From positions 496,001 through 560,000 of the forward strand of contig NZ_QKTV01000001.1 of NCBI RefSeq assembly GCF_003362725.1: a stretch of 64,000 bases of DNA, read 5' to 3'. The notes beneath the pieces were generated by a model that searched no databases, had not been told where the DNA came from, and saw only the letters and a list, made by a program, of their open reading frames with translations. Positions 1 through 64,000 of the stretch are shown here, piece after piece (position 1 is the stretch's first letter; every line of letters begins with the position of its first letter). A program made the translations under genes and the position numbers. This DNA comes from Winogradskyella aurantiaca. GTDB lineage: Bacteria > Bacteroidota > Bacteroidia > Flavobacteriales > Flavobacteriaceae.

Positions 1-30
1 ATGGTGACAAAATCAAATAATATCTAATGT

Positions 31-62
31 AAAAACCCCTTCCAAGCGGAAGGGGTTTTTTT
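31..62. terminator. Bidirectional rho-independent terminator
   Basis: A perfect 12-bp stem (32-43 with 48-59, loop AAGC) is flanked by an A-run on the left and a T-run on the right, so it can end transcripts from either side. On the minus strand it follows the aldo/keto reductase gene. On the plus strand it would end whatever lies left of the window; bases 1-27 read as an open frame ending in TAA, but are too short to identify. Confidence 0.85.
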
Positions 63-80
63 ATGTTTAAGGATGTTTTC

Positions 81-1118
81 TTAAGGTGCGGGGTTGGGAA
101 TGTCTGCATGTACGGCATTGATTTCAGCTAATACTTCGGGGCTTAAATCAATGGCGATGCTGTCAATATTCTCTTTTAACTGATCTAAATTAGTAGCACC
201 AATAATATTACTGGTTACAAACGGGCGTCCCGTTACAAAGGCCAAGGACATCTGGGCTAGAGTCATACCATGTTTCTCTGCTATGGCCAAATAACGTTTA
301 GTTGCTTCGGTAGAATTATCTCCACTATAGCGAGCAAACCTTGGAAACAGTTTTAGACGGGCATTATCTGCCGCAGTACCCTTAATATATTTTCCGGAGA
401 GCACCCCAAAAGCCATTGGGGAATAGGCCAATAAACCAATATTTTCTCTCGCGGCTACTTCCGCCAGATCTCCTTCAAAGGTTCTATTCAAAAGTGAATA
501 GGAATTTTGGATGGTGATCATTCTCGGTAAGGCATTTGTCTTGGATTCTTCCAAATACCTCATGGTGCCCCATGCCTTCTCGTTGGAAAGTCCTACCTGT
601 CTTACCTTACCACTTTTAATGATTTCCTCCAGAGTTTGTAGGATTTCATTAAAGTTATCTGTCCATGGGTCATTAGGATTGTGTTTATAATCACGCATGC
701 CGAAGGTATTGGTCTGGCGTTCCGGCCAGTGTAATTGGTATAAATCAATATAATCTGTTTGCAGTCGTTTTAAACTATTATCAACGGCTTCGTGAAGTGC
801 TTCTTTACTAAATCCGGTGGTTCTAATATGCGCTGTATAGTCTCCGGGACCAGCTATCTTAGTAGCTAAAATTACTTTATCGCGATTTCCAGTTTTAGCA
901 AACCAGTTTCCAATGATGCGCTCGGTATCAGCATAAGTAGCTGCGGTGGCAGGCACGGGATACAATTCAGCCACATCAAAAAAGTTAACTCCCATATCTA
1001 AAGCGAGGTCCATCTGGGCAAAACCTTCGTCCTGGGTGTTCTGGTTCCCCCAGGTCATCGTACCAAGGCAAATTTTACTTACTTCAATATCAGTGTTAGG
1101 TAGGGTGGTATATTTCAT
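81..1118 (-). CDS. Aldo/keto reductase, Tas-like
   Basis: This is a 345-residue NADP(H)-dependent oxidoreductase of the aldo/keto reductase superfamily, expected to be a cytosolic TIM barrel reducing carbonyl compounds. The N-terminus MKYTTLPNTDIEVSKICLGT, the DVAELYPVP segment with the catalytic Asp and Tyr, the conserved Lys in ATKIAGPG and the LYQLHWP segment with the catalytic His match the E. coli Tas branch. The C-terminal cofactor-binding region (SNIIGATNLDQLKENI) is intact and the length is normal. It is a single gene read toward the terminator at 31-62. The physiological substrate cannot be told from sequence. Confidence 0.92.
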   Translation of the reverse strand: MKYTTLPNTDIEVSKICLGTMTWGNQNTQDEGFAQMDLALDMGVNFFDVAELYPVPATAATYADTERIIGNWFAKTGNRDKVILATKIAGPGDYTAHIRTTGFSKEALHEAVDNSLKRLQTDYIDLYQLHWPERQTNTFGMRDYKHNPNDPWTDNFNEILQTLEEIIKSGKVRQVGLSNEKAWGTMRYLEESKTNALPRMITIQNSYSLLNRTFEGDLAEVAARENIGLLAYSPMAFGVLSGKYIKGTAADNARLKLFPRFARYSGDNSTEATKRYLAIAEKHGMTLAQMSLAFVTGRPFVTSNIIGATNLDQLKENIDSIAIDLSPEVLAEINAVHADIPNPAP

Positions 1119-1175
1119 AATTAATCCCTGAGGCGGGCTTCTTTTTGGTTAAATGCAATTTTTAAGAATGTCAAA

Positions 1176-1211
1176 GATAAAAAAGACCTTCCACGATAGT
1201 GAAAGGCCTTT
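1176..1211 (-). terminator. Terminator after the OmpA-like gene
   Basis: On the minus strand a 13-bp stem (1211-1199 with 1194-1182, two G-U pairs, loop of 4) is followed by a run of six T. It lies 24 bases past the stop codon of the OmpA-like gene. The G-U pairs favour function on the minus strand. Confidence 0.8.
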
Positions 1212-1234
1212 CTATAAAAGTATGTTAAGGATGC

Positions 1235-2194
1235 TTACATCTCATTGAGTAATTTGGTGATTTCATCAAGTTTAGGCGTTAATATCACTTCAATTCTACG
1301 GTTCTTTGCTTTGCCTTCACTAGTGTCGTTAGAAGCGATTGGGGCAAATTCTCCTCGTCCTGCGGCGGTTAAATTTTCTGGATTGATACCGTTATTTTCT
1401 CTTAGGATGTTAACAATAGCTGTAGCACGCTTGGTAGATAAATCCCAGTTACCGCTAATTTGCGAATTGCCTTTGTAGGGATCATCATCAGTATGGCCTT
1501 CAATTAATATGGAAATATCAGGATTGTCCGCTAGAACGCTACCTAGTTGTTGAACCGCCGTTCGTCCTTCAGATCCAACAGACCAGCTTCCTGATTTGAA
1601 CAATAGTTTATTCTCCATAGAGATATACACTTTTCCATTGCGCTGCTCTACGGTAAGACCTTTGCCTTCAAATGCAGTCAATGCTTTGGAAATGGCATTT
1701 TTTAATTGTGTCATCTCGGCATCTTTTGAAGCGATAACACGTTCAAGTTCGGCAACGCGCTGCGATCTACTCTCCAATTCTTTTTGTAATCCATTGAGTC
1801 GTTCACTTTCGGCTGCAAGGGCCTGCTCTTTGGCTTCGAGCTGAGCTAGTAGTTCTCTATTTTTCTGAACATTTTCGGCAATGGCAGCCGAACTATTTTT
1901 TTCTAAGGCTTCATAGCTATCCTTTAAAGTTTTGAGGTTTGCCTTGGTTGCAGCCAAATCCGAAGATAGTTGATCACGCTCTGTAATTGCTTCTTCATAG
2001 GATCTTTTTAAAGCGTCATAATCGTTTTGCAGACTATTATTCGCAGTGGTCAATTCGCTTAGCTCATCATTAAGCCTCCTATTTTCCTTCTTAAGATTGG
2101 CGTATTTATCTTCAAGATCAGTATAGACCTTTTTAGATACACAAGAACTTAAAACTCCGGCTGATAGCAATAGTATTAAAATTCGTTTCATCAT
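1235..2194 (-). CDS. OmpA-family lipoprotein with coiled coil
   Basis: This 319-residue protein starts with a lipoprotein signal (MMKRILILLLSAGVLSSC, acylated Cys at 18). A heptad-rich coiled coil runs from about residue 25 to 170. A C-terminal OmpA peptidoglycan-binding domain spans about 195-310, with ILIEGHTDD, LSTKRATAIVNIL and KNRRIEVIL. It is likely anchored in the outer membrane or periplasmic leaflet and holds the cell wall through the OmpA domain, with the coiled coil as spacer. Its own terminator follows at 1176-1211. Exonuclease III is 21 bases upstream on the same strand and may be cotranscribed. Confidence 0.9.
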   Translation of the reverse strand: MMKRILILLLSAGVLSSCVSKKVYTDLEDKYANLKKENRRLNDELSELTTANNSLQNDYDALKRSYEEAITERDQLSSDLAATKANLKTLKDSYEALEKNSSAAIAENVQKNRELLAQLEAKEQALAAESERLNGLQKELESRSQRVAELERVIASKDAEMTQLKNAISKALTAFEGKGLTVEQRNGKVYISMENKLLFKSGSWSVGSEGRTAVQQLGSVLADNPDISILIEGHTDDDPYKGNSQISGNWDLSTKRATAIVNILRENNGINPENLTAAGRGEFAPIASNDTSEGKAKNRRIEVILTPKLDEITKLLNEM

Positions 2195-2215
2195 TTGTTT
2201 CGGTTAAGTTTATAT

Positions 2216-2980
2216 TTAAATATGTTCTAGTTCTACCATTATTGGGCAGTGGTCACTATGCACTACTTCATTTAGGATAACGCTTCTACTTATATTTTCT
2301 TGTAGTGGTTGACTAACCATGGCATAATCAAGTCGCCAGCCTTTGTTATTTGCTCGTGCATTGGCTCTATAACTCCACCAGGAGTATTTCTGCATTTCAG
2401 GATGCAAGTACCTAAAACTGTCGATCATTCCCGAATTGATAAAATCGCTCAGCCATTCGCGTTCCTCCGGCAGGTACCCTGAGACCCCTTTCATTTTTGG
2501 ATTATGAATATCTATTGGTTCGTGGCAAATATTATAATCTCCACAAACAACTAGATTAGGAACCGTCTGTCTAAGTTTTGAGATATATTCCAGGAACATG
2601 TCCATGTAATCAAATTTGTGTTGGAGGCGTGCGTCGTTCGTACCTGAAGGTAAATACAAACTCATGATAGAGACCTTATCAAAATCCACTCTTAAGTTTC
2701 TTCCTTCAAAATCCATAGAATCGATTCCAGTGCCATATTCTACATGATTAGGTTCAGTTTTGCTTAATATAGCCACACCACTATAACCTTTCTTTTGTGC
2801 ACTAAACCAATAATGATATGGGTAACCAGCCTCTTCAAAAAGACTTAGATCTAGTTGTTCTTTGTTGGCTTTAATTTCCTGAAGGCAAATAACATCTGGA
2901 TTTGCTGCTGTGAGCCAATCTATAAAACCCTTGTTAATGGCTGCTCTTATACCATTAACATTATAGGATGCAATTTTCAT
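2216..2980 (-). CDS. xth: Exodeoxyribonuclease III
   Basis: A 254-residue AP endonuclease/3'-5' exonuclease of the Xth family acting in base excision repair. Visible motifs are KIASYNVNGIRA at the N-terminus, the metal-binding Glu in VICLQEIKA (about residue 37), the catalytic Asp and Asn in VVCGDYNICHEP, WRLDYAMVSQ, and the terminal SDHCPIMVELE with the catalytic Asp-His pair. Length is normal. It reads toward the OmpA-like gene and is divergent from the large outer-membrane protein; the 166-base gap (2981-3146) must hold both promoters, but I see no clear TAnnTTTG box. Confidence 0.95.
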   Translation of the reverse strand: MKIASYNVNGIRAAINKGFIDWLTAANPDVICLQEIKANKEQLDLSLFEEAGYPYHYWFSAQKKGYSGVAILSKTEPNHVEYGTGIDSMDFEGRNLRVDFDKVSIMSLYLPSGTNDARLQHKFDYMDMFLEYISKLRQTVPNLVVCGDYNICHEPIDIHNPKMKGVSGYLPEEREWLSDFINSGMIDSFRYLHPEMQKYSWWSYRANARANNKGWRLDYAMVSQPLQENISRSVILNEVVHSDHCPIMVELEHI

Positions 2981-3146
2981 TAACGTTAATAATAAGGAAG
3001 TTAATTTTATTCTGTTACTGCAAGTAAAGCTAAAGTAATTAATGCTGTAATTTTACACTATTATTTTAGCGCGGTTTTAACGATAAAATAATTACTCATA
3101 ATCGTAGTTATTCAATAGACTAAGCTATAACCAAGTTATTCTTCAA

Positions 3147-6100
3147 TTGATAGCGGAAATTCAGATATGCTTTTGGCATCAATCCCTAACCTGTTTTAAA
3201 AGACTGGCTATTCTACTGGTCTTTGGGGTAATGAGCATGTACTCCCATGCACAGGAGAATGTCGAAAATTACCGTACAAAACGAATTGCAGTTACCGATA
3301 CTATGAGAATAGATTCTGTTAGTATTAACCCATCAAGATTTGTATTGCGTTCCAAAACAGGTGAACTCATTGATTCAACTTATTATAGGGTTGACTTCGC
3401 GAAGTCCATTATTGTTCTGAATAAAAAGCTAAATGCCGATTCGGTCGATGTGTCGTATTTGAGATATCCGCTTTTTTTTACAAAGACCTATCAGCAGCTG
3501 GATGAATCGATCATTGTAAATAATTCTAGTGGTTTGCAACGCCTATATAAGATTCAGCGTAACGAGAAAAAATCGACGTTTAAACCCTTTGATGGCTTAA
3601 ACACCTCTGGAAGTATCTCGCGAGCCGTGACGATTGGTAATAACCAGAATTCTGTACTCAATAGTGAATTAGACCTTCAAATTTCTGGAAAACTCAGTGA
3701 GAAGGTGACTTTAAGGGCGAGTATTCAGGATGCTAATATTCCTTTGCAAGCGGCGGGCTATTCGCAGCAGTTAGATGAATTTGACCAGGTGTTTATTGAA
3801 ATACTAAGTGAGGACTGGAATATCCGTGCTGGTGATATAGACTTAATGAATACCAAAAGCTATTATGCCAATTTTACCAAACGGGTTCAAGGCTTATTTG
3901 TTAATGCCAATTTGAGCAATGCCACCAATTTGTTTGCATCGGGGGCTATTGTGCGTGGGCAATGGACAACCACACAGTTCGTGGCACAGGAGGGTAATCA
4001 AGGGCCTTATAAAATATTAGGGCCTAACAACGAGATTAATGTGCTAATGGTTTCAGGTACTGAGACTGTTTATGTCAATGGCATACCTTTAGTTCGGGGT
4101 GAAAACAGAGATTATATTATCGATTACAATGCTGCGGAACTTATTTTTAATTCTACTTATCCAATTACTTCTGAGATGCGAATCACTATTGATTATCAAT
4201 ATACAGAGCGCAACTATTCAAGATTTATAGTGTATGGTGGTGGGTCGTATCAAAAGGAAGAATTTAATGTTAATGTGTCCATATATTCCGAAAGTGATGC
4301 TAAGAACCAACCGCTGCAGCAAGATCTGTCTGAAGAACAGGTTCAAATTTTGGCTGATGCTGGTGATGACCGTTCCGCAATGATTGCACCATCTGAGCGC
4401 CCCGCAGAATTCTCTGAAAACCGCATTCTTTATCGTAAAGAACTAATTGGAACGGAGGAGATTTTTGTTTTTTCAAATAACCCCGATGACGAACTTTTTA
4501 GCGTTACCTTTTCAAATGTTGGTGATAATAACGGTAATTATCAATTGGCTAATTCTAGTGCGGTTAGCAATATCTACGAATATGTAGCTCCAGTCAATGG
4601 TGTCCCACAGGGAAGTTTTGCACCAGTAATCCAGTTAGTGGCTCCAGAACGACTTCAGGTAGCAGTTTTAAATACAGAATACAAACCCAGTGATAAAACC
4701 AACTTATTTGTTGAATTGGCGGCTAGTAACAATGATCTCAATTTATTTTCAGACTTGGATAATGACGACAACGACGGTGTGGCAGGTAAGCTACGCCTTA
4801 ATCAATTTATAGTTAAAAAAGATAGTACTTGGAACCTATTGGTTAAGTTGGATTCAGATTTTATTCAGAATGATTTTAGAACGGTACAGCGGCTTTACAG
4901 ACCTGAATTTAGTCGTGATTGGAACCTAGATGATCCTTTAGGTGACCAGTTACTGTTTACAACAGGAGTCAACTTATTTCATCAGCAAAAAGGAAGGATT
5001 GATTACAATTTCGAATATTTAAATTATTCAGAAAATTATTCAGGTAATAGACATAACCTTTCTGCCAATTTGCGACTTGGAAGTTTTTTGCTTTTCACCA
5101 AGTCTAGTATAATGAACAATGAAAGTAGTATTAACGATGCTCAATTTACGAGATCTCACAACCGAGCTGTTTATGGAAAGCAAAAATTTTGGGCAGGAAC
5201 CAAAATAGCCTTGGAGGATAATGTTCAAAAAGAAAAGGCTACAGGTATTTTATCTCCCTTGAGTCAACGTTTTGTTTCTTACGAACTTTTTACTGGGTTT
5301 GGTGATAGTACTAAAATCTATGCTGAGGTTGGCTACATTAAGCGCCATAATGATAGTTTGCGGAATAATACAGTTAAGCGGGTTAATAACTCCAATACCT
5401 ACTATTTAAAATCCCGTTTGGTGCAAACTGCCAATACAAATCTCCAATTGTTTGTCAACTTCAGAGACCTTAATGCCGAAGATGAACTGTCTGTTGATGA
5501 GCAGTCACTCAACAGTCGATTGAATTTTAGTCAGCGGTTCTTACAAAATGTCATTCTGTGGAATATCAATTTTGAAACCAATTCAGGGACACAAGCACAA
5601 CAGGAGTTCACCTATGTACAAGTAGAACCCGGTCAAGGTGCTTATACCTGGATTGACTATAATAATAATGGCATTCAGGAATTGGATGAATTTGAATTGG
5701 CTCAATTTCAGGATCAAGGGGAATATATTAGGGTATTATTGCCAAACCAGATTTTTGTGCCTACCCATCAAAATCGCTTAAGTCAGACTTTAACACTTAA
5801 TCCTAGTCAATGGGCAAAATCTGAAAGTAAAGGGAAAAAATTCTGGTCTCATTTTTATAATCAAACTGCCTTTTTACTTGATAGAAGAATACTGAGAGAA
5901 CCCGACGATTTTGATTTGAGTCCAATAGATAGTGGAGGGGATACTACCCTTGGTATCAATAATAATATTAGGAATGTATTTTTCTTTAATCGTGGAAGGC
6001 AGCGCTATACCTCATCGTATACTTTTCTGTCTAACAGAACTCGGAACTTATTATCTGTTGGTTTACAGGAGAACAAACTGTTAAGTCACCAATTTAGTTT

Positions 6101-6599
6101 TATTCACAAATTTGCTCAGAGTTGGTTGTTCAATACACAGTTTAATTTTGATGAAAATGAAAGTATTAGTGAGAATTTTGAGAGTCGAAATTTTAGAATA
6201 AAAACAGAAAGATTCTTACCGAAGCTGTCATATATTTTTAATGAAAATGCCCAGTTTGATGTCTTTTATCAATACAGCAGCAAACAAAATCAGATAGCGG
6301 TTATGGAAGCTTTGAAACAAAATAATTTTGGGCTATCCTTTACCTATAACAATCCAAAGGCCATTGCCCTTATAGGAGAGTTCAATTATTTTGATAACGA
6401 CTTTACAGGCAATGCTAACTCACCTGTGGCCTATCAGATGCTGGAAGGCTTACAGCCAGGTAATAACTTCACATGGAATCTTCTCGCTCAAAAGAAATTG
6501 ACCAAATTTCTGGATTTGAATCTCAACTATTTAGGAAGAAAGACCGAGGGTTCTAATACCATTCATACAGGATCAGTACAATTGCGAGCCTATTTTTAA
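3147..6599 (+). CDS. Large outer-membrane beta-barrel protein, Bacteroidota-conserved
   Basis: A 1150-residue protein with an N-terminal signal segment (KRLAILLVFGVMSMYSHAQ) and long alternating-hydrophobic strands ending in an aromatic residue (VQLRAYF), typical of outer-membrane barrels. Around residues 285-350 it has the NQGPYKILG, ETVYVNGIPLVRGENRDYIID and ITIDYQYTERNYSR blocks, a pattern I associate with large Bacteroidota surface proteins of the SprA kind. An EF-hand-like loop starts at Asp837 (DYNNNGIQELDE). The frame opens with TTG at 3147; the first ATG (residue 29) would cut the signal peptide, so TTG is preferred. No plug or TonB box is seen. Function unknown. Confidence 0.75.
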   Translation: MIAEIQICFWHQSLTCFKRLAILLVFGVMSMYSHAQENVENYRTKRIAVTDTMRIDSVSINPSRFVLRSKTGELIDSTYYRVDFAKSIIVLNKKLNADSVDVSYLRYPLFFTKTYQQLDESIIVNNSSGLQRLYKIQRNEKKSTFKPFDGLNTSGSISRAVTIGNNQNSVLNSELDLQISGKLSEKVTLRASIQDANIPLQAAGYSQQLDEFDQVFIEILSEDWNIRAGDIDLMNTKSYYANFTKRVQGLFVNANLSNATNLFASGAIVRGQWTTTQFVAQEGNQGPYKILGPNNEINVLMVSGTETVYVNGIPLVRGENRDYIIDYNAAELIFNSTYPITSEMRITIDYQYTERNYSRFIVYGGGSYQKEEFNVNVSIYSESDAKNQPLQQDLSEEQVQILADAGDDRSAMIAPSERPAEFSENRILYRKELIGTEEIFVFSNNPDDELFSVTFSNVGDNNGNYQLANSSAVSNIYEYVAPVNGVPQGSFAPVIQLVAPERLQVAVLNTEYKPSDKTNLFVELAASNNDLNLFSDLDNDDNDGVAGKLRLNQFIVKKDSTWNLLVKLDSDFIQNDFRTVQRLYRPEFSRDWNLDDPLGDQLLFTTGVNLFHQQKGRIDYNFEYLNYSENYSGNRHNLSANLRLGSFLLFTKSSIMNNESSINDAQFTRSHNRAVYGKQKFWAGTKIALEDNVQKEKATGILSPLSQRFVSYELFTGFGDSTKIYAEVGYIKRHNDSLRNNTVKRVNNSNTYYLKSRLVQTANTNLQLFVNFRDLNAEDELSVDEQSLNSRLNFSQRFLQNVILWNINFETNSGTQAQQEFTYVQVEPGQGAYTWIDYNNNGIQELDEFELAQFQDQGEYIRVLLPNQIFVPTHQNRLSQTLTLNPSQWAKSESKGKKFWSHFYNQTAFLLDRRILREPDDFDLSPIDSGGDTTLGINNNIRNVFFFNRGRQRYTSSYTFLSNRTRNLLSVGLQENKLLSHQFSFIHKFAQSWLFNTQFNFDENESISENFESRNFRIKTERFLPKLSYIFNENAQFDVFYQYSSKQNQIAVMEALKQNNFGLSFTYNNPKAIALIGEFNYFDNDFTGNANSPVAYQMLEGLQPGNNFTWNLLAQKKLTKFLDLNLNYLGRKTEGSNTIHTGSVQLRAYF

Positions 6600-6674
6600 A
6601 AATAGCCATTTTCGTACGCAACGCTTTTGTATATTTCTGATCTTATTAATGATCAATCTAAAAACCAAATAATC

Positions 6675-7220
6675 ATGAAATTGAAAATAATTTCAATAAT
6701 TCTAGTACTTCTAATAGCCTCTGAATTTGTCCAGGCTCAAAACCAAAGTGATAATGATTCCATTCAAACTGATGCTATTCGGAAGAATGAAATTAAAGTG
6801 AATGCAGTTTTTCTTTTAGCAGGTGCTTTAGAGGTGTTTTATGAAAGAAATATCAATGAACAGAGTTCTGCTGGAATATCAGTTTTAGTACCTTTTGTTC
6901 AAGAGGACATCGACTGGACTCTCAATTATTACATATCGCCTTATTATCGCGTCTTTTTTGGTGAAAAGTATGCCGCGGGCTTCTTTTTTGAAGGTTTCGG
7001 AATGTTGAATTCTGCCGAACGCTACAATTTTGTTGAAAACATTAATAAAGATGTGATAGATTTTGCTTTAGGGATTGGTCTGGGTGGTAAATGGGTTACT
7101 AAAAAAGGTTTAGTATTTGAACTAAATGCCGGCATTGGACGAAACCTCTTTAATACAAAGGAACATAGCGATTCAGCAATAATCGGGAAGTTTGGTTTTA
7201 ATTTAGGTTACCGATTCTAG
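6675..7220 (+). CDS. Small outer-membrane beta-barrel protein, DUF3575-like
   Basis: About 181 residues from the ATG at 6675, chosen because it opens a clean signal peptide (MKLKIISIILVLLIASEFVQAQ); the frame extends upstream to a TTG at 6627 with no signal-like sequence. The mature part has alternating strands (VNAVFLLAGALEVFYERNI, FELNAGIGRNLFN) and ends in GFNLGYRF, so a porin-like small barrel is likely. It follows the large barrel protein by 75 bases in the same direction. It resembles the DUF3575/outer-membrane-beta-barrel group; the role is unknown. Confidence 0.7.
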   Translation: MKLKIISIILVLLIASEFVQAQNQSDNDSIQTDAIRKNEIKVNAVFLLAGALEVFYERNINEQSSAGISVLVPFVQEDIDWTLNYYISPYYRVFFGEKYAAGFFFEGFGMLNSAERYNFVENINKDVIDFALGIGLGGKWVTKKGLVFELNAGIGRNLFNTKEHSDSAIIGKFGFNLGYRF

Positions 7221-7233
7221 AAGCCGTTGTCCT

Positions 7234-8769
7234 TTAGCCTTTTAACCAGTTTTTTACAGACACTTCATTATTTATAATTGTGGATAAATCCTCAATTTTA
7301 ACTCGCGATTGCTCCATTGTATCCCGGTGTCTTAAGGTTACAGAATTATCGTCTAAACTGTCATGATCTACCGTTATACAAAATGGTGTTCCAGCAGCGT
7401 CCTGACGTCGGTATCGACGACCTACAGCATCCTTTTCATCATAAATAACATTGAAATCCCACTTAAGGTCCTCAACGATTTTTTTAGCAATATCAGGAAG
7501 TCCATCTTTCTTAACCAACGGAAGTACAGCGGCCTTTGTTGGAGCTAAAACGGCTGGTAGCTTTAATACGGTTCTAGTGGTGTTGTTTGGAAGAGTCTCT
7601 TCCACCAAAGAATTAGAGAAAACGGCCAAGAACATGCGGTCTAATCCTATAGAGGTCTCCAGTACATAAGGTGTGTAATGCTCATTGCTTTCAGGGTCAA
7701 AATACTGCAGTTTTTTACCAGAATATTCCTCATGCTGTTTTAGATCAAAATCGGTTCTGGAGTGTATACCTTCGAGCTCTTTAAAACCAAACGGAAATCT
7801 AAACTCAATATCCGTGGCAGCATCAGCATAGTGGGCCAGTTTTTCATGATCGTGATAACGGTAATTATCTTCACCCAGACCTAAGGAAAGATGCCATTTG
7901 AGTCGGTGTTCCTTCCAATGCTCAAACCACTCTTTCTGAGTACCAGGTTTTATAAAGAATTGCATTTCCATTTGCTCGAACTCACGCATTCTAAAAATAA
8001 ATTGTCTGGCTACAATTTCGTTTCTAAATGCCTTTCCAGTTTGCGCAATTCCAAATGGAATTTTTAAGCGACTGGATTTTTGTACGTTAAGATAATTTAC
8101 AAAAATCCCTTGTGCAGTCTCGGGTCTTAAGTAAAGATCCATAGCATTCTCAGCTGATGCACCTAACTTAGTCCCAAACATTAAATTAAATTGCTTTACA
8201 TCCGTCCAGTTTTTACTGCCCGTCAGGGGATCTGCAATTTCCAGTTCTTCAATCAGGTTTTTAACGTCCGCCAAATCTTCATTTTCGAGAGACTTACCTA
8301 GTCTACTTAGGATCGAGTCAATTTTTTCTTGATAACCAAGAACTCTAGGGTTGGTTTGAAGGAATTGAGCCTTATCAAAAGCATCGCCAAAACGTTTGGT
8401 AGCCTTTTTTACTTCCTTTTCAATTTTAGCTTCAATCTTAGCACAATAATCTTCTACAAGTACATCGGCACGGTAGCGTTTTTTTGAATCTTTATTGTCA
8501 ATCAAAGGATCGTTAAAAGCATCGACATGTCCTGATGCTTTCCAGGTTGTCGGATGCATGAAAATGGCCGCATCAATACCTACAATATTTTCATGCATTT
8601 GCACCATGGCTTTCCACCAATAATTGCGGATATTATTTTTTAATTCTACCCCATTTTGAGCATAGTCATAAACGGCACTTAAGCCATCATAAATTTCACT
8701 GCTCTGAAACACATAACCATACTCTTTGGCATGTGATATTACTTTTTTAAACTGATCCTCGTTTGCCAT
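7234..8769 (-). CDS. glyS: Glycyl-tRNA synthetase (dimeric class II type)
   Basis: A 511-residue single-chain GlyRS, the alpha2 type found in Bacteroidota and eukaryotes rather than the alpha2beta2 enzyme. Class II motifs are visible: FRNEIVARQFIFRMREFEQMEMQFF (motifs 1-2 region), RPETAQGIFVNYLNV, and the motif 3 segment ETSIGLDRMFLAVF. The C-terminal anticodon-binding domain follows (LPAVLAPTKAAVLPL). The start is placed at 8769 (MANEDQFKKVISHAKEYGYV); the frame continues 15 codons upstream, but those overlap a terminator hairpin and are not conserved-looking. It converges on the small barrel gene with a 13-base gap. Confidence 0.96.
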   Translation of the reverse strand: MANEDQFKKVISHAKEYGYVFQSSEIYDGLSAVYDYAQNGVELKNNIRNYWWKAMVQMHENIVGIDAAIFMHPTTWKASGHVDAFNDPLIDNKDSKKRYRADVLVEDYCAKIEAKIEKEVKKATKRFGDAFDKAQFLQTNPRVLGYQEKIDSILSRLGKSLENEDLADVKNLIEELEIADPLTGSKNWTDVKQFNLMFGTKLGASAENAMDLYLRPETAQGIFVNYLNVQKSSRLKIPFGIAQTGKAFRNEIVARQFIFRMREFEQMEMQFFIKPGTQKEWFEHWKEHRLKWHLSLGLGEDNYRYHDHEKLAHYADAATDIEFRFPFGFKELEGIHSRTDFDLKQHEEYSGKKLQYFDPESNEHYTPYVLETSIGLDRMFLAVFSNSLVEETLPNNTTRTVLKLPAVLAPTKAAVLPLVKKDGLPDIAKKIVEDLKWDFNVIYDEKDAVGRRYRRQDAAGTPFCITVDHDSLDDNSVTLRHRDTMEQSRVKIEDLSTIINNEVSVKNWLKG

Positions 8770-8775
8770 GCTGCA

Positions 8776-8810
8776 AAAATAAAAAACCGCATCAAAAATG
8801 TGATGCGGTT
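8776..8810 (-). terminator. Terminator hairpin directly in front of glyS
   Basis: On the minus strand a 9-bp stem (AACCGCATC/GATGCGGTT, positions 8810-8802 and 8793-8785) is followed by TTTTTTATTTTTG. It lies 21 bases after the stop of the coiled-coil gene and its T-run ends only about 5 bases before the glyS ATG. The tail TATTTTTG (8781-8774) also matches the TAnnTTTG promoter box. Confidence 0.8.
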
Positions 8811-8831
8811 CCAACTTATTTATGTAAGAGT

Positions 8832-9719
8832 TTATTTAAGTTCAAAAGTTGATGAATTGAGTAATCGATCATCATTAAAGACATTGACATAATACAAGCC
8901 TTTTTCCAGAGGCTTATCGTTATTACTTGCCTTAATCATTGTGCAAATATCAATGGTTTTATTACTGTAATCCACAACTTCTTTCTTGCTGTATATAAGT
9001 ACAGTTTCACCAAATTTTATAGATCCTTGATCTGCTAATACATTATTCTCAGGTGTGAGTACCTGAATGTAAAGATCTTTATTTCCGGCGTCTACGAGTG
9101 GATTTTCAGCTAAGGTAATGCATATATCCAAAGCATCCGTTCGTCTTGCCTTTTCAGTAGGTTTCTTACTATTTTTTCTTCCGATTCTAAACGCTTCTGT
9201 TTCAACATTGGTGGCCGCAATTAAAGCAGCTTTTGTAATGGTCTCGTTCAAAGAATCCTTTTCAGATTCTAAATTTGAAATGGTTTGCTCCTTTCGACGA
9301 ATGGAATTGTATGCTAAACGACGCTCATTGATCAACTTTTCATTTTCAACATTGAGGGAGTCAATAGTAGCGAGTAAGACTTTGTTTTTTGTTTTAAGGG
9401 CCTTCAATTGGGTCTTGTATTTAGACACCACTTCCAAATTCCCATTTAAAATTTTCAAGGAATCTAAGGCTGTCCGAATTTCCTTTTTTGTTTTGGCCAA
9501 TTCGTCTGAAACTAAAACATAATCCTCAGAAATATCTTCATAATTCTGAAGCATTTCCGATAATTCAGACTCAATTAGTTCTTTTTCCTGAAGGATAAAT
9601 AATTCATGTGATTTAATAGACTCGTAATTGGAATAACTATAAACTCCAAGAGCTATTAATATGACGATCAATGAACTAATAATTAATCTGTAGTTAAATA
9701 TCTGAGGGTTAACTATCAT
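8832..9719 (-). CDS. Membrane-anchored coiled-coil protein
   Basis: About 295 residues from the ATG at 9719 (MIVNPQIFNYR). One N-terminal transmembrane helix (LIISSLIVILIALGVYSY) is followed by a long heptad coiled coil (about 30-175, ending in SNLESEKDSLNETITKAAL). The C-terminal globular part (about 195-295) is rich in strands (KDLYIQVLTPENNVLADQGSIKFGE) and may be a small beta sandwich. The frame extends to an ATG at 9773, but those 18 codons precede a poor signal anchor. It is divergent from comF and ends at the terminator 8776-8810. I do not recognise a function. Confidence 0.7.
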   Translation of the reverse strand: MIVNPQIFNYRLIISSLIVILIALGVYSYSNYESIKSHELFILQEKELIESELSEMLQNYEDISEDYVLVSDELAKTKKEIRTALDSLKILNGNLEVVSKYKTQLKALKTKNKVLLATIDSLNVENEKLINERRLAYNSIRRKEQTISNLESEKDSLNETITKAALIAATNVETEAFRIGRKNSKKPTEKARRTDALDICITLAENPLVDAGNKDLYIQVLTPENNVLADQGSIKFGETVLIYSKKEVVDYSNKTIDICTMIKASNNDKPLEKGLYYVNVFNDDRLLNSSTFELK

Positions 9720-9789
9720 TATTAATTTCTTAATTTGTAGCGAAATTATGGCATTGTCAATCACTACTTCCATTTTAATCGATTAAGTG

Positions 9790-10467
9790 ATGATAAATTT
9801 GTTAAACTTGTTTTTTCCGAAGGTTTGTGAGGCTTGTAGCAGATACCTCTCAGATAATGAACAGGTTATTTGTTCCGTTTGTCGACATGACCTCCCTGTT
9901 ACCAATATCCATTATACAAAAAGTGATGCCGTTAAGCGGGTCTTATTTGGACGGGTTAAGTTAGAGGAGGCTACCTCTTTGTTTTATTTTTCCAAAGGAG
10001 GGTTAGTTCAAAAACTATTGCATAATCTAAAATATCGTGGGCATGAACATATAGGCCAGTGTTTAGGTGAATGGCTTGGTGAAGAACTTAAAGACTCTAT
10101 GAGTTTTCAGGATATTGACGTAGTAGTTCCAGTTCCTTTACATCCCAAAAAATTAAGAATACGAGGTTATAATCAAGTTGATAGATTTGGTAGGGCCATA
10201 GCCAGCGCTCTTGAGATACCGTTTCAAAGAGAATTACTTAAGAAGCGTTTTGCTACAAAAACTCAGGTTTTTAAAAATAGGATTGGACGTTATGACGATT
10301 CAAAGACTAAATTCTATATCACTCATACTAATGAGTTCTCTAATCATCATATTCTAATAGTGGATGACATAATAACAACCGGATCTACCATAGAGAATTG
10401 TTCTCAAGTTTTACAGGACATTCCTGGAATTAAATTAAGTTTGGCTACTATGGCAATTGCAGAATAA
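9790..10467 (+). CDS. comF: ComF-family phosphoribosyltransferase-like protein
   Basis: About 225 residues. An N-terminal zinc-finger-like pair (CEACSRYL and CSVCRHDL) is followed by a type I phosphoribosyltransferase domain with VVVPVPLHPKKLRIRGYNQV and the PRPP loop ILIVDDIITTGST. In competent bacteria ComF assists uptake of transforming DNA; in other bacteria its role is uncertain, though recent work links the family to replication and repair. I see no other competence gene nearby. A GTG directly before the ATG at 9790 is an alternative start. Confidence 0.9.
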   Translation: MINLLNLFFPKVCEACSRYLSDNEQVICSVCRHDLPVTNIHYTKSDAVKRVLFGRVKLEEATSLFYFSKGGLVQKLLHNLKYRGHEHIGQCLGEWLGEELKDSMSFQDIDVVVPVPLHPKKLRIRGYNQVDRFGRAIASALEIPFQRELLKKRFATKTQVFKNRIGRYDDSKTKFYITHTNEFSNHHILIVDDIITTGSTIENCSQVLQDIPGIKLSLATMAIAE

Positions 10468-10503
10468 TTGTTTCATTAGTGAATATTTAAGTCGTTTCTT
10501 TAC

Positions 10504-12147
10504 ATGCATCAAAAAATAAAATTGAAAAAGTTACTTTTTATAATAGCAGCCGCATTGATTTTGTCTAATTGTGCAAACAGGGGGCGACCGGAAGGTGGCC
10601 CTAAAGACTTTGATCCGCCGGTAATAGTTAGTTCATCCCCTGAAAACTATAGTACTAATTTCGATGCCACGGAAATAAAGATCACCTTTGATGAATTTAT
10701 AAAAGTCAAGGACTTACAAAAGCAGCTTATAATTTCACCTCCATTAAAGTACGATCCAGACATTACACCTCTGGGCACGGCTAGTAAGTTTATTAGAATT
10801 AGAATCAAGGATACCTTACCTCCAAATACAACATATGCATTTAATTTTGGCAACAGTATTGTGGATAATAATGAGGAAAATCCATTTCCATATTTTAGAT
10901 ATGTCTTTTCTACTGGGCAAACAATTGATTCTTTAAGTGTGCAGGGCGTTGTATTAGATGCGTTGGAGAGGAAAGCAGATGCCTATGTGTCAGTTATGCT
11001 TTATGAAGCTGATAGCACGTATTCAGATTCTATAGTTTACAAATCCAGACCGCGTTACATTACTAATACTCTAGACAGTATAAAAATATTTTCAATTGAT
11101 AATGTTAAGGCAGGCACCTATAAAATGGTAGCTATGAAAGATAATAACTCCAACTATCTTTTTGATCCGGAACGTGATAAGATTGGATTTGTAGAAGGGT
11201 TTATTGAGGTGCCAAAGGATACACTTTACCAAATCAAATTGTTTCAAGAAGAACTCCCCTTTGAAATGGAGAGACCGAAACAAATTGGTAGAACAAGAAT
11301 ACTATTTCCTTATAAAGGAGAATTGGAGCCTATGCAAATAGAGATGCTTTCTGATAGTCTGCCAGACGATTTTGAATATAGATTGGTAAAGGAGCCAGAT
11401 ACAGATTCTATTAACTATTGGTATAAGCCAGAATTTAAGAGAGACTCTACCTTGTTTAGGGTCGTGTCTCAAACGTTTCAAGATACCTTAAAACACCGAT
11501 TTAGAGTAATTGATAAGGATACGATGAATGTTAAGGCGCTAGTTTCGGGAAGGATTGATTTTGATGAGGTTTTTACCATAGAAAACGCAACACCATTTAA
11601 AAGTATTGATAAATCTTTAATTCAAATCATTGATAGAGATTCTGCGGAAGTTGATTTTGATGTTCGTTTGGATACTCTAATGAATCGTTATGAATTCCCT
11701 GTAAAACTTAAGGAGAGCGAAGGTTATGCAGTCCTTATGTTACCAGGTGCAATTGAGGATTTTTATGGTAATAAAAGTGATACGTTAAGGTTTTCATTTG
11801 CTACTAAAGCTAAATCTGATTTTGGCAATATGCGTGTGATAGTACATAATGGTCAGGTGCCAATGATTGTGGAGCTTGTTAATGAAGCCGGGGATGTAAA
11901 ATACCGGAGGTTCGCAAAAATATCATCGATTGTAGATTTTACAGATATTATCCCTGGTAACTACTATATCCGTGCAATTTTTGATAGTAACAACAATAGC
12001 AAGTGGGATTCGGGGAACTTCTTAACCAAGCAACAACCCGAGAGAATTTCTTATGATAGCAAGATGCAGGAGGTAAAGGCCAATTTCGAATATGTTACTG
12101 ACTTTTATTTATTAGATGAAACCAATCCCGATCCCCCAGAAAATTAA
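10504..12147 (+). CDS. Ig-like domain lipoprotein (Big_5/SbsA type)
   Basis: A 547-residue lipoprotein with the signal FIIAAALILSNC (acylated Cys about residue 23). Residues about 38-135 form an SbsA/Big_5 Ig-like domain (DPPVIVSSSPENYSTNFDATEIKITFDEFI, given here as the family-defining opening, ending FNFGNSIVDNNE). Later segments have two Asp/Asn-rich loops, KDNNSNYLFDPERD and FDSNNNSKWDSG, typical of prealbumin-like repeats in surface lipoproteins. Its last 53 bases overlap the 3' end of the convergent nitrilase gene. It is 36 bases after comF. Function unknown; a cell-surface or periplasmic structural role is likely. Confidence 0.82.
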   Translation: MHQKIKLKKLLFIIAAALILSNCANRGRPEGGPKDFDPPVIVSSSPENYSTNFDATEIKITFDEFIKVKDLQKQLIISPPLKYDPDITPLGTASKFIRIRIKDTLPPNTTYAFNFGNSIVDNNEENPFPYFRYVFSTGQTIDSLSVQGVVLDALERKADAYVSVMLYEADSTYSDSIVYKSRPRYITNTLDSIKIFSIDNVKAGTYKMVAMKDNNSNYLFDPERDKIGFVEGFIEVPKDTLYQIKLFQEELPFEMERPKQIGRTRILFPYKGELEPMQIEMLSDSLPDDFEYRLVKEPDTDSINYWYKPEFKRDSTLFRVVSQTFQDTLKHRFRVIDKDTMNVKALVSGRIDFDEVFTIENATPFKSIDKSLIQIIDRDSAEVDFDVRLDTLMNRYEFPVKLKESEGYAVLMLPGAIEDFYGNKSDTLRFSFATKAKSDFGNMRVIVHNGQVPMIVELVNEAGDVKYRRFAKISSIVDFTDIIPGNYYIRAIFDSNNNSKWDSGNFLTKQQPERISYDSKMQEVKANFEYVTDFYLLDETNPDPPEN

Positions 12148-12886
12148 GTTTACTTCGGTACTTCGCGACACTATTTTTATTCAGTTCAGCATATTTTAAT
12201 CCAGATCCAACATCAGTTCTTAGGTCTTGTATATTGCCCAGGACGTCGTAAATATTGGAATGCCCTGGATATTCGTGACCGTTTCCATCAAATCCAACCC
12301 GGTTAACCCCAATACAGTAGCTCATATTTTCAATAGCTCTGGCCTTGAGTAAGGCATCCCATGCATTAATTCTTGGTTTAGGCCAATTGGCAACGTATAT
12401 GAGTAGGTCATAATCTTCCGTATTCCTTGCCCAGACTGGAAATCTAAGATCGTAACAAATCATGGGGCAAATCTTCCAACCTAAATACTCAAAGGTGACT
12501 TTCTTGGCCCCGGCTTTGTATGCCTCATGTTCACCGGCCAAAGTGAAGGTGTGTTTTTTATCATAATACCAGAGCTCTGCTTCTGGGGTTACAAACACAA
12601 AACGATTTACAAAATCACTTCCTTCCTTAATTACAAAGGAACCGCAAATGGCCGCTCGTTTAGTAATACTAAGTTCTTTTAGCCAAGGTATTGTTTCACC
12701 GTCCATAGTATCTGAAACTAGTTCTGGATTCATAGTAAAGCCGGAGGTGAACATTTCAGGTAAAATAAAAAGGTCTGATGCCGATACGTGGCTGAGGATT
12801 TTCTCTGCAAGCGCTTTTCGATTGCCTTCAGGGGACTCCCATATTAAGTCGGTTTCAACAAGGGTGACTACAAGATCATTTTTCAT
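12095..12886 (-). CDS. Nitrilase-family omega-amidase, YafV-like
   Basis: A 263-residue carbon-nitrogen hydrolase. The catalytic triad is visible: Glu in FILPEMFTSGF (about residue 43), Lys in YYDKKHTF, and Cys in ICPMICYDLRFPVWARN. This EMFTSGF/CYDLRFPVW pattern is that of the YafV/Nit2 branch, whose members hydrolyse alpha-ketoglutaramate to 2-oxoglutarate and ammonia. An aminotransferase of the glutamine-transaminase type lies 1.2 kb away on the same strand (14114-15271), which fits. The gene overlaps the 3' end of the Ig-like lipoprotein gene by 53 bp. Confidence 0.88.
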   Translation of the reverse strand: MKNDLVVTLVETDLIWESPEGNRKALAEKILSHVSASDLFILPEMFTSGFTMNPELVSDTMDGETIPWLKELSITKRAAICGSFVIKEGSDFVNRFVFVTPEAELWYYDKKHTFTLAGEHEAYKAGAKKVTFEYLGWKICPMICYDLRFPVWARNTEDYDLLIYVANWPKPRINAWDALLKARAIENMSYCIGVNRVGFDGNGHEYPGHSNIYDVLGNIQDLRTDVGSGLKYAELNKNSVAKYRSKLNFLGDRDWFHLINKSQ

Positions 12887-12959
12887 GGTTTAAAAATACA
12901 ATTTTCAACCTGTTATATTAATCCGTAATTTCAGCATTCTTAACCAATCAGATACTAAA

Positions 12960-14111
12960 ATGCAAAGGATTGTTTTCGTGTTGTCATTTGTTTTCGCAAC
13001 CCTAAATGTATGCTACAGTCAAATCACCTATTTTCCGGAGCGTCATGCAGAATGGGAGACCCGATCTTCAGAAGAGCTCTCCTTTAATGATGAGGCCATA
13101 AAGGAGGTCGTAGCCTTTGCTGAGGCTAATGAATACTCTGGATCCAGAGACCTAAGAATTGCCATTTTAAAAGGTTTTGAAAGAGAACCGTTTCACGAAA
13201 TTCTTGGACCCACCAAAAAACGTGGAGGCCCAGCGGGAATCATATTAAAAGATGGTTATATGATCGCCTCCTGGGGTGATATTAATCGTGTAGATATGAC
13301 CTTTAGTGTAACCAAAAGTTTCTTATCAACTGTGGCCGGCCTGGCAGTAGATCAGAATTTAATTAAAAGTGAAATGGATTTTGCTAAAAGTTATGTTTGG
13401 GACGGGACTTATAGTGGTGAGCATAATTCACAAATTACCTGGCAACATTTACTCCAGCAAAATTCAGACTGGTCAGGCGAACTTTGGGGTGGGAAAGACT
13501 GGGCAGACCGGCCTCCAAGGGAAGGGGGGTTGGATGATTGGAGAAATCGAACATTGAATACGCCCGGAACAGTTATGGAGTATAACGATGTTCGTGTCAA
13601 TGTTTTGGCCTACTCCTTATTGCACGTATGGAGACAGCCCTTACCAAAAGTGCTTAAAGACCGTATTATGGACCCTATTGGGGCCTCCACTACTTGGCGG
13701 TGGTTTGGTTACAAGAATGCCTGGGCCACGATAGATGGTATTCAAATGAAGTCGGTTACTGGCGGTGGACATTCTGGTGGAGGGATTTTCATATCGGCTG
13801 AAGACATGGCGCGATTTGGTTTGTTATTTCTAAATAAAGGCCGTTGGAAAGAGCAACAACTAATTAGCGAAGACTGGATTGATCGTGCAATTGCACCATC
13901 GATTCCAAATTCAAGATATGGTTATATGTGGTGGCTTAATAAAGACTTGGACTCACAAATGGAGGGTGTTTCAAATGAGGTGTTTTATGCGGCTGGTTTT
14001 GGAGGCAATTTTATTATTGTTGATCCTAGTACCAATGTAGTGGCCGTTACACGTTGGCTTGAACCTAGTCAGTTAGAAGGATTTTTACAGCGTTTAAATA
14101 AAGCGTTCTAA
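12960..14111 (+). CDS. Secreted serine hydrolase, class C beta-lactamase fold
   Basis: A 383-residue protein with a signal peptide (MQRIVFVLSFVFATLNVCYSQ). The active-site SxxK motif is in FSVTKSFLS (about residue 118), the second motif is YND in VMEYNDVRVN, and a GGGHSGGG segment stands where the third motif (KTG/HxG) belongs. Members of this family include esterases, D-aminopeptidases and penicillin-binding-like enzymes; real antibiotic hydrolysis is not implied. It is a lone plus-strand gene between two minus-strand amino-acid genes, ending 2 bases from the convergent aminotransferase stop. Confidence 0.87.
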   Translation: MQRIVFVLSFVFATLNVCYSQITYFPERHAEWETRSSEELSFNDEAIKEVVAFAEANEYSGSRDLRIAILKGFEREPFHEILGPTKKRGGPAGIILKDGYMIASWGDINRVDMTFSVTKSFLSTVAGLAVDQNLIKSEMDFAKSYVWDGTYSGEHNSQITWQHLLQQNSDWSGELWGGKDWADRPPREGGLDDWRNRTLNTPGTVMEYNDVRVNVLAYSLLHVWRQPLPKVLKDRIMDPIGASTTWRWFGYKNAWATIDGIQMKSVTGGGHSGGGIFISAEDMARFGLLFLNKGRWKEQQLISEDWIDRAIAPSIPNSRYGYMWWLNKDLDSQMEGVSNEVFYAAGFGGNFIIVDPSTNVVAVTRWLEPSQLEGFLQRLNKAF

Positions 14112-14113
14112 CT

Positions 14114-15271
14114 TTAAATTGAATTAAGAATTTCAGCGGCTTTAACTAAAGTCTCCTCTGTTTTAGCAAAACAAAACCTCAAAACTTTATCATCTCTACC
14201 GCCCTCATTAAAAACCGATAAGGGAATAGATGCAATACCTTTTTCTCGGGTTAATCGTTTGGCAAAGTCGATGTCCCCTTCGTCTGTGATATCGCTAAAA
14301 TCGAGGACTTGAAAATAGGTTCCCTTGGATGGAATAAATTTAAACCCAGAATCGGCAATTAAACTCAAAAAGAGATCTCGCTTTCGTTGAAAGAAAGAAC
14401 TGAGGTTATCATAAGTTGAAGCATCCGCCATGTACTCAGCAATTCCTATTTGACTGGGATGGTGTACCGAAAATACATTGAACTGATGCACTTTTCTAAA
14501 TTCTGTCATTAGCACTTTTGGTGCACAGCAATAACCAATTTTCCAACCAGTATTATGGAAAGTTTTACCAAAAGAGGCCGTAATGAAGCTTCTGGCCTTT
14601 AGTTCAGGGTATTTGCAAACACTTTCATGTTGGAGATCATCAAAAATAATATGTTCATAAACCTCATCACTGAGCACAATGATATTGGTATCATGAGTCA
14701 ATCGTTCCAACGCACGTATATCTTCTTTAGTCCAAATTGTACCGCTTGGATTATGAGGGGTATTTATGATGATCATTCTGGTTCGGGAGGATAATTTAGA
14801 AGCTACTTCAAGCCAGTCTATGGAATACTCTGGTGCCGACAATTGAATAGGGACTGCTATACCTCCATTTACTTCAATGGCGGGCTGATAGCAATCATAA
14901 GCAGGCTTAAAAATCAATACTTCATCGCCCGATTTTACAAATGTCGAAATAACGGTGTAAATAGCCTGAGTTGCACCAGCCGTTACAGTGATTTCATCAT
15001 CAGGATGGTAGGTTGAATTATACAGGGATATAAATTTATTTGAAATAGCTACCCTAAGGTCCAAAGAGCCAGCCATTGGTGCGTATTGATTGTAGCCTTC
15101 ATTCATAGCCTTCTGTACTAATTTAGACAAGAGTGGGTCGCTAGTGTAATTGGGAAATCCTTGAGAAAGATTAATGGCATTGTATTCATTGGCCAGGCCA
15201 CTCATTTCAGTAAAAATAGTGGTGCCAATATCTGGAAGTTTAGAGCTCAATTTTATCATGAATTTTGCCAT
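14114..15271 (-). CDS. Methionine-type aminotransferase (YbdL/glutamine transaminase K-like)
   Basis: A 385-residue PLP-dependent fold-type I aminotransferase. Key segments: NLSQGFPNY near the N-terminus, TAGATQAIYTVI (phosphate-binding region), NTPHNPSGTIW, LSDEVYEHI, and ITASFGKTFHNTGWKIGY, which holds the Schiff-base Lys (about residue 235). The GWKIGY and QGFPNY wording matches the YbdL/MtnE/kynurenine aminotransferase branch, often using glutamine or methionine. Paired with the omega-amidase at 12095-12886 it could complete a glutamine transaminase/omega-amidase route. A second ATG four codons in (15259) is an alternative start. Confidence 0.9.
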   Translation of the reverse strand: MAKFMIKLSSKLPDIGTTIFTEMSGLANEYNAINLSQGFPNYTSDPLLSKLVQKAMNEGYNQYAPMAGSLDLRVAISNKFISLYNSTYHPDDEITVTAGATQAIYTVISTFVKSGDEVLIFKPAYDCYQPAIEVNGGIAVPIQLSAPEYSIDWLEVASKLSSRTRMIIINTPHNPSGTIWTKEDIRALERLTHDTNIIVLSDEVYEHIIFDDLQHESVCKYPELKARSFITASFGKTFHNTGWKIGYCCAPKVLMTEFRKVHQFNVFSVHHPSQIGIAEYMADASTYDNLSSFFQRKRDLFLSLIADSGFKFIPSKGTYFQVLDFSDITDEGDIDFAKRLTREKGIASIPLSVFNEGGRDDKVLRFCFAKTEETLVKAAEILNSI

Positions 15272-15332
15272 CTATGTTGCAGTATAAAAATAGCCTTTAT
15301 TATCTTTAAGCTCTAACTAAAAATTCAATTCC

Positions 15333-17420
15333 ATGCGATTAATTAAGCTTATTTGTTTTCTGTTTGTAGTTCAAGTTTACGCTCAGCAGGGTGGCATGTG
15401 GATCCCATCACTTCTAGAGGGAATGAACGAAGACGAAATGCAGAGTCTCGGAAGTAAACTAACTGCCAAAGATATTTATGATGTCAACAATTCGAGTTTA
15501 AAGGATGCTATAGGTCATTTTAATGGAGGATGCACTAGCGAAATCATTTCCTCTCAGGGCTTATTACTTACAAATCATCATTGTGGTTATGGTCAAATTC
15601 AGTCACACTCGTCACTGGAGAATGATTATATCAAGAACGGATTCTGGGCAATGAACTTAAACGAAGAGCTACCAAATGAAGGACTGTATGTGGAGTTTAT
15701 TGTAAGAATAGAGGATGTTACCACAGCCATGCTCAAGGGTATAACAGATGAAATGTCTGCACGTGAAAAGCAGTCACTGATTGATAAGAATAGAAATGGT
15801 GTTGAGAAAAAAATAAAAAAAGAGGATTGGCAAGGAATAAAAATACGTCCGTTTTATAAGGGAAACCAATATTATCTGTTTGTTACAGAAAGGTTTGAGG
15901 ATATTAGATTGGTAGGTGCTCCTCCAGCCAGTATTGGTAAGTTTGGAAGCGATACTGACAATTGGGTATGGCCAAGGCATACTGGTGATTTCTCGCTATT
16001 TAGAATTTATGCGGACAAGAACAACAGGCCCGCAAGTTACAGTGAAGATAATGTACCGTATAAACCAAAACATTACTTACCGGTTTCGTTAGATGGTATT
16101 GAAGAAGGGGATTTCACGATGGTGTTTGGGTTTCCAGGAAGAACCAACGAGTACCTCCCTGCAGTTGCGGTTGAGCAGATTACCCAAAAGGTGAATCCAT
16201 CTAATATTGCCATTAGAGAAGCGGCACTTGAAGTAATTGATGCCAATATGCAAACGGATGATCTGGTACGAATACAATATGCCTCTAAACAGGCCAGAAT
16301 AGCTAATGCCTGGAAAAAGTGGATTGGTGAAAATTTAGGCATCGAGAAGAGTGGTGCTATTCAGATAAAGCGTGACTTTGAAATGGAATTTACGAAAGCT
16401 CTTAAAGCGCAAAGATTAGAGTCTGAGTATGGTGCTATATTACCTGAATTTGAGAGGTTATATGCAGAATTTGAGCCTGTTAACGTCAAGCGTAATAGTT
16501 TTGTTCAGGTTTTTCTGGTGACTAATGAGCTTATGCAGATGATGCTGAGAGTGGCACAATTGGAAATGGCATCTAAAAATGGCCAAGCTGCCTTTAATAG
16601 AGCAAGAAATTCTACTATAAATCAGATAAAGCGAATTCACAAAAATTATTCTGTTAAAGTCGATCGTGGGGTTTATGAAAAGGTAATGCCTTTGTATACA
16701 GATAAGATAGATGTATCTATATATGAGACCACAGCCTTTGTGGATTTGGATAAGGCTCTGGCAGTTTTGGAAGGCGATATGGAAGATGTTATCACAAAAT
16801 TAAATAGTGATCCAGCCTATGTTTATGCGAAACCCATGATAATGGAGTTCTTCAATCAATACGAACCGGAATTTCAACGCATGAATACAGAGATCAATGG
16901 ACTGCAAACGACTTATATGAAGGCCTTAATGCAGGTCATGCCAGATCAGCGTTATTTCCCAGATGCCAATAGTACAATGAGAGTCACTTACGGAAAAGTT
17001 AACGGTTATGCACCACGAGATGCGGTGTATTACAATCCTGTCACCTATTTAGATGGAGTTATTGAAAAGTACCAACCTAGCGATTATGAATTTGATGTTC
17101 CTGAAAAACTGCGAGAGTTATATACTGCTAAAGACTATGGCGATTATGCAGATGCCAATGGCAAATTACCAATTTGTTTTCTTGGCACCAATCATACCAC
17201 TGGTGGAAATTCAGGAAGCCCAGCTCTTGATGCTGAAGGAAACTTAATAGGATTGAATTTCGATCGTGTTTGGGAAGGAACAATGAGTGATATTTATTAC
17301 GATCCTGAAATTTGCAGAAATATCATGGTAGATCTGCGTTATGTACTCTTTATTGTAGATAAATACGCTGGTGCTAAGCATCTAATTGACGAAATGGATT
17401 TGGTGCATCCTAAGCGGTAG
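15333..17420 (+). CDS. S46-family dipeptidyl-peptidase, DPP11-like specificity
   Basis: A 695-residue secreted serine peptidase that removes N-terminal dipeptides from oligopeptides in the periplasm, feeding amino-acid catabolism. The signal peptide is MRLIKLICFLFVVQVYAQ. The catalytic His lies in LLLTNHHCGYG (residues 82-83), the probable Asp in PRHTGDFSLFR (219), and Ser627 in GGNSGSP. Arg645, 18 residues after the Ser (FDRVWE), occupies the position of Arg673 in P. gingivalis DPP11, which selects Asp or Glu at P1; DPP7 has Gly there. It converges with the DUF1569 gene, 2 bases away. Confidence 0.93.
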   Translation: MRLIKLICFLFVVQVYAQQGGMWIPSLLEGMNEDEMQSLGSKLTAKDIYDVNNSSLKDAIGHFNGGCTSEIISSQGLLLTNHHCGYGQIQSHSSLENDYIKNGFWAMNLNEELPNEGLYVEFIVRIEDVTTAMLKGITDEMSAREKQSLIDKNRNGVEKKIKKEDWQGIKIRPFYKGNQYYLFVTERFEDIRLVGAPPASIGKFGSDTDNWVWPRHTGDFSLFRIYADKNNRPASYSEDNVPYKPKHYLPVSLDGIEEGDFTMVFGFPGRTNEYLPAVAVEQITQKVNPSNIAIREAALEVIDANMQTDDLVRIQYASKQARIANAWKKWIGENLGIEKSGAIQIKRDFEMEFTKALKAQRLESEYGAILPEFERLYAEFEPVNVKRNSFVQVFLVTNELMQMMLRVAQLEMASKNGQAAFNRARNSTINQIKRIHKNYSVKVDRGVYEKVMPLYTDKIDVSIYETTAFVDLDKALAVLEGDMEDVITKLNSDPAYVYAKPMIMEFFNQYEPEFQRMNTEINGLQTTYMKALMQVMPDQRYFPDANSTMRVTYGKVNGYAPRDAVYYNPVTYLDGVIEKYQPSDYEFDVPEKLRELYTAKDYGDYADANGKLPICFLGTNHTTGGNSGSPALDAEGNLIGLNFDRVWEGTMSDIYYDPEICRNIMVDLRYVLFIVDKYAGAKHLIDEMDLVHPKR

Positions 17421-17422
17421 CA

Positions 17423-17959
17423 TTATTTTAAAATATCCCGCACAATTTTCAAATGATGTTTGGTATGGACTTCTAAGAACCTTATGGTCTGTGCCTTGTC
17501 CATTTGTCCAAAGGCAAAGTGTGTAAAATTCGCTGAATTTGATAAGTCTTTCATTTTAGCAATATTCTTTCTGGCCTCTTGAACCTGGGCCTTAAGATCT
17601 TCTGTTAATATGATCTCTGGGGGTCTTACAACATCTGGTGATTTGGCCACCCCTCTTGGAATATAGCCCCCTGTTAGGGTAAAAACCCTTCCTGCATTGA
17701 AATTAGAGGAATAGGCTTCGGGGTTCGATGCTATCAGGGTGTCCGAAACGCGATTAATAACTTTTAAGGCGTGATCCAATTGCCAGGCAACATCGGACTG
17801 ACTGATTTTTGCCTTTCGACGATCGCGGTTAACAATGTTGGTTTCAATCTCATCAATGAGAGGCTTTAATATGTCGGGGTTCTTTGTGCTCATTTTGTAA
17901 TTTGAATAGATAAAAAGACCGGATATAATGATAATGAATATAATGAGTTTTCGCTTCAT
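17423..17959 (-). CDS. DUF1569 protein (DinB-like helical bundle)
   Basis: A 178-residue protein with an N-terminal membrane anchor or signal segment (LIIFIIIISGLFIYSNY). The rest matches DUF1569: WQLDHALKVINRV, a central region, HFAFGQMDKAQTIRFLEVHTKHHLKIVRDIL. The His residues (VAWQLDHA, NFTHFAFG, HTKHH) sit where DinB/YfiT-fold proteins bind a metal. The biochemical role is unknown. It ends 2 bases from the convergent S46 peptidase gene, with no terminator between, and lies just downstream of the ahcY terminator. Confidence 0.75.
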   Translation of the reverse strand: MKRKLIIFIIIISGLFIYSNYKMSTKNPDILKPLIDEIETNIVNRDRRKAKISQSDVAWQLDHALKVINRVSDTLIASNPEAYSSNFNAGRVFTLTGGYIPRGVAKSPDVVRPPEIILTEDLKAQVQEARKNIAKMKDLSNSANFTHFAFGQMDKAQTIRFLEVHTKHHLKIVRDILK

Positions 17960-18000
17960 AGGTCTTTAATAGCAGTAAGTTACATCTTTATTTGGGGTAT

Positions 18001-18030
18001 AAAAAAACCCAGACGAAGGCGTCTGGGTTT
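18001..18030 (-). terminator. Terminator after ahcY
   Basis: On the minus strand an 11-bp stem (18030-18020 with 18015-18005, loop of 4) is followed by seven T. It lies 21 bases past the ahcY stop. Confidence 0.88.
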
Positions 18031-18051
18031 CAAATAGTCGTATTAATTCTA

Positions 18052-19368
18052 TTAATATCTATAGTGTTCTGGTTTGAAGGGCCCTTCAACAGTAACACCA
18101 ATATAGTCTGCCTGATCCTGTTTCAACTCTGTCAATTCAACACCAATTTTCTCAAGGTGTAACTTCGCAACCTTTTCATCAAGGTGCTTAGGTAACATAT
18201 AAACCTCATTACCATACTTGTCTGAATGGTTCCAAAGCTCAATTTGTGCTAACGTTTGGTTTGTAAAGGAGTTACTCATCACAAAACTTGGATGGCCAGT
18301 GGCACAACCAAGGTTTACTAATCGACCTTCTGCTAACACAATAATGTCTTTACCATTAACGGTATATTTATCAACTTGAGGTTTGATGGTTACTTTCGTA
18401 TCACCATAGTTTTCATTTAACCAGGCCATTTGTATTTCGTTGTCAAAATGTCCAATATTACAAACGATGGTCTTGTCTTTCATTGCTTGGAAATGCTCAG
18501 ATCGAACAATATCCTTGTTTCCGGTAGTTGTAATAACAATATCAGAATTACCAACAACAGTTTCAAGGCGTTTTACTTCAAAGCCATCCATGGCTGCTTG
18601 TAAAGCACATATTGGGTCGATTTCAGTTACGGTAACAATACTTCCTGCTCCTTTAAATGAAGCGGCCGTACCTTTACCAACATCGCCATAACCACAAACA
18701 GTAACACGTTTTCCTGCTAACATGACATCAGTAGCTCTTCTAATAGCATCTACTGCAGATTCTTTACAACCGTATTTATTATCAAACTTAGATTTGGTCA
18801 CAGAATCATTCACGTTAATGGCAGGCATTGGAAGTGTACCATTTTTAACGCGTTCGTATAAACGGTGTACACCAGTAGTAGTCTCTTCTGATAATCCTTT
18901 AATATCAGCTGCTAAATGAGGGTATTTGTCTAATACCATATTGGTTAGATCTCCACCATCATCCAAAATCATGTTTAATGGTTGCTTGTCTTCCCCAAAG
19001 AATAAGGTTTGCTCAATACACCAGTCAAACTCTTCTTCGGTCATGTCTTTCCAAGCGTAAACAGCGGTTCCAGCAGCCGCAATTGCCGCAGCGGCTTGAT
19101 CTTGAGTAGAGAATATATTACATGAACTCCAAGTAACCTCGGCACCTAATGCTTGTAATGTTTCAATTAAAACAGCTGTTTGAATAGTCATATGCAAACA
19201 GCCTGCAATACGCGCTCCTTTAAGAGGTTGACTATCTTTATATTCCTCTCTTAAGCTCATTAAACCTGGCATTTCTGCTTCTGCCAATTCAATCTCTTTT
19301 CTTCCCCAGTCTGCCAAAGAAATGTCCTTTACTTTATAAGGAATGTATGCCATTGTTTTAGTACTCAT
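18052..19368 (-). CDS. ahcY: Adenosylhomocysteinase
   Basis: A 438-residue enzyme that hydrolyses S-adenosylhomocysteine to adenosine and homocysteine, restoring the methyl cycle in the cytosol. Visible marks: [20 protein letters not shown] near the N-terminus, [15 protein letters not shown] with catalytic residues, the NAD-binding loop [12 protein letters not shown] (about residue 227), and the C-terminal [10 protein letters not shown] that reaches into the partner subunit's NAD site. A TACCTTTG box on the minus strand at 19479-19472 could be the promoter, giving about 100 nt of leader; I saw no SAH or SAM riboswitch there. Confidence 0.97.
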
Positions 19369-19503
19369 AGGTATTTTTTTTGATGTTTTTTAAGTGTGAG
19401 GCTTCCTTTGCAAACGAACTTAAAAACAGTAATTTCGTTCTTTAGTTATACCTCTTATGCGCAAGGCGGTGCAAAGGTAATCATTAAGTCTGAAAAAAGG
19501 TAA

Positions 19504-20127
19504 ATGCCACTCTATAAATCAATTAATCCAAACCCTTCAACTATCGTTAAGATTTGGAAGATCACAGAAAGCTATGATCAACTCATGGAATCTTTGGATC
19601 TTAAACCAGTGAGTTTAGAACGCGTTAGGAGTATGAAAAGTGAGATTCATCAAAGAGGTTTCCTAAGCGTTAGGCATTTACTGCGCGAATTAGGTTATAC
19701 GGATCAGGATATTTTTTACGATGATCGGGGTAAACCCCACCTTAAAGACGGTAAGCACATTTCAATTACGCATTCATTTACTTTTTCAGGAATTATTGTC
19801 AGCGAGCATCCAGTAGGGATTGACATCGAAATGCAGCGTCCTAAGATTGCTATAATTGCAAAGAAGTTTGTTGATTACGAATGGGATTATCTGGACACTA
19901 AACACGAGGAGTATATTCGACAATTGACCATTATTTGGGCGGTGAAGGAATCGCTGTATAAATTGTTTGCGACCGCTGGTATGCTATTTAAAGAACATTT
20001 TTTGGTAATACCCTTTATGCTTCAGGACCTGGGGACTACGGCCTGGATTGACTATAAGGGTCTTAAACAAAAGTATGAAGTAGGGTTTATAGAATTTGAA
20101 GGATTTAGTTGCGCCTACACCATTTGA
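19504..20127 (+). CDS. 4'-phosphopantetheinyl transferase, Sfp-like
   Basis: A 207-residue enzyme that transfers phosphopantetheine from CoA to carrier proteins. The motifs of the Sfp/AcpT superfamily are present: KPHLKDGKHISITHSF, PVGIDIEMQRP (Mg-binding Asp and Glu) and IIWAVKESLYKLF. With about 207 residues it is of the Sfp-like two-lobe type rather than the short AcpS. It is the first gene of the operon 19504-24237; its stop is one base before the pcrB start. The carrier-protein partner is not in the window. Confidence 0.9.
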   Translation: MPLYKSINPNPSTIVKIWKITESYDQLMESLDLKPVSLERVRSMKSEIHQRGFLSVRHLLRELGYTDQDIFYDDRGKPHLKDGKHISITHSFTFSGIIVSEHPVGIDIEMQRPKIAIIAKKFVDYEWDYLDTKHEEYIRQLTIIWAVKESLYKLFATAGMLFKEHFLVIPFMLQDLGTTAWIDYKGLKQKYEVGFIEFEGFSCAYTI

Positions 20128-20128
20128 T

Positions 20129-20866
20129 ATGCAAGAGGTTTATAAAAACATAGTTTCAGAAAAAGAGAATAAACTCCTGGCAGTCTTAATAGACCCTGAG
20201 AATGAACATTTATGGCAGATAGCACCTAAAATCAAAAAAATCAATTCTTCTGCTGCCACACATATATTCGTTGGTGGGAGCACGGATCCTGACTCAAGGA
20301 CAGATGCTGTTATCAAAGAGATCAAAAAGCATACAGCTCTTCCAGTTGTAATATTTCCTGGTGATACCAATCAAATATCAGCTTCGGCAGACGCCTTATT
20401 ATTTTTGAGTTTAATTTCAGGGCGGAATCCTGATTATCTTATTGGAAAACACGTAACTGCAGTTCCCAAAATTATTGAAGCTGGACTTGATGTTATTCCA
20501 ACAGCTTATATCTTAATTGAAGGGGGTTCAGTTTCAGCTGTAGAGCGTGTTAGTAAGACAAAACCTTTGTCTATAAATAATATCGAAACCATTGTAAAGA
20601 CGGCGAAAGCAGGGGAATTACTTGGTATGAATCTTGTGTATCTCGAAGCCGGTAGTGGAGCGTCCTTTCCAATTCCTGAGGAGGTGATTAGAGCTGTAAA
20701 AAATAATCTCAATATCCCATTGATAGTTGGTGGTGGCGTCAAAACAAAAGAACAGTTAGAAGCTGCCTATGAGGCTGGTGCCGATATGGTAGTAGTAGGG
20801 ACAGCCTTTGAACAAAACACGAGTGTCTTTGAGACTCAATTAAATCAGAAAATGATAATAAAATAG
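20129..20866 (+). CDS. pcrB: PcrB-type prenylglyceryl phosphate synthase (GGGP synthase family)
   Basis: A 245-residue TIM-barrel prenyltransferase that joins a polyprenyl diphosphate to sn-glycerol 1-phosphate, forming an ether-linked lipid precursor. Family blocks seen: KLLAVLIDPENEH, FVGGSTDPD, LPVVIFPGDTNQIS, ILIEGG, YLEAGSGA and LIVGGGVKTKEQLEAAYEAGADMVVVGTAF (last block abbreviated in sense). Archaea use it for membrane lipids; Bacteroidota carry a group with long-chain products. The ATG at 20129 is one base after the PPTase stop, so translation is coupled; an in-frame upstream start at 20096 would overlap the PPTase and is rejected. Confidence 0.92.
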   Translation: MQEVYKNIVSEKENKLLAVLIDPENEHLWQIAPKIKKINSSAATHIFVGGSTDPDSRTDAVIKEIKKHTALPVVIFPGDTNQISASADALLFLSLISGRNPDYLIGKHVTAVPKIIEAGLDVIPTAYILIEGGSVSAVERVSKTKPLSINNIETIVKTAKAGELLGMNLVYLEAGSGASFPIPEEVIRAVKNNLNIPLIVGGGVKTKEQLEAAYEAGADMVVVGTAFEQNTSVFETQLNQKMIIK

Positions 20867-20868
20867 GT

Positions 20869-21129
20869 ATGGACATATCCATAGAATTTACTCTTACACC
20901 ACTTAAAGACGATTACGAACCACACATCATCGGCTTTATAAAGGCTTTGAGAGCCTCTGAATTTACAGTTCTAGAAAACCCTTTAAGTACACAGATCTTT
21001 GGGGACTATGATCAAATTATGCCTTTTCTCAATCAGGTTATTAAAGAATCATTCGAAGGCATGGACCTTGCGGTTCTTAACATGAAAATCGTTAAAACCA
21101 ATAGAAGCGATTATGAACCCCATTTTTGA
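20869..21129 (+). CDS. YkoF-family thiamin-binding protein
   Basis: An 86-residue single-domain protein of the thiamine-binding/YkoF-like superfamily (formerly DUF77, MTH1187/YqgV). It opens ISIEFTLTPLKDDYEPHIIGFIKALRASE and closes DLAVLNMKIVKTNR, the ferredoxin-like alpha/beta unit that binds thiamin or hydroxymethylpyrimidine in YkoF. It starts 2 bases after pcrB and overlaps the transporter gene by 17 bp. Its position before a PnuC/PnuT transporter and near a TPP-riboswitch receptor supports a thiamin role. It is probably cytoplasmic, as no signal is seen. Confidence 0.85.
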   Translation: MDISIEFTLTPLKDDYEPHIIGFIKALRASEFTVLENPLSTQIFGDYDQIMPFLNQVIKESFEGMDLAVLNMKIVKTNRSDYEPHF

Positions 21130-21745
21130 GTTTTTTCTCGATGCCTACCAGAATACACCAAGCTGGCAAATAGCTCTTGAAGCCATAGCTTTTGTATTTG
21201 GAATTGCCAGCGTATGGTACGCTAAACAGGAGAATATTCTAGTCTATCCAACGGGCATAATTTGTACAATTATTACAGTCTACCTTCTGTACATCAATAG
21301 TTACCTAGGCGACATGATGATGAATCTCTACTATTCTGGAATGAGTATTTATGGCTGGTGGAACTGGTCTCGCAAAAAGGACAATAAATACATGGTGCCC
21401 ATTTCAAGAACCAATACTAAAGAGAAGCAAATTGGGGTGTTTTGTTTTGTCGTGACGATGCTGGTAACTTATGGAGTTTACAATGCTTTTGATTATACCT
21501 TAGAAATCCCTAATTATATTGATATTATCACCTCAGGAATCTTTTTTACCGCCATGTGGTATATGGCTAATAAAAAGATTGAGAATTGGACATTGTGGAT
21601 CATCGGTGATCTCATAACAATTCCTTTATATGCCTATCGCGGCTTGGGAATGCTCTCCCTGCAATATCTTATCTTTACAGTCTTGGCTATTTACGGTTAT
21701 TTAGAATGGAAGAAAAGCTTAAGCAACAACCTGCAGACTGCATAA
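21113..21745 (+). CDS. pnuT: PnuC-family transporter, probable PnuT (thiamin)
   Basis: A 210-residue inner-membrane facilitator with about seven helices. PnuC-family marks: IASVWYAKQENILVYPTGI, MNLYYSGMSIYGWWNW, FFTAMWYMANKKIENWTLWIIGD (a WxxWxxxD motif) and LIFTVLAIYGYLEWKK. PnuC carries nicotinamide riboside and PnuT carries thiamin; the sequence alone does not decide. The adjacent thiamin-binding protein and downstream TPP-riboswitch TonB receptor make thiamin the better guess. It overlaps the YkoF-type gene by 17 bp and the kinase gene by 40 bp. The family needs a cytoplasmic kinase to trap its substrate. Confidence 0.85.
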   Translation: MNPIFEFFLDAYQNTPSWQIALEAIAFVFGIASVWYAKQENILVYPTGIICTIITVYLLYINSYLGDMMMNLYYSGMSIYGWWNWSRKKDNKYMVPISRTNTKEKQIGVFCFVVTMLVTYGVYNAFDYTLEIPNYIDIITSGIFFTAMWYMANKKIENWTLWIIGDLITIPLYAYRGLGMLSLQYLIFTVLAIYGYLEWKKSLSNNLQTA

Positions 21746-22275
21746 AAATTGTGTTATTTGGACCTGAGTCCACGGGTAAAACCACACTTTCTAAGCAATT
21801 AGCCGAGTATTACAATACGCTCTGGGTACCAGAATTTGCGAGGGATTATCTTCAGGAAAAGTGGGATAGAGAAAAAAAGGTTTGTGAACCTCATGACTTG
21901 TTACCTATTGCAATTGGGCAGATGGCTTTAGAGAATGCTTATGCTCAAAGGGCAAATAAGGTATTAATTTGTGATACAGATCTTCTTGAAACAAAAGTTT
22001 ACAGTGAGGCATACTATACCGGTTCATGTGATTCAATATTAGATACTTATGCTCAGAAAAACCAGTATGAATTGTATTTGTTGACTTATATTGATACTCC
22101 TTGGGTAGCGGATGATCTGAGAGACAAGCCTAATGAGCGAGAGCGCATGTTTCAGGCATTTTATGAGGCATTGTTAACTTATGATAAACCTTTTGTTTTA
22201 TTAAAGGGAAATCCCGAGGAACGTTTTAACTTAGCTGTTGACAATATCAATCAATTGCTAGAAGCGCGTTCATGA
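21706..22275 (+). CDS. NadR-like P-loop kinase
   Basis: A 189-residue AAA/P-loop protein. The Walker A is FGPESTGKTTLSKQLA (about residues 18-33), followed by VPEFARDYL and a Walker-B-like VLICDTDLLETKVYS. This is the ribosylnicotinamide-kinase domain of NadR without the N-terminal NMN adenylyltransferase or DNA-binding parts. It starts inside the transporter gene (40-bp overlap) and ends with a 4-bp ATGA overlap into DUF4301. It presumably phosphorylates what the PnuC/PnuT-type protein imports: nicotinamide riboside if that is a PnuC, or a thiamin-related compound if a PnuT. No thiamin pyrophosphokinase gene is present here. Confidence 0.83.
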   Translation: MEEKLKQQPADCIKIVLFGPESTGKTTLSKQLAEYYNTLWVPEFARDYLQEKWDREKKVCEPHDLLPIAIGQMALENAYAQRANKVLICDTDLLETKVYSEAYYTGSCDSILDTYAQKNQYELYLLTYIDTPWVADDLRDKPNERERMFQAFYEALLTYDKPFVLLKGNPEERFNLAVDNINQLLEARS

Positions 22276-23840
22276 ACCTATCAGATCAGGATTTAAAAAA
22301 AATTGAAGAAAAAGGATTAACCTTAAAGCAGGTTAACAAACAGATTGAGACCTTTAAAACAGGATTACCGTACACTCATATTGTGGATACCGCTACCATT
22401 GGAAATGGCATTACCAAATTGAGTGACGAACTGATCGAAGAAACTATTGATTTTTTTGAAACTCACAGAAAAGGCCTGCATTTGCTAAAATTTGTGCCGG
22501 CATCGGGGGCAGCAACGCGAATGTTTAAATTCTTGTTTGAATTTTTAAAAAGTTATGATCCTCAAGTAGAATCAATTAATTCTTATATCAATAAGCATGA
22601 GCTTAAGGATTTGTCTTTATTTCTTGTTGGGTTGGAGAAATTTCCGTTTTACGATTTGGTAATAAAACAAATGTCTAGAGATGGTTCGGACTACTATGCA
22701 ATTGAAAGTATTAGAGAACGAGTTCTGACATTTGTTCATGCCATGTTGGATGAGGATAAGCTTGACTATGGTAATTTTCCAAAAGGACTTTTACCATTCC
22801 ATGAGTATAAAAATAAAGTGATTTCAACGGCTTTTGAAGAGCATTTATTTGAAACGGCACTGTATACTTCAGATGATAAGGTAGCACATTTGCATTTTAC
22901 AGTTTCGGAGAAATTTAGAGATAAATTTGTTGAAGAAACAGAAAGGATCGAACACAAAGTAGAGAAGAAAACGGGATTAAAATTTGAGATCGAATATTCG
23001 TTTCAAATGCAATCTACAGACACCATTGCAGTAACCCCAGATAATGAGCCTTTTAGGGAAGAAGATGGATCGCTTCTTTTCAGGCCATCAGGTCATGGGG
23101 CCTTAATAAAAAACCTTAACGAATTAGATGCTGATATCATATTCATTAAGAATATTGATAATGTAGTCATGTTTATGCTTAAAGAAGAGGTTGCCAAGTA
23201 TAAAAAAATACTGGCAGGGATTCTCATGAAGGTTCAAAAAGAAGCTTTCGAATTTATGCATCAATTGGACGCAGATACCCTTGAGGAAGCTGAATTAAAT
23301 AGTATTGCCGAGTTTTTAACCCGCCGTTTAAACGTTAAGATTTCTCATGAGTTCGAGAGGTACTCAGACGCATACAAGCGCGAGTATTTAAGAGAAAAGC
23401 TTAACAGACCCATTCGAGTATGTGGAATGGTTAAGAATGAGGGTGAGCCTGGTGGTGGTCCGTTTTGGGTGCGTGATCAAAACTGGAATGCTTCCTTACA
23501 AATTGTAGAATCGGCACAGGTTAACTTAAATGACCCAGCTCAAAAAAACATTTTTAAGAATGCCACCCATTTCAATCCGGTAGATTTAGTATGTGCCACT
23601 AAAGATTACAAGGGAAATAAGTTTGATTTAAATGAATTTGTTGACGAAAAATCGGCATTTATAACCAATAAGACTAGAAATGGCAAAGCCATTAAGGCAT
23701 TGGAATTGCCAGGTCTTTGGAACGGGTCCATGGCCTTTTGGAACTCAATTTTTGTTGAAGTACCTATAGTTACATTTAATCCTGTAAAAACAGTGAACGA
23801 TCTTCTAAAACCCCCACACCAAAGAGGTGATATTAGATAA
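22272..23840 (+). CDS. DUF4301 protein, nucleotidyltransferase-like
   Basis: A 522-residue DUF4301 protein, with no signal peptide. Residues 75-86 (VPASGAATRMFK) resemble the GG-x-x-TR-x loop of sugar nucleotidyltransferases, and about 271-295 (FRPSGHGALIKNL then IIFIKNIDNV) resembles the PxGHG and (V/I)DN segments of UDP-sugar pyrophosphorylases. I infer a nucleotidyltransferase fold, but no substrate is known to me. It overlaps the kinase gene by 4 bp and the ArfB-like gene by 14 bp, so it is part of the same translationally coupled operon. Its link to thiamin or lipid genes is unexplained. Confidence 0.75.
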   Translation: MNLSDQDLKKIEEKGLTLKQVNKQIETFKTGLPYTHIVDTATIGNGITKLSDELIEETIDFFETHRKGLHLLKFVPASGAATRMFKFLFEFLKSYDPQVESINSYINKHELKDLSLFLVGLEKFPFYDLVIKQMSRDGSDYYAIESIRERVLTFVHAMLDEDKLDYGNFPKGLLPFHEYKNKVISTAFEEHLFETALYTSDDKVAHLHFTVSEKFRDKFVEETERIEHKVEKKTGLKFEIEYSFQMQSTDTIAVTPDNEPFREEDGSLLFRPSGHGALIKNLNELDADIIFIKNIDNVVMFMLKEEVAKYKKILAGILMKVQKEAFEFMHQLDADTLEEAELNSIAEFLTRRLNVKISHEFERYSDAYKREYLREKLNRPIRVCGMVKNEGEPGGGPFWVRDQNWNASLQIVESAQVNLNDPAQKNIFKNATHFNPVDLVCATKDYKGNKFDLNEFVDEKSAFITNKTRNGKAIKALELPGLWNGSMAFWNSIFVEVPIVTFNPVKTVNDLLKPPHQRGDIR

Positions 23841-24237
23841 AAAGGGCATAGGCAGAGAACTAAAATTTAAAGCCATAAGGAGTTCTGGAAGTGGGGGTCA
23901 GCATGTCAACAAGGTAGCTACCAAGGTAGAGCTTAGCTTCGATTTGCAGTCATCATTGTTTCTTTCTGTTGACCAAAAACAAAAGTTGATACAGACTTAC
24001 GCTTCTATGCTAAGCAAAGAGGGGGTATTACGTTTGAGCTCTGGTAAGACACGTAGCCAGTTACGAAATAAGGAACTGGTAACCCAGCGCTTATTTGATC
24101 TTTTAGAAGCCGGGTTAAAGACTCAGAAAAAGCGGAAGTCTACCACTGTGCCGCGAGCTGTAAAAAGAAAGCGTCAGGAAGATAAACGCCGACATTCGGA
24201 CAAAAAATCGAGCCGAAAACCACCGAAAATAGGTTAA
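23827..24237 (+). CDS. arfB: ArfB/YaeJ-like peptidyl-tRNA hydrolase
   Basis: A 136-residue protein with the class I release-factor catalytic domain only: FKAIRSSGSGGQHVNKVATKVEL holds the GGQ motif at about residues 22-24. The basic tail (KKRKSTTVPRAVKRKRQEDKRRHSDKKSSRK) matches the C-terminal tail with which ArfB enters the empty mRNA channel of stalled ribosomes. Its role is release of peptides from non-stop ribosomes. The start is the GTG at 23827, overlapping DUF4301 by 14 bp. It is the last gene of the operon; the next promoter begins about 60 bases downstream. Confidence 0.9.
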   Translation: MILDKKGIGRELKFKAIRSSGSGGQHVNKVATKVELSFDLQSSLFLSVDQKQKLIQTYASMLSKEGVLRLSSGKTRSQLRNKELVTQRLFDLLEAGLKTQKKRKSTTVPRAVKRKRQEDKRRHSDKKSSRKPPKIG

Positions 24238-24294
24238 GTTTTTAAAGAGTAGTAAAAAAATCTTTCAACTGCGTAATCAATCTAATTTCTATCG

Positions 24295-24302
24295 TATTTT
24301 TG
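24295..24302 (+). promoter_or_regulatory. Promoter -7 box of the TPP-riboswitch transcript
   Basis: TATTTTTG matches the Bacteroidota TAnnTTTG box. A start about 7 bases on would place the 5' end at the riboswitch P1 helix. No TTG at 17-23 bases upstream was found. Confidence 0.55.
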
Positions 24303-24303
24303 C

Positions 24304-24388
24304 GGCGTTCTCAAAAGGGGTGCCCTTCAAAGGGCTGAGATCATACCCATAGAACCTGGAACAGGTAATGCTGTTTAGGGAAAAATGC
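24304..24388 (+). promoter_or_regulatory. TPP (THI-box) riboswitch
   Basis: The conserved thiamin-pyrophosphate aptamer blocks occur in order: GGGGTGCC (24317-24324), CTGAGA (24335-24340), ACCC (24345-24348), GAACCTG (24352-24358), GGTAATGC (24364-24371) and AGGGA (24377-24381). P1 can form between 24308-24312 and 24378-24382. The spacing is that of the short form without a long P3 arm. The downstream gene is a TonB-dependent receptor, 97 bases away, expected to be turned off when TPP is abundant. Confidence 0.93.
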
Positions 24389-24466
24389 TAAATCTGATGT
24401 GCAACAGCTCAGTTTTGGCGTATTGTTTAATCAAAATAGTAACAAGAATAATTACCTCTTTTTATT

Positions 24467-24483
24467 CGATTAGTAACTAATCG
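24467..24483 (+). promoter_or_regulatory. Hairpin just before the TonB receptor start
   Basis: CGATTAG and CTAATCG (24467-24473, 24477-24483) form a 7-bp stem with a 3-base loop ending two bases before the ATG at 24486. No T-run follows, so it is not a terminator. It could be the ribosome-blocking part of the riboswitch's expression platform. Confidence 0.45.
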
Positions 24484-24485
24484 TA

Positions 24486-26672
24486 ATGAAAAATTTATTC
24501 GTATTTGTAGTAGCCTTATTTGTTGCTACTAACCTTTTTGCGCAACAACAACAGCAGCAAAAGGACTCAACAGAGGTTGAGAAATTAGATGAGGTCTTAG
24601 TAAAGGCCGTGAGGGTGGATGCAGAGTCGCCAATTACCCACACAAATATTACCAAAACTGAGATTGCAAAACGTAACCTCGGTCAGGATATGCCTGAAAT
24701 TCTCAAGTTTTTACCGTCTGTAGTTAATACCTCAGACGCTGGAGCGAGTGTTGGCTATACCGGAATTAGAATCCGTGGGGTAAGCCCCCAATCCACTAAT
24801 GTTACCATCAATGGTATACCCTATAATGATGCCGAGTCTCTAGGAACCTTTTGGGTTAATTTAGGAGATTTTGCTTCCTCAACTGAAAGCTTACAGTTAC
24901 AACGTGGGGTAGGGACCTCTACCAATGGCTCTGGAGCCTTTGGAGCCAGTATTAACATCTTAACAGATGCAACCACCTATGAACCATCTGGCGAGATTTC
25001 CAATTCCTTTGGGAGTTTTAATACGCGTAAGCATACGGTAAAGTTTAGTACTGGTCTCATGAATGATCATTTTGAAATTTCGGGACGCCTTTCCAATATA
25101 GCTTCTGACGGTTACATTGATAGAGCCAGTGCAGATTTAAAATCCTATTTTCTTCAAGGGTCTTTTATAATGGACAATACGTTTATTAAGGCCGTTGTTT
25201 TTGGTGGAAAAGAAGTAACATACCAATCCTGGTTTGGGATTGATGCAGAAACATTGGCAACAGACAGAACGTTTAACCCAGCAGGGATCTACACTGGTCG
25301 CGATGGTAATATTACTTTCTATGACAACGAGGTAGATAATTATAACCAGGATCATTACCAGTTACACTGGAATCAGCGCTATAATAGAAATTGGTCCACC
25401 ACCCTAAGTTTAAATTACACCTACGGTCGCGGATATTTTGAGCAGTTTCGTGAAGATGATGACTTTAGCACCTACGGTTTTGAACCCATTTTTGTCAACG
25501 GGGAACTTGTGGATACTACCAACTTAATTCGAAGAAGATGGTTGGATAATAACTTTTATGTTGTCAACGCGAACGCCAATTACAAAACAGATTCGGTAGA
25601 TTTTGTGTTTGGTGGATCGTTTAGTTCTTATGATGGGGATCATTTTGGTGAGGTCATCTGGGCAGAGTTTGGACCTGGTAGTGAAATTCGAGATCGTTAT
25701 TATGATGGTAACAGTAAAAAGACTGACTTATCTGGGTTTGCTAAGGCGAATTACCGCCTAAATGATAAGCTGTTATTATATGGAGATTTACAACTGAGAA
25801 ATGTAACCTACAAGACAGTAGGTACCAACTCGGACCTTGATCCTTTTGAGGTAGATAAGAACTTTACCTTCTTTAATCCTAAGGCCGGACTTACGTATAA
25901 CCTTAATACCACCAATGATTTATACTTCTCATATGCGCGAGCTAATCGTGAGCCAAACAGAACAGATTTTGAAAGTAACCCAGATATTAGACCTGAAGTC
26001 TTAAATGATTTTGAGTTAGGTTGGCGCCATGCCAAAAACGGCTTTAGTTTTAATGCCAACTCATACTTTATGCTCTACAACGAACAGCTTGTATTATCCG
26101 GGGAATTAGATGATGTTGGGAATCCAATACGTACCAATAGCGGTGAGAGTTATAGAATTGGATTGGAATTAGAGGCCGTTATACCTTTAGGGTCTAAGTG
26201 GGCCTTGCAACCTAATTTAACCTTAAGCACCAATCGCAATAGAGAAACCATTACTTCTATTGATGGAGAACTAGTAAATCTAGGGAGCACTGCTATCGCA
26301 TTTACACCCAATGTTATTGGTGCAAATGCCATAGTTTATAGTCCAATTGAGCCACTTCAAATTTCATTATTGTCCAAATATGTTGGGGAACAATTTATGA
26401 GTAACACAGAAGCGCAACTTTCAAAATTAGATGCCTACTTCATCAACGATTTAAATGTTGTTTATACGATAAAGACGAATAAGGTGTTTGATTCAGTTGT
26501 TATTACCGGATTGGTAAATAATCTTTTCAATGAGGAGTATGTGTCCAATGGATACTATTTCACATATGATGATGATTTTACAGATCCAGGAACGATTACA
26601 ACTGTTGAAGGGGTTGGCTATTACCCACAGGCAACTATTAACTTTCTAATAGGAGTTTCCTTATTCTTTTAA
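24486..26672 (+). CDS. TonB-dependent receptor, probable thiamin uptake
   Basis: A 728-residue outer-membrane receptor. The signal peptide is MKNLFVFVVALFVATNLFAQ, followed by a Gln stretch and a TonB-box-like segment (VEKLDEVLVKAVRV). The plug domain runs to about residue 165 (GYTGIRIRGVSPQSTNVTINGI, LQRGVGTSTNGSGAFGASINI, shown in part), then a 22-strand-type barrel ending in LIGVSLFF. There is no N-terminal carboxypeptidase-like domain. Control by a TPP riboswitch and the adjacent PnuT/YkoF operon point to thiamin or a thiamin phosphate as ligand. Its stop shares the tetramer TTAA with the stop of the convergent lipoprotein gene. Confidence 0.9.
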   Translation: MKNLFVFVVALFVATNLFAQQQQQQKDSTEVEKLDEVLVKAVRVDAESPITHTNITKTEIAKRNLGQDMPEILKFLPSVVNTSDAGASVGYTGIRIRGVSPQSTNVTINGIPYNDAESLGTFWVNLGDFASSTESLQLQRGVGTSTNGSGAFGASINILTDATTYEPSGEISNSFGSFNTRKHTVKFSTGLMNDHFEISGRLSNIASDGYIDRASADLKSYFLQGSFIMDNTFIKAVVFGGKEVTYQSWFGIDAETLATDRTFNPAGIYTGRDGNITFYDNEVDNYNQDHYQLHWNQRYNRNWSTTLSLNYTYGRGYFEQFREDDDFSTYGFEPIFVNGELVDTTNLIRRRWLDNNFYVVNANANYKTDSVDFVFGGSFSSYDGDHFGEVIWAEFGPGSEIRDRYYDGNSKKTDLSGFAKANYRLNDKLLLYGDLQLRNVTYKTVGTNSDLDPFEVDKNFTFFNPKAGLTYNLNTTNDLYFSYARANREPNRTDFESNPDIRPEVLNDFELGWRHAKNGFSFNANSYFMLYNEQLVLSGELDDVGNPIRTNSGESYRIGLELEAVIPLGSKWALQPNLTLSTNRNRETITSIDGELVNLGSTAIAFTPNVIGANAIVYSPIEPLQISLLSKYVGEQFMSNTEAQLSKLDAYFINDLNVVYTIKTNKVFDSVVITGLVNNLFNEEYVSNGYYFTYDDDFTDPGTITTVEGVGYYPQATINFLIGVSLFF

Positions 26673-27097
26673 TTGGATAATTGGAAGACATTATCTCCAA
26701 TTGGAGTAACGCGATAAGGTTTAAGGGTACAGTTGGTGGACCCAGAGACAGGGCCGCCTGTAAATAAGGAATAGACATTATCTCCTGCACAACTACTTGA
26801 GACTTCCGTACCATCTAAGGTCATGGTAGAACATGAAGCAAGTGGTTGGGCAGGGTCTGCTCCATCCCAGGCCAAAATCGTCTGATTATTAGCTCTTATT
26901 AGATAGACACCGGCATTACCTTGACCTCCCAATCTTACAACTCCACTGGTAAAGTTTAGGTCATTGAACTGTGGAAGATTAAGGTTGATCACAGCATCTA
27001 CAGTTACGTTGGGCAAAAAATTACAATTAGAGCCGACACTGTCGCCAGAACAACTGGTAATTAATACGGCTATTATAAGTATTTTAAGTGCTTTCAT
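26669..27097 (-). CDS. Rieske-fold-like lipoprotein lacking cluster ligands
   Basis: About 142 residues from the ATG at 27097, chosen because it begins the lipoprotein signal MKALKILIIAVLITSC (acylated Cys at 16); an in-frame upstream start adds a meaningless leader. The body (VRLGGQGNAGVYLIR, NQTILAWDGADPAQPLASC, SSCAGDNVYSLFTGGPVSGS, LKPYRV) follows the strand and loop pattern of Rieske domains, but the CxH and CxxH ligand pairs are not present. Several Cys remain and could form disulfides. This fold assignment is my inference. It shares its stop tetramer with the TonB receptor. Confidence 0.65.
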   Translation of the reverse strand: MKALKILIIAVLITSCSGDSVGSNCNFLPNVTVDAVINLNLPQFNDLNFTSGVVRLGGQGNAGVYLIRANNQTILAWDGADPAQPLASCSTMTLDGTEVSSSCAGDNVYSLFTGGPVSGSTNCTLKPYRVTPIGDNVFQLSN

Positions 27098-27154
27098 AAT
27101 CAGTTTTAAAGGGCTTGCAAGGTACAATTTTAAGTCCATCCGTTAAAAGTTTCG

Positions 27155-27162
27155 TATATTTG
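27155..27162 (+). promoter_or_regulatory. Promoter -7 box for greA
   Basis: TATATTTG fits TAnnTTTG and lies 114 bases before the greA ATG, giving a leader of about 105 nt. No TTG at the usual distance is seen. Confidence 0.5.
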
Positions 27163-27168
27163 CTATTC

Positions 27169-27192
27169 AATCTCGTTGACGCGAGATTTTTT
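27169..27192 (+). terminator. Terminator-like hairpin in the greA leader
   Basis: AATCTCG (27169-27175) pairs with CGAGATT (27182-27188) around a 6-base loop and is followed by a T-run to 27192. It sits just after the greA promoter box and 85 bases before the ATG, so it may act as an attenuator. Confidence 0.5.
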
Positions 27193-27276
27193 GCATTTAC
27201 CCAAGAGCGTATCTTGTCTCACATAAAACAAACGGGGTAATACAATAAATCGGTTTAAGGATTAAACGAAAGAATT

Positions 27277-27750
27277 ATGAGTAACGTATCTTACTATACA
27301 TTAGAGGGTATTAAAAAATTAAGAGAAGAACTACGTGTTCTAAAAGATATTGAACGACCAAAAGCCTCTCAAGCAATTGCTGAGGCAAGAGATAAAGGTG
27401 ATTTAAGTGAAAACGCCGAATATGATGCAGCTAAAGAGGCGCAAGGACTTCTAGAAATGAAAATTTCAAAGATGGAAGAGACCTTGGCAAATGCTCGCGT
27501 TATTGACGAATCACAATTAGATACCTCAAAGGTTTTAGCCTTGTCTATAGTGAAAATTAAAAATCAGGTAAATGGTATGGAAATGACCTACACCCTGGTT
27601 GCTGAAAGCGAAGCGGATCTTGCTGCGGGTAAAATATCTGTTAATTCTCCAATTGGAAAAGGATTGCTAGGAAAGTCTGTTGGTGATGTGGCAGAAATCC
27701 AAGTGCCCAATGGTGTTATGAAATTTGACATCCTGGAAATTTCCAGATAG
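27277..27750 (+). CDS. greA: Transcription elongation factor GreA
   Basis: A 157-residue factor that enters the RNA polymerase secondary channel and triggers cleavage of backtracked RNA. The N-terminal coiled coil is plain (YYTLEGIKKLREELRVLKDI to SKMEETLANARVI, with DLSENAEYDAAKEAQG at its tip holding the catalytic acidic pair), followed by the FKBP-like C-terminal domain (SPIGKGLLGKSVGDVAEIQVP). Length is exactly that of the family. A 105-nt leader with a hairpin precedes it. The HIT gene follows after 99 bases. Confidence 0.97.
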   Translation: MSNVSYYTLEGIKKLREELRVLKDIERPKASQAIAEARDKGDLSENAEYDAAKEAQGLLEMKISKMEETLANARVIDESQLDTSKVLALSIVKIKNQVNGMEMTYTLVAESEADLAAGKISVNSPIGKGLLGKSVGDVAEIQVPNGVMKFDILEISR

Positions 27751-27849
27751 TTATAACAAAATATCTTTAAATGAGATTCTTATTCTCTTTTCAAGTGAAT
27801 AGCTTGAAGGGTGTAAAAATCTTTTTTATTTTTATGTAAAGGTATTTTT

Positions 27850-28239
27850 ATGGCATCCATTTTCACCAAAATCATTAACGGAGATATTCCTTCTTACAAA
27901 GTTGCTGAATCAGAGGATTTTTATGCGTTTTTAGACATTAATCCAAATTCCACGGGGCATACACTATGCATCCCAAAAAAAGAAGTGGACAAGATCTTCG
28001 ACCTTGATGAAGATACCTATATGGGTCTCATGGCCTTTTCTAGAAAAGTAGCCAAAGCTATTGAAAAGGTAATTCCTTGTGAGCGTGTAGGTATGACTGT
28101 GATTGGTTTGGAAGTGCCTCATGTACATGTGCACCTTATTCCTCTTCATACAATGGAAGATGCACGATTTACATCCAAGCAAAAGCTAACTCCAGAAGTA
28201 TTTGAGAAAACAGCTGCCTTGATTAATTCAGCCTTGTAG
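27850..28239 (+). CDS. HIT-family nucleotide hydrolase
   Basis: A 129-residue histidine-triad protein, opening SIFTKIINGDIPSYKVAE and carrying HVHVHLIPL with the catalytic triad at about residues 96-100. The family splits nucleoside phosphoramidates and related AMP conjugates. Residues LDINPNSTGHTLCIPK are typical of the Hint branch. It follows greA in the same direction and is probably cotranscribed. Its last 12 bases overlap the convergent histidine kinase gene. Confidence 0.94.
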   Translation: MASIFTKIINGDIPSYKVAESEDFYAFLDINPNSTGHTLCIPKKEVDKIFDLDEDTYMGLMAFSRKVAKAIEKVIPCERVGMTVIGLEVPHVHVHLIPLHTMEDARFTSKQKLTPEVFEKTAALINSAL

Positions 28240-29388
28240 TCTTAGGGCAATCTGTAAGGTAGAACCCACCCCAATTTCCGATTTAAGAACACGTATTTTA
28301 CCTTGGTGGTAATCTTCAATAATGCGCTTAGATAAGGAGAGTCCGAGTCCCCAACCTCTGGCTTTCGTGGTATAACCCGGTTCAAAAATCTTCTTAAAAT
28401 TAGATTTGCTGATCCCTTTTCCGGTATCCGAAATATTAACCAAAACAATATTTGAAGTCTTCTCAATGCTGATGTTTAGAGCGCCTTTTCCTTTCATGGC
28501 ATCAATGGCATTTTTCACCAAATTTTCAATAGTCCAGCTAAATAGCTGAGGGTTTACATGAGCATGTAATGACTCCTCGGGGGCCGAAAAGCTGAAGTCA
28601 ATAAGCTTCGAACTCCTGGCCTTTATATACTCATAGGAGTTTTTAGTAAGTTCAACCACATCTAAATTTTCTAAAATGGGTATGGATCCAATTTTACTGA
28701 AGCGATCTGTTATGGTTTGAAGGCGGTTGATATCCTTTTCAATCTCTGTAATATACTCAGGATTAACATTTTCTGATTTGAGAATCTCGGTCCATCCCAC
28801 CAGAGAAGAAAGCGGGGTGCCGATTTGATGTGCTGTTTCCTTAGCCATACCAGTCCAAAGTCGATTCTGTTCGGCATTTTTGGTGCTCTTGTAAAAAAAG
28901 AAAACTACGGCAGCAAACAAAACAATGATCAGCAATAGAAATAAAGGATAATACTTAAGCTTATTTAGTATGGGTGAATTTCCATAGTAGATCATAAGAC
29001 TAACTTTCCCATCTACTAGTACAGGAATTGGTTGATTCTCAGAACTGAATTTGACTATTAGTTTTTGTACAGACGCACTATCCTGAAGTAGCGCTTCGCT
29101 TATGTTCTGCGAACTATATAAGTTCTGTTTATCGTTGAGCACCAGAACAGGTGTGCTTAGTATAGTCTCTGTTATTACATGAGAAGTAACCTGATTGATA
29201 TTTGCATTGAGATCATTATTGCTGTTTAAATCTATTTGAGCAATGGACCAGGTTTCCATCTTGGCCCGTTCCTCTTCTTTAAACTTTTGAAAAAATGAGT
29301 ATGTATTCCAGAGGATGAGCGTGATAATAACAAAAGACGAAATAATTAAAATCCAGCGGAATAAATTTCTATTGAAGTTAAGGGTCAT
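28228..29388 (-). CDS. Orphan sensor histidine kinase
   Basis: A 386-residue inner-membrane kinase. Two transmembrane helices (about 10-28 and 147-166) enclose a periplasmic sensor of about 115 residues with no domain I recognise. The H-box is AKETAHQIGTPLSSLVGW, with the phosphorylated His at 187; the HQIGTPLSSL wording is an unusual Bacteroidota variant of the HExRTPL box. N, G1 and G2 boxes follow (NLVKNAIDAM, ISDTGKGIS, GWGLGLSLSKRI). No response regulator is adjacent. It overlaps the HIT gene by 12 bp at the 3' end. Confidence 0.9.
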   Translation of the reverse strand: MTLNFNRNLFRWILIISSFVIITLILWNTYSFFQKFKEEERAKMETWSIAQIDLNSNNDLNANINQVTSHVITETILSTPVLVLNDKQNLYSSQNISEALLQDSASVQKLIVKFSSENQPIPVLVDGKVSLMIYYGNSPILNKLKYYPLFLLLIIVLFAAVVFFFYKSTKNAEQNRLWTGMAKETAHQIGTPLSSLVGWTEILKSENVNPEYITEIEKDINRLQTITDRFSKIGSIPILENLDVVELTKNSYEYIKARSSKLIDFSFSAPEESLHAHVNPQLFSWTIENLVKNAIDAMKGKGALNISIEKTSNIVLVNISDTGKGISKSNFKKIFEPGYTTKARGWGLGLSLSKRIIEDYHQGKIRVLKSEIGVGSTLQIALRLQG

Positions 29389-29484
29389 TCTCTCTTTTTA
29401 CCGACGCCTAAATATAATGCAATTATGAAAGAATTATTGTCTGCTTAGAATTTTCAAAGGGTTTTTTGAGAAGCCCCTATTAGT

Positions 29485-29492
29485 TATATTTG
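29485..29492 (+). promoter_or_regulatory. Promoter for the flavin reductase gene
   Basis: TATATTTG (TAnnTTTG) is preceded by TTTTTTG ending at 29468, a gap of 16 bases. The start codon is 20 bases further on. Confidence 0.55.
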
Positions 29493-29511
29493 TTGAAAAT
29501 CAAAGCACTAC

Positions 29512-30381
29512 ATGATTTCGTATTTTCCGAAAGACCTATCAACGGCCCAATTACATTCCTATTTATTAAGCGCAGTAGCACCAAGACCAATTGCTTTTGC
29601 CAGTACAATTAACAAAGAAGGGCAACCCAACTTATCACCGTTTAGCTATTTTAATGTCTTTAGTTCTAATCCGCCAATTTTAGCCTTTTCACCTGCTAGA
29701 AGAGTTCGTGATAATTCGGTTAAAGATACCCTGACCAATATTGAAGCGGTTAAAGAGGTGGTGATTAATGTTGTCAATTTTGACATAGTCCATCAAATGT
29801 CTCTCAGTAGCACAGAATACCCTTCTGATATAAACGAATTTGAGAAAGCAGGACTAACCATGTTGCCTTCAGAAACCATTAAGCCTTTTAGGGTAGCAGA
29901 ATCTCCTGTGCAATTTGAGTGTCAGGTCAATGATATTATTTACTTAGGAGACAATGGAGGAGCAGGAAACTTAATTTTATGCGAGGTGCTAAAAATGCAT
30001 ATAGCGGATGAGGTTACTAATCCTGATCAGAGTATCAACCAGGAAAAATTGGATTTAGTAGCACGTGCGGGGAGCAGTTATTACAGCAGAGCAAAATCTG
30101 GTTTTTTTGAAATACCTAAACCACTTAAAAAACTTGGAATGGGCGTTGATGCCATGCCAGATCATGTGAAAAACAGCATGATTCTTACGGGTAACGACCT
30201 TGGAATGTTAGGGAATGTTGAGGCTTTGCCTAAAGAGGCTGAGGTGACTTCCTTTATTGAGGATATAAAGGAACGCTACCCAAATATTGCTGAAGCGTCC
30301 CATCGCGATAAACACAAATTAGCGAAGAATTATTTGAGCTACGGAGACGTAGAAAGTGCATGGAAGTTATTACTTTCGTAG
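29512..30381 (+). CDS. Flavin reductase-like FMN-binding protein
   Basis: A 289-residue protein of the DIM6/NTAB flavoprotein family. The N-terminal split-barrel FMN domain covers about residues 15-200, with APRPIAFASTINKEGQPNLSPFSYF (in part) and LAFSPARR; the remaining 90 residues are a helical C-terminal extension common in Bacteroidota. It may act as an NAD(P)H:flavin oxidoreductase or bind FMN for an unknown reaction. The DUF3127 gene follows after 35 bases in the same direction. Confidence 0.85.
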   Translation: MISYFPKDLSTAQLHSYLLSAVAPRPIAFASTINKEGQPNLSPFSYFNVFSSNPPILAFSPARRVRDNSVKDTLTNIEAVKEVVINVVNFDIVHQMSLSSTEYPSDINEFEKAGLTMLPSETIKPFRVAESPVQFECQVNDIIYLGDNGGAGNLILCEVLKMHIADEVTNPDQSINQEKLDLVARAGSSYYSRAKSGFFEIPKPLKKLGMGVDAMPDHVKNSMILTGNDLGMLGNVEALPKEAEVTSFIEDIKERYPNIAEASHRDKHKLAKNYLSYGDVESAWKLLLS

Positions 30382-30416
30382 CTGTAATTAATCAGTATAA
30401 TTTTTAAGAGAAACAG

Positions 30417-30794
30417 ATGGAGATTCAAGGGAGAATTAAGGTATTAGGAGCGACCAAAGAATTTGGAAGTAACGGGTTTAGAAAGCGTGAGGTTGTGGTG
30501 ACTACCGAAGAGCAATACCCACAGCATATCATGGTAGAATTTATTCAAGACAAGACCAGTCTTTTAGATCAGTATGCCGTTGGACAACAAGTTAAAATCA
30601 GTATTAACTTGCGTGGTAGAGAGTGGGTGAGTCCTCAAGGTGAGACTAAGTATTTCAATACCATTCAAGGTTGGAGAATCGAAGCCTTACAATCGGAATC
30701 GGCACCAAATGAGATGCCTCCAATTCCACCAGCAGATGCTTTTGAACCTGCTACCAATGTCAAAGAGGATGACTACGATGATTTACCGTTCTAA
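30417..30794 (+). CDS. DUF3127 protein (OB-fold-like)
   Basis: A 125-residue Bacteroidota-specific DUF3127 protein: IQGRIKVLGATKEFGSNGFRKRE at the start, then a five-strand OB-like core (QYPQHIMVEFIQDK, GQQVKISINLRGREW, FNTIQGWRIEAL) and an acidic tail ending DDYDDLPF. That tail resembles the acidic C-terminal tip of single-stranded DNA-binding protein (DDDIPF), so an SSB-like, protein-recruiting role is possible; this is inference. A strong terminator follows at 30821-30850. Confidence 0.85.
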   Translation: MEIQGRIKVLGATKEFGSNGFRKREVVVTTEEQYPQHIMVEFIQDKTSLLDQYAVGQQVKISINLRGREWVSPQGETKYFNTIQGWRIEALQSESAPNEMPPIPPADAFEPATNVKEDDYDDLPF

Positions 30795-30820
30795 AAATGG
30801 TGATCAGTTTAAAACATATA

Positions 30821-30850
30821 AAGACTTGCCGGAACGCAAGTCTTTTTTTA
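30821..30850 (+). terminator. Terminator after the DUF3127 gene
   Basis: AAGACTTGC (30821-30829) pairs with GCAAGTCTT (30836-30844), followed by TTTTT. The opposite strand lacks a T-run, so it works on the plus strand only. It faces a minus-strand terminator seven bases away. Confidence 0.88.
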
Positions 30851-30856
30851 TGCCAA

Positions 30857-30885
30857 GAAAAAAGTCCTGACGTGAATCAGGACTT
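30857..30885 (-). terminator. Minus-strand terminator of the small-RNA candidate
   Basis: AAGTCCTGA pairs with TCAGGACTT around a 6-base loop (CGTGAA on the plus strand). On the minus strand it is followed by six T; on the plus strand by AGTATTG, so it acts only on the minus strand. Confidence 0.8.
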
Positions 30886-30938
30886 AGTATTGTGGTTTTA
30901 GGTTTTGACCTTCATAAACAAACTCAAAAAAAAGCAAT
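30857..30938 (-). ncRNA. Candidate small RNA (about 80 nt), unknown family
   Basis: The transcript is inferred from a promoter on the minus strand (TTTG at 30973-30970, 17-base spacer, TAAATTTG at 30952-30945) and a minus-strand terminator (9-bp stem 30885-30877 with 30870-30862, then a T-run). The predicted RNA holds no ORF beyond a five-codon frame, ATG to TAA at 30915-30898 (MKVKT). There is no minus-strand gene nearby that could use this terminator. I know no RNA family it belongs to. The exact start is approximate. Confidence 0.55.
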
Positions 30939-30944
30939 GATGAA

Positions 30945-30973
30945 CAAATTTATTACACAAAGGTCATGTCAAA
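30945..30973 (-). promoter_or_regulatory. Minus-strand promoter of the small-RNA candidate
   Basis: TTTG, 17 bases, TAAATTTG: the full two-part flavobacterial promoter (TTG, 17-23 bases, TAnnTTTG). It is one of the best promoter matches I found in the window. Confidence 0.6.
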
Positions 30974-31059
30974 TATCAAAAAAAATATTCTACTTTCAAA
31001 GTAAAAATGCCCATTTAACGGATAATTAGCTTACGAAAACGTTTGCGAAAGAGTGATTT

Positions 31060-31689
31060 ATGTACTTTTTAGACGAAAAAATACAATTTCCACATGTAAG
31101 CAAAGCTTCTTCCGATGGTTTACTTGCCGTTGGAGGAGACCTGTCTCCTGAACGCTTGCTTCATGCCTATGAATGTAGCATTTTTCCCTGGTACGAAGAA
31201 GGTGGCCCTATTCTCTGGTGGTCTCCCGATCCTCGGTTTGTACTAATGCCAGAAGATTTAAAGGTGTCCAAAAGTATGAATGCTATTTTAAGGAAAGGTT
31301 TGTTTAAAGTTACGGTTAATAAGGCTTTTGATGAGGTGGTGGATCATTGTTCGGCTATTAAGCGAAAACAACAGGATGGCACCTGGATTACTGAAGAAAT
31401 GAAACAGGCCTATAGTAATCTCTTTAAGACGGGTTATGCTAAATCCTATGAGGTATGGCAAAACAAACAATTAGTAGGTGGTTTGTATGGTGTTGATCTT
31501 GGTAATGGTGTGTTTTGTGGTGAAAGTATGTTTAGTCTGGTGAGTAATGCCAGTAAGGTTGCCTTTATACATTTGGTGCAAACTGGTAACTACGATTTGA
31601 TAGATTGTCAATTACACACCAAACATCTGGAAAGTCTGGGTGGAAAACATATGTCTAGAGATACCTTTCTTAAGTATCTGGTGTTTTAG
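31060..31689 (+). CDS. aat: Leucyl/phenylalanyl-tRNA-protein transferase
   Basis: A 209-residue enzyme that adds Leu or Phe from aminoacyl-tRNA to proteins with N-terminal Lys or Arg, marking them for ClpAP-type degradation. Family blocks are clear: GLLAVGGDLSPERLLHAY, GIFPWYE-like SIFPWYEEGGPILWWSPDPR (shown in part), GGLYGVDLGNGVFCGESMFS and DLIDCQLHTKHLESLGG. Length is normal. Its stop shares a TTAG tetramer with the stop of the convergent serine hydrolase gene. Confidence 0.96.
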   Translation: MYFLDEKIQFPHVSKASSDGLLAVGGDLSPERLLHAYECSIFPWYEEGGPILWWSPDPRFVLMPEDLKVSKSMNAILRKGLFKVTVNKAFDEVVDHCSAIKRKQQDGTWITEEMKQAYSNLFKTGYAKSYEVWQNKQLVGGLYGVDLGNGVFCGESMFSLVSNASKVAFIHLVQTGNYDLIDCQLHTKHLESLGGKHMSRDTFLKYLVF

Positions 31690-32846
31690 TTGGTCTGATT
31701 AAGCTGATCAACAATGCGTAAGGCCTCCCTTATGTAAACCTCAGTATCTGGCGAAACCTCATTGATATTGTTTTTTTTCGTGGTTTTATGGCCAAGACGC
31801 GTAATCACCAAACTGTGTTTGGGGAAGGAAATACAGTATTGCCCGCCAAATCCAGCCTGGTAATAAAAGCGGTCTCCTTCGTATAGGCCTGTCCAAAGTC
31901 CATAATTATAGGTGGTATTGTTATAGGGAAGGGTTTTGATCAACTGCATATCAGCTTCGGTTAGAATTTGTTGATTATTCCAGACTCCGTTATTATTAAT
32001 GAGTTGCCCAATGCGGGATACATTACGAGCGGTACTTACGAGCCCTCCAAAGGTCTTTTCATGCTGGTGCTTTTTAGAATCCAATATAAATAACCCATCA
32101 TGCTCATAATTAAGAGGAGTCCAAAACGACTCTTGCAGATACTCGCTAATGGTTTTTGGGGCCAATACACGGTTTAAAACCGTTCCCAGTAATTGGGTGC
32201 CACCAGAATTATAGTGCTGCTGCCCGCCAGGGGTGCCAATAGCATATAGATCTTCAAGTGTGTACTTCTCAAGATCCCCGTAGAAATTCAGTTTGGCGAT
32301 GAGGGAAAAGGGGCTGTGATCCCATTCGTCCCAAAACAAACCTGTATTCATAGAGGCCAAATGGCGAAGTGTCAAAGGCTCCTCTTGCGTAACCTGCCAT
32401 TCTGGGAGGTATTGACTAACGGGATCGTCAATACTATCGATGAGGCCATCTTGTTGGGCCTTAAGAAGTAGAAGAGAGGTATAGGTCTTGGAGATGGACC
32501 AAATACCCGATAGATGATCCATACTACCTTCATCAAAATAGGTTTCGCTCAAGAGTTCACCATCTTTAATGACCAGAAAAGCAATAGTCCGCTGTTCTTT
32601 ATTAAAGTTTACAAAATCGTCGGACAGCTCTATGGTATTGTACTTGGGATGCAATAGCCATGCTTTGGCATCAGTAGCCTTGATTAGGGCTGTTTCTTGC
32701 ACCGTATAATCATCAATGGTAACATCCAGATTACCCCTTAAATAGACGGTTCTTACACCACGTAACAAATAGCTGGTGTCGGTGATCCAAAGTGTTAATA
32801 GGATTAGAGAAAGAAATACAATAAGGTACTTAAGGGCTTTTTTCAT
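31686..32846 (-). CDS. Membrane-anchored serine hydrolase, beta-lactamase fold
   Basis: About 386 residues from the ATG at 32846; a GTG four codons upstream is the alternative. An N-terminal anchor (ALKYLIVFLSLILLTLWIT) is followed by the class C beta-lactamase/PBP fold: SxxK in GIWSISKTYTSLL (about residue 127), YNS in HYNSGGTQL, and a QAGFGGQY segment at the third-motif position. It is a probable periplasmic esterase or peptidase. It is the second such enzyme in the window but not closely similar to the one at 12960-14111. Confidence 0.87.
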   Translation of the reverse strand: MKKALKYLIVFLSLILLTLWITDTSYLLRGVRTVYLRGNLDVTIDDYTVQETALIKATDAKAWLLHPKYNTIELSDDFVNFNKEQRTIAFLVIKDGELLSETYFDEGSMDHLSGIWSISKTYTSLLLLKAQQDGLIDSIDDPVSQYLPEWQVTQEEPLTLRHLASMNTGLFWDEWDHSPFSLIAKLNFYGDLEKYTLEDLYAIGTPGGQQHYNSGGTQLLGTVLNRVLAPKTISEYLQESFWTPLNYEHDGLFILDSKKHQHEKTFGGLVSTARNVSRIGQLINNNGVWNNQQILTEADMQLIKTLPYNNTTYNYGLWTGLYEGDRFYYQAGFGGQYCISFPKHSLVITRLGHKTTKKNNINEVSPDTEVYIREALRIVDQLNQTN

Positions 32847-32951
32847 TTGAATGGACACTTAAAAAACCAAGTTACTAAAAAGCGATTGAGTTATTTTACT
32901 CATTTCATAGGTATAAGCCATGCATTATAGGTGTTGTTGGCAAATTGTTTT

Positions 32952-33668
32952 TTATAACGGTTTGTATTCGGTTACCTTAATTTCGTTTTTATTAAAATCC
33001 ACGTATTGATAATGGATTTTATCTTCCTTATCAAACTCTCCATTTTTATTTGAATCTTCTATACTTCTGAAGTATAGTCGATTTTTTATTGGAATAACTT
33101 TCCAGTCAATTAGTTCTTGAAATTCGGCTGTTAATTTTTGGAAATTCGTTCCGTCAATATTGCTTATATACAAGGATTTTATGTCAGTATCGTCGAGTTC
33201 ATTGTCCTTATTAGTGTCACTATCCAATATGCGATAAACTAAAAACTGTTTTTTATTATTATCAAAGACGTCTCGAAGGAATGACACTGATTTAATTCGG
33301 ATATTCTTTGAAGTTAAAGAAGAAAGGTTTTCTGAGTTTAATTCTTGAAATTTTAAATTATAAAGGTCACCTGTTATTTCGTATCTATTGTAATTCGAAA
33401 TCGCAAAAGTTCCAAAACCAGAACTTGATGAACCAAAATAAGACTTTCCTCTTGAGCCATATATTTTATATTCTCCAATTGGATGTATAAGGTAGGTTGT
33501 ACTGTCAATATGTATTGGAATATCCGCTATTTCAATTAAGGTCGAATCTCTTTTCAATTCAGCTGTGCCAACATTTTGATTTTCTTCATAGATTACTTTT
33601 GGTTTTTCAATATTACCACAAGAGGTAAGTAATGCTATAGATATTAAGATTTGTAGTGTTTTTTTCAT
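32952..33668 (-). CDS. Lipoprotein with two EF-hand-like loops
   Basis: About 238 residues from the ATG at 33668, chosen for the lipoprotein signal MKKTLQILISIALLTSC (acylated Cys at 17). Two 12-residue calcium-binding-like loops occur at about 151-162 (DTNKDNELDDTD, preceded by SD) and 205-216 (DSNKNGEFDKED), each beside a short strand, within a repeated layout of about 54 residues that suggests a propeller-like repeat. The coding sequence looks more A/T-rich than its neighbours. It sits alone between the serine hydrolase and tag. I do not recognise the family. Confidence 0.65.
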   Translation of the reverse strand: MKKTLQILISIALLTSCGNIEKPKVIYEENQNVGTAELKRDSTLIEIADIPIHIDSTTYLIHPIGEYKIYGSRGKSYFGSSSSGFGTFAISNYNRYEITGDLYNLKFQELNSENLSSLTSKNIRIKSVSFLRDVFDNNKKQFLVYRILDSDTNKDNELDDTDIKSLYISNIDGTNFQKLTAEFQELIDWKVIPIKNRLYFRSIEDSNKNGEFDKEDKIHYQYVDFNKNEIKVTEYKPL

Positions 33669-33777
33669 TTCGTTTAAATGTGTAGAAACAACCAAATAAA
33701 CAATTAGTGTTTACTTTGTTTATAAATTTCCTACAAAATACTTAGAAAAAACTAGGGTGCCAAACCATAAGAGCTAG

Positions 33778-34365
33778 CTATGCCAACTCCTGTACCTCCT
33801 GGAATCTAAAACAGCTCACCTCATGATCATTAACCATACCAGTGGCCTGCATATGGGCATAGACAACCGTAGAGCCTACAAATTTAAAACCGCGCTTTTT
33901 AAGGTCCTTACTTATGGTGTCGCTAAGTGGTGTATTAGCCGGTCCGTCTTTGTAGGAGGTCAAAGCATTGTTAATAGGTTTGCCATCTACAAAGCCCCAG
34001 ATGTATTTAGCAAAGCTGCCAAACTCTTCCTGTACCCTGATAAAGGCCTGGGCGTTGCTAACGGTGGCCTTGATCTTAAGCCGGTTTCTTATAATCCCAG
34101 CGTCTTGAAGTAAGGCTTCAATTTTTTGCTCCTTGTAACGAGCGATTTTTTGATAGTTGAAATGATCAAACGCCACCCTAAAATTTTCACGCTTACGTAA
34201 AATGGTAATCCAACTTAAGCCAGCCTGAAAGGTCTCCAGAATTAAGAATTCAAACAGGAGATCGTCATCATAAAGGGGGACACCCCACTCGTTGTCGTGA
34301 TAGGCCTCGTACAAGGGATCTCCTTCGCACCAGCCACAGCGTTTTTTTGTTGTGTTTTCAGACAT
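33778..34365 (-). CDS. tag: DNA-3-methyladenine glycosylase I
   Basis: A 195-residue base-excision-repair glycosylase removing 3-methyladenine. The start at 34365 (MSENTTKKRCGWC) is preferred to a codon four residues upstream. Tag marks: RCGWCEGDPLYEAYHDNEWGVPL (in part) with zinc ligand Cys and the catalytic Glu, ETFQAGLSWITILRKRENF, and the C-terminal YAHMQATGMVNDHEVSCF with zinc ligand His and Cys. Complete and of normal length. Divergent from the thioredoxin-fold gene. Confidence 0.95.
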   Translation of the reverse strand: MSENTTKKRCGWCEGDPLYEAYHDNEWGVPLYDDDLLFEFLILETFQAGLSWITILRKRENFRVAFDHFNYQKIARYKEQKIEALLQDAGIIRNRLKIKATVSNAQAFIRVQEEFGSFAKYIWGFVDGKPINNALTSYKDGPANTPLSDTISKDLKKRGFKFVGSTVVYAHMQATGMVNDHEVSCFRFQEVQELA

Positions 34366-34423
34366 AGACCAATACAATGTAAGGTTTTTAAACGAGTCCT
34401 ACTAATGTAACAAGAGTTGCAAA

Positions 34424-34450
34424 ACCATTGAGCTTTGCATCGTAAATTTG
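34424..34450 (+). promoter_or_regulatory. Promoter of the thioredoxin-fold gene, nearly leaderless
   Basis: TAAATTTG (34443-34450) is preceded by a TTG with a 23-base spacer, within the known flavobacterial range. The ATG at 34455 is only 4 bases after the box, so transcription would start at or inside the start codon. Confidence 0.5.
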
Positions 34451-34454
34451 TACC

Positions 34455-35069
34455 ATGGAAACTTTAGAACATACAACTATTAAGGATATTATTCAAGACG
34501 GTTTAGCTAACAGCATGAGCTACGAAAGCTACCAGGAATTAATGACCACTTTAGTGGAGCAGCAATCCACAACGGGTAATGAAAAGACTCCAGCCTTAGC
34601 CAATTATACCATGCTTAACGAAAGACGTATGAAGCGTTGGGATAAAACGGTTAAGATTTTGGAAGCCGATCTAAGGGCTATCCAACAATTTAATCATAAG
34701 GTGACCTGGTTGGTTATTTCGGAAAGTTGGTGTGGTGATGCCGCTCATGTTATACCGGTCTTGAAGAAAGTGGCCGATATCAACCCTAATATCAATCTTC
34801 GTATTGTGCTAAGAGACGATAATCCAGAATTGATGGATCAATTTCTTACCAATGGAGGGCGATCCATACCCAAGCTCATCATTTTAGATGAGGCTCATAA
34901 TGTAGTGGATACATACGGTCCAAGACCCTCAACAGCTACAGAAATGGTTATGGCATACAAAGAAGCACATGGCGCCTTAACACCAGAATTTAAAGAAGAC
35001 CTTCAGCGTTGGTATAACAAGGACAAAGGGCAAACAATTATTGCTGACCTTGTGAAGGTACTCAGCTAA
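34455..35069 (+). CDS. Thioredoxin-fold protein with a single active-site Cys
   Basis: A 204-residue protein with a helical N-terminal part (about 1-85) and a thioredoxin fold (about 90-185). The active-site turn is WLVISESWCGDAAHVIPVL: one Cys, with Ala in place of the second Cys of the CxxC, and the cis-Pro loop is RSIPKLIIL. It may work through a monothiol mechanism or bind a partner only. No signal peptide, so cytosolic. A long terminator hairpin follows. Confidence 0.85.
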   Translation: METLEHTTIKDIIQDGLANSMSYESYQELMTTLVEQQSTTGNEKTPALANYTMLNERRMKRWDKTVKILEADLRAIQQFNHKVTWLVISESWCGDAAHVIPVLKKVADINPNINLRIVLRDDNPELMDQFLTNGGRSIPKLIILDEAHNVVDTYGPRPSTATEMVMAYKEAHGALTPEFKEDLQRWYNKDKGQTIIADLVKVLS

Positions 35070-35104
35070 GACATAGACCCAATACTTGGGGAATAGATAT
35101 GTAA

Positions 35105-35150
35105 GAGCAACTAGGAGTTTGGAAACAATCCAATTCTTAGTTGCTTTTTG
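35105..35150 (+). terminator. Terminator after the thioredoxin-fold gene
   Basis: A 10-bp stem (35107-35116 with 35135-35144, one G-U pair) encloses an inner TTGGA/TCCAA stem and is followed by TTTTTG. It overlaps the final codons of the convergent TonB-C-like gene, whose stop is at 35137. Confidence 0.75.
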
Positions 35151-35853
35151 ATTTAAAATAATAGGTGACAGACCCCAATTGTTCCGATTTCGAACCTGAG
35201 TTAAAAGTGACGTTTCTAGCATAATCTAAGGCACTGTCTAACAAACACTCATTGGTCACCTTGGTAGTACCATTGACATAAGCCTCTTTAACTTTTCCAC
35301 TGGCCGTCACTAGAACATTAATAATCACTTTTCCCCCGGCATCGCATAAATACCTTGGAGTGTCATAATACAAAACCTGACGGTCTTTTAAGGAATAGCT
35401 AAAGGTACTGGCTGACTTGGAATGTTCTGCAATAGCATCCTTCTGCATAGACTTTTTAATTTGGTCAAATTTTTGTCGCTCCTCGTCATTTAGAGCATAG
35501 CTGGATCCTGTATAAGAATTAATTTGTCTGCTACTTACAGTTTCAGAAGCCACTGGCTCAGAGGCTATTTCTTCCATGGTTTGTTCAAAATCATCTGCAG
35601 GAACCGACTTAAACTGTTGCATCATTTCTTTATAAGAGGCATCCTCATTAAAAGCCTTATCCGTGACCTTTGTTTGGTTGAGAAACTCTTCAATAGCCGT
35701 TTCCTCTTCTTCCGTAAGTGGAGTTATATCAATAAAGGTTTCAGCAATTTGGGGCATGCTTTGGGTAATATGTATACTAAACATCCCAAAGGTGATGATA
35801 CCAGTTATTAACAAGGTTATAATGGCTGCTTTATGTCGTAGGATCCAATTCAA
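35137..35853 (-). CDS. TonB C-terminal-like membrane protein
   Basis: A 238-residue protein with one N-terminal transmembrane helix (AAIITLLITGIITFGMF), an acidic, low-complexity middle (about 40-140, EEEETAIEEFLNQ) and a C-terminal domain (about 165-235) with the strands KVIINVLVTASGKVKEAYV and LGSVTYYFKSK and two Cys. This layout is that of energy-transducer (TonB) proteins, but it lacks the Pro-rich spacer, so it may be a structural relative. The frame opens with TTG at 35853. It may be the last gene of the ftsX-truB transcript. Confidence 0.7.
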   Translation of the reverse strand: MNWILRHKAAIITLLITGIITFGMFSIHITQSMPQIAETFIDITPLTEEEETAIEEFLNQTKVTDKAFNEDASYKEMMQQFKSVPADDFEQTMEEIASEPVASETVSSRQINSYTGSSYALNDEERQKFDQIKKSMQKDAIAEHSKSASTFSYSLKDRQVLYYDTPRYLCDAGGKVIINVLVTASGKVKEAYVNGTTKVTNECLLDSALDYARNVTFNSGSKSEQLGSVTYYFKSKSN

Positions 35854-35915
35854 AACACAGGTTTGGCTAAAGCTATATACGAAAATTTAGGCGCGATGGA
35901 TGATAAAAGGTTTCC

Positions 35916-36608
35916 TTACTGTTCTAACGATGATAAAAACCCATCTAGTGTTTGAGCGTCTTCAATTTTAAAGTCCCCAATTGCTGTGCGACGTAGTGCC
36001 GTGAGGTGTGCTCCAGATTTGAGTGCGTTTCCAAAATCATGGGCTAAGGAACGTATGTAGGTGCCTTTACTACAACGAACCCTAAAGTTGATGTCCAATC
36101 CGTTGATCTCGGTGATTTCAAAGGAGGAAATTTCAATTTGTCTTGGCTTGATTTCTACAGACTCATTAGCGCGTGCGAATTCATACAAGCGCTTCCCATC
36201 TTTTTTTACAGCTGAAAAAATAGGTGGGTATTGCTCAATGACTCCTAAAAACCTTTTGGTGGCTTCATGAATGGCTTCAGTAGTAATATGGTCGGTTTCA
36301 AATTCGGCGTCAATCTCGGTTTCTAGATCATAAGATGGCGTAGTAGCGCCCAGACGAATCGTCCCTGTATATTCTTTTTCCTGACCCTGATAGATGCTGA
36401 TTTCCTTGGTTTTTTTACCGGTGCAGATAATTAATAATCCCGTAGCAAGGGGATCGAGTGTACCAGCATGACCAACTTTAATTTTTTTAAGATTAAAGGT
36501 TTTTCTAATGGCCCAGCGCAGTTTATTAACCACTTGAAATGAGGTCCATTCCAAAGGTTTATCAATAAGGATAACCTGCCCTTTTAAATAGTCTTCAACG
36601 CTTACCAT
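35916..36608 (-). CDS. truB: tRNA pseudouridine-55 synthase
   Basis: A 230-residue enzyme that makes pseudouridine 55 in the T-loop of tRNAs. The catalytic Asp is in GHAGTLDPLATGLL; KGQVILIDKPLEWTSFQVV and KGTYIRSLAHDFG are the other family blocks. The start at 36608 (MVSVEDYLKG) gives a 7-bp overlap with uppP, the usual coupling in this operon; the frame itself continues 13 codons upstream inside uppP. A short C-terminus without PUA domain is normal for this phylum. Confidence 0.95.
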   Translation of the reverse strand: MVSVEDYLKGQVILIDKPLEWTSFQVVNKLRWAIRKTFNLKKIKVGHAGTLDPLATGLLIICTGKKTKEISIYQGQEKEYTGTIRLGATTPSYDLETEIDAEFETDHITTEAIHEATKRFLGVIEQYPPIFSAVKKDGKRLYEFARANESVEIKPRQIEISSFEITEINGLDINFRVRCSKGTYIRSLAHDFGNALKSGAHLTALRRTAIGDFKIEDAQTLDGFLSSLEQ

Positions 36609-37393
36609 AAGGCATAAATAATTGCGAGAACACCAACGACGATGCAATACACAGCAAAGTAGGACAACTTACTGCGTTTAACTAGAGCAATCATCCAGGT
36701 GCAGGCAAACAAACCCGAAACAAAGGCTGCAATAAAGCCAATGCTCAAACTCATGAAATTGGAACTCTCATAGCTAATCTCTCCACTTAGTATATCCTTG
36801 GCAATTTTCCCAAAGATCAAGGGCACCACCATTAAAAAGGAAAAGCGCGCTGCTTTAGTTTTATCATTTCCTAAAATCACTGAGGTAGAAATGGTAGCTC
36901 CAGATCTGGATATTCCTGGTAATATGGCGATAGCCTGAGCTATACCAATGACAAAGGCATTGCTAAAGGATACTCCTTTATTGGTGTTTTTAGCGCGATC
37001 TGCCAATATTAAAAGGGCTGCGGTTACTATAAGCATGCAACCCACCAATAAAATCTGGCTACCAAAAAGCTGTTCCAGTTCGTCTTCAAAAAAGAGGCCT
37101 ACAAACGCTGCCGGAATCATAGATAGCGCAATTTTAGAGACAAATTGCAACTCCTCGTTCCATTTAAACTTAAGCGCTCCTTTGATAATATCAAGCACAT
37201 CCTTTCTAAAGACAACAAGCGTACTTAAGGCCGTTGCAAAATGTAAAATCACCGTAAAAAGTAAAGACTCTTTTGGGATGGAGTTGTCTCCTAAGATGGC
37301 TTTTCCTAGTTCCAGATGACCACTAGACGAGACAGGTAAGAATTCCGTGAGTCCTTGAATAATACCTAAAAGGAGTGCATCTAATGTGTCCAT
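36602..37393 (-). CDS. uppP: Undecaprenyl-diphosphatase
   Basis: A 263-residue integral membrane enzyme (BacA/UppP) that dephosphorylates undecaprenyl diphosphate, recycling the lipid carrier for peptidoglycan and other glycans. Both active-site regions are visible: GLTEFLPVSSSGHLELG (about residues 14-30) and LPGISRSGATISTS (about 155-170). Around eight helices. It lies between DUF3098 and truB, overlapping truB by 7 bp. Confidence 0.96.
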   Translation of the reverse strand: MDTLDALLLGIIQGLTEFLPVSSSGHLELGKAILGDNSIPKESLLFTVILHFATALSTLVVFRKDVLDIIKGALKFKWNEELQFVSKIALSMIPAAFVGLFFEDELEQLFGSQILLVGCMLIVTAALLILADRAKNTNKGVSFSNAFVIGIAQAIAILPGISRSGATISTSVILGNDKTKAARFSFLMVVPLIFGKIAKDILSGEISYESSNFMSLSIGFIAAFVSGLFACTWMIALVKRSKLSYFAVYCIVVGVLAIIYALW

Positions 37394-37429
37394 GAGATTT
37401 TAAAAGTGAAATTAGAGGCGGATTTATTT

Positions 37430-37693
37430 TCAGGATTTCTTCTCCTTGTTGGGTTTGGCGAGAATGGCATACACCTGAATCCCAAAACCAATAAGAACAA
37501 TAGTTGGTGCCAAACGGATGCGTCTCCAACTAAAAATGGAAGGATCAAATACATTAGGATCATCACTTCCTCCTCCGGCCATAAGTATAAAGCCAATGGT
37601 TATAAAAGCGAGACCAATAAAAAACCACTTGTAATTTTTCTTTTCAAAAATAAAGGTCGGTTTCTGAGCTTCTTTGCGTTTCTTTTCTCCCAT
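37430..37693 (-). CDS. DUF3098 membrane protein
   Basis: An 87-residue protein of DUF3098 with two transmembrane helices (WFFIGLAFITIGFILMAGG and LAPTIVLIGFGIQVYAIL) around a short loop containing DPSIFSWRRI. The ATG at 37693 begins one base after the stop of the upstream gene, so translation is coupled. The family is always found near ftsX and uppP in Bacteroidota as far as I recall, suggesting a cell-envelope role; the function is unknown. Confidence 0.85.
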   Translation of the reverse strand: MGEKKRKEAQKPTFIFEKKNYKWFFIGLAFITIGFILMAGGGSDDPNVFDPSIFSWRRIRLAPTIVLIGFGIQVYAILAKPNKEKKS

Positions 37694-37694
37694 T

Positions 37695-38051
37695 TCAATC
37701 AAATTCTGTAAATAGAACTTCTTCACCAACTGCCAATTGCGAAATGTGGTGTGAAGTTCCTAAAGGCAATTTAGCCAGATGCAAAGTAACAGTTTTATTT
37801 AATACTTTGCTCCTAAGAGAATCTAAATTTAGGCCCTGCTCCAACCCTCGATTGATATAGAAGGAGTCCTGATACGGGCTCTTAAATACAATGTCATAAG
37901 TAGAGCCTTCTATTACGTTTATAATCTCAGTATCTACCACAGTACAATCTTCTGGTTGGGTATTTCGAATACTAAAGGTGGCTATAAAAAGTGCTAGAAG
38001 CAGAAAGAGGGTGGTCCCAACTGAAGCCAGAATAATCAAAAGTTTACGCAT
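37695..38051 (-). CDS. Single-pass membrane protein in the ftsX operon
   Basis: About 118 residues from the ATG at 38051 (MRKLLIILASVGTTLFLLLALFIATF, shown in part by its first helix). The rest is a soluble domain with strands (DTEIINVIEGSTYDIVF, KTVTLHLAKLPLG, EEVLFTEF). It lies between ftsX and DUF3098 with a 1-base gap to the latter. I do not recognise a family; the position suggests an envelope protein. Confidence 0.65.
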   Translation of the reverse strand: MRKLLIILASVGTTLFLLLALFIATFSIRNTQPEDCTVVDTEIINVIEGSTYDIVFKSPYQDSFYINRGLEQGLNLDSLRSKVLNKTVTLHLAKLPLGTSHHISQLAVGEEVLFTEFD

Positions 38052-38106
38052 TGCATTGGTTTTGTAGTACAACGCTATTTGGCCAATACTTAGTATAGTA
38101 GTTGCC

Positions 38107-38985
38107 CTAGTAGTAAAGTTGGTCTGTTCTTAAATTTAAAAACCGCTGCGTAGCGATAAACGTGCTGACCCAGGTGATGATGATTCCAACCCCAAATATG
38201 ACGATGAACAAGCCGCCTAACAATACGGGGTTTCGAAGCATATTCAATTCAGGAAAGCTGTTGTTTAAATAATACAACACCACTGCTATACCCGCCAAAG
38301 CAAATAAAGAACCTAAGATGCCAAGTTGAACACTCCTCCAGATAAAAGGGCGTCTAATAAAGGATTTGGTAGCTCCAACCATCTGCATTGTTTTAATAAT
38401 AAAGCGCTTGGAATATACTGCCAATCGAATAGAACTATTAATGAGTAACATGGCAATTACCGTAAATACAATGGAGGCAACTAGCACCCAAAACGAGATC
38501 TTCCTCACATTATCGTTCATGAGGTCTACCAGAACTTCGTCATAAGTGATGTCCTCAATAAACTCTTTCTGACTTAGGGTATTGACAATTTCAGTGATGG
38601 CACTGTTGTTCACAAAGTCGGCATTGAGGTACACATCTATGGAGTTTTTTAAAGGATTATAACCTAAAAAGTCAGTAAAAGACTCGCCAGTTTCGGCTTC
38701 CATTTCGGCAGCAGCATCTTCTTTGGATACATAAACCGCCTTTTTGGTATAATCAGCCATAGCAAGGCTATTCTTTAATTCCTCAACTTCAATACTCTTG
38801 GTGTCGTCTTGCAAAAAAATACTTATGGCAACATTTTCTTTAAAATGGTCGGCCATCCGCTTAGAGTTAATAAGCAAGACTCCAAGGCAGCCTAATAAAA
38901 ACAAGACCAGCGCAATGCTTATTACAACAGAGACGTAAGATGAGATGAGTTTTCGTCTTTGATAATTCTCAAAGGAAGATGCCAT
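38107..38985 (-). CDS. ftsX: Cell-division permease FtsX
   Basis: A 292-residue FtsX: a cytoplasmic N-terminus, a first helix (VSVVISIALVLFLLGCLGVLLI, in part), a periplasmic domain of about 115 residues (KENVAISIFLQDDTKSIEVEELKN region), and three C-terminal helices with the MQMVGATKSFIRRPF loop. FtsX works with the ATPase FtsE to activate peptidoglycan hydrolases at the septum. ftsE is not adjacent, which is usual in Bacteroidota. It heads the operon reading toward truB. Confidence 0.95.
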   Translation of the reverse strand: MASSFENYQRRKLISSYVSVVISIALVLFLLGCLGVLLINSKRMADHFKENVAISIFLQDDTKSIEVEELKNSLAMADYTKKAVYVSKEDAAAEMEAETGESFTDFLGYNPLKNSIDVYLNADFVNNSAITEIVNTLSQKEFIEDITYDEVLVDLMNDNVRKISFWVLVASIVFTVIAMLLINSSIRLAVYSKRFIIKTMQMVGATKSFIRRPFIWRSVQLGILGSLFALAGIAVVLYYLNNSFPELNMLRNPVLLGGLFIVIFGVGIIITWVSTFIATQRFLNLRTDQLYY

Positions 38986-39071
38986 ATATCTGTGAATTAA
39001 TGGTAAAAATAAAAAACTAATGGATGCTACCGATATACAACGATTAACTTTTAATAGTGTTGTAATAAGAT

Positions 39072-39079
39072 TAAATTTG
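39072..39079 (+). promoter_or_regulatory. Promoter -7 box for leuS
   Basis: TAAATTTG matches TAnnTTTG and lies 27 bases before the leuS ATG. No TTG at the standard distance is seen. Confidence 0.5.
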
Positions 39080-39105
39080 CAGCTTCATTTCAGGACAAAG
39101 CAACC

Positions 39106-41919
39106 ATGAGATACGATTTCAATACCATTGAAAAGAAGTGGCAAGACTATTGGGCCAAGAATCAGACCTTTAAGGCAGATAATAATTCTGAAAAGCCAAA
39201 ATACTATGTACTTGATATGTTTCCATATCCTAGTGGTGCAGGCTTACATGTTGGTCATCCTTTAGGCTACATTGCCTCTGATATTTATGCGCGTTACAAG
39301 CGCCATAAAGGATTTAATGTGTTGCATCCCCAGGGCTACGATAGTTTTGGATTACCAGCAGAGCAATACGCCATCCAGACTGGTCAGCATCCTGCTATTA
39401 CCACCGAACAAAACATAAAAACTTACAGAAGACAATTAGATCAAATAGGTTTTTCATTTGATTGGTCTCGTGAGGTTCGCACCAGCGATCCTAAATATTA
39501 CAAATGGACCCAGTGGGTCTTTATCCAGTTATTTGAATCCTGGTATAATTATGATTCTAATAAGGCAGAATCTATTGAAGTACTGGTAGTATTATTTGAA
39601 AGCTCTGGTAATTCTGAAATAAATGCAGCCTGTGATGAAGACACCCCAGATTTTACAGCTGATGAATGGAACGCCTTTACTGAAGTTGAAAAACAAGAAC
39701 TGCTTTTAAAATATCGTTTAACCTATTTGGCAGAAACTGAAGTCAACTGGTGTCCGGCTTTAGGAACGGTATTGGCTAATGACGAAATTATTAATGGGGT
39801 TTCCGAACGTGGAGGGCATCCGGTAGTAAGGAAAAAAATGACCCAGTGGAGCATGCGTATCTCTGCCTATGCAGAGCGACTACTGCAAGGATTGGAAACC
39901 ATCGACTGGACAGATTCACTGAAGGAAAGTCAACGTAATTGGATTGGAAAATCGGTTGGGGCAAGTGTCACCTTTAAGGTTAAGGATTTCGACGATGTTA
40001 TTGAAGTATTCACAACGCGACCTGATACCATTTTTGGGGTATCCTTTATGACCTTGGCACCAGAACATGAGTTGGTGTCAAAAATTACCACTTCTGCTCA
40101 AAAGGCTGAAGTGGATGCCTATGTTGAAGCAACAGCAAAGCGCAGTGAACGTGACCGAATGGCTGATGTTAAGACTATTTCAGGAGTTTTTACCGGGGCT
40201 TATGCAGAACATCCATTTACCAAAGAACCGGTGCCAATTTGGATTGGAGATTATGTACTCGCGAGTTATGGTACTGGGGCAGTAATGGCTGTTCCATGTG
40301 GAGACCAGAGAGATTATGATTTTGCGAAGCACTTTGGAATTGCCATCCCTAATATTTTTGAAGGTGTAGATATATCTGAAGCAGCTTTTGCCGATAAGGA
40401 CAATACAAAAATTGCCAACAGTGATTTCTTAAACGGATTAAGTTATAAGAAGGCAGTTAAGCGGGCTATATATGAGTTAGAACAAATTGGGCAGGGTAAG
40501 GGCAAGACCAATTACCGATTACGAGATGCGGTGTTTTCAAGACAGCGTTACTGGGGGGAGCCATTTCCAGTGTATTACAAGGAGGGCATGCCCCAAATGA
40601 TTGATGCGGCATATTTACCAATTACGCTACCCGAAGTAGAAAAGTATTTACCCACTGAAACTGGTGAACCGCCCTTAGGAAACGCCACTACCTGGGCATG
40701 GAATACCCAAACAAATACAGTGGTTGCTAATGAACTGATAGATAATCAAACCATATTTCCATTAGAATTAAACACCATGCCAGGTTGGGCAGGAAGTTCC
40801 CAATATTTTAATCGTTATATGGATCCCCGTAATAATGAGGAGATATTTTCTAAAGAAGCCATTGATTACTGGCAGCAGGTGGACCTTTATATTGGAGGTA
40901 GTGAGCATGCTACAGGACACTTGTTATATGCGCGTTTCTGGCAAAAGTTCATGTTTGATAGAGGCTATGTACCTGTCGATGAATTTGCTAAGAAACTGAT
41001 CAATCAAGGGATGATTTTAGGCACCAGTGCTTTTGTGTACCGAGTAGAAGGTGAAAATAAATTTGTTTCCAAGGGTCTTGTCGGCGATCAAAACGTACAG
41101 CCAATTCATGCCGATGTGTCATTCATAAATTCGTCTGATGAATTGGATGTTGAGGCTTTTAAAAATTGGAGGCCAGAATTTAAAGACGCCGAATTTATTC
41201 TTGAAGAGGGGGTATATAAGGTGGGAAGAGACGTCGAAAAGATGTCTAAATCTAAGTACAATGTGGTCAATCCAGATCATATCTGTGAGCAATACGGCGC
41301 CGACAGCTTACGCTTGTATGAGATGTTCCTGGGGCCATTGGAGCAATACAAACCATGGAATACGGCAGGGATTACAGGAGTGCATAGTTTTCTTAAAAAA
41401 TTATGGAAACTATACCTTGATGACAATGGGCTCAAAGTGACAGATGCCGAACCTTCCAAAGACAATTTAAAGACGCTTCATAAGACCATTAAAAAGGTAG
41501 AAGAGGATATTGAGAATTTCTCTTTTAACACCTCGGTATCTACCTTTATGATTGCGGTCAATGAACTAACAGCACAGAAGTGCCAGTCCAAAGCCATTTT
41601 AGAACCCTTGTTAATTCTTATTTCTCCATATGCTCCACATATAGCAGAAGAATTATGGGTACAAATTGGTAATGATATGTCCATTTCAACAGCGACGTTC
41701 CCTGTTTTTGAGGCCTCGCATTTGGTGGAGAGTACAAAGACCTATCCAATTTCATTTAATGGAAAGATGCGTTTTACCTTAGAACTGTCATTGGACTTAA
41801 GCAAGGAGGATATTGAAGCAGCTGTGTTGGCAGATGACAAAACCCAGGCGCAGTTACAGGGGCGTACCCCCAAAAAGGTAATTGTGGTGCCCGGGAAGAT
41901 TGTCAATATTGTAGGCTAA
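39106..41919 (+). CDS. leuS: Leucyl-tRNA synthetase
   Basis: A 937-residue class I synthetase. The HIGH signature is LHVGHPLG (about residue 47), the editing domain carries FTTRPDTIFGVSF, and the KMSKS loop is VEKMSKSKYN. It is longer than the E. coli enzyme (about 860) because of insertions near residues 155-200 (EVLVVLFESSGNSEINAA) and before KMSKS (FINSSDELDVEAFKNWRPEF), features I associate with Bacteroidota LeuRS. The gene stands alone between its promoter and a strong terminator. Confidence 0.97.
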   Translation: MRYDFNTIEKKWQDYWAKNQTFKADNNSEKPKYYVLDMFPYPSGAGLHVGHPLGYIASDIYARYKRHKGFNVLHPQGYDSFGLPAEQYAIQTGQHPAITTEQNIKTYRRQLDQIGFSFDWSREVRTSDPKYYKWTQWVFIQLFESWYNYDSNKAESIEVLVVLFESSGNSEINAACDEDTPDFTADEWNAFTEVEKQELLLKYRLTYLAETEVNWCPALGTVLANDEIINGVSERGGHPVVRKKMTQWSMRISAYAERLLQGLETIDWTDSLKESQRNWIGKSVGASVTFKVKDFDDVIEVFTTRPDTIFGVSFMTLAPEHELVSKITTSAQKAEVDAYVEATAKRSERDRMADVKTISGVFTGAYAEHPFTKEPVPIWIGDYVLASYGTGAVMAVPCGDQRDYDFAKHFGIAIPNIFEGVDISEAAFADKDNTKIANSDFLNGLSYKKAVKRAIYELEQIGQGKGKTNYRLRDAVFSRQRYWGEPFPVYYKEGMPQMIDAAYLPITLPEVEKYLPTETGEPPLGNATTWAWNTQTNTVVANELIDNQTIFPLELNTMPGWAGSSQYFNRYMDPRNNEEIFSKEAIDYWQQVDLYIGGSEHATGHLLYARFWQKFMFDRGYVPVDEFAKKLINQGMILGTSAFVYRVEGENKFVSKGLVGDQNVQPIHADVSFINSSDELDVEAFKNWRPEFKDAEFILEEGVYKVGRDVEKMSKSKYNVVNPDHICEQYGADSLRLYEMFLGPLEQYKPWNTAGITGVHSFLKKLWKLYLDDNGLKVTDAEPSKDNLKTLHKTIKKVEEDIENFSFNTSVSTFMIAVNELTAQKCQSKAILEPLLILISPYAPHIAEELWVQIGNDMSISTATFPVFEASHLVESTKTYPISFNGKMRFTLELSLDLSKEDIEAAVLADDKTQAQLQGRTPKKVIVVPGKIVNIVG

Positions 41920-41939
41920 CAGCTTTATAAATAATAAAT

Positions 41940-41972
41940 GAAACCACGGTTCTTACCGTGGTTCTTTTTTTA
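41940..41972 (+). terminator. Terminator after leuS
   Basis: AACCACGGT (41942-41950) pairs with ACCGTGGTT (41955-41963), followed by CTTTTTTT. Confidence 0.9.
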
Positions 41973-42105
41973 GAGAATACTCAGTATTTGAGTTAAAAAA
42001 TGTGAATATCATAATTATTTTAACTTTCTGATTTTAAGATCTCTTCTTTGTTTTTTTCAGTTTAAATTTAAGTCCAATTACTAATCTTAACTATACTTCT
42101 CAAAG

Positions 42106-43209
42106 ATGAAAATTGGAATCCCTAAAGAAATCAAGAACAATGAAAACCGCGTGGGGATGACCCCTGCTGGTGTATTCGAATTAACCAAGAACAACCACAC
42201 CATATATATCCAGGAAAATGCTGGTTTTGGCAGTGGATTTACCGATACTGATTATCGTGAGGCAGGAGCTCAAATTTTAAATACTATTGAGGAAGTATAT
42301 GCTTCCAGCGAAATGATTGTTAAGGTTAAGGAGCCAATTGAAAAGGAATATCCCTTAATCAAATCGCATCATGTAGTGTTTACTTATTTTCATTTTGCGT
42401 CAAGTGAGACTTTAACCAAGGCCATGATAAAAAGTGAAGCTGTTTGTATAGCCTATGAAACTGTTGAAGCTGAAGATGGATCTTTACCCTTACTAATTCC
42501 TATGTCTGAGGTGGCAGGTAGAATGGCCATTCAACAAGGAGCTAAGTATTTGGAAAAACCAATAAAAGGACGCGGTGTGCTGCTAGGAGGTGTTCCAGGG
42601 GTGCCACCAGGAAAAGTTCTGGTGTTGGGTGCTGGAACTGTAGGAATACAAGCTGCAAAGATGGCGGCTGGATTAGGGGCGCACGTCACCATTATGGATA
42701 TTAACATGAACCAATTACGCTATGTTAATGACATTATGCCAAATCATGTGGTAACTGAGTTTTCAAGTGCCTACAATATCAAACAACGCATTAAAAATCA
42801 CGATTTAATTATAGGTGGTGTTTTATTAAAGGGAGCTAAAGCTCCTAACTTAATTACCCGTGACATGCTAAAAGAGATGCGTCCGGGAACTGTTGTGGTT
42901 GATGTGGCAGTTGATCAAGGAGGCTGTATAGAAACAACGAAGCCAACCACGCACGAAGACCCTATTTTTATTATTGATGATATTGTTCATTATTGCGTGG
43001 CAAACATGCCAGGGGCGGTGCCTTATACATCTACTTTAGCATTGACTAATGTGACCTTGCCTTATGTATTGAAACTAGCAAATAAAGGTTGGGTCAAGGC
43101 TTGTGATGAGGATAAGACCTTGGCCAAAGGATTAAACATCATTGATGGTAAAATTGTCTATCCTGAAATTGCCGAAGCTTTTGGTTGGGATATTGAAGCT
43201 ATGGCCTAA
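42106..43209 (+). CDS. ald: Alanine dehydrogenase
   Basis: A 367-residue NAD-dependent enzyme interconverting L-alanine with pyruvate and ammonium. Signature segments: GIPKEIKNNENRVGMTPAGV at the N-terminus, the His-containing VVFTYFHFASSE, and the Rossmann loop VLGAGTVGIQAAKMAAGLGA (about residues 172-191), with PGAVPYTSTLALTN near the end. Length is normal. It has its own leader: the 130-base stretch after the leuS terminator (41973-42105) is A/T-rich and holds its promoter, though I cannot place it. Confidence 0.96.
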   Translation: MKIGIPKEIKNNENRVGMTPAGVFELTKNNHTIYIQENAGFGSGFTDTDYREAGAQILNTIEEVYASSEMIVKVKEPIEKEYPLIKSHHVVFTYFHFASSETLTKAMIKSEAVCIAYETVEAEDGSLPLLIPMSEVAGRMAIQQGAKYLEKPIKGRGVLLGGVPGVPPGKVLVLGAGTVGIQAAKMAAGLGAHVTIMDINMNQLRYVNDIMPNHVVTEFSSAYNIKQRIKNHDLIIGGVLLKGAKAPNLITRDMLKEMRPGTVVVDVAVDQGGCIETTKPTTHEDPIFIIDDIVHYCVANMPGAVPYTSTLALTNVTLPYVLKLANKGWVKACDEDKTLAKGLNIIDGKIVYPEIAEAFGWDIEAMA

Positions 43210-43283
43210 CTGACAAAATTTCTTGCTATTTATTTGGCCTGTTTTTTGCGCTTCCTCTTATATTAATCGTAAATCGTTAAGAT

Positions 43284-43979
43284 ATGTTAGGATATTATGT
43301 ATTGATTGGAGCCATTGCCTTAGTGAGTTGGCTTGTGAGCAATCAATTAAAACAAAAGTTTGCGCATTATTCTAAAGTGCATTTGAGGAATGGCATGAGT
43401 GGACGTGAAATTGCTGAAAAAATGTTAGCTGACAATGGTATATACGATGTTGAAGTGATATCGGTAAGAGGTCAATTGACAGATCATTATAATCCCAAGA
43501 ATAAAACTGTGAATTTGAGTGAGGCTGTTTACAATCAGCGCAATGCTGCCGCTGCCGCTGTGGCAGCACATGAGGTAGGTCATGCGGTACAACACGCCAC
43601 GGCCTATAGAGCCCTGGAGATGCGATCGTCTTTAGTGCCTGTGGTGAGTGTTACCTCTGGTATGTCTCAGTGGTTGGTTATAGGTGGTTTGATCATGGGA
43701 GCTGCAGCTGGTGTTGGATTGGGTTATTATGTAGCCGTTGCAGGTCTTGTTTTTATGGCCCTTGCAACAGCATTCAGTTTAATTACACTTCCTGTAGAAT
43801 ATGATGCCAGTAACAGAGCTTTAGCGTGGCTAAAAGGAAAGCATATGGTTACTCAGGAAGAGTATAAAGGCGCTGAAGATGCTTTAAAATGGGCTGCAAG
43901 AACCTATTTAGTAGCTGCCATTGGTGCTCTAGCTTCGCTATTATACTGGGCTCTTCAAGTGTTTGGAGGAAGAGATTAA
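43284..43979 (+). CDS. YugP-type membrane zinc metallopeptidase
   Basis: A 231-residue membrane protein. The zinc motif HEVGH is in AAAAAVAAHEVGHAVQHAT (about residue 98), and the NLSEAVYNQRNAAAAAVAAH context and EYDASNRALAWL segment match the YugP/DUF2268-like neutral zinc metallopeptidase family. Helices flank the catalytic part on both sides. Its substrates are unknown; a role in membrane-protein turnover is plausible. It follows ald by 74 bases and ends at a terminator. Confidence 0.9.
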   Translation: MLGYYVLIGAIALVSWLVSNQLKQKFAHYSKVHLRNGMSGREIAEKMLADNGIYDVEVISVRGQLTDHYNPKNKTVNLSEAVYNQRNAAAAAVAAHEVGHAVQHATAYRALEMRSSLVPVVSVTSGMSQWLVIGGLIMGAAAGVGLGYYVAVAGLVFMALATAFSLITLPVEYDASNRALAWLKGKHMVTQEEYKGAEDALKWAARTYLVAAIGALASLLYWALQVFGGRD

Positions 43980-44003
43980 GTATCAGATACTTAGTAAAAG
44001 ATT

Positions 44004-44032
44004 AAAAGGGTTCTATCAAGAATCCTTTTTTT
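44004..44032 (+). terminator. Terminator after the metallopeptidase gene
   Basis: AAAAGGGTTCT (44004-44014) pairs with AGAATCCTTTT (44019-44029) with one G-U pair, followed by a T-run. Confidence 0.85.
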
Positions 44033-44080
44033 ATTTGAAGTAATTTCCTACTTTTAAATTCTAACCAAAAATCAATTTCA

Positions 44081-44785
44081 ATGGAAAATCAACTTCCCCA
44101 AAAAGTTCTACTCAACGATTTAACCGATGCTGATCGGGTTGCTTTTTATAAGAAAACCTATTCTCATGTGGCAGGCGGGATGCTCTTATTTATCATGTTC
44201 GAATATTTGTTATTGCAGAGCGATACCATAGTCGATTTTATGCTGTCTATGACGGATGGTTATAAATGGTTGATCATGCTAGGGGGCTTTATGTTAGTGA
44301 CTAATTATGCTGAGTCTACCACCATGCGCACTTCTGATAAGAACAAACAATATTTGGCCTACTTGGTTTACATACTTGCCCAAGCCCTCATTTTTGTCCC
44401 TTTGATTTACATAGCGGCATTTTATATGGATGCTGGAGCTGAGATTTTAAATCAGGCGGCAGTGGTCACCCTGGCGCTTTTTACAGGATTGACGGCTGTG
44501 GTCTTTGTAACCAGAAAGGATTTTTCGTTTTTGAGAACAGGATTAACCATTGGCTTTTTTATAGCCATTGGCTTAATAATAGCTGGGACCTTATTTGGCT
44601 TTAGTCTTGGCCTTTGGTTTTCAGTCGCCATGTGTTTATTAGCAGGGGGGAGTATCCTCTATCAGACTTCAAATCTTATCCATAAATATGGGGTTGACGA
44701 CTACATACCAGCTTCTCTTGGTTTATTTGCTTCGTTAATGCTATTATTCTGGTATATCCTACAAATATTTATGTCCAGGGATTAA
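44081..44785 (+). CDS. Bax inhibitor-1 family membrane protein
   Basis: A 234-residue protein with seven predicted helices, opening with a cytoplasmic segment (FYKKTYSHVAGGMLLFI) and ending FWYILQIFMSRD. The YKKTYSHVAGG start, central AVVTLALFTGLTAVVF and SILYQTSNLIHKY match the YccA/YbhL BI-1 group, which in some bacteria leaks calcium or modulates FtsH. Function here is unproven. Its stop shares TTAA with the stop of the convergent Lrp gene. Confidence 0.85.
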   Translation: MENQLPQKVLLNDLTDADRVAFYKKTYSHVAGGMLLFIMFEYLLLQSDTIVDFMLSMTDGYKWLIMLGGFMLVTNYAESTTMRTSDKNKQYLAYLVYILAQALIFVPLIYIAAFYMDAGAEILNQAAVVTLALFTGLTAVVFVTRKDFSFLRTGLTIGFFIAIGLIIAGTLFGFSLGLWFSVAMCLLAGGSILYQTSNLIHKYGVDDYIPASLGLFASLMLLFWYILQIFMSRD

Positions 44786-45252
44786 ACTTTAATCTGACGA
44801 TCAATTTGCTGTTGCAATGAGATAAAAGTTTCGGTTCTGGAAACCCCTTTAATACTTTGCACCTCTGTATTTAACAAATGCATGAGGTGCTCATTGTTTT
44901 TAGAGAGTACTTTGATAAAAATGCTCCAGTGGCCTGTGGTGTAATGGCACTCAATCACTTCTGGGATTTTATGAAGTTGCTTCACTGCTTCGGGATTACT
45001 GACAGCTTTATCCAGATAGATGCCAACAAAAGCCATGGTTGTATATCCCATGACTTTAGGATCGATGATAAACTTAGATCCGGCAATAAGCCCTGATTTA
45101 TCTAGTTTACGCAGTCTTTGATGAATGGCTGCCCCAGAAATTCCAACTTCTCTGGCTATCTGAAGTATTGGAGTTCGGGCATCTTCCATTAAGGCTCTAA
45201 GTATCTTTTTATCAATACCATCGATATAAAGACCTTCTTTTTTAACTTTCAT
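44782..45252 (-). CDS. Lrp/AsnC-family regulator
   Basis: A 156-residue feast/famine regulator. The N-terminal winged helix (ILRALMEDARTPILQIAREVGISGAAIHQRLRKL, shown by its key run) is followed by the ligand-binding RAM domain (about 75-150, AFVGIYLDKA, IPEVIECHYTTGHWSIFIKV). It lies 51 bases downstream of the saccharopine-dehydrogenase-type gene on the same strand and may regulate it. Ends with the stop tetramer shared with the BI-1 gene. Confidence 0.92.
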   Translation of the reverse strand: MKVKKEGLYIDGIDKKILRALMEDARTPILQIAREVGISGAAIHQRLRKLDKSGLIAGSKFIIDPKVMGYTTMAFVGIYLDKAVSNPEAVKQLHKIPEVIECHYTTGHWSIFIKVLSKNNEHLMHLLNTEVQSIKGVSRTETFISLQQQIDRQIKV

Positions 45253-45303
45253 TTGACTAATCTATTTATATATGAAAGTTAATAATAAGATTTTAATTTC
45301 AAA

Positions 45304-46671
45304 TTATAAATTGAGTGGATTGTATCCCAGGTAAGTGACTTCCTTTTCTTTGAAGGCAATGCCGTAGCTCTCTAGTTCATGTAATATGGGGGTGTATATT
45401 TCCTTAGAGATAGGTATTTGTACCCCTGGAGTATTAATGGAACCATTAAGAATGGCAATGGTGGCCATAGCGACGGGCAGTCCTACCGTCTTGGCCATAG
45501 CTGTGTAGGTTTGATCCTCACCTTCAACAACCATGGTAGCATCTATTTGATGTTTTTGCCCGTCCAGTTCATAACCAAATTTGTGGTACATGACAATCAT
45601 ATCCTTATCAGTTGGATCCAGCGTCCAGCTATCCATAAGAATCTTTTGTAAGATCTGAGCTGGTGTTGCCTTCTGTAGTTCCACCCGTTTCTCCGAACTA
45701 AACAGATCTAATTCCAAGAACTTGTCCCATACAATATCATCTTGATCTATTTTAAGGGAATGCCTGAACTTTAATTCCACAGAATCGGTTGGGCTATAGG
45801 GTAAAAATGAATTAACAAAATCTCTATAAGTCATATTGGCACTGTCCTCAATGGTATAAGAATCATCCGTCATCCCTAATTGAACAAAAACGTGCCAGGC
45901 CTTGCTAAATCCAACGCGTCTCATGGTGCCTCTGTATAACGTTTTAACATTGTCAAGGCCATAGGCATGTTGGTATTTTAAAGAGTCTCTGTTGGCATAG
46001 GCTTCAAATCGACCATAGCCTTCAATATCCAGAAATTCTGTCCTGCGAAATAGTCTGTGATAAGGGATGTACTTAAATTGATTTTCCTGAACAAATTTGG
46101 CCGCTCCTCCTTGTCCGGCTAGAACAACATTTCGAGGATTCCATGTAAACTTATAATGCCACAAGTTGTCATCACTTTCGGGAGCCACTAAGCCACCAGT
46201 GAACGACTCAAAAAGGAGCATTTTTCCACCAGCACCTTTAATACGGTCTATCACTTGCATGGCACTCATATGGTCTATGCCGGGATCCACCCCAATTTCG
46301 TTCATAAAAACCAGGTTTTTAGAGCGGGCATCTTCATGTAATTCCTGCATTTCCTTACCGACGTATGAGGCAGTGACCATGTGCTTTTCAAATTTTAGAC
46401 AATCTTTGGCAACGGTAATATGGAATCTTGCAGGCAGCATTGAAATTACAATGTCTGCATCTTTAATGGCTTGTCCTCTGGAATCGTCATTGAAAATATC
46501 AAGGTGAATACAATTAACCTTGTCTTCATAACCCTTGACTAGCTGTAATACATTTTCGGGATGTAGATCTCCAATAGTGATTTCCAGTTTTTCGGAAATA
46601 GTTTTAGAGATCAAATACTGAATAAGGTAGGATGAGGATTTTCCAGCCCCAATAATTAATATCTTTCGCAT
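45304..46671 (-). CDS. Saccharopine dehydrogenase family protein
   Basis: About 455 residues from the ATG at 46671; the upstream 25 codons of the frame are not needed, as MRKILIIGAGKSSSYLIQYL begins exactly at the Rossmann GxGxxxxxxxxY loop. Later parts (ITVAKDCLKFEKHMVTASYV, FMNEIGVDPGIDHMSA) are typical of saccharopine dehydrogenase/Lys9-type enzymes, and the C-terminal domain is present. It probably acts in lysine catabolism or carboxynorspermidine-type synthesis; which is unclear. Followed by the Lrp gene; divergent from DUF423. Confidence 0.87.
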   Translation of the reverse strand: MRKILIIGAGKSSSYLIQYLISKTISEKLEITIGDLHPENVLQLVKGYEDKVNCIHLDIFNDDSRGQAIKDADIVISMLPARFHITVAKDCLKFEKHMVTASYVGKEMQELHEDARSKNLVFMNEIGVDPGIDHMSAMQVIDRIKGAGGKMLLFESFTGGLVAPESDDNLWHYKFTWNPRNVVLAGQGGAAKFVQENQFKYIPYHRLFRRTEFLDIEGYGRFEAYANRDSLKYQHAYGLDNVKTLYRGTMRRVGFSKAWHVFVQLGMTDDSYTIEDSANMTYRDFVNSFLPYSPTDSVELKFRHSLKIDQDDIVWDKFLELDLFSSEKRVELQKATPAQILQKILMDSWTLDPTDKDMIVMYHKFGYELDGQKHQIDATMVVEGEDQTYTAMAKTVGLPVAMATIAILNGSINTPGVQIPISKEIYTPILHELESYGIAFKEKEVTYLGYNPLNL

Positions 46672-46752
46672 ACCGCTTACAAAAAGTCTAAATTTGTACT
46701 TGACGAATGTAAGAAACCGCTGGAAACTGCTTAAAAATCGATTCAAATAGTT

Positions 46753-47151
46753 ATGAACAAAACCATGCTTATCACCGGAACAGTTTTAGGAATATTGGGT
46801 ATCTGCCTTGGAGCTTTTGCGGCTCATGGATTAGAAAAACTTATCTCGGAAGATGCTATTAAATCATTTGAGACAGGTGTTAGATATCAAATGTATCATG
46901 CTTTTTTTCTAGTGATTCTTGGGGCGACTAAATTGGTGAGCTACTCTTGGTTAAAAGCCATTTATATAGTTATTCTTACCGGGGTTATTTTCTTTTCCGG
47001 ATCTATCTATGGCCTTTCAACCAACAACTTATCCTCCTTTGATTTTAAGCAAATTGCCTTTATGACTCCCATCGGTGGGTTGCTCTTAATTTTTGGCTGG
47101 ATCTTTTTACTTGTTGGAATTGTAAAAGAGACAAGGAATCTTTCAAATTAA
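46753..47151 (+). CDS. DUF423 (YgdD-like) membrane protein
   Basis: A 132-residue protein with four helices: ITGTVLGILGICLGAFAAHGL, YQMYHAFFLVILG, IVILTGVIFFSGSIYG, and FMTPIGGLLLIFGWIFLLVG. The AAHGLE, YQMYHA and PIGG motifs define DUF423. The function is unknown. Divergent from the saccharopine-dehydrogenase-type gene across 81 bases; pckA follows after 55 bases with its own box. Confidence 0.9.
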   Translation: MNKTMLITGTVLGILGICLGAFAAHGLEKLISEDAIKSFETGVRYQMYHAFFLVILGATKLVSYSWLKAIYIVILTGVIFFSGSIYGLSTNNLSSFDFKQIAFMTPIGGLLLIFGWIFLLVGIVKETRNLSN

Positions 47152-47174
47152 GAGGGTGTTCTTGCAAATTGTTT

Positions 47175-47182
47175 TAATTTTG
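47175..47182 (+). promoter_or_regulatory. Promoter -7 box for pckA
   Basis: TAATTTTG (TAnnTTTG) 25 bases before the pckA ATG. No clear TTG partner. Confidence 0.45.
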
Positions 47183-47206
47183 CAGCTTTAATCAAATCAA
47201 TAAAAT

Positions 47207-48826
47207 ATGGGAAACCATACCCAATTTACGAAAACGATTTCGTTGGATAAATACGGCATTAAGAATGCTACTGTTCATTACCAATTAAGCCCTGCAGAAT
47301 TACAAGCTAAAACCATTGAGTTAGGAATGGGTAGAGAGTCTGCAAACGGTACTCTAGCCATCAACACAGGGAAGTATACAGGACGTTCTCCTCAGGACAG
47401 ATTCCTGGTAAAGGACGCCTATACCGAGGATCGAGTATGGTGGGGTGATACCAATAAAGGTATTTCTCCTGAAAGCTTTGATTTTCTTCAAGGCGAAATT
47501 GAAAATTACCTGAGCGAAAAAGAAATTTATGCCAGAGATGGGTATGTCTGTGCCGACCCTGAATACCGAATGAATGTGAGAACCATCACCGAGTATCCGT
47601 GGTCTAATATGTTTATTTTTAACATGTTCCTGAGACCTGATGAAGATGAGTTAGAGGGCTTTCAGGAGGAATGGTTGGTGCTTTGTGCCCCAGGTTATGA
47701 GTGCCCAGATCCAGAAGCTTATGGACTACGTCAAGGAAACTTTTCTATCCTAAACTTTACAAAAAAGGTGGCCTTGGTTGGAGGGTCAGCGTATACCGGA
47801 GAAATGAAAAAAGGCATTTTCTCAGCGCTTAATATGATCTTACCAGTTGACAAGAATGTATTACCAATGCACTGCTCGGCCAATTATGGGGAGAAAGGTG
47901 ATACCGCCTTATTTTTTGGACTGTCAGGTACAGGTAAAACTACGCTTTCAGCTGACCCTAATAGAAAACTCATAGGAGATGATGAGCATGGCTGGACAGC
48001 AGGCAACAGTATCTTTAATTTTGAAGGAGGCTGCTACGCCAAAGTAATTGATCTAACAGAAGAAAAAGAGCCAGACATTTACAGAGCTATAAAGCCAAGT
48101 GCCATATTAGAGAACGTTATTTTTAAAGATAATGGTGAAGTGGATTATATGGATAGTAGTATTACTCAAAACACCCGAGTTAGCTATCCAATTTTCCATA
48201 TTGATAATATTCAGGTACCCTCTTATGCTAACAATCCAAAAAATATTTTCTTTTTAACCTGTGACGCTTTTGGCGTTTTGCCTCCCATCTCTAAACTAAC
48301 ACCCGCTCAGGCAGCGTATCATTTTATTTCGGGATACACGGCTAAGGTTGCTGGTACAGAAGCAGGAATCACTGAACCGGTCCCATCATTCTCAGCTTGT
48401 TTTGGGGAGCCGTTTATGCCATTACACCCAACAGTATATGCTGAAATGCTAAGTAAGAAAATGAAGGAGGCCGATGTCAACGTCTGGTTGGTAAATACCG
48501 GTTGGACTGGTGGGCCATACGGAGTTGGTTCTAGAATAAAGCTTAAGTATACCAGAGCGATGATCACAGCTGCTTTGGAAGGGCATTTAGGAAAATATAG
48601 CTATGAGGACTATCACATCCATTCGGTATTTGGAGTCGCTCAGCCTAGATCTTGTCCTGGGGTACCAACGGATGTTTTAAGTCCAAGAGCCACTTGGAAT
48701 GATGATGATGCGTATTATAAAATGGCCTTTAAGTTATCCAATTCTTTTAGAAAGAATTTTAAGAAGTTTGAATCCAATGCTTCTGAAGAAATTAGAAGAG
48801 GCGGACCGCAACGATATGCGTTTTAA
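47207..48826 (+). CDS. pckA: Phosphoenolpyruvate carboxykinase (ATP)
   Basis: A 539-residue enzyme converting oxaloacetate and ATP to PEP and CO2, the entry to gluconeogenesis. Marks: NTGKYTGRSPQDRF near the N-terminus (substrate-binding Arg), the P-loop LSGTGKTTLSADP (about residues 243-255), IGDDEHGW (metal site), and RVSYPIFHIDN. The length and the P-loop set it apart from the GTP-dependent form. It has its own promoter box and ends at a bidirectional terminator. Confidence 0.97.
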   Translation: MGNHTQFTKTISLDKYGIKNATVHYQLSPAELQAKTIELGMGRESANGTLAINTGKYTGRSPQDRFLVKDAYTEDRVWWGDTNKGISPESFDFLQGEIENYLSEKEIYARDGYVCADPEYRMNVRTITEYPWSNMFIFNMFLRPDEDELEGFQEEWLVLCAPGYECPDPEAYGLRQGNFSILNFTKKVALVGGSAYTGEMKKGIFSALNMILPVDKNVLPMHCSANYGEKGDTALFFGLSGTGKTTLSADPNRKLIGDDEHGWTAGNSIFNFEGGCYAKVIDLTEEKEPDIYRAIKPSAILENVIFKDNGEVDYMDSSITQNTRVSYPIFHIDNIQVPSYANNPKNIFFLTCDAFGVLPPISKLTPAQAAYHFISGYTAKVAGTEAGITEPVPSFSACFGEPFMPLHPTVYAEMLSKKMKEADVNVWLVNTGWTGGPYGVGSRIKLKYTRAMITAALEGHLGKYSYEDYHIHSVFGVAQPRSCPGVPTDVLSPRATWNDDDAYYKMAFKLSNSFRKNFKKFESNASEEIRRGGPQRYAF

Positions 48827-48828
48827 AT

Positions 48829-48863
48829 AAAAAAGCGATTCTTTTTAGAATCGCTTTTTTTTA
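48829..48863. terminator. Bidirectional terminator between pckA and hemD
   Basis: AAAAGCGATTCT (48831-48842) pairs with AGAATCGCTTTT (48847-48858), with an A-run before and T-run after, so it serves both pckA on the plus and hemD on the minus strand. Confidence 0.92.
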
Positions 48864-48881
48864 TGTTTTCAATCCAAGTGT

Positions 48882-49631
48882 TTATTTACGCTTGTTGACT
48901 TCGTCAATATATTTTTGAAGCGCCATGGTCATTGATGGTGTTTCAGGAGTTGGCGCTGCAATATCAACTCGTAATCCTTTTTCTTTAACAGCCTTAACTG
49001 TGGTGTTTCCAAACACTGCAATACGTGTATTGTTTTGCTTAAAGTCAGGGAAATTATGGAATAAAGACTCAATACCAGAAGGGCTAAAGAACACTAAAAT
49101 ATCATAGTAAACATCTGCAAGATCAGATAAGTCACTAATAACTGTTTTGTAAAAAGTAGCCTGTTTCCAATTAACACCTAAATTGTCTAAAGTTTCAGGA
49201 ATAATTGGTTTTACTTTATCAGTAGTTGGTAACAAAAATGACTCGTCTTTATACTTCTTGATTAAAGGCATAAGATCAGCGAACGTTCTTTTACCGACAT
49301 AAATTTTACGCTTTCTGTAAACCACATATTTCTGTAAATAGTACGCAACAGCTTCCGATTGGCAGAAATACTTCATAGTGTCTGGCACTTTAAAGCGCAT
49401 TTCTTCAGCCACTCTAAAGAAGTGATCAACAGAATTTCTACTAGTAAGAATGATAGCTGTGTAGTTGGAAAGATCGACTTTTTGTTGTCTGATCTCCTTA
49501 GCTTCAACCCCTTCTACATGAATAAAAGGTCTAAAATCAACTTTTACCTTTTGTTTTTCAACTAGGTCAAAGTAGGGGGAGTTCTCAATTTTAGGCTCTG
49601 GCTGGGACACCAAAATCGTTTTCACTTTCAT
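48882..49631 (-). CDS. hemD: Uroporphyrinogen-III synthase
   Basis: A 249-residue HemD that closes and inverts hydroxymethylbilane to uroporphyrinogen III in heme synthesis. The two-domain fold is recognised by AIILTSRNSVDHFF (about residues 57-70), YDILVFFSPSGIESLFHNF and IAVFGNTTVKAVKEKGL. The start at 49631 (MKVKTILVSQPEP) is preferred to a TTG two codons earlier. The DUF4271 gene lies directly upstream. The other heme genes are elsewhere. Confidence 0.93.
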   Translation of the reverse strand: MKVKTILVSQPEPKIENSPYFDLVEKQKVKVDFRPFIHVEGVEAKEIRQQKVDLSNYTAIILTSRNSVDHFFRVAEEMRFKVPDTMKYFCQSEAVAYYLQKYVVYRKRKIYVGKRTFADLMPLIKKYKDESFLLPTTDKVKPIIPETLDNLGVNWKQATFYKTVISDLSDLADVYYDILVFFSPSGIESLFHNFPDFKQNNTRIAVFGNTTVKAVKEKGLRVDIAAPTPETPSMTMALQKYIDEVNKRK

Positions 49632-49644
49632 ACGCAAAGGCTTA

Positions 49645-50298
49645 TTAACCGTTATACTCCTTTAATGCCTTAAATAACAAAATGTAAGGCCCGATTTCAA
49701 GTGCGCAAAGATACAACAAAAAATAGAAAATATTCAGATTAATAGCATTAAGATTATTTTGGTATGTATTTATAAATCCTATAATGTTAATAAGCACTAT
49801 AAATACTAAACAACTATAAATTAATATTTTAGGATCAACCGCGCTATACAATAGAAATAAATTAAAGAAAAGAATAACTAGTCCCGAAAAGTTCTTGTAA
49901 GTCGTCTTTTGAAACAGGTATGAGTCCATCAATTGTTCCATGTCAAAGAGACTTCCTACTAGCCGTTCTACCATGATTTTGATGAGAAAAAACAGGCTTA
50001 CGGCTAACATTACCTTTAAAAAACTATAAAAGTCAAAAACAACTGGTTCTATAAAACTATGGTAACCAAAGAAAATAAATATACTTAAGGAAATGACCAG
50101 GTTTGCGAACAAAAGACCGTCGAAAGTGTCAATAAATTTCTGATCTCTGGTATAGATTTTAAGATATTTTGAGCTGGTGAATACCATCACAAAATCGTTA
50201 AATCTAAGCCTGAATAGTTGTTTGGCCGAAGTAATGCACAACAAACCAATAATGAGGAAAATAGTAAACCACTCGTATGTAACCAACTGTCGTAGCAC
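49645..50298 (-). CDS. DUF4271 membrane protein
   Basis: A 217-residue protein with about six transmembrane helices and the LCITSAKQLFRLRFNDFVMVF motif typical of DUF4271. It is Bacteroidota-specific and generally sits next to hemD, as here (13 bases upstream of it). It opens with GTG at 50298. The function is unknown; cotranscription with hemD is likely. Confidence 0.82.
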   Translation of the reverse strand: MLRQLVTYEWFTIFLIIGLLCITSAKQLFRLRFNDFVMVFTSSKYLKIYTRDQKFIDTFDGLLFANLVISLSIFIFFGYHSFIEPVVFDFYSFLKVMLAVSLFFLIKIMVERLVGSLFDMEQLMDSYLFQKTTYKNFSGLVILFFNLFLLYSAVDPKILIYSCLVFIVLINIIGFINTYQNNLNAINLNIFYFLLYLCALEIGPYILLFKALKEYNG

Positions 50299-50383
50299 CG
50301 TGTAAAGTTATTAAGAATTAATAAATGGATTCTCAATTATTTTAATTGCCTGGTTGTTTATACTCAAACATTGACAAATACAT

Positions 50384-50391
50384 TACATTTG
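50384..50391 (+). promoter_or_regulatory. Promoter -7 box for the glycosyltransferase operon
   Basis: TACATTTG (TAnnTTTG) 15 bases before the ATG at 50407; its presence supports the internal start over the upstream in-frame codon at 50371, which lies before the box. Confidence 0.5.
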
Positions 50392-50406
50392 TTAAAATTT
50401 TCCTTT

Positions 50407-51129
50407 ATGGCGCAAGCCTTAGTCATAATTCCTACATACAACGAGATAGAAAACATTGCTGCTATCATTGCGGCGGTATTTGAATTGGAAGAGCCCTTTA
50501 GTGTTCTGGTTGTTGATGATAATTCTCCAGATGGAACTGCTGATGAGGTCCTTAAAATTCAAAAAGACTTTCCTGAGCGACTTCATTTACTTAGCAGACC
50601 TGGAAAAAGTGGATTAGGCACCGCGTATATAGCTGGTTTTAAATGGGCTTTGGAAAGGTCATACGACTATATTATTGAAATGGATGCGGATTTCTCGCAT
50701 GATCCTAAGGACCTCCCTAAGTTACTTGAAGCCTGTAAATCTGGAGCTGATGTTTCCATTGGGTCGCGTTATGTCAATGGTGTCAATGTGGTCAACTGGT
50801 CTATGAAACGGGTTCTCTTGTCTTACTTCGCCTCAAAATACGTGCGTTTCATCACGCGCATGCGAATCTGTGATACCACGGCAGGGTTTGTCTGCTACAG
50901 ACGGGCCGTTTTAGAAGCTATTAAATTGGACAAGCTTAAATTTGTAGGTTATGCTTTTCAAATTGAAATGAAATTTAAAGCGTATAAGAGAGGCTTTAAT
51001 ATCACTGAGGTACCAGTCATCTTCACAGACAGAACCAAGGGTAAATCTAAAATGAGTGGGAATATTGTTTATGAAGCCATATTTGGAGTGATTTCACTTA
51101 AAGTAAGTAGTTTGTTTAAATCCTATTAA
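50407..51129 (+). CDS. Polyprenol-phosphate mannosyltransferase-like GT2
   Basis: A 240-residue family 2 glycosyltransferase of the dolichol-phosphate mannose synthase type: ALVIIPTYNEIENI, VLVVDDNSPDGTADEV, IIEMDADFSHDPKDLPKL (metal-binding DAD), ISGSRY-like VSIGSRYVNG and VPVIFTDRTKGKSKMS. It has no C-terminal membrane helices, so it is the soluble, peripheral type that charges a lipid carrier. A promoter box directly upstream fixes the start at 50407. It heads the three-gene unit with pyrC and the DUF4296 lipoprotein (gaps of 7 and 2 bases). Confidence 0.92.
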   Translation: MAQALVIIPTYNEIENIAAIIAAVFELEEPFSVLVVDDNSPDGTADEVLKIQKDFPERLHLLSRPGKSGLGTAYIAGFKWALERSYDYIIEMDADFSHDPKDLPKLLEACKSGADVSIGSRYVNGVNVVNWSMKRVLLSYFASKYVRFITRMRICDTTAGFVCYRRAVLEAIKLDKLKFVGYAFQIEMKFKAYKRGFNITEVPVIFTDRTKGKSKMSGNIVYEAIFGVISLKVSSLFKSY

Positions 51130-51136
51130 GTTCCAA

Positions 51137-52474
51137 ATGCAAGAAATTTTAATAAAGGGTGCCAAAATTGTTAATGAGGGTACTGTAGAAAAAAAAGACC
51201 TTTTAATTTCAGGTAATTACATAAGTAAAATAGATGTTGATATTCCGGTAGAACCTAACTACCATCTTATTGAAGCAAACGGTAAGTATTTGATACCTGG
51301 AGCCATTGACGATCAGGTTCATTTTAGGCAGCCTGGTCTTACCCATAAAGCGGATATAAAATCTGAATCAAGGGCAGCCGTTGCAGGTGGGGTAACTTCT
51401 TTTATTGAGATGCCAAATACTAAACCACAGACAACGACAGTTGAAAAGTTGGAAGAAAAATTTGTCATGGCGGCTGAAAGTGCCTATGCCAATTATTCCT
51501 TTATGTTTGGTGGCACTAATGATAACCTGGACGAAATAAAGAAGGTAAATACCAAGACTGTTGCAGGATTAAAACTGTTCCTTGGATCGTCAACAGGAAA
51601 TATGTTAGTGGATGACCCAGAGGTGTTGGAAACTATATTCTCCAGCACTAGTCTTGTTATTTCAGTGCATTGCGAAGACGAAGCTACTATTAGAAATAAT
51701 ACTGAAATTTTCACTGAAAAGTATGGAGACGATATTCCGATGTCCGCTCACCCATTGATCCGAAGTGAGGAAGCTTGCTACCTTTCTAGTTCCAAGGCCA
51801 TAGAACTTGCCAAAAAAACAGGGGCTCGATTGCATGTATTTCATTTATCAACAGGGAAGGAGACCCACTTGTTTAGAAATGATATACCGTTAAAGGATAA
51901 AAAAATTACAGCAGAGGTATGTATTCATCACTTATGGTTCTCTGACGAAGACTATGAAAAAAAGGGAAGTCATATCAAATGGAATCCTGCAGTTAAAAAA
52001 GCTTCTGATCGAGAGCAGTTATGGGAAGCCTTATTGGATGGGCGTATTGATGTTATTGCTACAGATCATGCCCCACATACAAAGGAGGAAAAGCAAGGCA
52101 AATACAAAGAGGCTCCTTCCGGAGGGCCTTTAGTGCAGCATGCCATAGTGGCCATGTTTGATAAATATCACGAGGGTAAAATTACCGTGGAGAATATTGT
52201 AGAAAAAATGGCTCATAATCCAGCTATTTTATTCGATGTTGAAAAAAGGGGCTATATAAAAGAGGGATTCTTTGCGGATTTAGTATTGGTAGACCCTGAA
52301 AATCCCTGGACCGTGACTGAAGACAGTTTGTTATACAAGTGCGGATGGTCACCGTTTACAGGACATACCTTTAAAAGTAAAATTACCCACACCATCATAA
52401 ATGGGCAATTGGTTTATAACAATGGTGAGGTGTCTAACGTTAAAGCAGGAAAGCGTTTAACATTTAGCAGATAG
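51137..52474 (+). CDS. pyrC: Dihydroorotase
   Basis: A 445-residue amidohydrolase. Metal and substrate residues appear in order: PGAIDDQVHFRQPG (HxR at about 60), the bridging-Lys region AGLKLFLGSSTG, VISVHCEDEA, LHVFHLSTG and VIATDHAPHTKEEK (catalytic Asp). The Class I long form suits dihydroorotase of pyrimidine synthesis; allantoinase is less likely given the neighbours. It is 7 bases after the glycosyltransferase gene, with DUF4296 directly after. Confidence 0.93.
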   Translation: MQEILIKGAKIVNEGTVEKKDLLISGNYISKIDVDIPVEPNYHLIEANGKYLIPGAIDDQVHFRQPGLTHKADIKSESRAAVAGGVTSFIEMPNTKPQTTTVEKLEEKFVMAAESAYANYSFMFGGTNDNLDEIKKVNTKTVAGLKLFLGSSTGNMLVDDPEVLETIFSSTSLVISVHCEDEATIRNNTEIFTEKYGDDIPMSAHPLIRSEEACYLSSSKAIELAKKTGARLHVFHLSTGKETHLFRNDIPLKDKKITAEVCIHHLWFSDEDYEKKGSHIKWNPAVKKASDREQLWEALLDGRIDVIATDHAPHTKEEKQGKYKEAPSGGPLVQHAIVAMFDKYHEGKITVENIVEKMAHNPAILFDVEKRGYIKEGFFADLVLVDPENPWTVTEDSLLYKCGWSPFTGHTFKSKITHTIINGQLVYNNGEVSNVKAGKRLTFSR

Positions 52475-52476
52475 AA

Positions 52477-52905
52477 ATGCGAATAATAAGACTTGTCCTC
52501 GTTCTATGCATTGTGTTTTCTTGCAATAAAAAGCAACGTCCAGACCCTCCTGAAGACTTGTTGACTAAGGTGGAGATGTCCAATATTTTGTACGAAATGT
52601 TTATTATTAATTCGGCCAAAGGATCTAGTATGAAAGTACTTCAGGAAAATGGTGTGGATCCTGATAAGTATGTGCTAGAAAGGTTTGATATTGATAGTAC
52701 CCGCTTTGTAAATAGCAATAACTATTATGCGTACAGTTATGATGATTACCGAGAAATAATGACCTTGATTGAGGAGCGTATTTCTGAAGAAAAAGAATAC
52801 TATGAGGAGGTTCTGGAAGAAGAGCAGGCAGCGGCAAAACGAAGAGCAGATTCATTACGTAAAGTAAAACCGAAAAAAGCCAAGCCAAAAAAGCCTAAAA
52901 GTTAG
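52477..52905 (+). CDS. DUF4296 lipoprotein
   Basis: A 142-residue lipoprotein (MRIIRLVLVLCIVFSC, acylated Cys at 16) with the DUF4296 domain: DLLTKVEMSNILYEMFIINSA (in part), RFDIDSTRFVNSNNYYAYSYDDYREI. The tail is an acidic helix followed by a Lys/Pro-rich end (KPKKAKPKKPK). The family is Bacteroidota-specific with no known role. It is 2 bases after pyrC and overlaps the convergent epimerase gene by 11 bp. Confidence 0.88.
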   Translation: MRIIRLVLVLCIVFSCNKKQRPDPPEDLLTKVEMSNILYEMFIINSAKGSSMKVLQENGVDPDKYVLERFDIDSTRFVNSNNYYAYSYDDYREIMTLIEERISEEKEYYEEVLEEEQAAAKRRADSLRKVKPKKAKPKKPKS

Positions 52906-53911
52906 CTGATTTAAACCAATTAGCAGTATCGTCAATAACAGATTCAAGGGGCTCAAATTCAAAACTTAGAGCCTCTTTTATTTTGGTGTTATCGTATTTA
53001 GTTATGGCGGTTGACGACCGTGCCATATGCTTACTTAATTGTCGACGTTTACCAAGGATTTTATGTACTAACCAATCCAATCTCCAGGCAACAGCTAAGA
53101 GGAAGGGTGAGGCCTCCTTTTTGGGTCGTGAAACACCTAAGGCATCGCAGACCAGAAATTGGAATTTTTTAAAACTTAGGTTCTCTGCCACAAGAATGAA
53201 ACCTTGATTTTTAATGCTACTATCCATAAGTGAGGTCATACAATGAACCACATCCGATACACCAACATAGCCCGCAACACCATTGGTGTAATAACGCATC
53301 CCTTTGGACATTTTGTAAAAGAGACTTCCGCTGCTACCACTTTTCCAGAAACCACCACCGATAATGATTCCAGGATTGACAACAACAACATCAATTCCTT
53401 CTTGTGAGCCTCGCCAAACTTCCATTTCCGCACCGTATTTGGTAATGGCATAAACATTATTATCTTCCTCGGGGTTCCAGGCCGTTTTTTCGGTAATTAA
53501 AATTTCAGGATTAAGTTCACTTCCTATGGCAGCAATAGAACTAACGTAGCATAATTTGTTAATCTTATGAGAGATACATAGGTTAACAATATTAGCCGTG
53601 CCTTCGATGTTTACCTTACGTAACTGTTTGTATTTGTCGGGCTCAAAAGACACAAATGCTGCAGAATGATACACTTGTTTTACGTCTTTAAAGGCCTCTG
53701 TTAATTTTGGTATATCATTGAGATCTGCCTCTACCCATTCAATTTTTTCGAAATGAGAAAGACTGCAATTGGGTAAATATTCAAAAACGGTTTTTACCAA
53801 AGGAATCTTGTGTTCTCTTCTGTAGATCGCTCGAATCTTAGTATCGCGTTTTGTTAATTCTACAAGGAGATGTGCGCCAACAAGTCCTGTGCCACCAGTA
53901 ACTAATATCAT
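52895..53911 (-). CDS. NAD-dependent epimerase/dehydratase
   Basis: A 338-residue extended short-chain dehydrogenase. The NAD loop is LVTGGTGLVGAHLLVELTKR, the catalytic pair YxxxK is in VYAITKYGAEME, and LCYVSSIAAIG holds the Ser. Length and VNPGIIIGGGFW suit the dihydroflavonol-reductase-like branch. The substrate is unknown. The 3' end overlaps the DUF4296 gene by 11 bp; divergent from tyrS. Confidence 0.88.
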   Translation of the reverse strand: MILVTGGTGLVGAHLLVELTKRDTKIRAIYRREHKIPLVKTVFEYLPNCSLSHFEKIEWVEADLNDIPKLTEAFKDVKQVYHSAAFVSFEPDKYKQLRKVNIEGTANIVNLCISHKINKLCYVSSIAAIGSELNPEILITEKTAWNPEEDNNVYAITKYGAEMEVWRGSQEGIDVVVVNPGIIIGGGFWKSGSSGSLFYKMSKGMRYYTNGVAGYVGVSDVVHCMTSLMDSSIKNQGFILVAENLSFKKFQFLVCDALGVSRPKKEASPFLLAVAWRLDWLVHKILGKRRQLSKHMARSSTAITKYDNTKIKEALSFEFEPLESVIDDTANWFKSANF

Positions 53912-53965
53912 GGTATCTAAATTACGCTTTTTTGATTTTGTCTTTTCTCTTTTATCATGGAAATA

Positions 53966-53973
53966 TATCTTTG
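53966..53973 (+). promoter_or_regulatory. Promoter -7 box for tyrS
   Basis: TATCTTTG fits TAnnTTTG, 25 bases before the ATG; a TTTG lies 25 bases upstream, slightly beyond the usual 17-23. Confidence 0.5.
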
Positions 53974-53997
53974 CCTTTTTATTAGACGAATCAGTTT

Positions 53998-55293
53998 ATG
54001 GCTAAAGATTTTATCGAGGAGTTGACCTGGAGAGGCATGCTGCATGATGCAATGCCCGGAGTAGAGGACCATTTAAATGAAACAATGCGCAGTGCTTACA
54101 TTGGATTTGATCCAACGGCTGATTCCCTGCACATTGGAAATTTGGTCCCCATTATGCTTTTAGCGCATTACCAGCGTTGCGGCCATAAACCAGTAGCCCT
54201 GGTTGGTGGTGCAACAGGAATGATAGGTGATCCATCAGGAAAATCTAATGAGCGTAACCTCTTAGATGAAACGACATTAAGACATAATCAGGAAGCAATT
54301 AAAAAGCAGCTAGCACATTTTCTAGATTTTGATAGTAAGGCTGATAATGCCGCTGTACTCGTTAATAATTACGATTGGATGAAATCGTTTTCTTTCCTGG
54401 AATTTATTCGTGATGTTGGGAAGCATATTACGGTCAATTATATGATGGCCAAAGACTCGGTAAAAAATAGAATAACAGGTGAGGCCACGGAAGGAATGAG
54501 TTTTACAGAATTCACCTATCAATTGGTTCAGGGTTATGATTTTCTACATTTATACCGCGATATGGACTGCTCTATTCAAATGGGGGGGAGCGACCAATGG
54601 GGAAATATTACCACAGGAACCGAACTGATTCGACGAATCGCTCAAGGTAAAGGCTTTGCAATAACCTGTCCCTTAATAACCAAGAGCGACGGTTCTAAAT
54701 TTGGAAAATCTGAAGGAGGTAATGTCTGGTTGGATTCGAACCGCACCTCTCCTTACAAGTTCTATCAGTATTGGATCAATAGCAGTGATGAAGATGCCGA
54801 AAAGTATATTAAAATCTTCACATTTTTAGAGGAAGAACAAATAGAAGCCTTAATAGAAGAACACAGGGAAACACCGCACTTACGCCAATTGCAAAAAAGA
54901 CTAGCTAAGGAGATTACGTCAATGGTTCATTCCTCAGCTGATTTTGAAAACGCTGAAAAGGCTTCTCAGATATTATTTAGCAAATCCTTTAAAGAAGATA
55001 TCGCAACATTAAGTGAAGCGTTATTTTTAGAAGTCTTTGAAGGAGTGCCACAGGCTGAAATTCCAAGCTCTGAGTTTGATGCTGGTGTGGATATGATAGC
55101 AGCTCTGGCGGCTAAGACTAATTTCCTAAACTCTAACGGAGAGGCCAGGCGCGCCTTAAAAGAAAATTCTATAAGCGTTAATAAGTCTAAGGTGAAGGAA
55201 GATTATCTTTTAAGTCATGAAGATCTTATTAATGGCAAATATGTGGTGCTTAACAAAGGGAAACGTAACACTTATATAGTCAAGGCTGTATAA
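53998..55293 (+). CDS. tyrS: Tyrosyl-tRNA synthetase
   Basis: A 431-residue class I synthetase. The HIGH-type signature is [10 protein letters not shown] (about residue 45) and the KMSKS loop appears as [11 protein letters not shown], the TyrRS variant. [12 protein letters not shown] is the tyrosine-binding segment. The C-terminal S4-like RNA-binding domain (about 360-431, [17 protein letters not shown]) is complete. It stands alone with its own promoter box and a terminator. Confidence 0.97.
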
Positions 55294-55295
55294 AG

Positions 55296-55324
55296 AAAAG
55301 TGTCCCGAAGAATGGGACACTTTT
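55296..55324. terminator. Bidirectional terminator between tyrS and the LuxE-like gene
   Basis: AAAAGTGTCCC (55296-55306) pairs with GGGACACTTTT (55314-55324), loop of 7. The T-runs are four long on either strand, so strength is moderate. Confidence 0.75.
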
Positions 55325-55394
55325 ACTAACCAACCAATCTACTGTAATTTTGATACCTCACAGTGATGACTTGGTCGTAAATGTTTACCTGAAC

Positions 55395-56375
55395 TTACAA
55401 AGCCATTAAATTACATCCGCGAATATCTGAATGGTCAAAACGGCCAATGACTTGGAAATCCCCGTTTGCTTCAACCCGACCTAAATCTTGAGTAGCAATA
55501 AAACTACAAGAGTTGCTATTAGCCAGGTCTATAATGTTTAAGCCTCCGGTTTTATTGGTCCCTAATATATGAAAGGGATCTTCTGTCTCCCTTGTTAAGA
55601 CTTTCATCCATGGAGGGCATTTAAAGATTCCCTGTCCTTTAGAATAGGCCTGACTTAATAGTTCTGTCATACCATATTCGCTGTGAATGGCCTCAACCCC
55701 AAACCCTTTTTGTAATAACTGATGAAGGTCTTCTCGTATTAGTTCCTTACGACGCCCTTTCATACCCCCAGTTTCCATGACGATGGTATGTTGTAACTTC
55801 TGGGGATACTTCTCAATAAAATTCAGAAGCGCAAATGACACTCCTATAAGCAATGTTGGAGTCTGATTGGATTCCAACTCTTTAAGTGTTAGGTCTAAAT
55901 CTTCATGATTATAAAGATAAAACCCACTTTGAGGATGTTTGCTGGTTTTAATCAGTCCCTCTACCATATAAATTAAAGAGGACCCTTCACGCTCCAGATA
56001 ACTTGGAAGCAGTCCTAAAATAGCATAGTCCTGAATGCCTCCATAAAAGTGTTGAAAACCGGAAGTATAACTTTTATGGTACAATTCCAAATCTAAGACC
56101 TCATGCTTGCTAGTGACTGAACCTGTGGTTCCAGAGCTCGTGAATGTTTTCTCTACTTGGTCGGTGCCACTTAGTATTTGCTTCGATTTAAAAAAAGAAA
56201 TGGGCAGAAATGGAATCTCCTCAATAGTATTAATATCTCCAGGATGTTTGTACAACAGATCGCAAAAGGATCTGTAAACAGGATTATTTTCAAATTGAAA
56301 GGCAAAGAGTTCCATAGCAATTGTATTGAACTCTTCTTCGCTTGAAATATTAAAGACATCCCGGGTGAATTTCAT
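55395..56375 (-). CDS. LuxE-like acyl-protein synthetase
   Basis: A 326-residue protein of the LuxE family, which adenylates fatty acids and transfers them to a thiol. The adenylation loop is FTSSGTTGSVTSKHEV (about residue 84-100), and HSEYGMTELLSQAYSKG is the second motif; the ANL-like C-terminus ends GRVEANGDFQVIGRFDHSDIRG (in part). Luciferase and fatty-reductase genes are absent, so light production is not implied. In other Bacteroidota such orphan genes occur near surface glycan loci; here the neighbours are tyrS and a secreted protein. It is bounded by terminators on both sides. Confidence 0.85.
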   Translation of the reverse strand: MKFTRDVFNISSEEEFNTIAMELFAFQFENNPVYRSFCDLLYKHPGDINTIEEIPFLPISFFKSKQILSGTDQVEKTFTSSGTTGSVTSKHEVLDLELYHKSYTSGFQHFYGGIQDYAILGLLPSYLEREGSSLIYMVEGLIKTSKHPQSGFYLYNHEDLDLTLKELESNQTPTLLIGVSFALLNFIEKYPQKLQHTIVMETGGMKGRRKELIREDLHQLLQKGFGVEAIHSEYGMTELLSQAYSKGQGIFKCPPWMKVLTRETEDPFHILGTNKTGGLNIIDLANSNSCSFIATQDLGRVEANGDFQVIGRFDHSDIRGCNLMAL

Positions 56376-56390
56376 GGCCCAAAAATATCA

Positions 56391-56424
56391 AATAAAAAAG
56401 CGCTGTAACCATACAGCGCTTTTT
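56391..56424 (-). terminator. Terminator after the T9SS-secreted protein gene
   Basis: On the minus strand a 13-bp stem (56424-56412 with 56407-56395, loop of 4) is followed by T-runs. It lies between the T9SS gene and the LuxE-like gene, so these are separate transcripts. Confidence 0.9.
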
Positions 56425-56445
56425 AAGATTATAAGAATAGTGGTC

Positions 56446-58227
56446 TTATTTAATCACTAGTTTTTTGGTAATGGAATTGCCATTGTCCGATATCCTTAAG
56501 ATGTATAGTCCCGATTTTAGGTCAGATACATCAATTTGGTTGTTGGAAACTTGAGTGTCCAGGATCTCTTTGCCTAAGATATCATAAACGGTTATATCTA
56601 ATTCAGTGCTTCCTTGATGAACTATGTTGACTAAACCATTTTCAACAGGATTTGGATAAATACTAAAATCTCTAATTTCAAATTCATCGTTGGATAATAC
56701 TTCATTTGGTGCTCTTGGGTATACCTGTACTGTTCCAAAAAATTCTCCCGCCAACACTGTAATTGATGTTGGAGAATTTGGGATAAGTTCACCATCCATA
56801 TTATCATTTGGATAGTTCGTTCTAAATATTAGAGGCCCGCCACTTGAGTCTGAAATGTCATAATTTGTGCTGGATGAGAAGGTATTTACACCATTACCAT
56901 CGGCAAAAGTGACATCACTTATAAATACAAGTTGCGACTCATAGGTGTCAATATTATTCAATAAATCATCTATGCTTACCACTTGTGCAGATATGCTAAC
57001 TCCGGTTGACGAAGGTGCACCAGGGTCGCTAGAAGGGACTAATTGTAATACATTTCCAAATTCCCCTAATTCCCCAGTTAATCCTGTAATGCCATCACCA
57101 GTATTGTATGCAGTAGTAATAATTGCACTATTGTCATCAATTAATATTCCGCCACTTGAATCTTGAATGAAAATTTGATTTCTGGAGTTCCCAGTTACAA
57201 AACTCACAATTACTTCACCTGTAATTTGGTATAAATTTCCTTGAACGCCGGCTCTCAGGCCTGCAATGTCTGCCACTTGAGACACAGATGCTATGCTAAA
57301 GCTGATGGAATCTGAATCTAAAACGCCGCCATCTACAAGGTCAACATTCACGTCAATTGCATCTCCGTCACTTAACCCATTTATGGTGAACGGACTGCTT
57401 ACACCATTACTTACGGCTGGTGTACCACCATTAATTACAACCGATATGTTTACGGTTGCGCCAGGGTCATTATCTATAGAAAACTCAACATCAACAGATG
57501 TGGTTCCTGAATCAAGAACTTCACCGTCACCAGGTGAATCTATGTTAATGGCTGGATCTGTTTGCTCAGCGAAAGTTACAACATCATTGAAGGTTTGACC
57601 AATCATCAGATCATCTACTCGAATAGTTTCATTTTCATCTGAATCAGATTGTCGTAAATCAAAAGATGTAACAGAAAAAGCACCGTCAGGACTACCAGTT
57701 ATTGAAGTGTCAGAGGACATTGTCGGATCAATCCATAGAGTAGCCGTACCAGTGTCTTGATTGAATCTTATGATAGCTCTATAAGTTACACCATAAGTAA
57801 GGTCTGTTGCCCAAACATCTTCAGCAGTGTTGTCATCAGAGGAAATACCAACGGAGTAGTCTCCGCCACCTGTAGGTGGAACAATATCCATTTGTGCTCT
57901 AAAGCTAAAATGAGCAAAGTATTCAAAATCAGTACCTGCATCTGAGTAGGGTGCACCTAAATCATCAACAGAGAAATCGAAACCGGCGTAAATGTCACCG
58001 TTTACAGCCGAAAAAGTAATCTCAACGTCCTCGCTTGGAGTACCATGTTGAACTACAGCTTTACCTGATTCAACCAATAAATCTCCTTCTGCACCGCTAG
58101 AATTTAACCAACCGCCATTTGGCACCAAACTACCGTCTGGATAACTAAAACTCTCGGCAACTATCACCTGTCCGAAGGAAAGCAAAGTTGTAAATAGGGA
58201 TAAAATGGTAATGTAAAGTTTTTTCAT
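56446..58227 (-). CDS. T9SS-secreted multidomain protein
   Basis: A 593-residue secreted protein: signal peptide MKKLYITILSLFTTLLSFGQ; a lectin/LamG-like N-terminal part (about 22-205, IVAESFSYPDGSLVPNGGW); an Ig-like domain (about 215-310, ISPGDGEVLDSGTTSVDVEF, approximate); an OB-fold/DUF5689-like domain (about 315-500, LYQITGEVIVSFVTGNSRNQ then IFIQDSSGGILIDD); and a type A T9SS sorting domain (about 520-593, FSIYPNPVENGLVNI, KSGLYILRI, KKLVIK). It is exported to the surface through the type IX system. No catalytic motif is seen, so the function is open; it may bind polysaccharide. It is flanked by a terminator and a 216-base divergent gap. Confidence 0.87.
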   Translation of the reverse strand: MKKLYITILSLFTTLLSFGQVIVAESFSYPDGSLVPNGGWLNSSGAEGDLLVESGKAVVQHGTPSEDVEITFSAVNGDIYAGFDFSVDDLGAPYSDAGTDFEYFAHFSFRAQMDIVPPTGGGDYSVGISSDDNTAEDVWATDLTYGVTYRAIIRFNQDTGTATLWIDPTMSSDTSITGSPDGAFSVTSFDLRQSDSDENETIRVDDLMIGQTFNDVVTFAEQTDPAINIDSPGDGEVLDSGTTSVDVEFSIDNDPGATVNISVVINGGTPAVSNGVSSPFTINGLSDGDAIDVNVDLVDGGVLDSDSISFSIASVSQVADIAGLRAGVQGNLYQITGEVIVSFVTGNSRNQIFIQDSSGGILIDDNSAIITTAYNTGDGITGLTGELGEFGNVLQLVPSSDPGAPSSTGVSISAQVVSIDDLLNNIDTYESQLVFISDVTFADGNGVNTFSSSTNYDISDSSGGPLIFRTNYPNDNMDGELIPNSPTSITVLAGEFFGTVQVYPRAPNEVLSNDEFEIRDFSIYPNPVENGLVNIVHQGSTELDITVYDILGKEILDTQVSNNQIDVSDLKSGLYILRISDNGNSITKKLVIK

Positions 58228-58443
58228 AAGGATTGATTTAATTAATTAGAAGACTTAAAAATATAAAATGTTGATAAAAGTTAAACAAAATAACTTTCCA
58301 TAATAATCAACAGTTGTTAAAGTATTAAAGATTGCCTACAGACTTGTTCAGCTAATGTTAGAGAATTGTTATGAATTTTAGCCAATGTAAAGGGTATCTA
58401 AGATAAGCTTTATATTTACCTGAGTTAAGCTTAATTTTACAGC

Positions 58444-59130
58444 GTGAAGAAAAAGGATATTAAAATACTGTTAGTTGACGATGAGCCAGATATTCTGGAA
58501 ATTGTTGGCTATAATCTTGAAAGCGAAGGTTATCAGGTATACACTGGTGAAAATGGTAATCAGGCCATAGAGAAAGCTAAAAAAATCAAACCACACTTAA
58601 TTATTCTGGATGTTATGATGCCGGAAATGGATGGTATTGAAGCTTGCGAACGATTGCGTGAAATACCGGATTTAGGTCAAACCATCATTACGTTTTTAAC
58701 CGCGCGCGGTGAAGATTATTCGCAAGTCGCTGGGTTTGATGCTGGAGCAGATGATTACATCACTAAACCTATTAAACCTAAGGTGTTGGTGTCAAAGGTA
58801 AAGGCACTCCTAAGACGAATCAAGAATTCTGAGGGTCAGTTAGATTCCATTGTAAAGATAGGTGACCTGGTGATTAATCGCGAAGAGTACAAGATTGTCA
58901 ATAAGGGCGAAGAGATAATTCTACCCCGTAAAGAGTTTGAATTACTATCTTTACTGACTACCAAACCTGGAAAAGTATTTAAACGAGAAGAGATTTTAGA
59001 TAAAGTCTGGGGCAATGAGGTTGTTGTGGGAGGAAGGACCATCGATGTTCATATTAGAAAGCTCAGAGAAAAAATAGGTGACAAATCGTTTAAAACTGTA
59101 AAAGGTGTTGGCTACAAGTTTGTGGACTGA
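58444..59130 (+). CDS. PhoB-type response regulator
   Basis: A 228-residue OmpR/PhoB regulator. The receiver domain has the acidic pair LVDDEPD, the phosphorylated Asp56 in LIILDVMMPEMDG, and the conserved Lys in DDYITKPI; the winged-helix DNA-binding domain follows (about 130-228, RKEFELLSLLTTKPGKVFKR, TIDVHIRKLREKIGDK). It starts with GTG at 58444. The kinase gene overlaps its stop by one base, so the two are coupled. Confidence 0.95.
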   Translation: MKKKDIKILLVDDEPDILEIVGYNLESEGYQVYTGENGNQAIEKAKKIKPHLIILDVMMPEMDGIEACERLREIPDLGQTIITFLTARGEDYSQVAGFDAGADDYITKPIKPKVLVSKVKALLRRIKNSEGQLDSIVKIGDLVINREEYKIVNKGEEIILPRKEFELLSLLTTKPGKVFKREEILDKVWGNEVVVGGRTIDVHIRKLREKIGDKSFKTVKGVGYKFVD

Positions 59131-60170
59131 TGCAAGAAAAGTTTAAAAAATCCTATAAGTTCGCGTATCGAACTTCGCTTTACATTACGCTTTTTGCAAC
59201 ACTCTTAGTGAGTGTTTTTTTGTTTTTTTACCACCAGCTCAACTGGCAAATTATCTTTTTTCCTTTAGTGTGTTATCCGCTCGCCTTTGCAATTATTCAA
59301 TTTCGCGTAGAAAAGTTCATCTACAAACGGGTTAAGCAAATCTATGACGATTTAACTCTTTTAGAATCTACCAACTTACGGCAGCAACCTATCACCACCG
59401 ATATGGGGACCTTAACAAGAGAGATTGATAAGTTTGCCAGAGATAAAAAACTGGAGATCGAGACCTTAAAGGTTAGAGAAGAATACCGTAAAGAGTTTAT
59501 GGGTAATGTCTCTCACGAAATGAAGACTCCCCTCTTTACCGTTCAAGGATATATCTTAACCTTGTTAGATGGTGCTATGGACGATGAAGTCATTAGGAAA
59601 AAGTACTTAAAACGGGCTAATAAGGGAGTTGAACGTCTCATATATATCATCAAGGATCTGGATATGATCACTAAATTAGAGGTGGGTGATCTGCGCCTAA
59701 ACAAAGAGGTTTTTGATATTGTGGAGTTGGTTGAAAATGTTTTTGATCTTTTTGAAATGAAAGCAGCCAAAAAGAACATAACGCTGACTTTTGACATGGA
59801 TTACAGTAAGCCCGTTCTAGTAAATGCAGATAAAGAGCGTATTCAACAAGTTCTTACCAATTTAGTAGTTAATTCAATTAAGTATGGACGCGAAAAAGGA
59901 ACAACGGAAGTTAGCATAGAAAACTTAATTAAGAATAAGGTTATTATTCGTGTAACCGACAATGGAGAAGGTATCACGGAGGAACATATACCTCGATTAT
60001 TCGAACGCTTCTACAGAGTGGATAAAAGCGGATCTAGAAAAGAAGGTGGTTCCGGTTTAGGCTTATCCATTGTAAAGCACATCATTGAAGCCCATGAGGA
60101 AAAAATTTATGTAGAGAGCGAGCCTGAAGTGGGTAGTGAGTTTTCATTTACGCTTGAAAAGGCTAAATAA
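59130..60170 (+). CDS. PhoR-type sensor histidine kinase with minimal sensor
   Basis: A 346-residue kinase. Two transmembrane helices (about 17-34 and 40-57) are joined by only about five residues, so there is no periplasmic sensor domain; a signal must come through the membrane or a partner. The H-box is GNVSHEMKTPLFTVQGY (His129), with ATP-binding boxes NLVVNSIKYG, VTDNGEGI, LFERFYRVDKSGSRKEGGSG (in part). Directly downstream of its response regulator. Its last 27 bases overlap the convergent glycosyltransferase gene. Confidence 0.94.
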   Translation: MQEKFKKSYKFAYRTSLYITLFATLLVSVFLFFYHQLNWQIIFFPLVCYPLAFAIIQFRVEKFIYKRVKQIYDDLTLLESTNLRQQPITTDMGTLTREIDKFARDKKLEIETLKVREEYRKEFMGNVSHEMKTPLFTVQGYILTLLDGAMDDEVIRKKYLKRANKGVERLIYIIKDLDMITKLEVGDLRLNKEVFDIVELVENVFDLFEMKAAKKNITLTFDMDYSKPVLVNADKERIQQVLTNLVVNSIKYGREKGTTEVSIENLIKNKVIIRVTDNGEGITEEHIPRLFERFYRVDKSGSRKEGGSGLGLSIVKHIIEAHEEKIYVESEPEVGSEFSFTLEKAK

Positions 60171-61196
60171 GGTAGCATAATCTACCAAGTAGTTAAGTTC
60201 ATTGAAGCCTTTAAATTTTTCTATTTCTTTTAATAGGCTTAAATGAAAGCTGTCTTGTGTGGCAAAAGGTGCAATCCCATCTTCCATTAATTTTTGAGCC
60301 AGATATTCTTGTTCAAATTGCCCTGGTGTTGGAATAAAAAAGGCTTTATTCCCAAGTTTTGCCAGGTCCATCACGGTTGTATACCCAGAACGTGATAGTA
60401 TTAATTCACTTGAATTAAGAGCCTCCTCCAGGTCCTTACTCGTTAAGAAATTATAAATCGTAAGGTTATTATATTCTTCTTTAGTTTGCGCACTTTCAAT
60501 TTTGCCTTTTACAAAAAGACAGGGACCTTTATAATTCTCTAATTCATTTAGTAATTGCTCCTCTAGCATTGTACGCTGAGGTTCAGGCCCAGATAATAAG
60601 ACCATAAGTTTATAGCGCTTAATCTGATTAGATTTAGTAAATCTGCTTAATGGACCAAGATAGCATAATGGAAGTCCCATATTATCAACATGCCCAAGTT
60701 TTCCACTTAAATTAGGGTTATCCTTTTGGTCGGGTATCCAGCATTCATTGAACTTTTCAATAATTTGTTTATGTAAAGCTGTGCTCAACCAAGTGGTTGT
60801 GCCACTTAAAACACGCAGCTGATGTGTTATAAAAACGGACGGAATGCGCTTATGTCGCACCCCAAAACGATTATCTGAAATTATGCCATCAATGTTGTAT
60901 TTGCTTATGATGTTTTTAGTGGCCTTTTTTTCTTTTTTGATGGTTTTAATGAGGTGTGGTGAGTCTTTTATCAGTTTTAGTTTAAACTTCTCACCTTTGT
61001 CTGCGTAGGTAATGTTATAAGAAGGGAGCTCAACATGTGTTAAATGGGGAAATTCCATTTTAAGGAGCGCTAATGCTTGACCGTCGCTAGCGATTATAGG
61101 CTCAAAACCATGTGCTTCAAGTGATGTAATAATGGGTATGCATCTGGTGGCATGTCCAAGGCCCCAGTTTAAAGGAGCAACCAAAATTCGTTTCAT
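60144..61196 (-). CDS. MurG-like family 28-type glycosyltransferase
   Basis: A 350-residue GT-B glycosyltransferase, starting MKRILVAPLNWGLGHATRC (the GxGHxxR loop of MurG-like enzymes) at the ATG 61196; a TTG two codons earlier is less likely. The C-terminal part has LILSRSGYTTVMDLAKLG, the nucleotide-sugar-binding region. It resembles proteins annotated as UDP-GlcNAc:LPS N-acetylglucosamine transferases. Acceptor unknown. The 3' end overlaps the kinase gene by 27 bp. Confidence 0.82.
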   Translation of the reverse strand: MKRILVAPLNWGLGHATRCIPIITSLEAHGFEPIIASDGQALALLKMEFPHLTHVELPSYNITYADKGEKFKLKLIKDSPHLIKTIKKEKKATKNIISKYNIDGIISDNRFGVRHKRIPSVFITHQLRVLSGTTTWLSTALHKQIIEKFNECWIPDQKDNPNLSGKLGHVDNMGLPLCYLGPLSRFTKSNQIKRYKLMVLLSGPEPQRTMLEEQLLNELENYKGPCLFVKGKIESAQTKEEYNNLTIYNFLTSKDLEEALNSSELILSRSGYTTVMDLAKLGNKAFFIPTPGQFEQEYLAQKLMEDGIAPFATQDSFHLSLLKEIEKFKGFNELNYLVDYATLFSLFKRK

Positions 61197-61341
61197 GAGC
61201 AAACACTAATTGGGTATAAGATCTGTAATTTTTCAAATAAAGATACCAGAGCTTTCGTAATATTGCAGCCAAATATACAGCGTGAATGTTTCTTTAATTT
61301 TATTTAAAAATTAAAAACGCTAAGAAATAGTTAATAATACC

Positions 61342-62016
61342 GTGGGAAGTAAAAACAAACTAAAACGCTTTAAAGAGAATGAAAATTTCAATAATGTTTT
61401 TCAGCCAACTCGTGAGGAGCTGACTTCTGGGGTTTTTGCTTTAAAGGGTAATTGGAAGTCCAGAATTTTTAAGAATAAAAACCCACTGGTATTGGAGCTA
61501 GGCTGTGGTAAAGGAGAGTACACCGTTGGTTTGGCTAAACGTTATCCAGATAAAAACTTTATAGGTATTGATATAAAAGGGGCCCGATTTTGGCGTGGGG
61601 CAAAAACCGCAATAGAGGAGTCTATTGACAACGCTAAATTTCTCAGAACTCAAATAGAATTAATTGAATATGCTTTTGCAAAAAGTGAAGTTGATGAAAT
61701 TTGGATCACATTCCCAGACCCCCAAATCAAATACAAACGAACTAAGCATCGCCTGACTAATCAAACGTTTTTAGAGCGCTATAAGAAGATTTTGAAACCA
61801 GGGGGTATTGTTCATTTAAAAACAGACAGTGAGTTTATGCATGGCTACACACTTGGTCTTTTACATGGTTTGGGTTTTGAGATAGAATATGCCAATCATC
61901 ATGTCTACCACCTTAAAGGAAGCCCGGATGAAGTTACTAACATTCAAACCTTTTATGAACAGCAATATTTAGAGCAAGACAAAGCAATTACCTATATTAG
62001 ATTCAAAATCCACTAA
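61342..62016 (+). CDS. trmB: tRNA (guanine-N7)-methyltransferase
   Basis: A 224-residue SAM-dependent enzyme methylating G46 of tRNA. SAM-binding VLELGCGKGEYTVGLAKRYP (about residues 49-68), GIDIKGARFWRGAK, and the TrmB signature ITFPDPQIKYKRTKHRL are clear. It starts with GTG at 61342. Next come the LysE-type exporter (3 bases on), the alkyltransferase-like protein and Mrp, a likely operon. Confidence 0.96.
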   Translation: MGSKNKLKRFKENENFNNVFQPTREELTSGVFALKGNWKSRIFKNKNPLVLELGCGKGEYTVGLAKRYPDKNFIGIDIKGARFWRGAKTAIEESIDNAKFLRTQIELIEYAFAKSEVDEIWITFPDPQIKYKRTKHRLTNQTFLERYKKILKPGGIVHLKTDSEFMHGYTLGLLHGLGFEIEYANHHVYHLKGSPDEVTNIQTFYEQQYLEQDKAITYIRFKIH

Positions 62017-62019
62017 GGC

Positions 62020-62652
62020 TTGAATATTACATTCATCTTTTTTCTGGGCTTATTTATAGCCTTGATTGGCGTTATTCCACCAGGATTATTAAATATGACT
62101 GCTGCCAAAATTAGCTTAAAAGAAGGGCCGGGCAGGGGAATTATGTTTTCTACAGGTGTTTGTATTACTGTTTTTATTCAAACCTATTTGGCCGCCATTT
62201 TTGCTAGGTATTTATCAACCCGGCCAGATGTTATTGCTATTCTTCAAAAGGTGGCATTTGTGCTTTTCATTCTAATATCGGTTTATTTTCTGGCCATTGC
62301 CACCAAAAAGAAGGAAGAGACCATTGTTGAAGAGGAGGTTAAAAGTAAGCGTGGTCGATTGGCACATGGCATGATGCTGGCTTCATTAAATCTGTTTCCA
62401 ATTCCATATCAGGCTTATATGACTATTACATTGGCTTCTTTTGGGTGGTTGGACTTTGAAAAAACCAGTATTATTACCTATGTAACAGGGGCTACCATGG
62501 GGACCTTTGTAATGCTTTATGTGTATATTTTCTTTTTTGATAAGATTAAAACAAATCCCCTCACTTCTCAAAAAAACATGAATTATGTTATTGGGAGTAT
62601 CACTGGATTGGTAGCATTAATCACTTTTATAAATATTCTAAAAGACCTCTAA
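62020..62652 (+). CDS. LysE-family exporter
   Basis: A 210-residue membrane protein with about six helices; FLGLFIALIGVIPPGLLNMTA at the start is the LysE/RhtB-type helix with its PPG turn, and a charged cytoplasmic loop (ATKKKEETIVEEEVKSKRGR) separates the halves. Substrate could be an amino acid or another small metabolite. It starts with TTG at 62020, 3 bases after trmB, and its stop overlaps the next start by one base. Confidence 0.8.
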   Translation: MNITFIFFLGLFIALIGVIPPGLLNMTAAKISLKEGPGRGIMFSTGVCITVFIQTYLAAIFARYLSTRPDVIAILQKVAFVLFILISVYFLAIATKKKEETIVEEEVKSKRGRLAHGMMLASLNLFPIPYQAYMTITLASFGWLDFEKTSIITYVTGATMGTFVMLYVYIFFFDKIKTNPLTSQKNMNYVIGSITGLVALITFINILKDL

Positions 62653-62987
62653 TGAAGCCGGAAACACTTAGTTTTTTTGAACGGGTTTATGATGTGGTAA
62701 GGATGATCCCGGAGGGGAGGGTTACCAGTTATGGTGCTATTGCAAAGTATCTTGGTGCGGCAAGAAGCTCAAGATTGGTAGGCTATGCCATGAATGCCTC
62801 GCATGGAAAAGACGTACCTGCGCATCGGGTGGTGAACAGAAATGGTTTATTAACAGGGAAGCATCATTTTGAGGGAACAAACCTCATGCAGCAATTATTA
62901 GAAAATGAAGGGGCGGTTGTTGTAGATAATCAAATTAAGAACTTTAAAGCGCTCTTCTGGGATCCTCTTAAAGAGTTAAAAAATTAG
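62652..62987 (+). CDS. atl: Alkyltransferase-like DNA-binding protein (ATL)
   Basis: A 111-residue protein of the MGMT C-terminal domain. The active-site motif PCHRV of true methyltransferases reads PAHRV (Ala57 in place of the acceptor Cys), so it cannot transfer alkyl groups to itself. Residues RVTSYGAIAKYLGA, SSRLVGYAM and the VNRNGLLTG end are otherwise intact, as in Atl1/YbaZ proteins that bind alkylated guanine and hand it to nucleotide excision repair. The start overlaps the LysE-type stop by one base. Confidence 0.92.
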   Translation: MKPETLSFFERVYDVVRMIPEGRVTSYGAIAKYLGAARSSRLVGYAMNASHGKDVPAHRVVNRNGLLTGKHHFEGTNLMQQLLENEGAVVVDNQIKNFKALFWDPLKELKN

Positions 62988-63066
62988 GATAAAGTTGCTA
63001 TAACTAAAGCAAATTTTAGCATAGATACATTTCATCTCAAGCTAAGGAAATCCAAACAATTCGAAG

Positions 63067-63074
63067 TATCTTTG
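63067..63074 (+). promoter_or_regulatory. Promoter -7 box for the Mrp gene
   Basis: TATCTTTG (TAnnTTTG) 26 bases before the TTG start at 63100. No TTG partner at the usual distance. Confidence 0.45.
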
Positions 63075-63099
63075 CATTTGGAATTAATCTGAATAAGCT

Positions 63100-64000
63100 T
63101 TGAAAATAAATAAGCAAGATATATACAATGCTCTACGTACCATAACGGTACCTGGTGAAGGGGAAAATATGGTTGATAGTGGTGCGGTAACTAATATCAT
63201 GACATTTGCTGATGAGGTAGTTGTTGATATTACAATTAAAAACCCTACACTTCAAGCGCGCAAGAAAACGGAAGTGGCTATTCTTAAAACCATTCACGAT
63301 CAAGTCTATGCTAAGGCTAAGATTTCGGTTAACGTGAAACAGGAGGTGCCACCTAAGCAGGAGAAGAACGAAATAAAGGGCAAACCAATTCCAGGGATTA
63401 GTAATATAGTTGCTGTGGCTTCTGGAAAGGGTGGTGTTGGAAAATCGACGGTTACTGCAAATCTGGCTGTGACTTTAGCAAAAATGGGCTTTAAGGTAGG
63501 AGTCTTAGATGCAGATATTTATGGTCCGTCAATTCCCATCATGTTTGCCGTAGCTTCAGAGCGTCCACTGTCAGTTACTATCGATGGAAAGTCCAAGATG
63601 AAACCTATTGAGAATTATGGTGTAAAGGTTTTATCTATTGGGTTTTTTACAAAACCAGATCAAGCTGTGATTTGGAGAGGACCTATGGCCTCCAAAGCCT
63701 TAAATCAAATGATTTTTGATGCAGCCTGGGGGGAACTGGATTTTCTTCTCATCGATTTGCCACCGGGAACTGGGGATATTCATTTGAGTATTATGCAAGC
63801 CTTACCAATCACGGGCTCAGTGGTAGTAAGTACCCCTCAAAATGTGGCCCTGGCAGATGCTAAAAAAGGTGTGGCAATGTTTCAGCAAGATAATATTAAT
63901 GTGCCTGTTCTTGGCATCATTGAAAATATGGCTTATTTCACACCGGCTGAACTCCCTGATAATAAATACTATATCTTTGGACAAGAAGGTGCTAAATACC
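63100..64000 (+). CDS. mrp: Mrp/NBP35-family ATP-binding protein (partial)
   Basis: The frame runs to the window end with about 300 codons and no stop. It starts with TTG at 63100 (MKINKQDIYNALRTITVPGE). The N-terminal DUF59/MIP18-like domain (about 1-95) is followed by the P-loop ATPase with the deviant Walker A VASGKGGVGKSTVTANLAV (about residue 109), DADIYGPSIP and LLIDLPPGTGDIHL. This family loads or transfers Fe-S clusters. The C-terminal CxxC that binds the cluster would lie beyond the window. Confidence 0.95.
   Translation, partial: MKINKQDIYNALRTITVPGEGENMVDSGAVTNIMTFADEVVVDITIKNPTLQARKKTEVAILKTIHDQVYAKAKISVNVKQEVPPKQEKNEIKGKPIPGISNIVAVASGKGGVGKSTVTANLAVTLAKMGFKVGVLDADIYGPSIPIMFAVASERPLSVTIDGKSKMKPIENYGVKVLSIGFFTKPDQAVIWRGPMASKALNQMIFDAAWGELDFLLIDLPPGTGDIHLSIMQALPITGSVVVSTPQNVALADAKKGVAMFQQDNINVPVLGIIENMAYFTPAELPDNKYYIFGQEGAKY

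Follow-up and report, generated by a model that had tools for sequence, protein, structure and literature searches.

Gene content of the locus

The window analysed here, a 64,000-nucleotide stretch of the Winogradskyella aurantiaca genome, contains seven genes in one operon followed by a TPP riboswitch and a TonB-dependent receptor gene, arranged in this order:

19504..20127, + strand: 4'-phosphopantetheinyl transferase (PPTase), first gene of the operon (open reading frame; PF01648, 40.1 bits)
20129..20866, + strand: PcrB / GGGP-synthase family protein (TIGR01769, 186.7 bits, cut-off 161.6)
20869..21129, + strand: small thiamin-binding protein of the YkoF/MTH1187 type, 86 aa, here named ThiBP (PF01910, PF07615)
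21113..21745, + strand: PnuC/PnuT family transporter, proposed inner-membrane thiamin transporter (PF04973, 176.8 bits)
21706..22275, + strand: NadR-like P-loop kinase, 189 aa, proposed thiamin kinase (PF13521 P-loop kinase domain, 143.9 bits, cut-off 27)
22272..23840, + strand: DUF4301 protein (PF14134, 715 bits)
23827..24237, + strand: ArfB ribosome-rescue hydrolase, which closes the operon; a passenger (NF006718, 115 bits, cut-off 100)
24306..24400, + strand: TPP riboswitch aptamer, 5' of the receptor gene (RF00059, 46.9 bits)
24459..24492, + strand: predicted stem over the receptor start codon, candidate expression platform (sequence and single-strand fold prediction)
24486..26672, + strand: TonB-dependent receptor, proposed outer-membrane thiamin receptor of the OMthi/Omr1 type (PF00593, PF07715)

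All parts of this arrangement that an earlier note on this DNA had named were recovered as open reading frames or family profile matches. Adjacent genes overlap from the thiamin-binding gene through arfB, so that the operon looks translationally coupled. ThiBP, for which a family alignment of 11 proteins was built, scored 23.5 bits against PF01910, slightly below the cut-off of 24.9, and 21.2 bits against PF07615 (YkoF), slightly above the cut-off of 21, with 82 of its 86 residues scanned. The PPTase gene is kept at the operon start in most relatives read and probably functions outside thiamin metabolism, and the PcrB gene, which is present in some of the class-level stretches read and is hence no constant partner of the kinase outside the family, is probably a passenger. 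DUF4301 and PcrB, which the earlier note had left without an explanation, can be accounted for in part, PcrB by its membership in the GGGP-synthase family and DUF4301 by a predicted resemblance to UDP-sugar pyrophosphorylases (structure model, pLDDT 90, and fold search).

The riboswitch matched RF00059 over its full length (E 2.1e-8) in a 271-base search at a laxer threshold. Its score falls short of the Rfam gathering score of 54.3, which is why the default whole-window Rfam scan lists nothing. The aptamer core is intact and common to 12 aligned sequences, and our own riboswitch model R1, built with the window aptamer included, gives it 88 bits. The predicted stem near the receptor start has a core inverted repeat at 24467-24483. 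In the window the aptamer sits 5' of the receptor alone and not on the seven-gene kinase operon, an observation that runs against a thiamin role for the latter.

Five aptamers from relatives were scanned, three of which exceeded the gathering score, namely those of L079 and L106 (both 58.6 bits, in the same position 5' of the receptor) and that of L118 in genome G271 (56.3 bits, immediately 5' of pnuT-kinase); L058 (53.0) and L119 (46.9) lay below it. In G096, a riboswitch of 53.0 bits, slightly below the gathering score, lies immediately 5' of the Pnu gene. Overall, 28 of the 57 kinase stretches counted held a riboswitch, made up of 18 of the 21 from the family and 10 of the 36 from elsewhere; in many class-level loci neither model R1 nor Rfam found one near the kinase, which counts against the thiamin reading. 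A strict text pattern overlooked almost every copy, and Rfam at gathering scores, a threshold that also misses the window aptamer, found no TPP riboswitch in 32 rechecked stretches (27 kinase, 5 NadR-type).

Thiamin genes and the distribution of the kinase

The absence of a thiamin pyrophosphokinase (TPK) that the earlier note had remarked on for the neighbourhood extends to the entire assembly (3.1 Mb, with a tool-estimated completeness of 100%), in which the PF04263 catalytic domain had no match at E 0.001; the same search was positive in 7 of 14 control genomes, including Bacteroides ihuae and B. subtilis. Likewise, ThiK (TIGR02721), ThiC, and ThiE had no match at E 0.001 in this genome, and ThiL was above its cut-off. 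TPK makes TPP in one step, and E. coli ThiK is a thiamin kinase that converts thiamin to TMP, after which ThiL completes the cofactor. The puzzle that had been seen in the missing TPK thus has a simple answer: given that ThiL is present, the only missing step is a plain kinase from thiamin to TMP. This gene content suggests a likely thiamin auxotroph in which no thiamin kinase of a recognised type is encoded.

The survey of flavobacterial genomes that the earlier note had proposed, for both the neighbourhood and TPK, covered 149 family genomes, one per genus, and detected ThiL in all 149, the kinase in 141, and TPK in 13. TPK was commoner where the kinase is lacking, with 5 of 8 kinase-less vs 8 of 141 kinase-bearing genomes positive (Fisher p 1.1e-4, kinship ignored), and the eight genomes with both enzymes include one, G120, with a broken kinase. 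ThiK was above its cut-off in none of the 149, with weak matches in 14. When ThiE was taken as present at E <= 1e-20, each of the 95 ThiE-less genomes encoded at least one of the two enzymes (the kinase alone in 92, TPK alone in 2, and both in 1), the two TPK-only genomes retained ThiL, and the three family genomes with neither enzyme all had ThiE. Under the strict ThiE cut-off, G014 joins the ThiE-less group while encoding neither enzyme, which counts against a thiamin kinase. Among the operon loci read, the kinase is absent in G076, G116, G118, and G347 and interrupted by three in-frame stops in G120, and TPK is present in all five of these genomes. The five losses are independent on a 41-genome tree, while an independent-pairs test of kinase vs TPK, with 5 pairs only, was not significant (median p 0.5). 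In those TPK-bearing genomes that were read, the operon lacks the ThiBP gene. The stretches around TPK in family genomes that had switched enzymes (L047-L056) gave no match to model R1 up to E 0.5.

Among 246 class-level genomes, two of whose kinase calls are actually NadR, the 182 with a PnuT-family gene comprised 133 with the kinase only, 41 with TPK only, 5 with both, and 3 with neither, i.e. one or the other enzyme accompanied PnuT in 179 cases and both rarely did; 56 of the 64 genomes without PnuT had neither. In three class loci (L124-L126), TPK follows pnuT in the same kind of operon, ordered riboswitch-receptor-pnuT-TPK, and the receptors of these loci match that of the window at 512-567 bits.

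Taken together, these distributions make it likely that the locus is a thiamin uptake and salvage module of a probable thiamin auxotroph, in which the NadR-like kinase would phosphorylate thiamin in place of ThiK (ycfN) and TPK. While gene content, riboswitch, missing genes, and TPK exchange are read directly from sequence, we infer every substrate and the order of the steps. The TonB receptor would bring thiamin into the periplasm and PnuT would move it across the inner membrane, where ThiBP may hold it or pass it on. The kinase would then convert thiamin and ATP to TMP, trapping the thiamin, and ThiL, encoded elsewhere, would turn TMP into TPP, which would switch off the receptor through the riboswitch.

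Substrate of the kinase and transporter

The nearest solved relatives of the kinase are nicotinamide-riboside kinases, and the transporter, whose closest solved relative is PnuC, passes the NCBIfam PnuC model TIGR01528 (89.6 bits, cut-off 42.5), although this model may not tell PnuT from PnuC; both observations run against thiamin. The structure model of the kinase (pLDDT 96) has NadR as its nearest solved fold, and the transporter matches PF04973 over the full domain length (positions 2-175 of 175). The solved relatives and the PnuC model score would fit a nicotinamide-riboside system, with PnuC importing the substrate, the kinase making NMN as in Haemophilus, and an accidental proximity to the riboswitch-controlled receptor. 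The midpoint-rooted Pnu tree, with weak deep support (85/70), also places NadR-linked PnuC in the half of the window protein and TPK-linked PnuT in the other. Within the former half, four of the five NadR-linked PnuC cluster in a starred group that excludes the window protein; the branch leading to the single solved PnuC is very long. We nevertheless consider this system unlikely. The kinase reaches 102.7 bits on the NadR model TIGR01526 against a cut-off of 341, its alignment is limited to positions 165-319 of 325, and at 189 aa it has no N-terminal NMN adenylyltransferase domain. The common residues also differ, with K97, Q72, and E76 in the window kinase where H. influenzae NadR has Q255, H230, and I234. 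Although the kinase halves are homologous (PF13521) and both have a Pnu neighbour, a single branch (support 98/94) parts 58 kinases without the adenylyltransferase half, six of them DUF4301 fusions, from 8 NadR kinase domains. Modules of PnuC and two-domain NadR are separate from window-type loci and carry no TPP riboswitch (0 of 5 loci), G001 holds both kinds, and nicotinamide riboside gives no reason for the exchange with TPK or for the cover of every ThiE-less genome. Because the NadR modules are separate, nicotinamide riboside was rejected as the main substrate. The transporter itself shows the linkage to thiamin genes or to a TPP riboswitch that is expected of PnuT; in the window the riboswitch lies on the receptor. 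Based on this co-occurrence, the TPK exchange, and the separate NadR modules, the earlier proposal that it carries thiamin rather than nicotinamide riboside appears to be the better reading.

It is just as improbable that the kinase is a pyrophosphokinase of a new fold, converting thiamin directly to TPP and leaving ThiL unneeded. Its exchange with TPK, itself a direct TPP maker, would agree with this, as would three kinase-only genomes without ThiL above cut-off (G267, G332, G382), but these are fragmented assemblies (96-97% complete), and ThiL is kept throughout the family, including in the 95 ThiE-less genomes. Moreover, fold search ranked the NadR kinase domain and thymidylate kinases nearest, and these enzymes transfer one phosphate. 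At the class level, ThiL above cut-off is absent in 3 of 136 kinase-only vs 3 of 46 TPK-only genomes (p 0.17; the eight genomes below the ThiL cut-off were chosen by match E-values), and the predicted ThiL dependence of kinase-only genomes was not confirmed there.

A piece of thiamin (HMP or hydroxyethylthiazole) or a degradation product is a still less probable substrate, even though the accessible part of PMC10881298 gives B1 or HMP as the ligand of YkoF, a relative of ThiBP. Without ThiE, as in this genome and the other ThiE-less family members, the known route cannot join the pieces to thiamin phosphate, and the TPK exchange indicates thiamin itself. HMP is thus not usable here, and was rejected as a substrate given that neither ThiE nor ThiC had a match; comparative genomics supports only the first of the two substrates that the earlier note had named, thiamin and its pyrimidine.

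Comparably doubtful is a module that extends beyond salvage by thiamin kinase, with DUF4301 as a nucleotidyltransferase joining TMP to a nucleotide to yield an adenosine-thiamin-diphosphate-type compound and ThiBP as its carrier. Kinase-DUF4301 fusions occur in 9 of 41 family genomes, of which four belong to a single genus, and correspond to six changes on the tree. DUF4301 is retained in the operon in the five genomes with a lost or broken kinase, and no stretch read from outside the family showed it next to the kinase; both observations speak against DUF4301 acting on the kinase product.

Finally, the kinase might act on some unrelated nucleoside and travel with the operon as PPTase, PcrB, and ArfB do, an idea that draws on the unrelated housekeeping genes that the operon clearly contains. 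It is highly implausible, since the pnuT-kinase pair persists in G144 and G016, where most other operon genes are gone, pnuT lies within 300 bases of the kinase in 50 of 57 kinase stretches, and G382 (L236) encodes a PnuT-kinase fusion. In G245 (L091), the kinase gene lies 6 bases 3' of the gene for an E1-type (TPP-dependent) dehydrogenase.

Relation to known thiamin systems

As a thiamin kinase, the window enzyme would carry out the same reaction as E. coli ThiK (YcfN), thiamin to TMP with ThiL finishing, and would hold the same place in the pathway as TPK (ThiN, Tnr3; PF04263), while belonging to a different protein family from either. The new kinase activity that had been suggested is therefore an overstatement, as thiamin kinase activity is already known and the novelty would be in the protein family. 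The closest described arrangement is that of gut Bacteroidetes, riboswitch-receptor-pnuT-TPK, and in B. thetaiotaomicron strains that cannot make thiamin, losing either pnuT or the receptor raised the thiamin requirement about tenfold (accessible part of PMC5613172). As described there, the Bacteroides OMthi/pnuT/tnr3 system shares a TPP riboswitch, a TonB receptor, and a Pnu transporter with the window, but its last enzyme is Tnr3, a TPK, in place of a NadR-like kinase that would work with ThiL, and the window adds the thiamin-binding protein, DUF4301, PcrB, PPTase, and ArfB. Riboswitch, PnuT, and receptor are thus of known kinds. The kinase assignment appears to be new within the literature searched: the accessible portions, including those of PMC6593275, PMC7221760, PMC8552899, PMC12442306, and PMC7749635, contain no link between a NadR-like kinase and thiamin, and those of two marine B1 surveys name no such kinase, although an earlier prediction is possible in Rodionov 2002, Jaehme and Slotboom 2015, Jaehme 2018, or Gomez-Consarnau 2016.

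Many flavobacteria seem to require external B1 yet lack a recognised enzyme to phosphorylate it: 92 of the 149 family genomes encode ThiL and the kinase with neither ThiE (E <= 1e-20) nor TPK, and ThiK is above cut-off in none. If our reading is true, naming the kinase would supply the enzyme missing from the B1 map of a large, mostly marine group and correct a likely mis-annotation, as "NadR-like" and "nicotinamide riboside transporter". It would also offer a clear example of one enzyme family replaced by another, with the stages visible as genomes with both enzymes, a decaying kinase, and its deletion.

A seven-gene operon and an apparently incomplete thiamin pathway

The operon (19504-24237 of the window) consists of seven overlapping or closely spaced genes, encoding in order a phosphopantetheinyl transferase (PPTase), a PcrB/GGGP-synthase family protein, a thiamin-binding-type protein of 86 residues (20869-21129), a Pnu transporter, a NadR-like P-loop kinase (21706-22275), a DUF4301 protein, and ArfB. 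Two further features follow it, and both the gene order and the riboswitch proposed in the earlier note were confirmed:

24306-24400, TPP riboswitch, 3' of the operon and 5' of the receptor gene
24486-26672, TonB-dependent receptor, 3' of the TPP riboswitch

The riboswitch scores 46.9 bits against an Rfam gathering score of 54.3, so that a default Rfam scan of the window lists no TPP riboswitch. Our own model, built from the window copy and 11 relatives, matches riboswitches at homologous places in relatives, and three of five relatives' riboswitches scanned with Rfam exceed the gathering score. A stem predicted over the receptor start codon (24459-24492) may represent a translation-blocking expression platform of this riboswitch.

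The window's assembly (3.1 Mb in 25 contigs, estimated 100% complete) encodes ThiL above its cut-off. Searches at E 0.001 gave no match to thiamin pyrophosphokinase (TPK), ThiK, ThiE, or ThiC, so the absence of TPK noticed around the operon extends to the whole assembly. The closest kinase loci with a named source come from Winogradskyella, Olleya, Algibacter, Maribacter, and related genera, in keeping with a flavobacterium. Given these missing matches, the organism is probably unable to synthesize thiamin by the known route. ThiL uses thiamin monophosphate (TMP) as substrate, and because neither of the two known thiamin-phosphorylating families searched (TPK and ThiK) has a match, a gap in TMP supply would result, for which the kinase next to pnuT is the obvious candidate. 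Thiamin and its pyrimidine (HMP) had both been suggested as kinase substrates: HMP is an unlikely one, as it would not be usable without ThiE, for which the genome has no match, and thiamin is favored by gene context and by the exchange with TPK described below.

Exchange of the kinase and thiamin pyrophosphokinase

Across 149 genomes of the family (one per genus, drawn automatically, each at least 95% complete), ThiL was detected in all 149, PnuT in 147 at E 0.001 (a few of them weak matches), the kinase in 141, and TPK in 13; five of these 13 TPK proteins were scanned, and all five pass NCBI's TPK model. TPK occurs in five of the eight kinase-less genomes (G002, G014, G076, G096, G116, G118, G137, and G140) vs eight of the 141 kinase-bearing ones (Fisher p = 1.1e-4; treating G120, whose kinase is broken, as kinase-less lowers this to 9e-6, with kinship ignored in both cases). 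ThiE, called at E <= 1e-20, is encoded by 54 genomes, of which 43 exceed the curated cut-off, and a further 12 show weak matches only. On this basis, at least one of the kinase and TPK is encoded in all 95 ThiE-less genomes. G014, G137, and G140, which lack both enzymes, encode ThiE and have either no PnuT or a weak match, with G014 becoming an exception, i.e., ThiE-less with neither enzyme, under the strict ThiE cut-off.

The operon region was read for the kinase-less genomes G076, G116, and G118, and a single Pnu locus for G096. In G076, G116, G118, and G347, the operon includes PnuT, DUF4301, and ArfB, and the kinase and thiamin-binding genes are gone, while in G120 the kinase frame is interrupted by three in-frame stops; all five encode TPK elsewhere. 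These represent five independent kinase losses on a tree built from concatenated SahH, DUF4301, and PPTase of 41 genomes in the family. The 41 were chosen by hand; TPK-bearing genomes are over-represented among them, five being from one genus. An independent-pairs test of kinase vs TPK, with five pairs only, was not significant. On the same tree, the thiamin-binding gene is absent from the stretch read in 15/15 TPK-bearing vs 1/26 TPK-less genomes; well-supported branches yield six independent pairs for this contrast, with p ~0.03 in a sign test. A likely order of change is a gain of TPK, followed by loss of the thiamin-binding protein and then of the kinase; any role assigned to the thiamin-binding protein itself would be a guess, based on its family and on its absence where TPK is present. 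We also observed that the thiamin-binding gene is absent from the stretch read in TPK-bearing family genomes even where the kinase is still intact. Separately, in G096 (L058:6581-7339), which encodes TPK and no kinase, a riboswitch of 53.0 bits, just below the gathering score, lies directly 5' of a Pnu gene whose product is 36% identical to the window's PnuT.

At the class level (246 genomes), TPK was detected in 51 genomes, the kinase in 141, and the PnuT family in 182. The PnuT-bearing genomes encode the kinase only (133), TPK only (41), both (5), or neither (3; G178, G260, and G303), and the 64 genomes without PnuT mostly encode neither (56), the remainder having TPK (5) or the kinase (3; G156, G165, and G362, in which a divergent Pnu gene adjoins the kinase). 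Of the five genomes with both enzymes, four are members of a single genus (g102). The kinase match of the fifth, G342, is a two-domain NadR (L104), as is that of G234 (L110); these two kinase calls are wrong, and other calls not read individually may be wrong too. Without G234, the kinase or TPK covers 178 of the 182 PnuT-bearing genomes. Much of this contrast tracks kinship, TPK being found in some families and the kinase in others. Within one family (f32) there is a flip, with G213 encoding TPK and no kinase match, and G179, G242, G333, G352, G370, and G386 encoding the kinase and no TPK. ThiL loss was not confirmed to be commoner in TPK-only than in kinase-only genomes (3/46 vs 3/136, p 0.17).

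Gene context of the kinase and a nicotinamide-riboside control

Among 57 kinase stretches (62 kinase matches minus four NadR and one broken), pnuT lies within 300 bases of the kinase in 50, a riboswitch is found in 28 (18/21 in the family vs 10/36 outside it), and 25 include a receptor with a score above 300 bits. Stretches read from beyond the family usually lack the riboswitch, and Rfam at gathering scores detected no TPP riboswitch in 27 of the kinase stretches, which were rechecked. Individual loci connect the kinase to thiamin. In G271 (L118), pnuT-kinase is immediately preceded by a TPP riboswitch that exceeds the gathering score, and a second, matched by our own model only (31.5 bits), precedes the receptor. 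G382 (L236) encodes PnuT and kinase as a fusion of 392 residues with riboswitch and receptor downstream, and in the 1.2 Mb genome of G144 (L079) only PPTase, pnuT, kinase, and receptor remain of the operon; a riboswitch that passes the gathering score separates the last two. In G245 (L091:4121-6649), the kinase starts 6 bases 3' of a gene encoding a TPP-dependent dehydrogenase of the E1 type. Three TPK loci (L124-L126) display the order riboswitch, homologous receptor, pnuT, and TPK. This order has been reported for most gut Bacteroidetes with such genes; in B. thetaiotaomicron, in which the uptake genes are split, biosynthesis-less strains lacking pnuT or the receptor need ~10x more thiamin (PMC5613172). 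Other kinase fusions include an aldose 1-epimerase domain in G199 (L239:4663-6108) and a GNAT acetyltransferase domain in G283 (L237:5721-6707).

Five loci (L063, L086, L093, L104, and L110) pair PnuC with a NadR of 320-331 residues, and no riboswitch better than E 0.01 was found at any of them. Four of the five NadR proteins were scanned, and all four span both halves of the NadR model TIGR01526, though below its cut-off (165-277 bits vs 341), and G001 encodes one such PnuC-NadR module in addition to the operon kinase. In the kinase tree, 58 kinases without an adenylyltransferase half split from all eight NadR kinase domains, three of which are from solved structures (support 98/94). Three positions may determine specificity: K97, Q72, and E76 in the window kinase vs Q255, H230, and I234 in H. 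influenzae NadR. The transporter tree, with weak deep branches, groups four of the five NadR-linked PnuC together in the window protein's half, and places TPK-linked PnuT and the solved PnuC in the opposite half. Within the family, two PnuT lineages (~61-81% vs 40-56% identical to the window's, 21113-21745) share the operon slot, as if PnuT had been replaced in place.

Predicted kinase product and relation to known thiamin modules

The kinase model (pLDDT 96) is closest in fold to NadR (8x7f, TM 0.85), then to thymidylate kinases. As the latter transfer one phosphate, the model favors TMP over TPP as the product. The DUF4301 protein (22272-23840; model pLDDT 90), of a family mentioned once in the literature searched, is predicted to resemble UDP-sugar pyrophosphorylases, all 31 fold matches at E <= 0.001 being UDP-glucose or UDP-GlcNAc pyrophosphorylases (TM 0.36-0.55). 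Kinase and DUF4301 form a single open frame in 9/41 family genomes, four from one genus, with six changes on the tree (L062, L070-L074, and L222-L224; both domains confirmed in L062), and DUF4301 is kept where the kinase is lost. Just beyond sahH, G108 carries a Flavo-1 RNA (L068:11507-11590; RF01705, 44.1 bits).

The uptake part of the module is already known: a 2,228-genome reconstruction lists PnuT as a B1 transporter and ThiK, ThiM, and ThiN as the signature B1 salvage enzymes (PMC6593275). A NadR-like kinase proposed for thiamin was not found in the literature searched, which left out several key papers. The kinase would phosphorylate imported thiamin to TMP, from which ThiL would complete TPP with no need for TPK. 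Taken together, gene content and context suggest a thiamin uptake module of a known type, with thiamin pyrophosphokinase probably replaced by an unrelated kinase together with ThiL.
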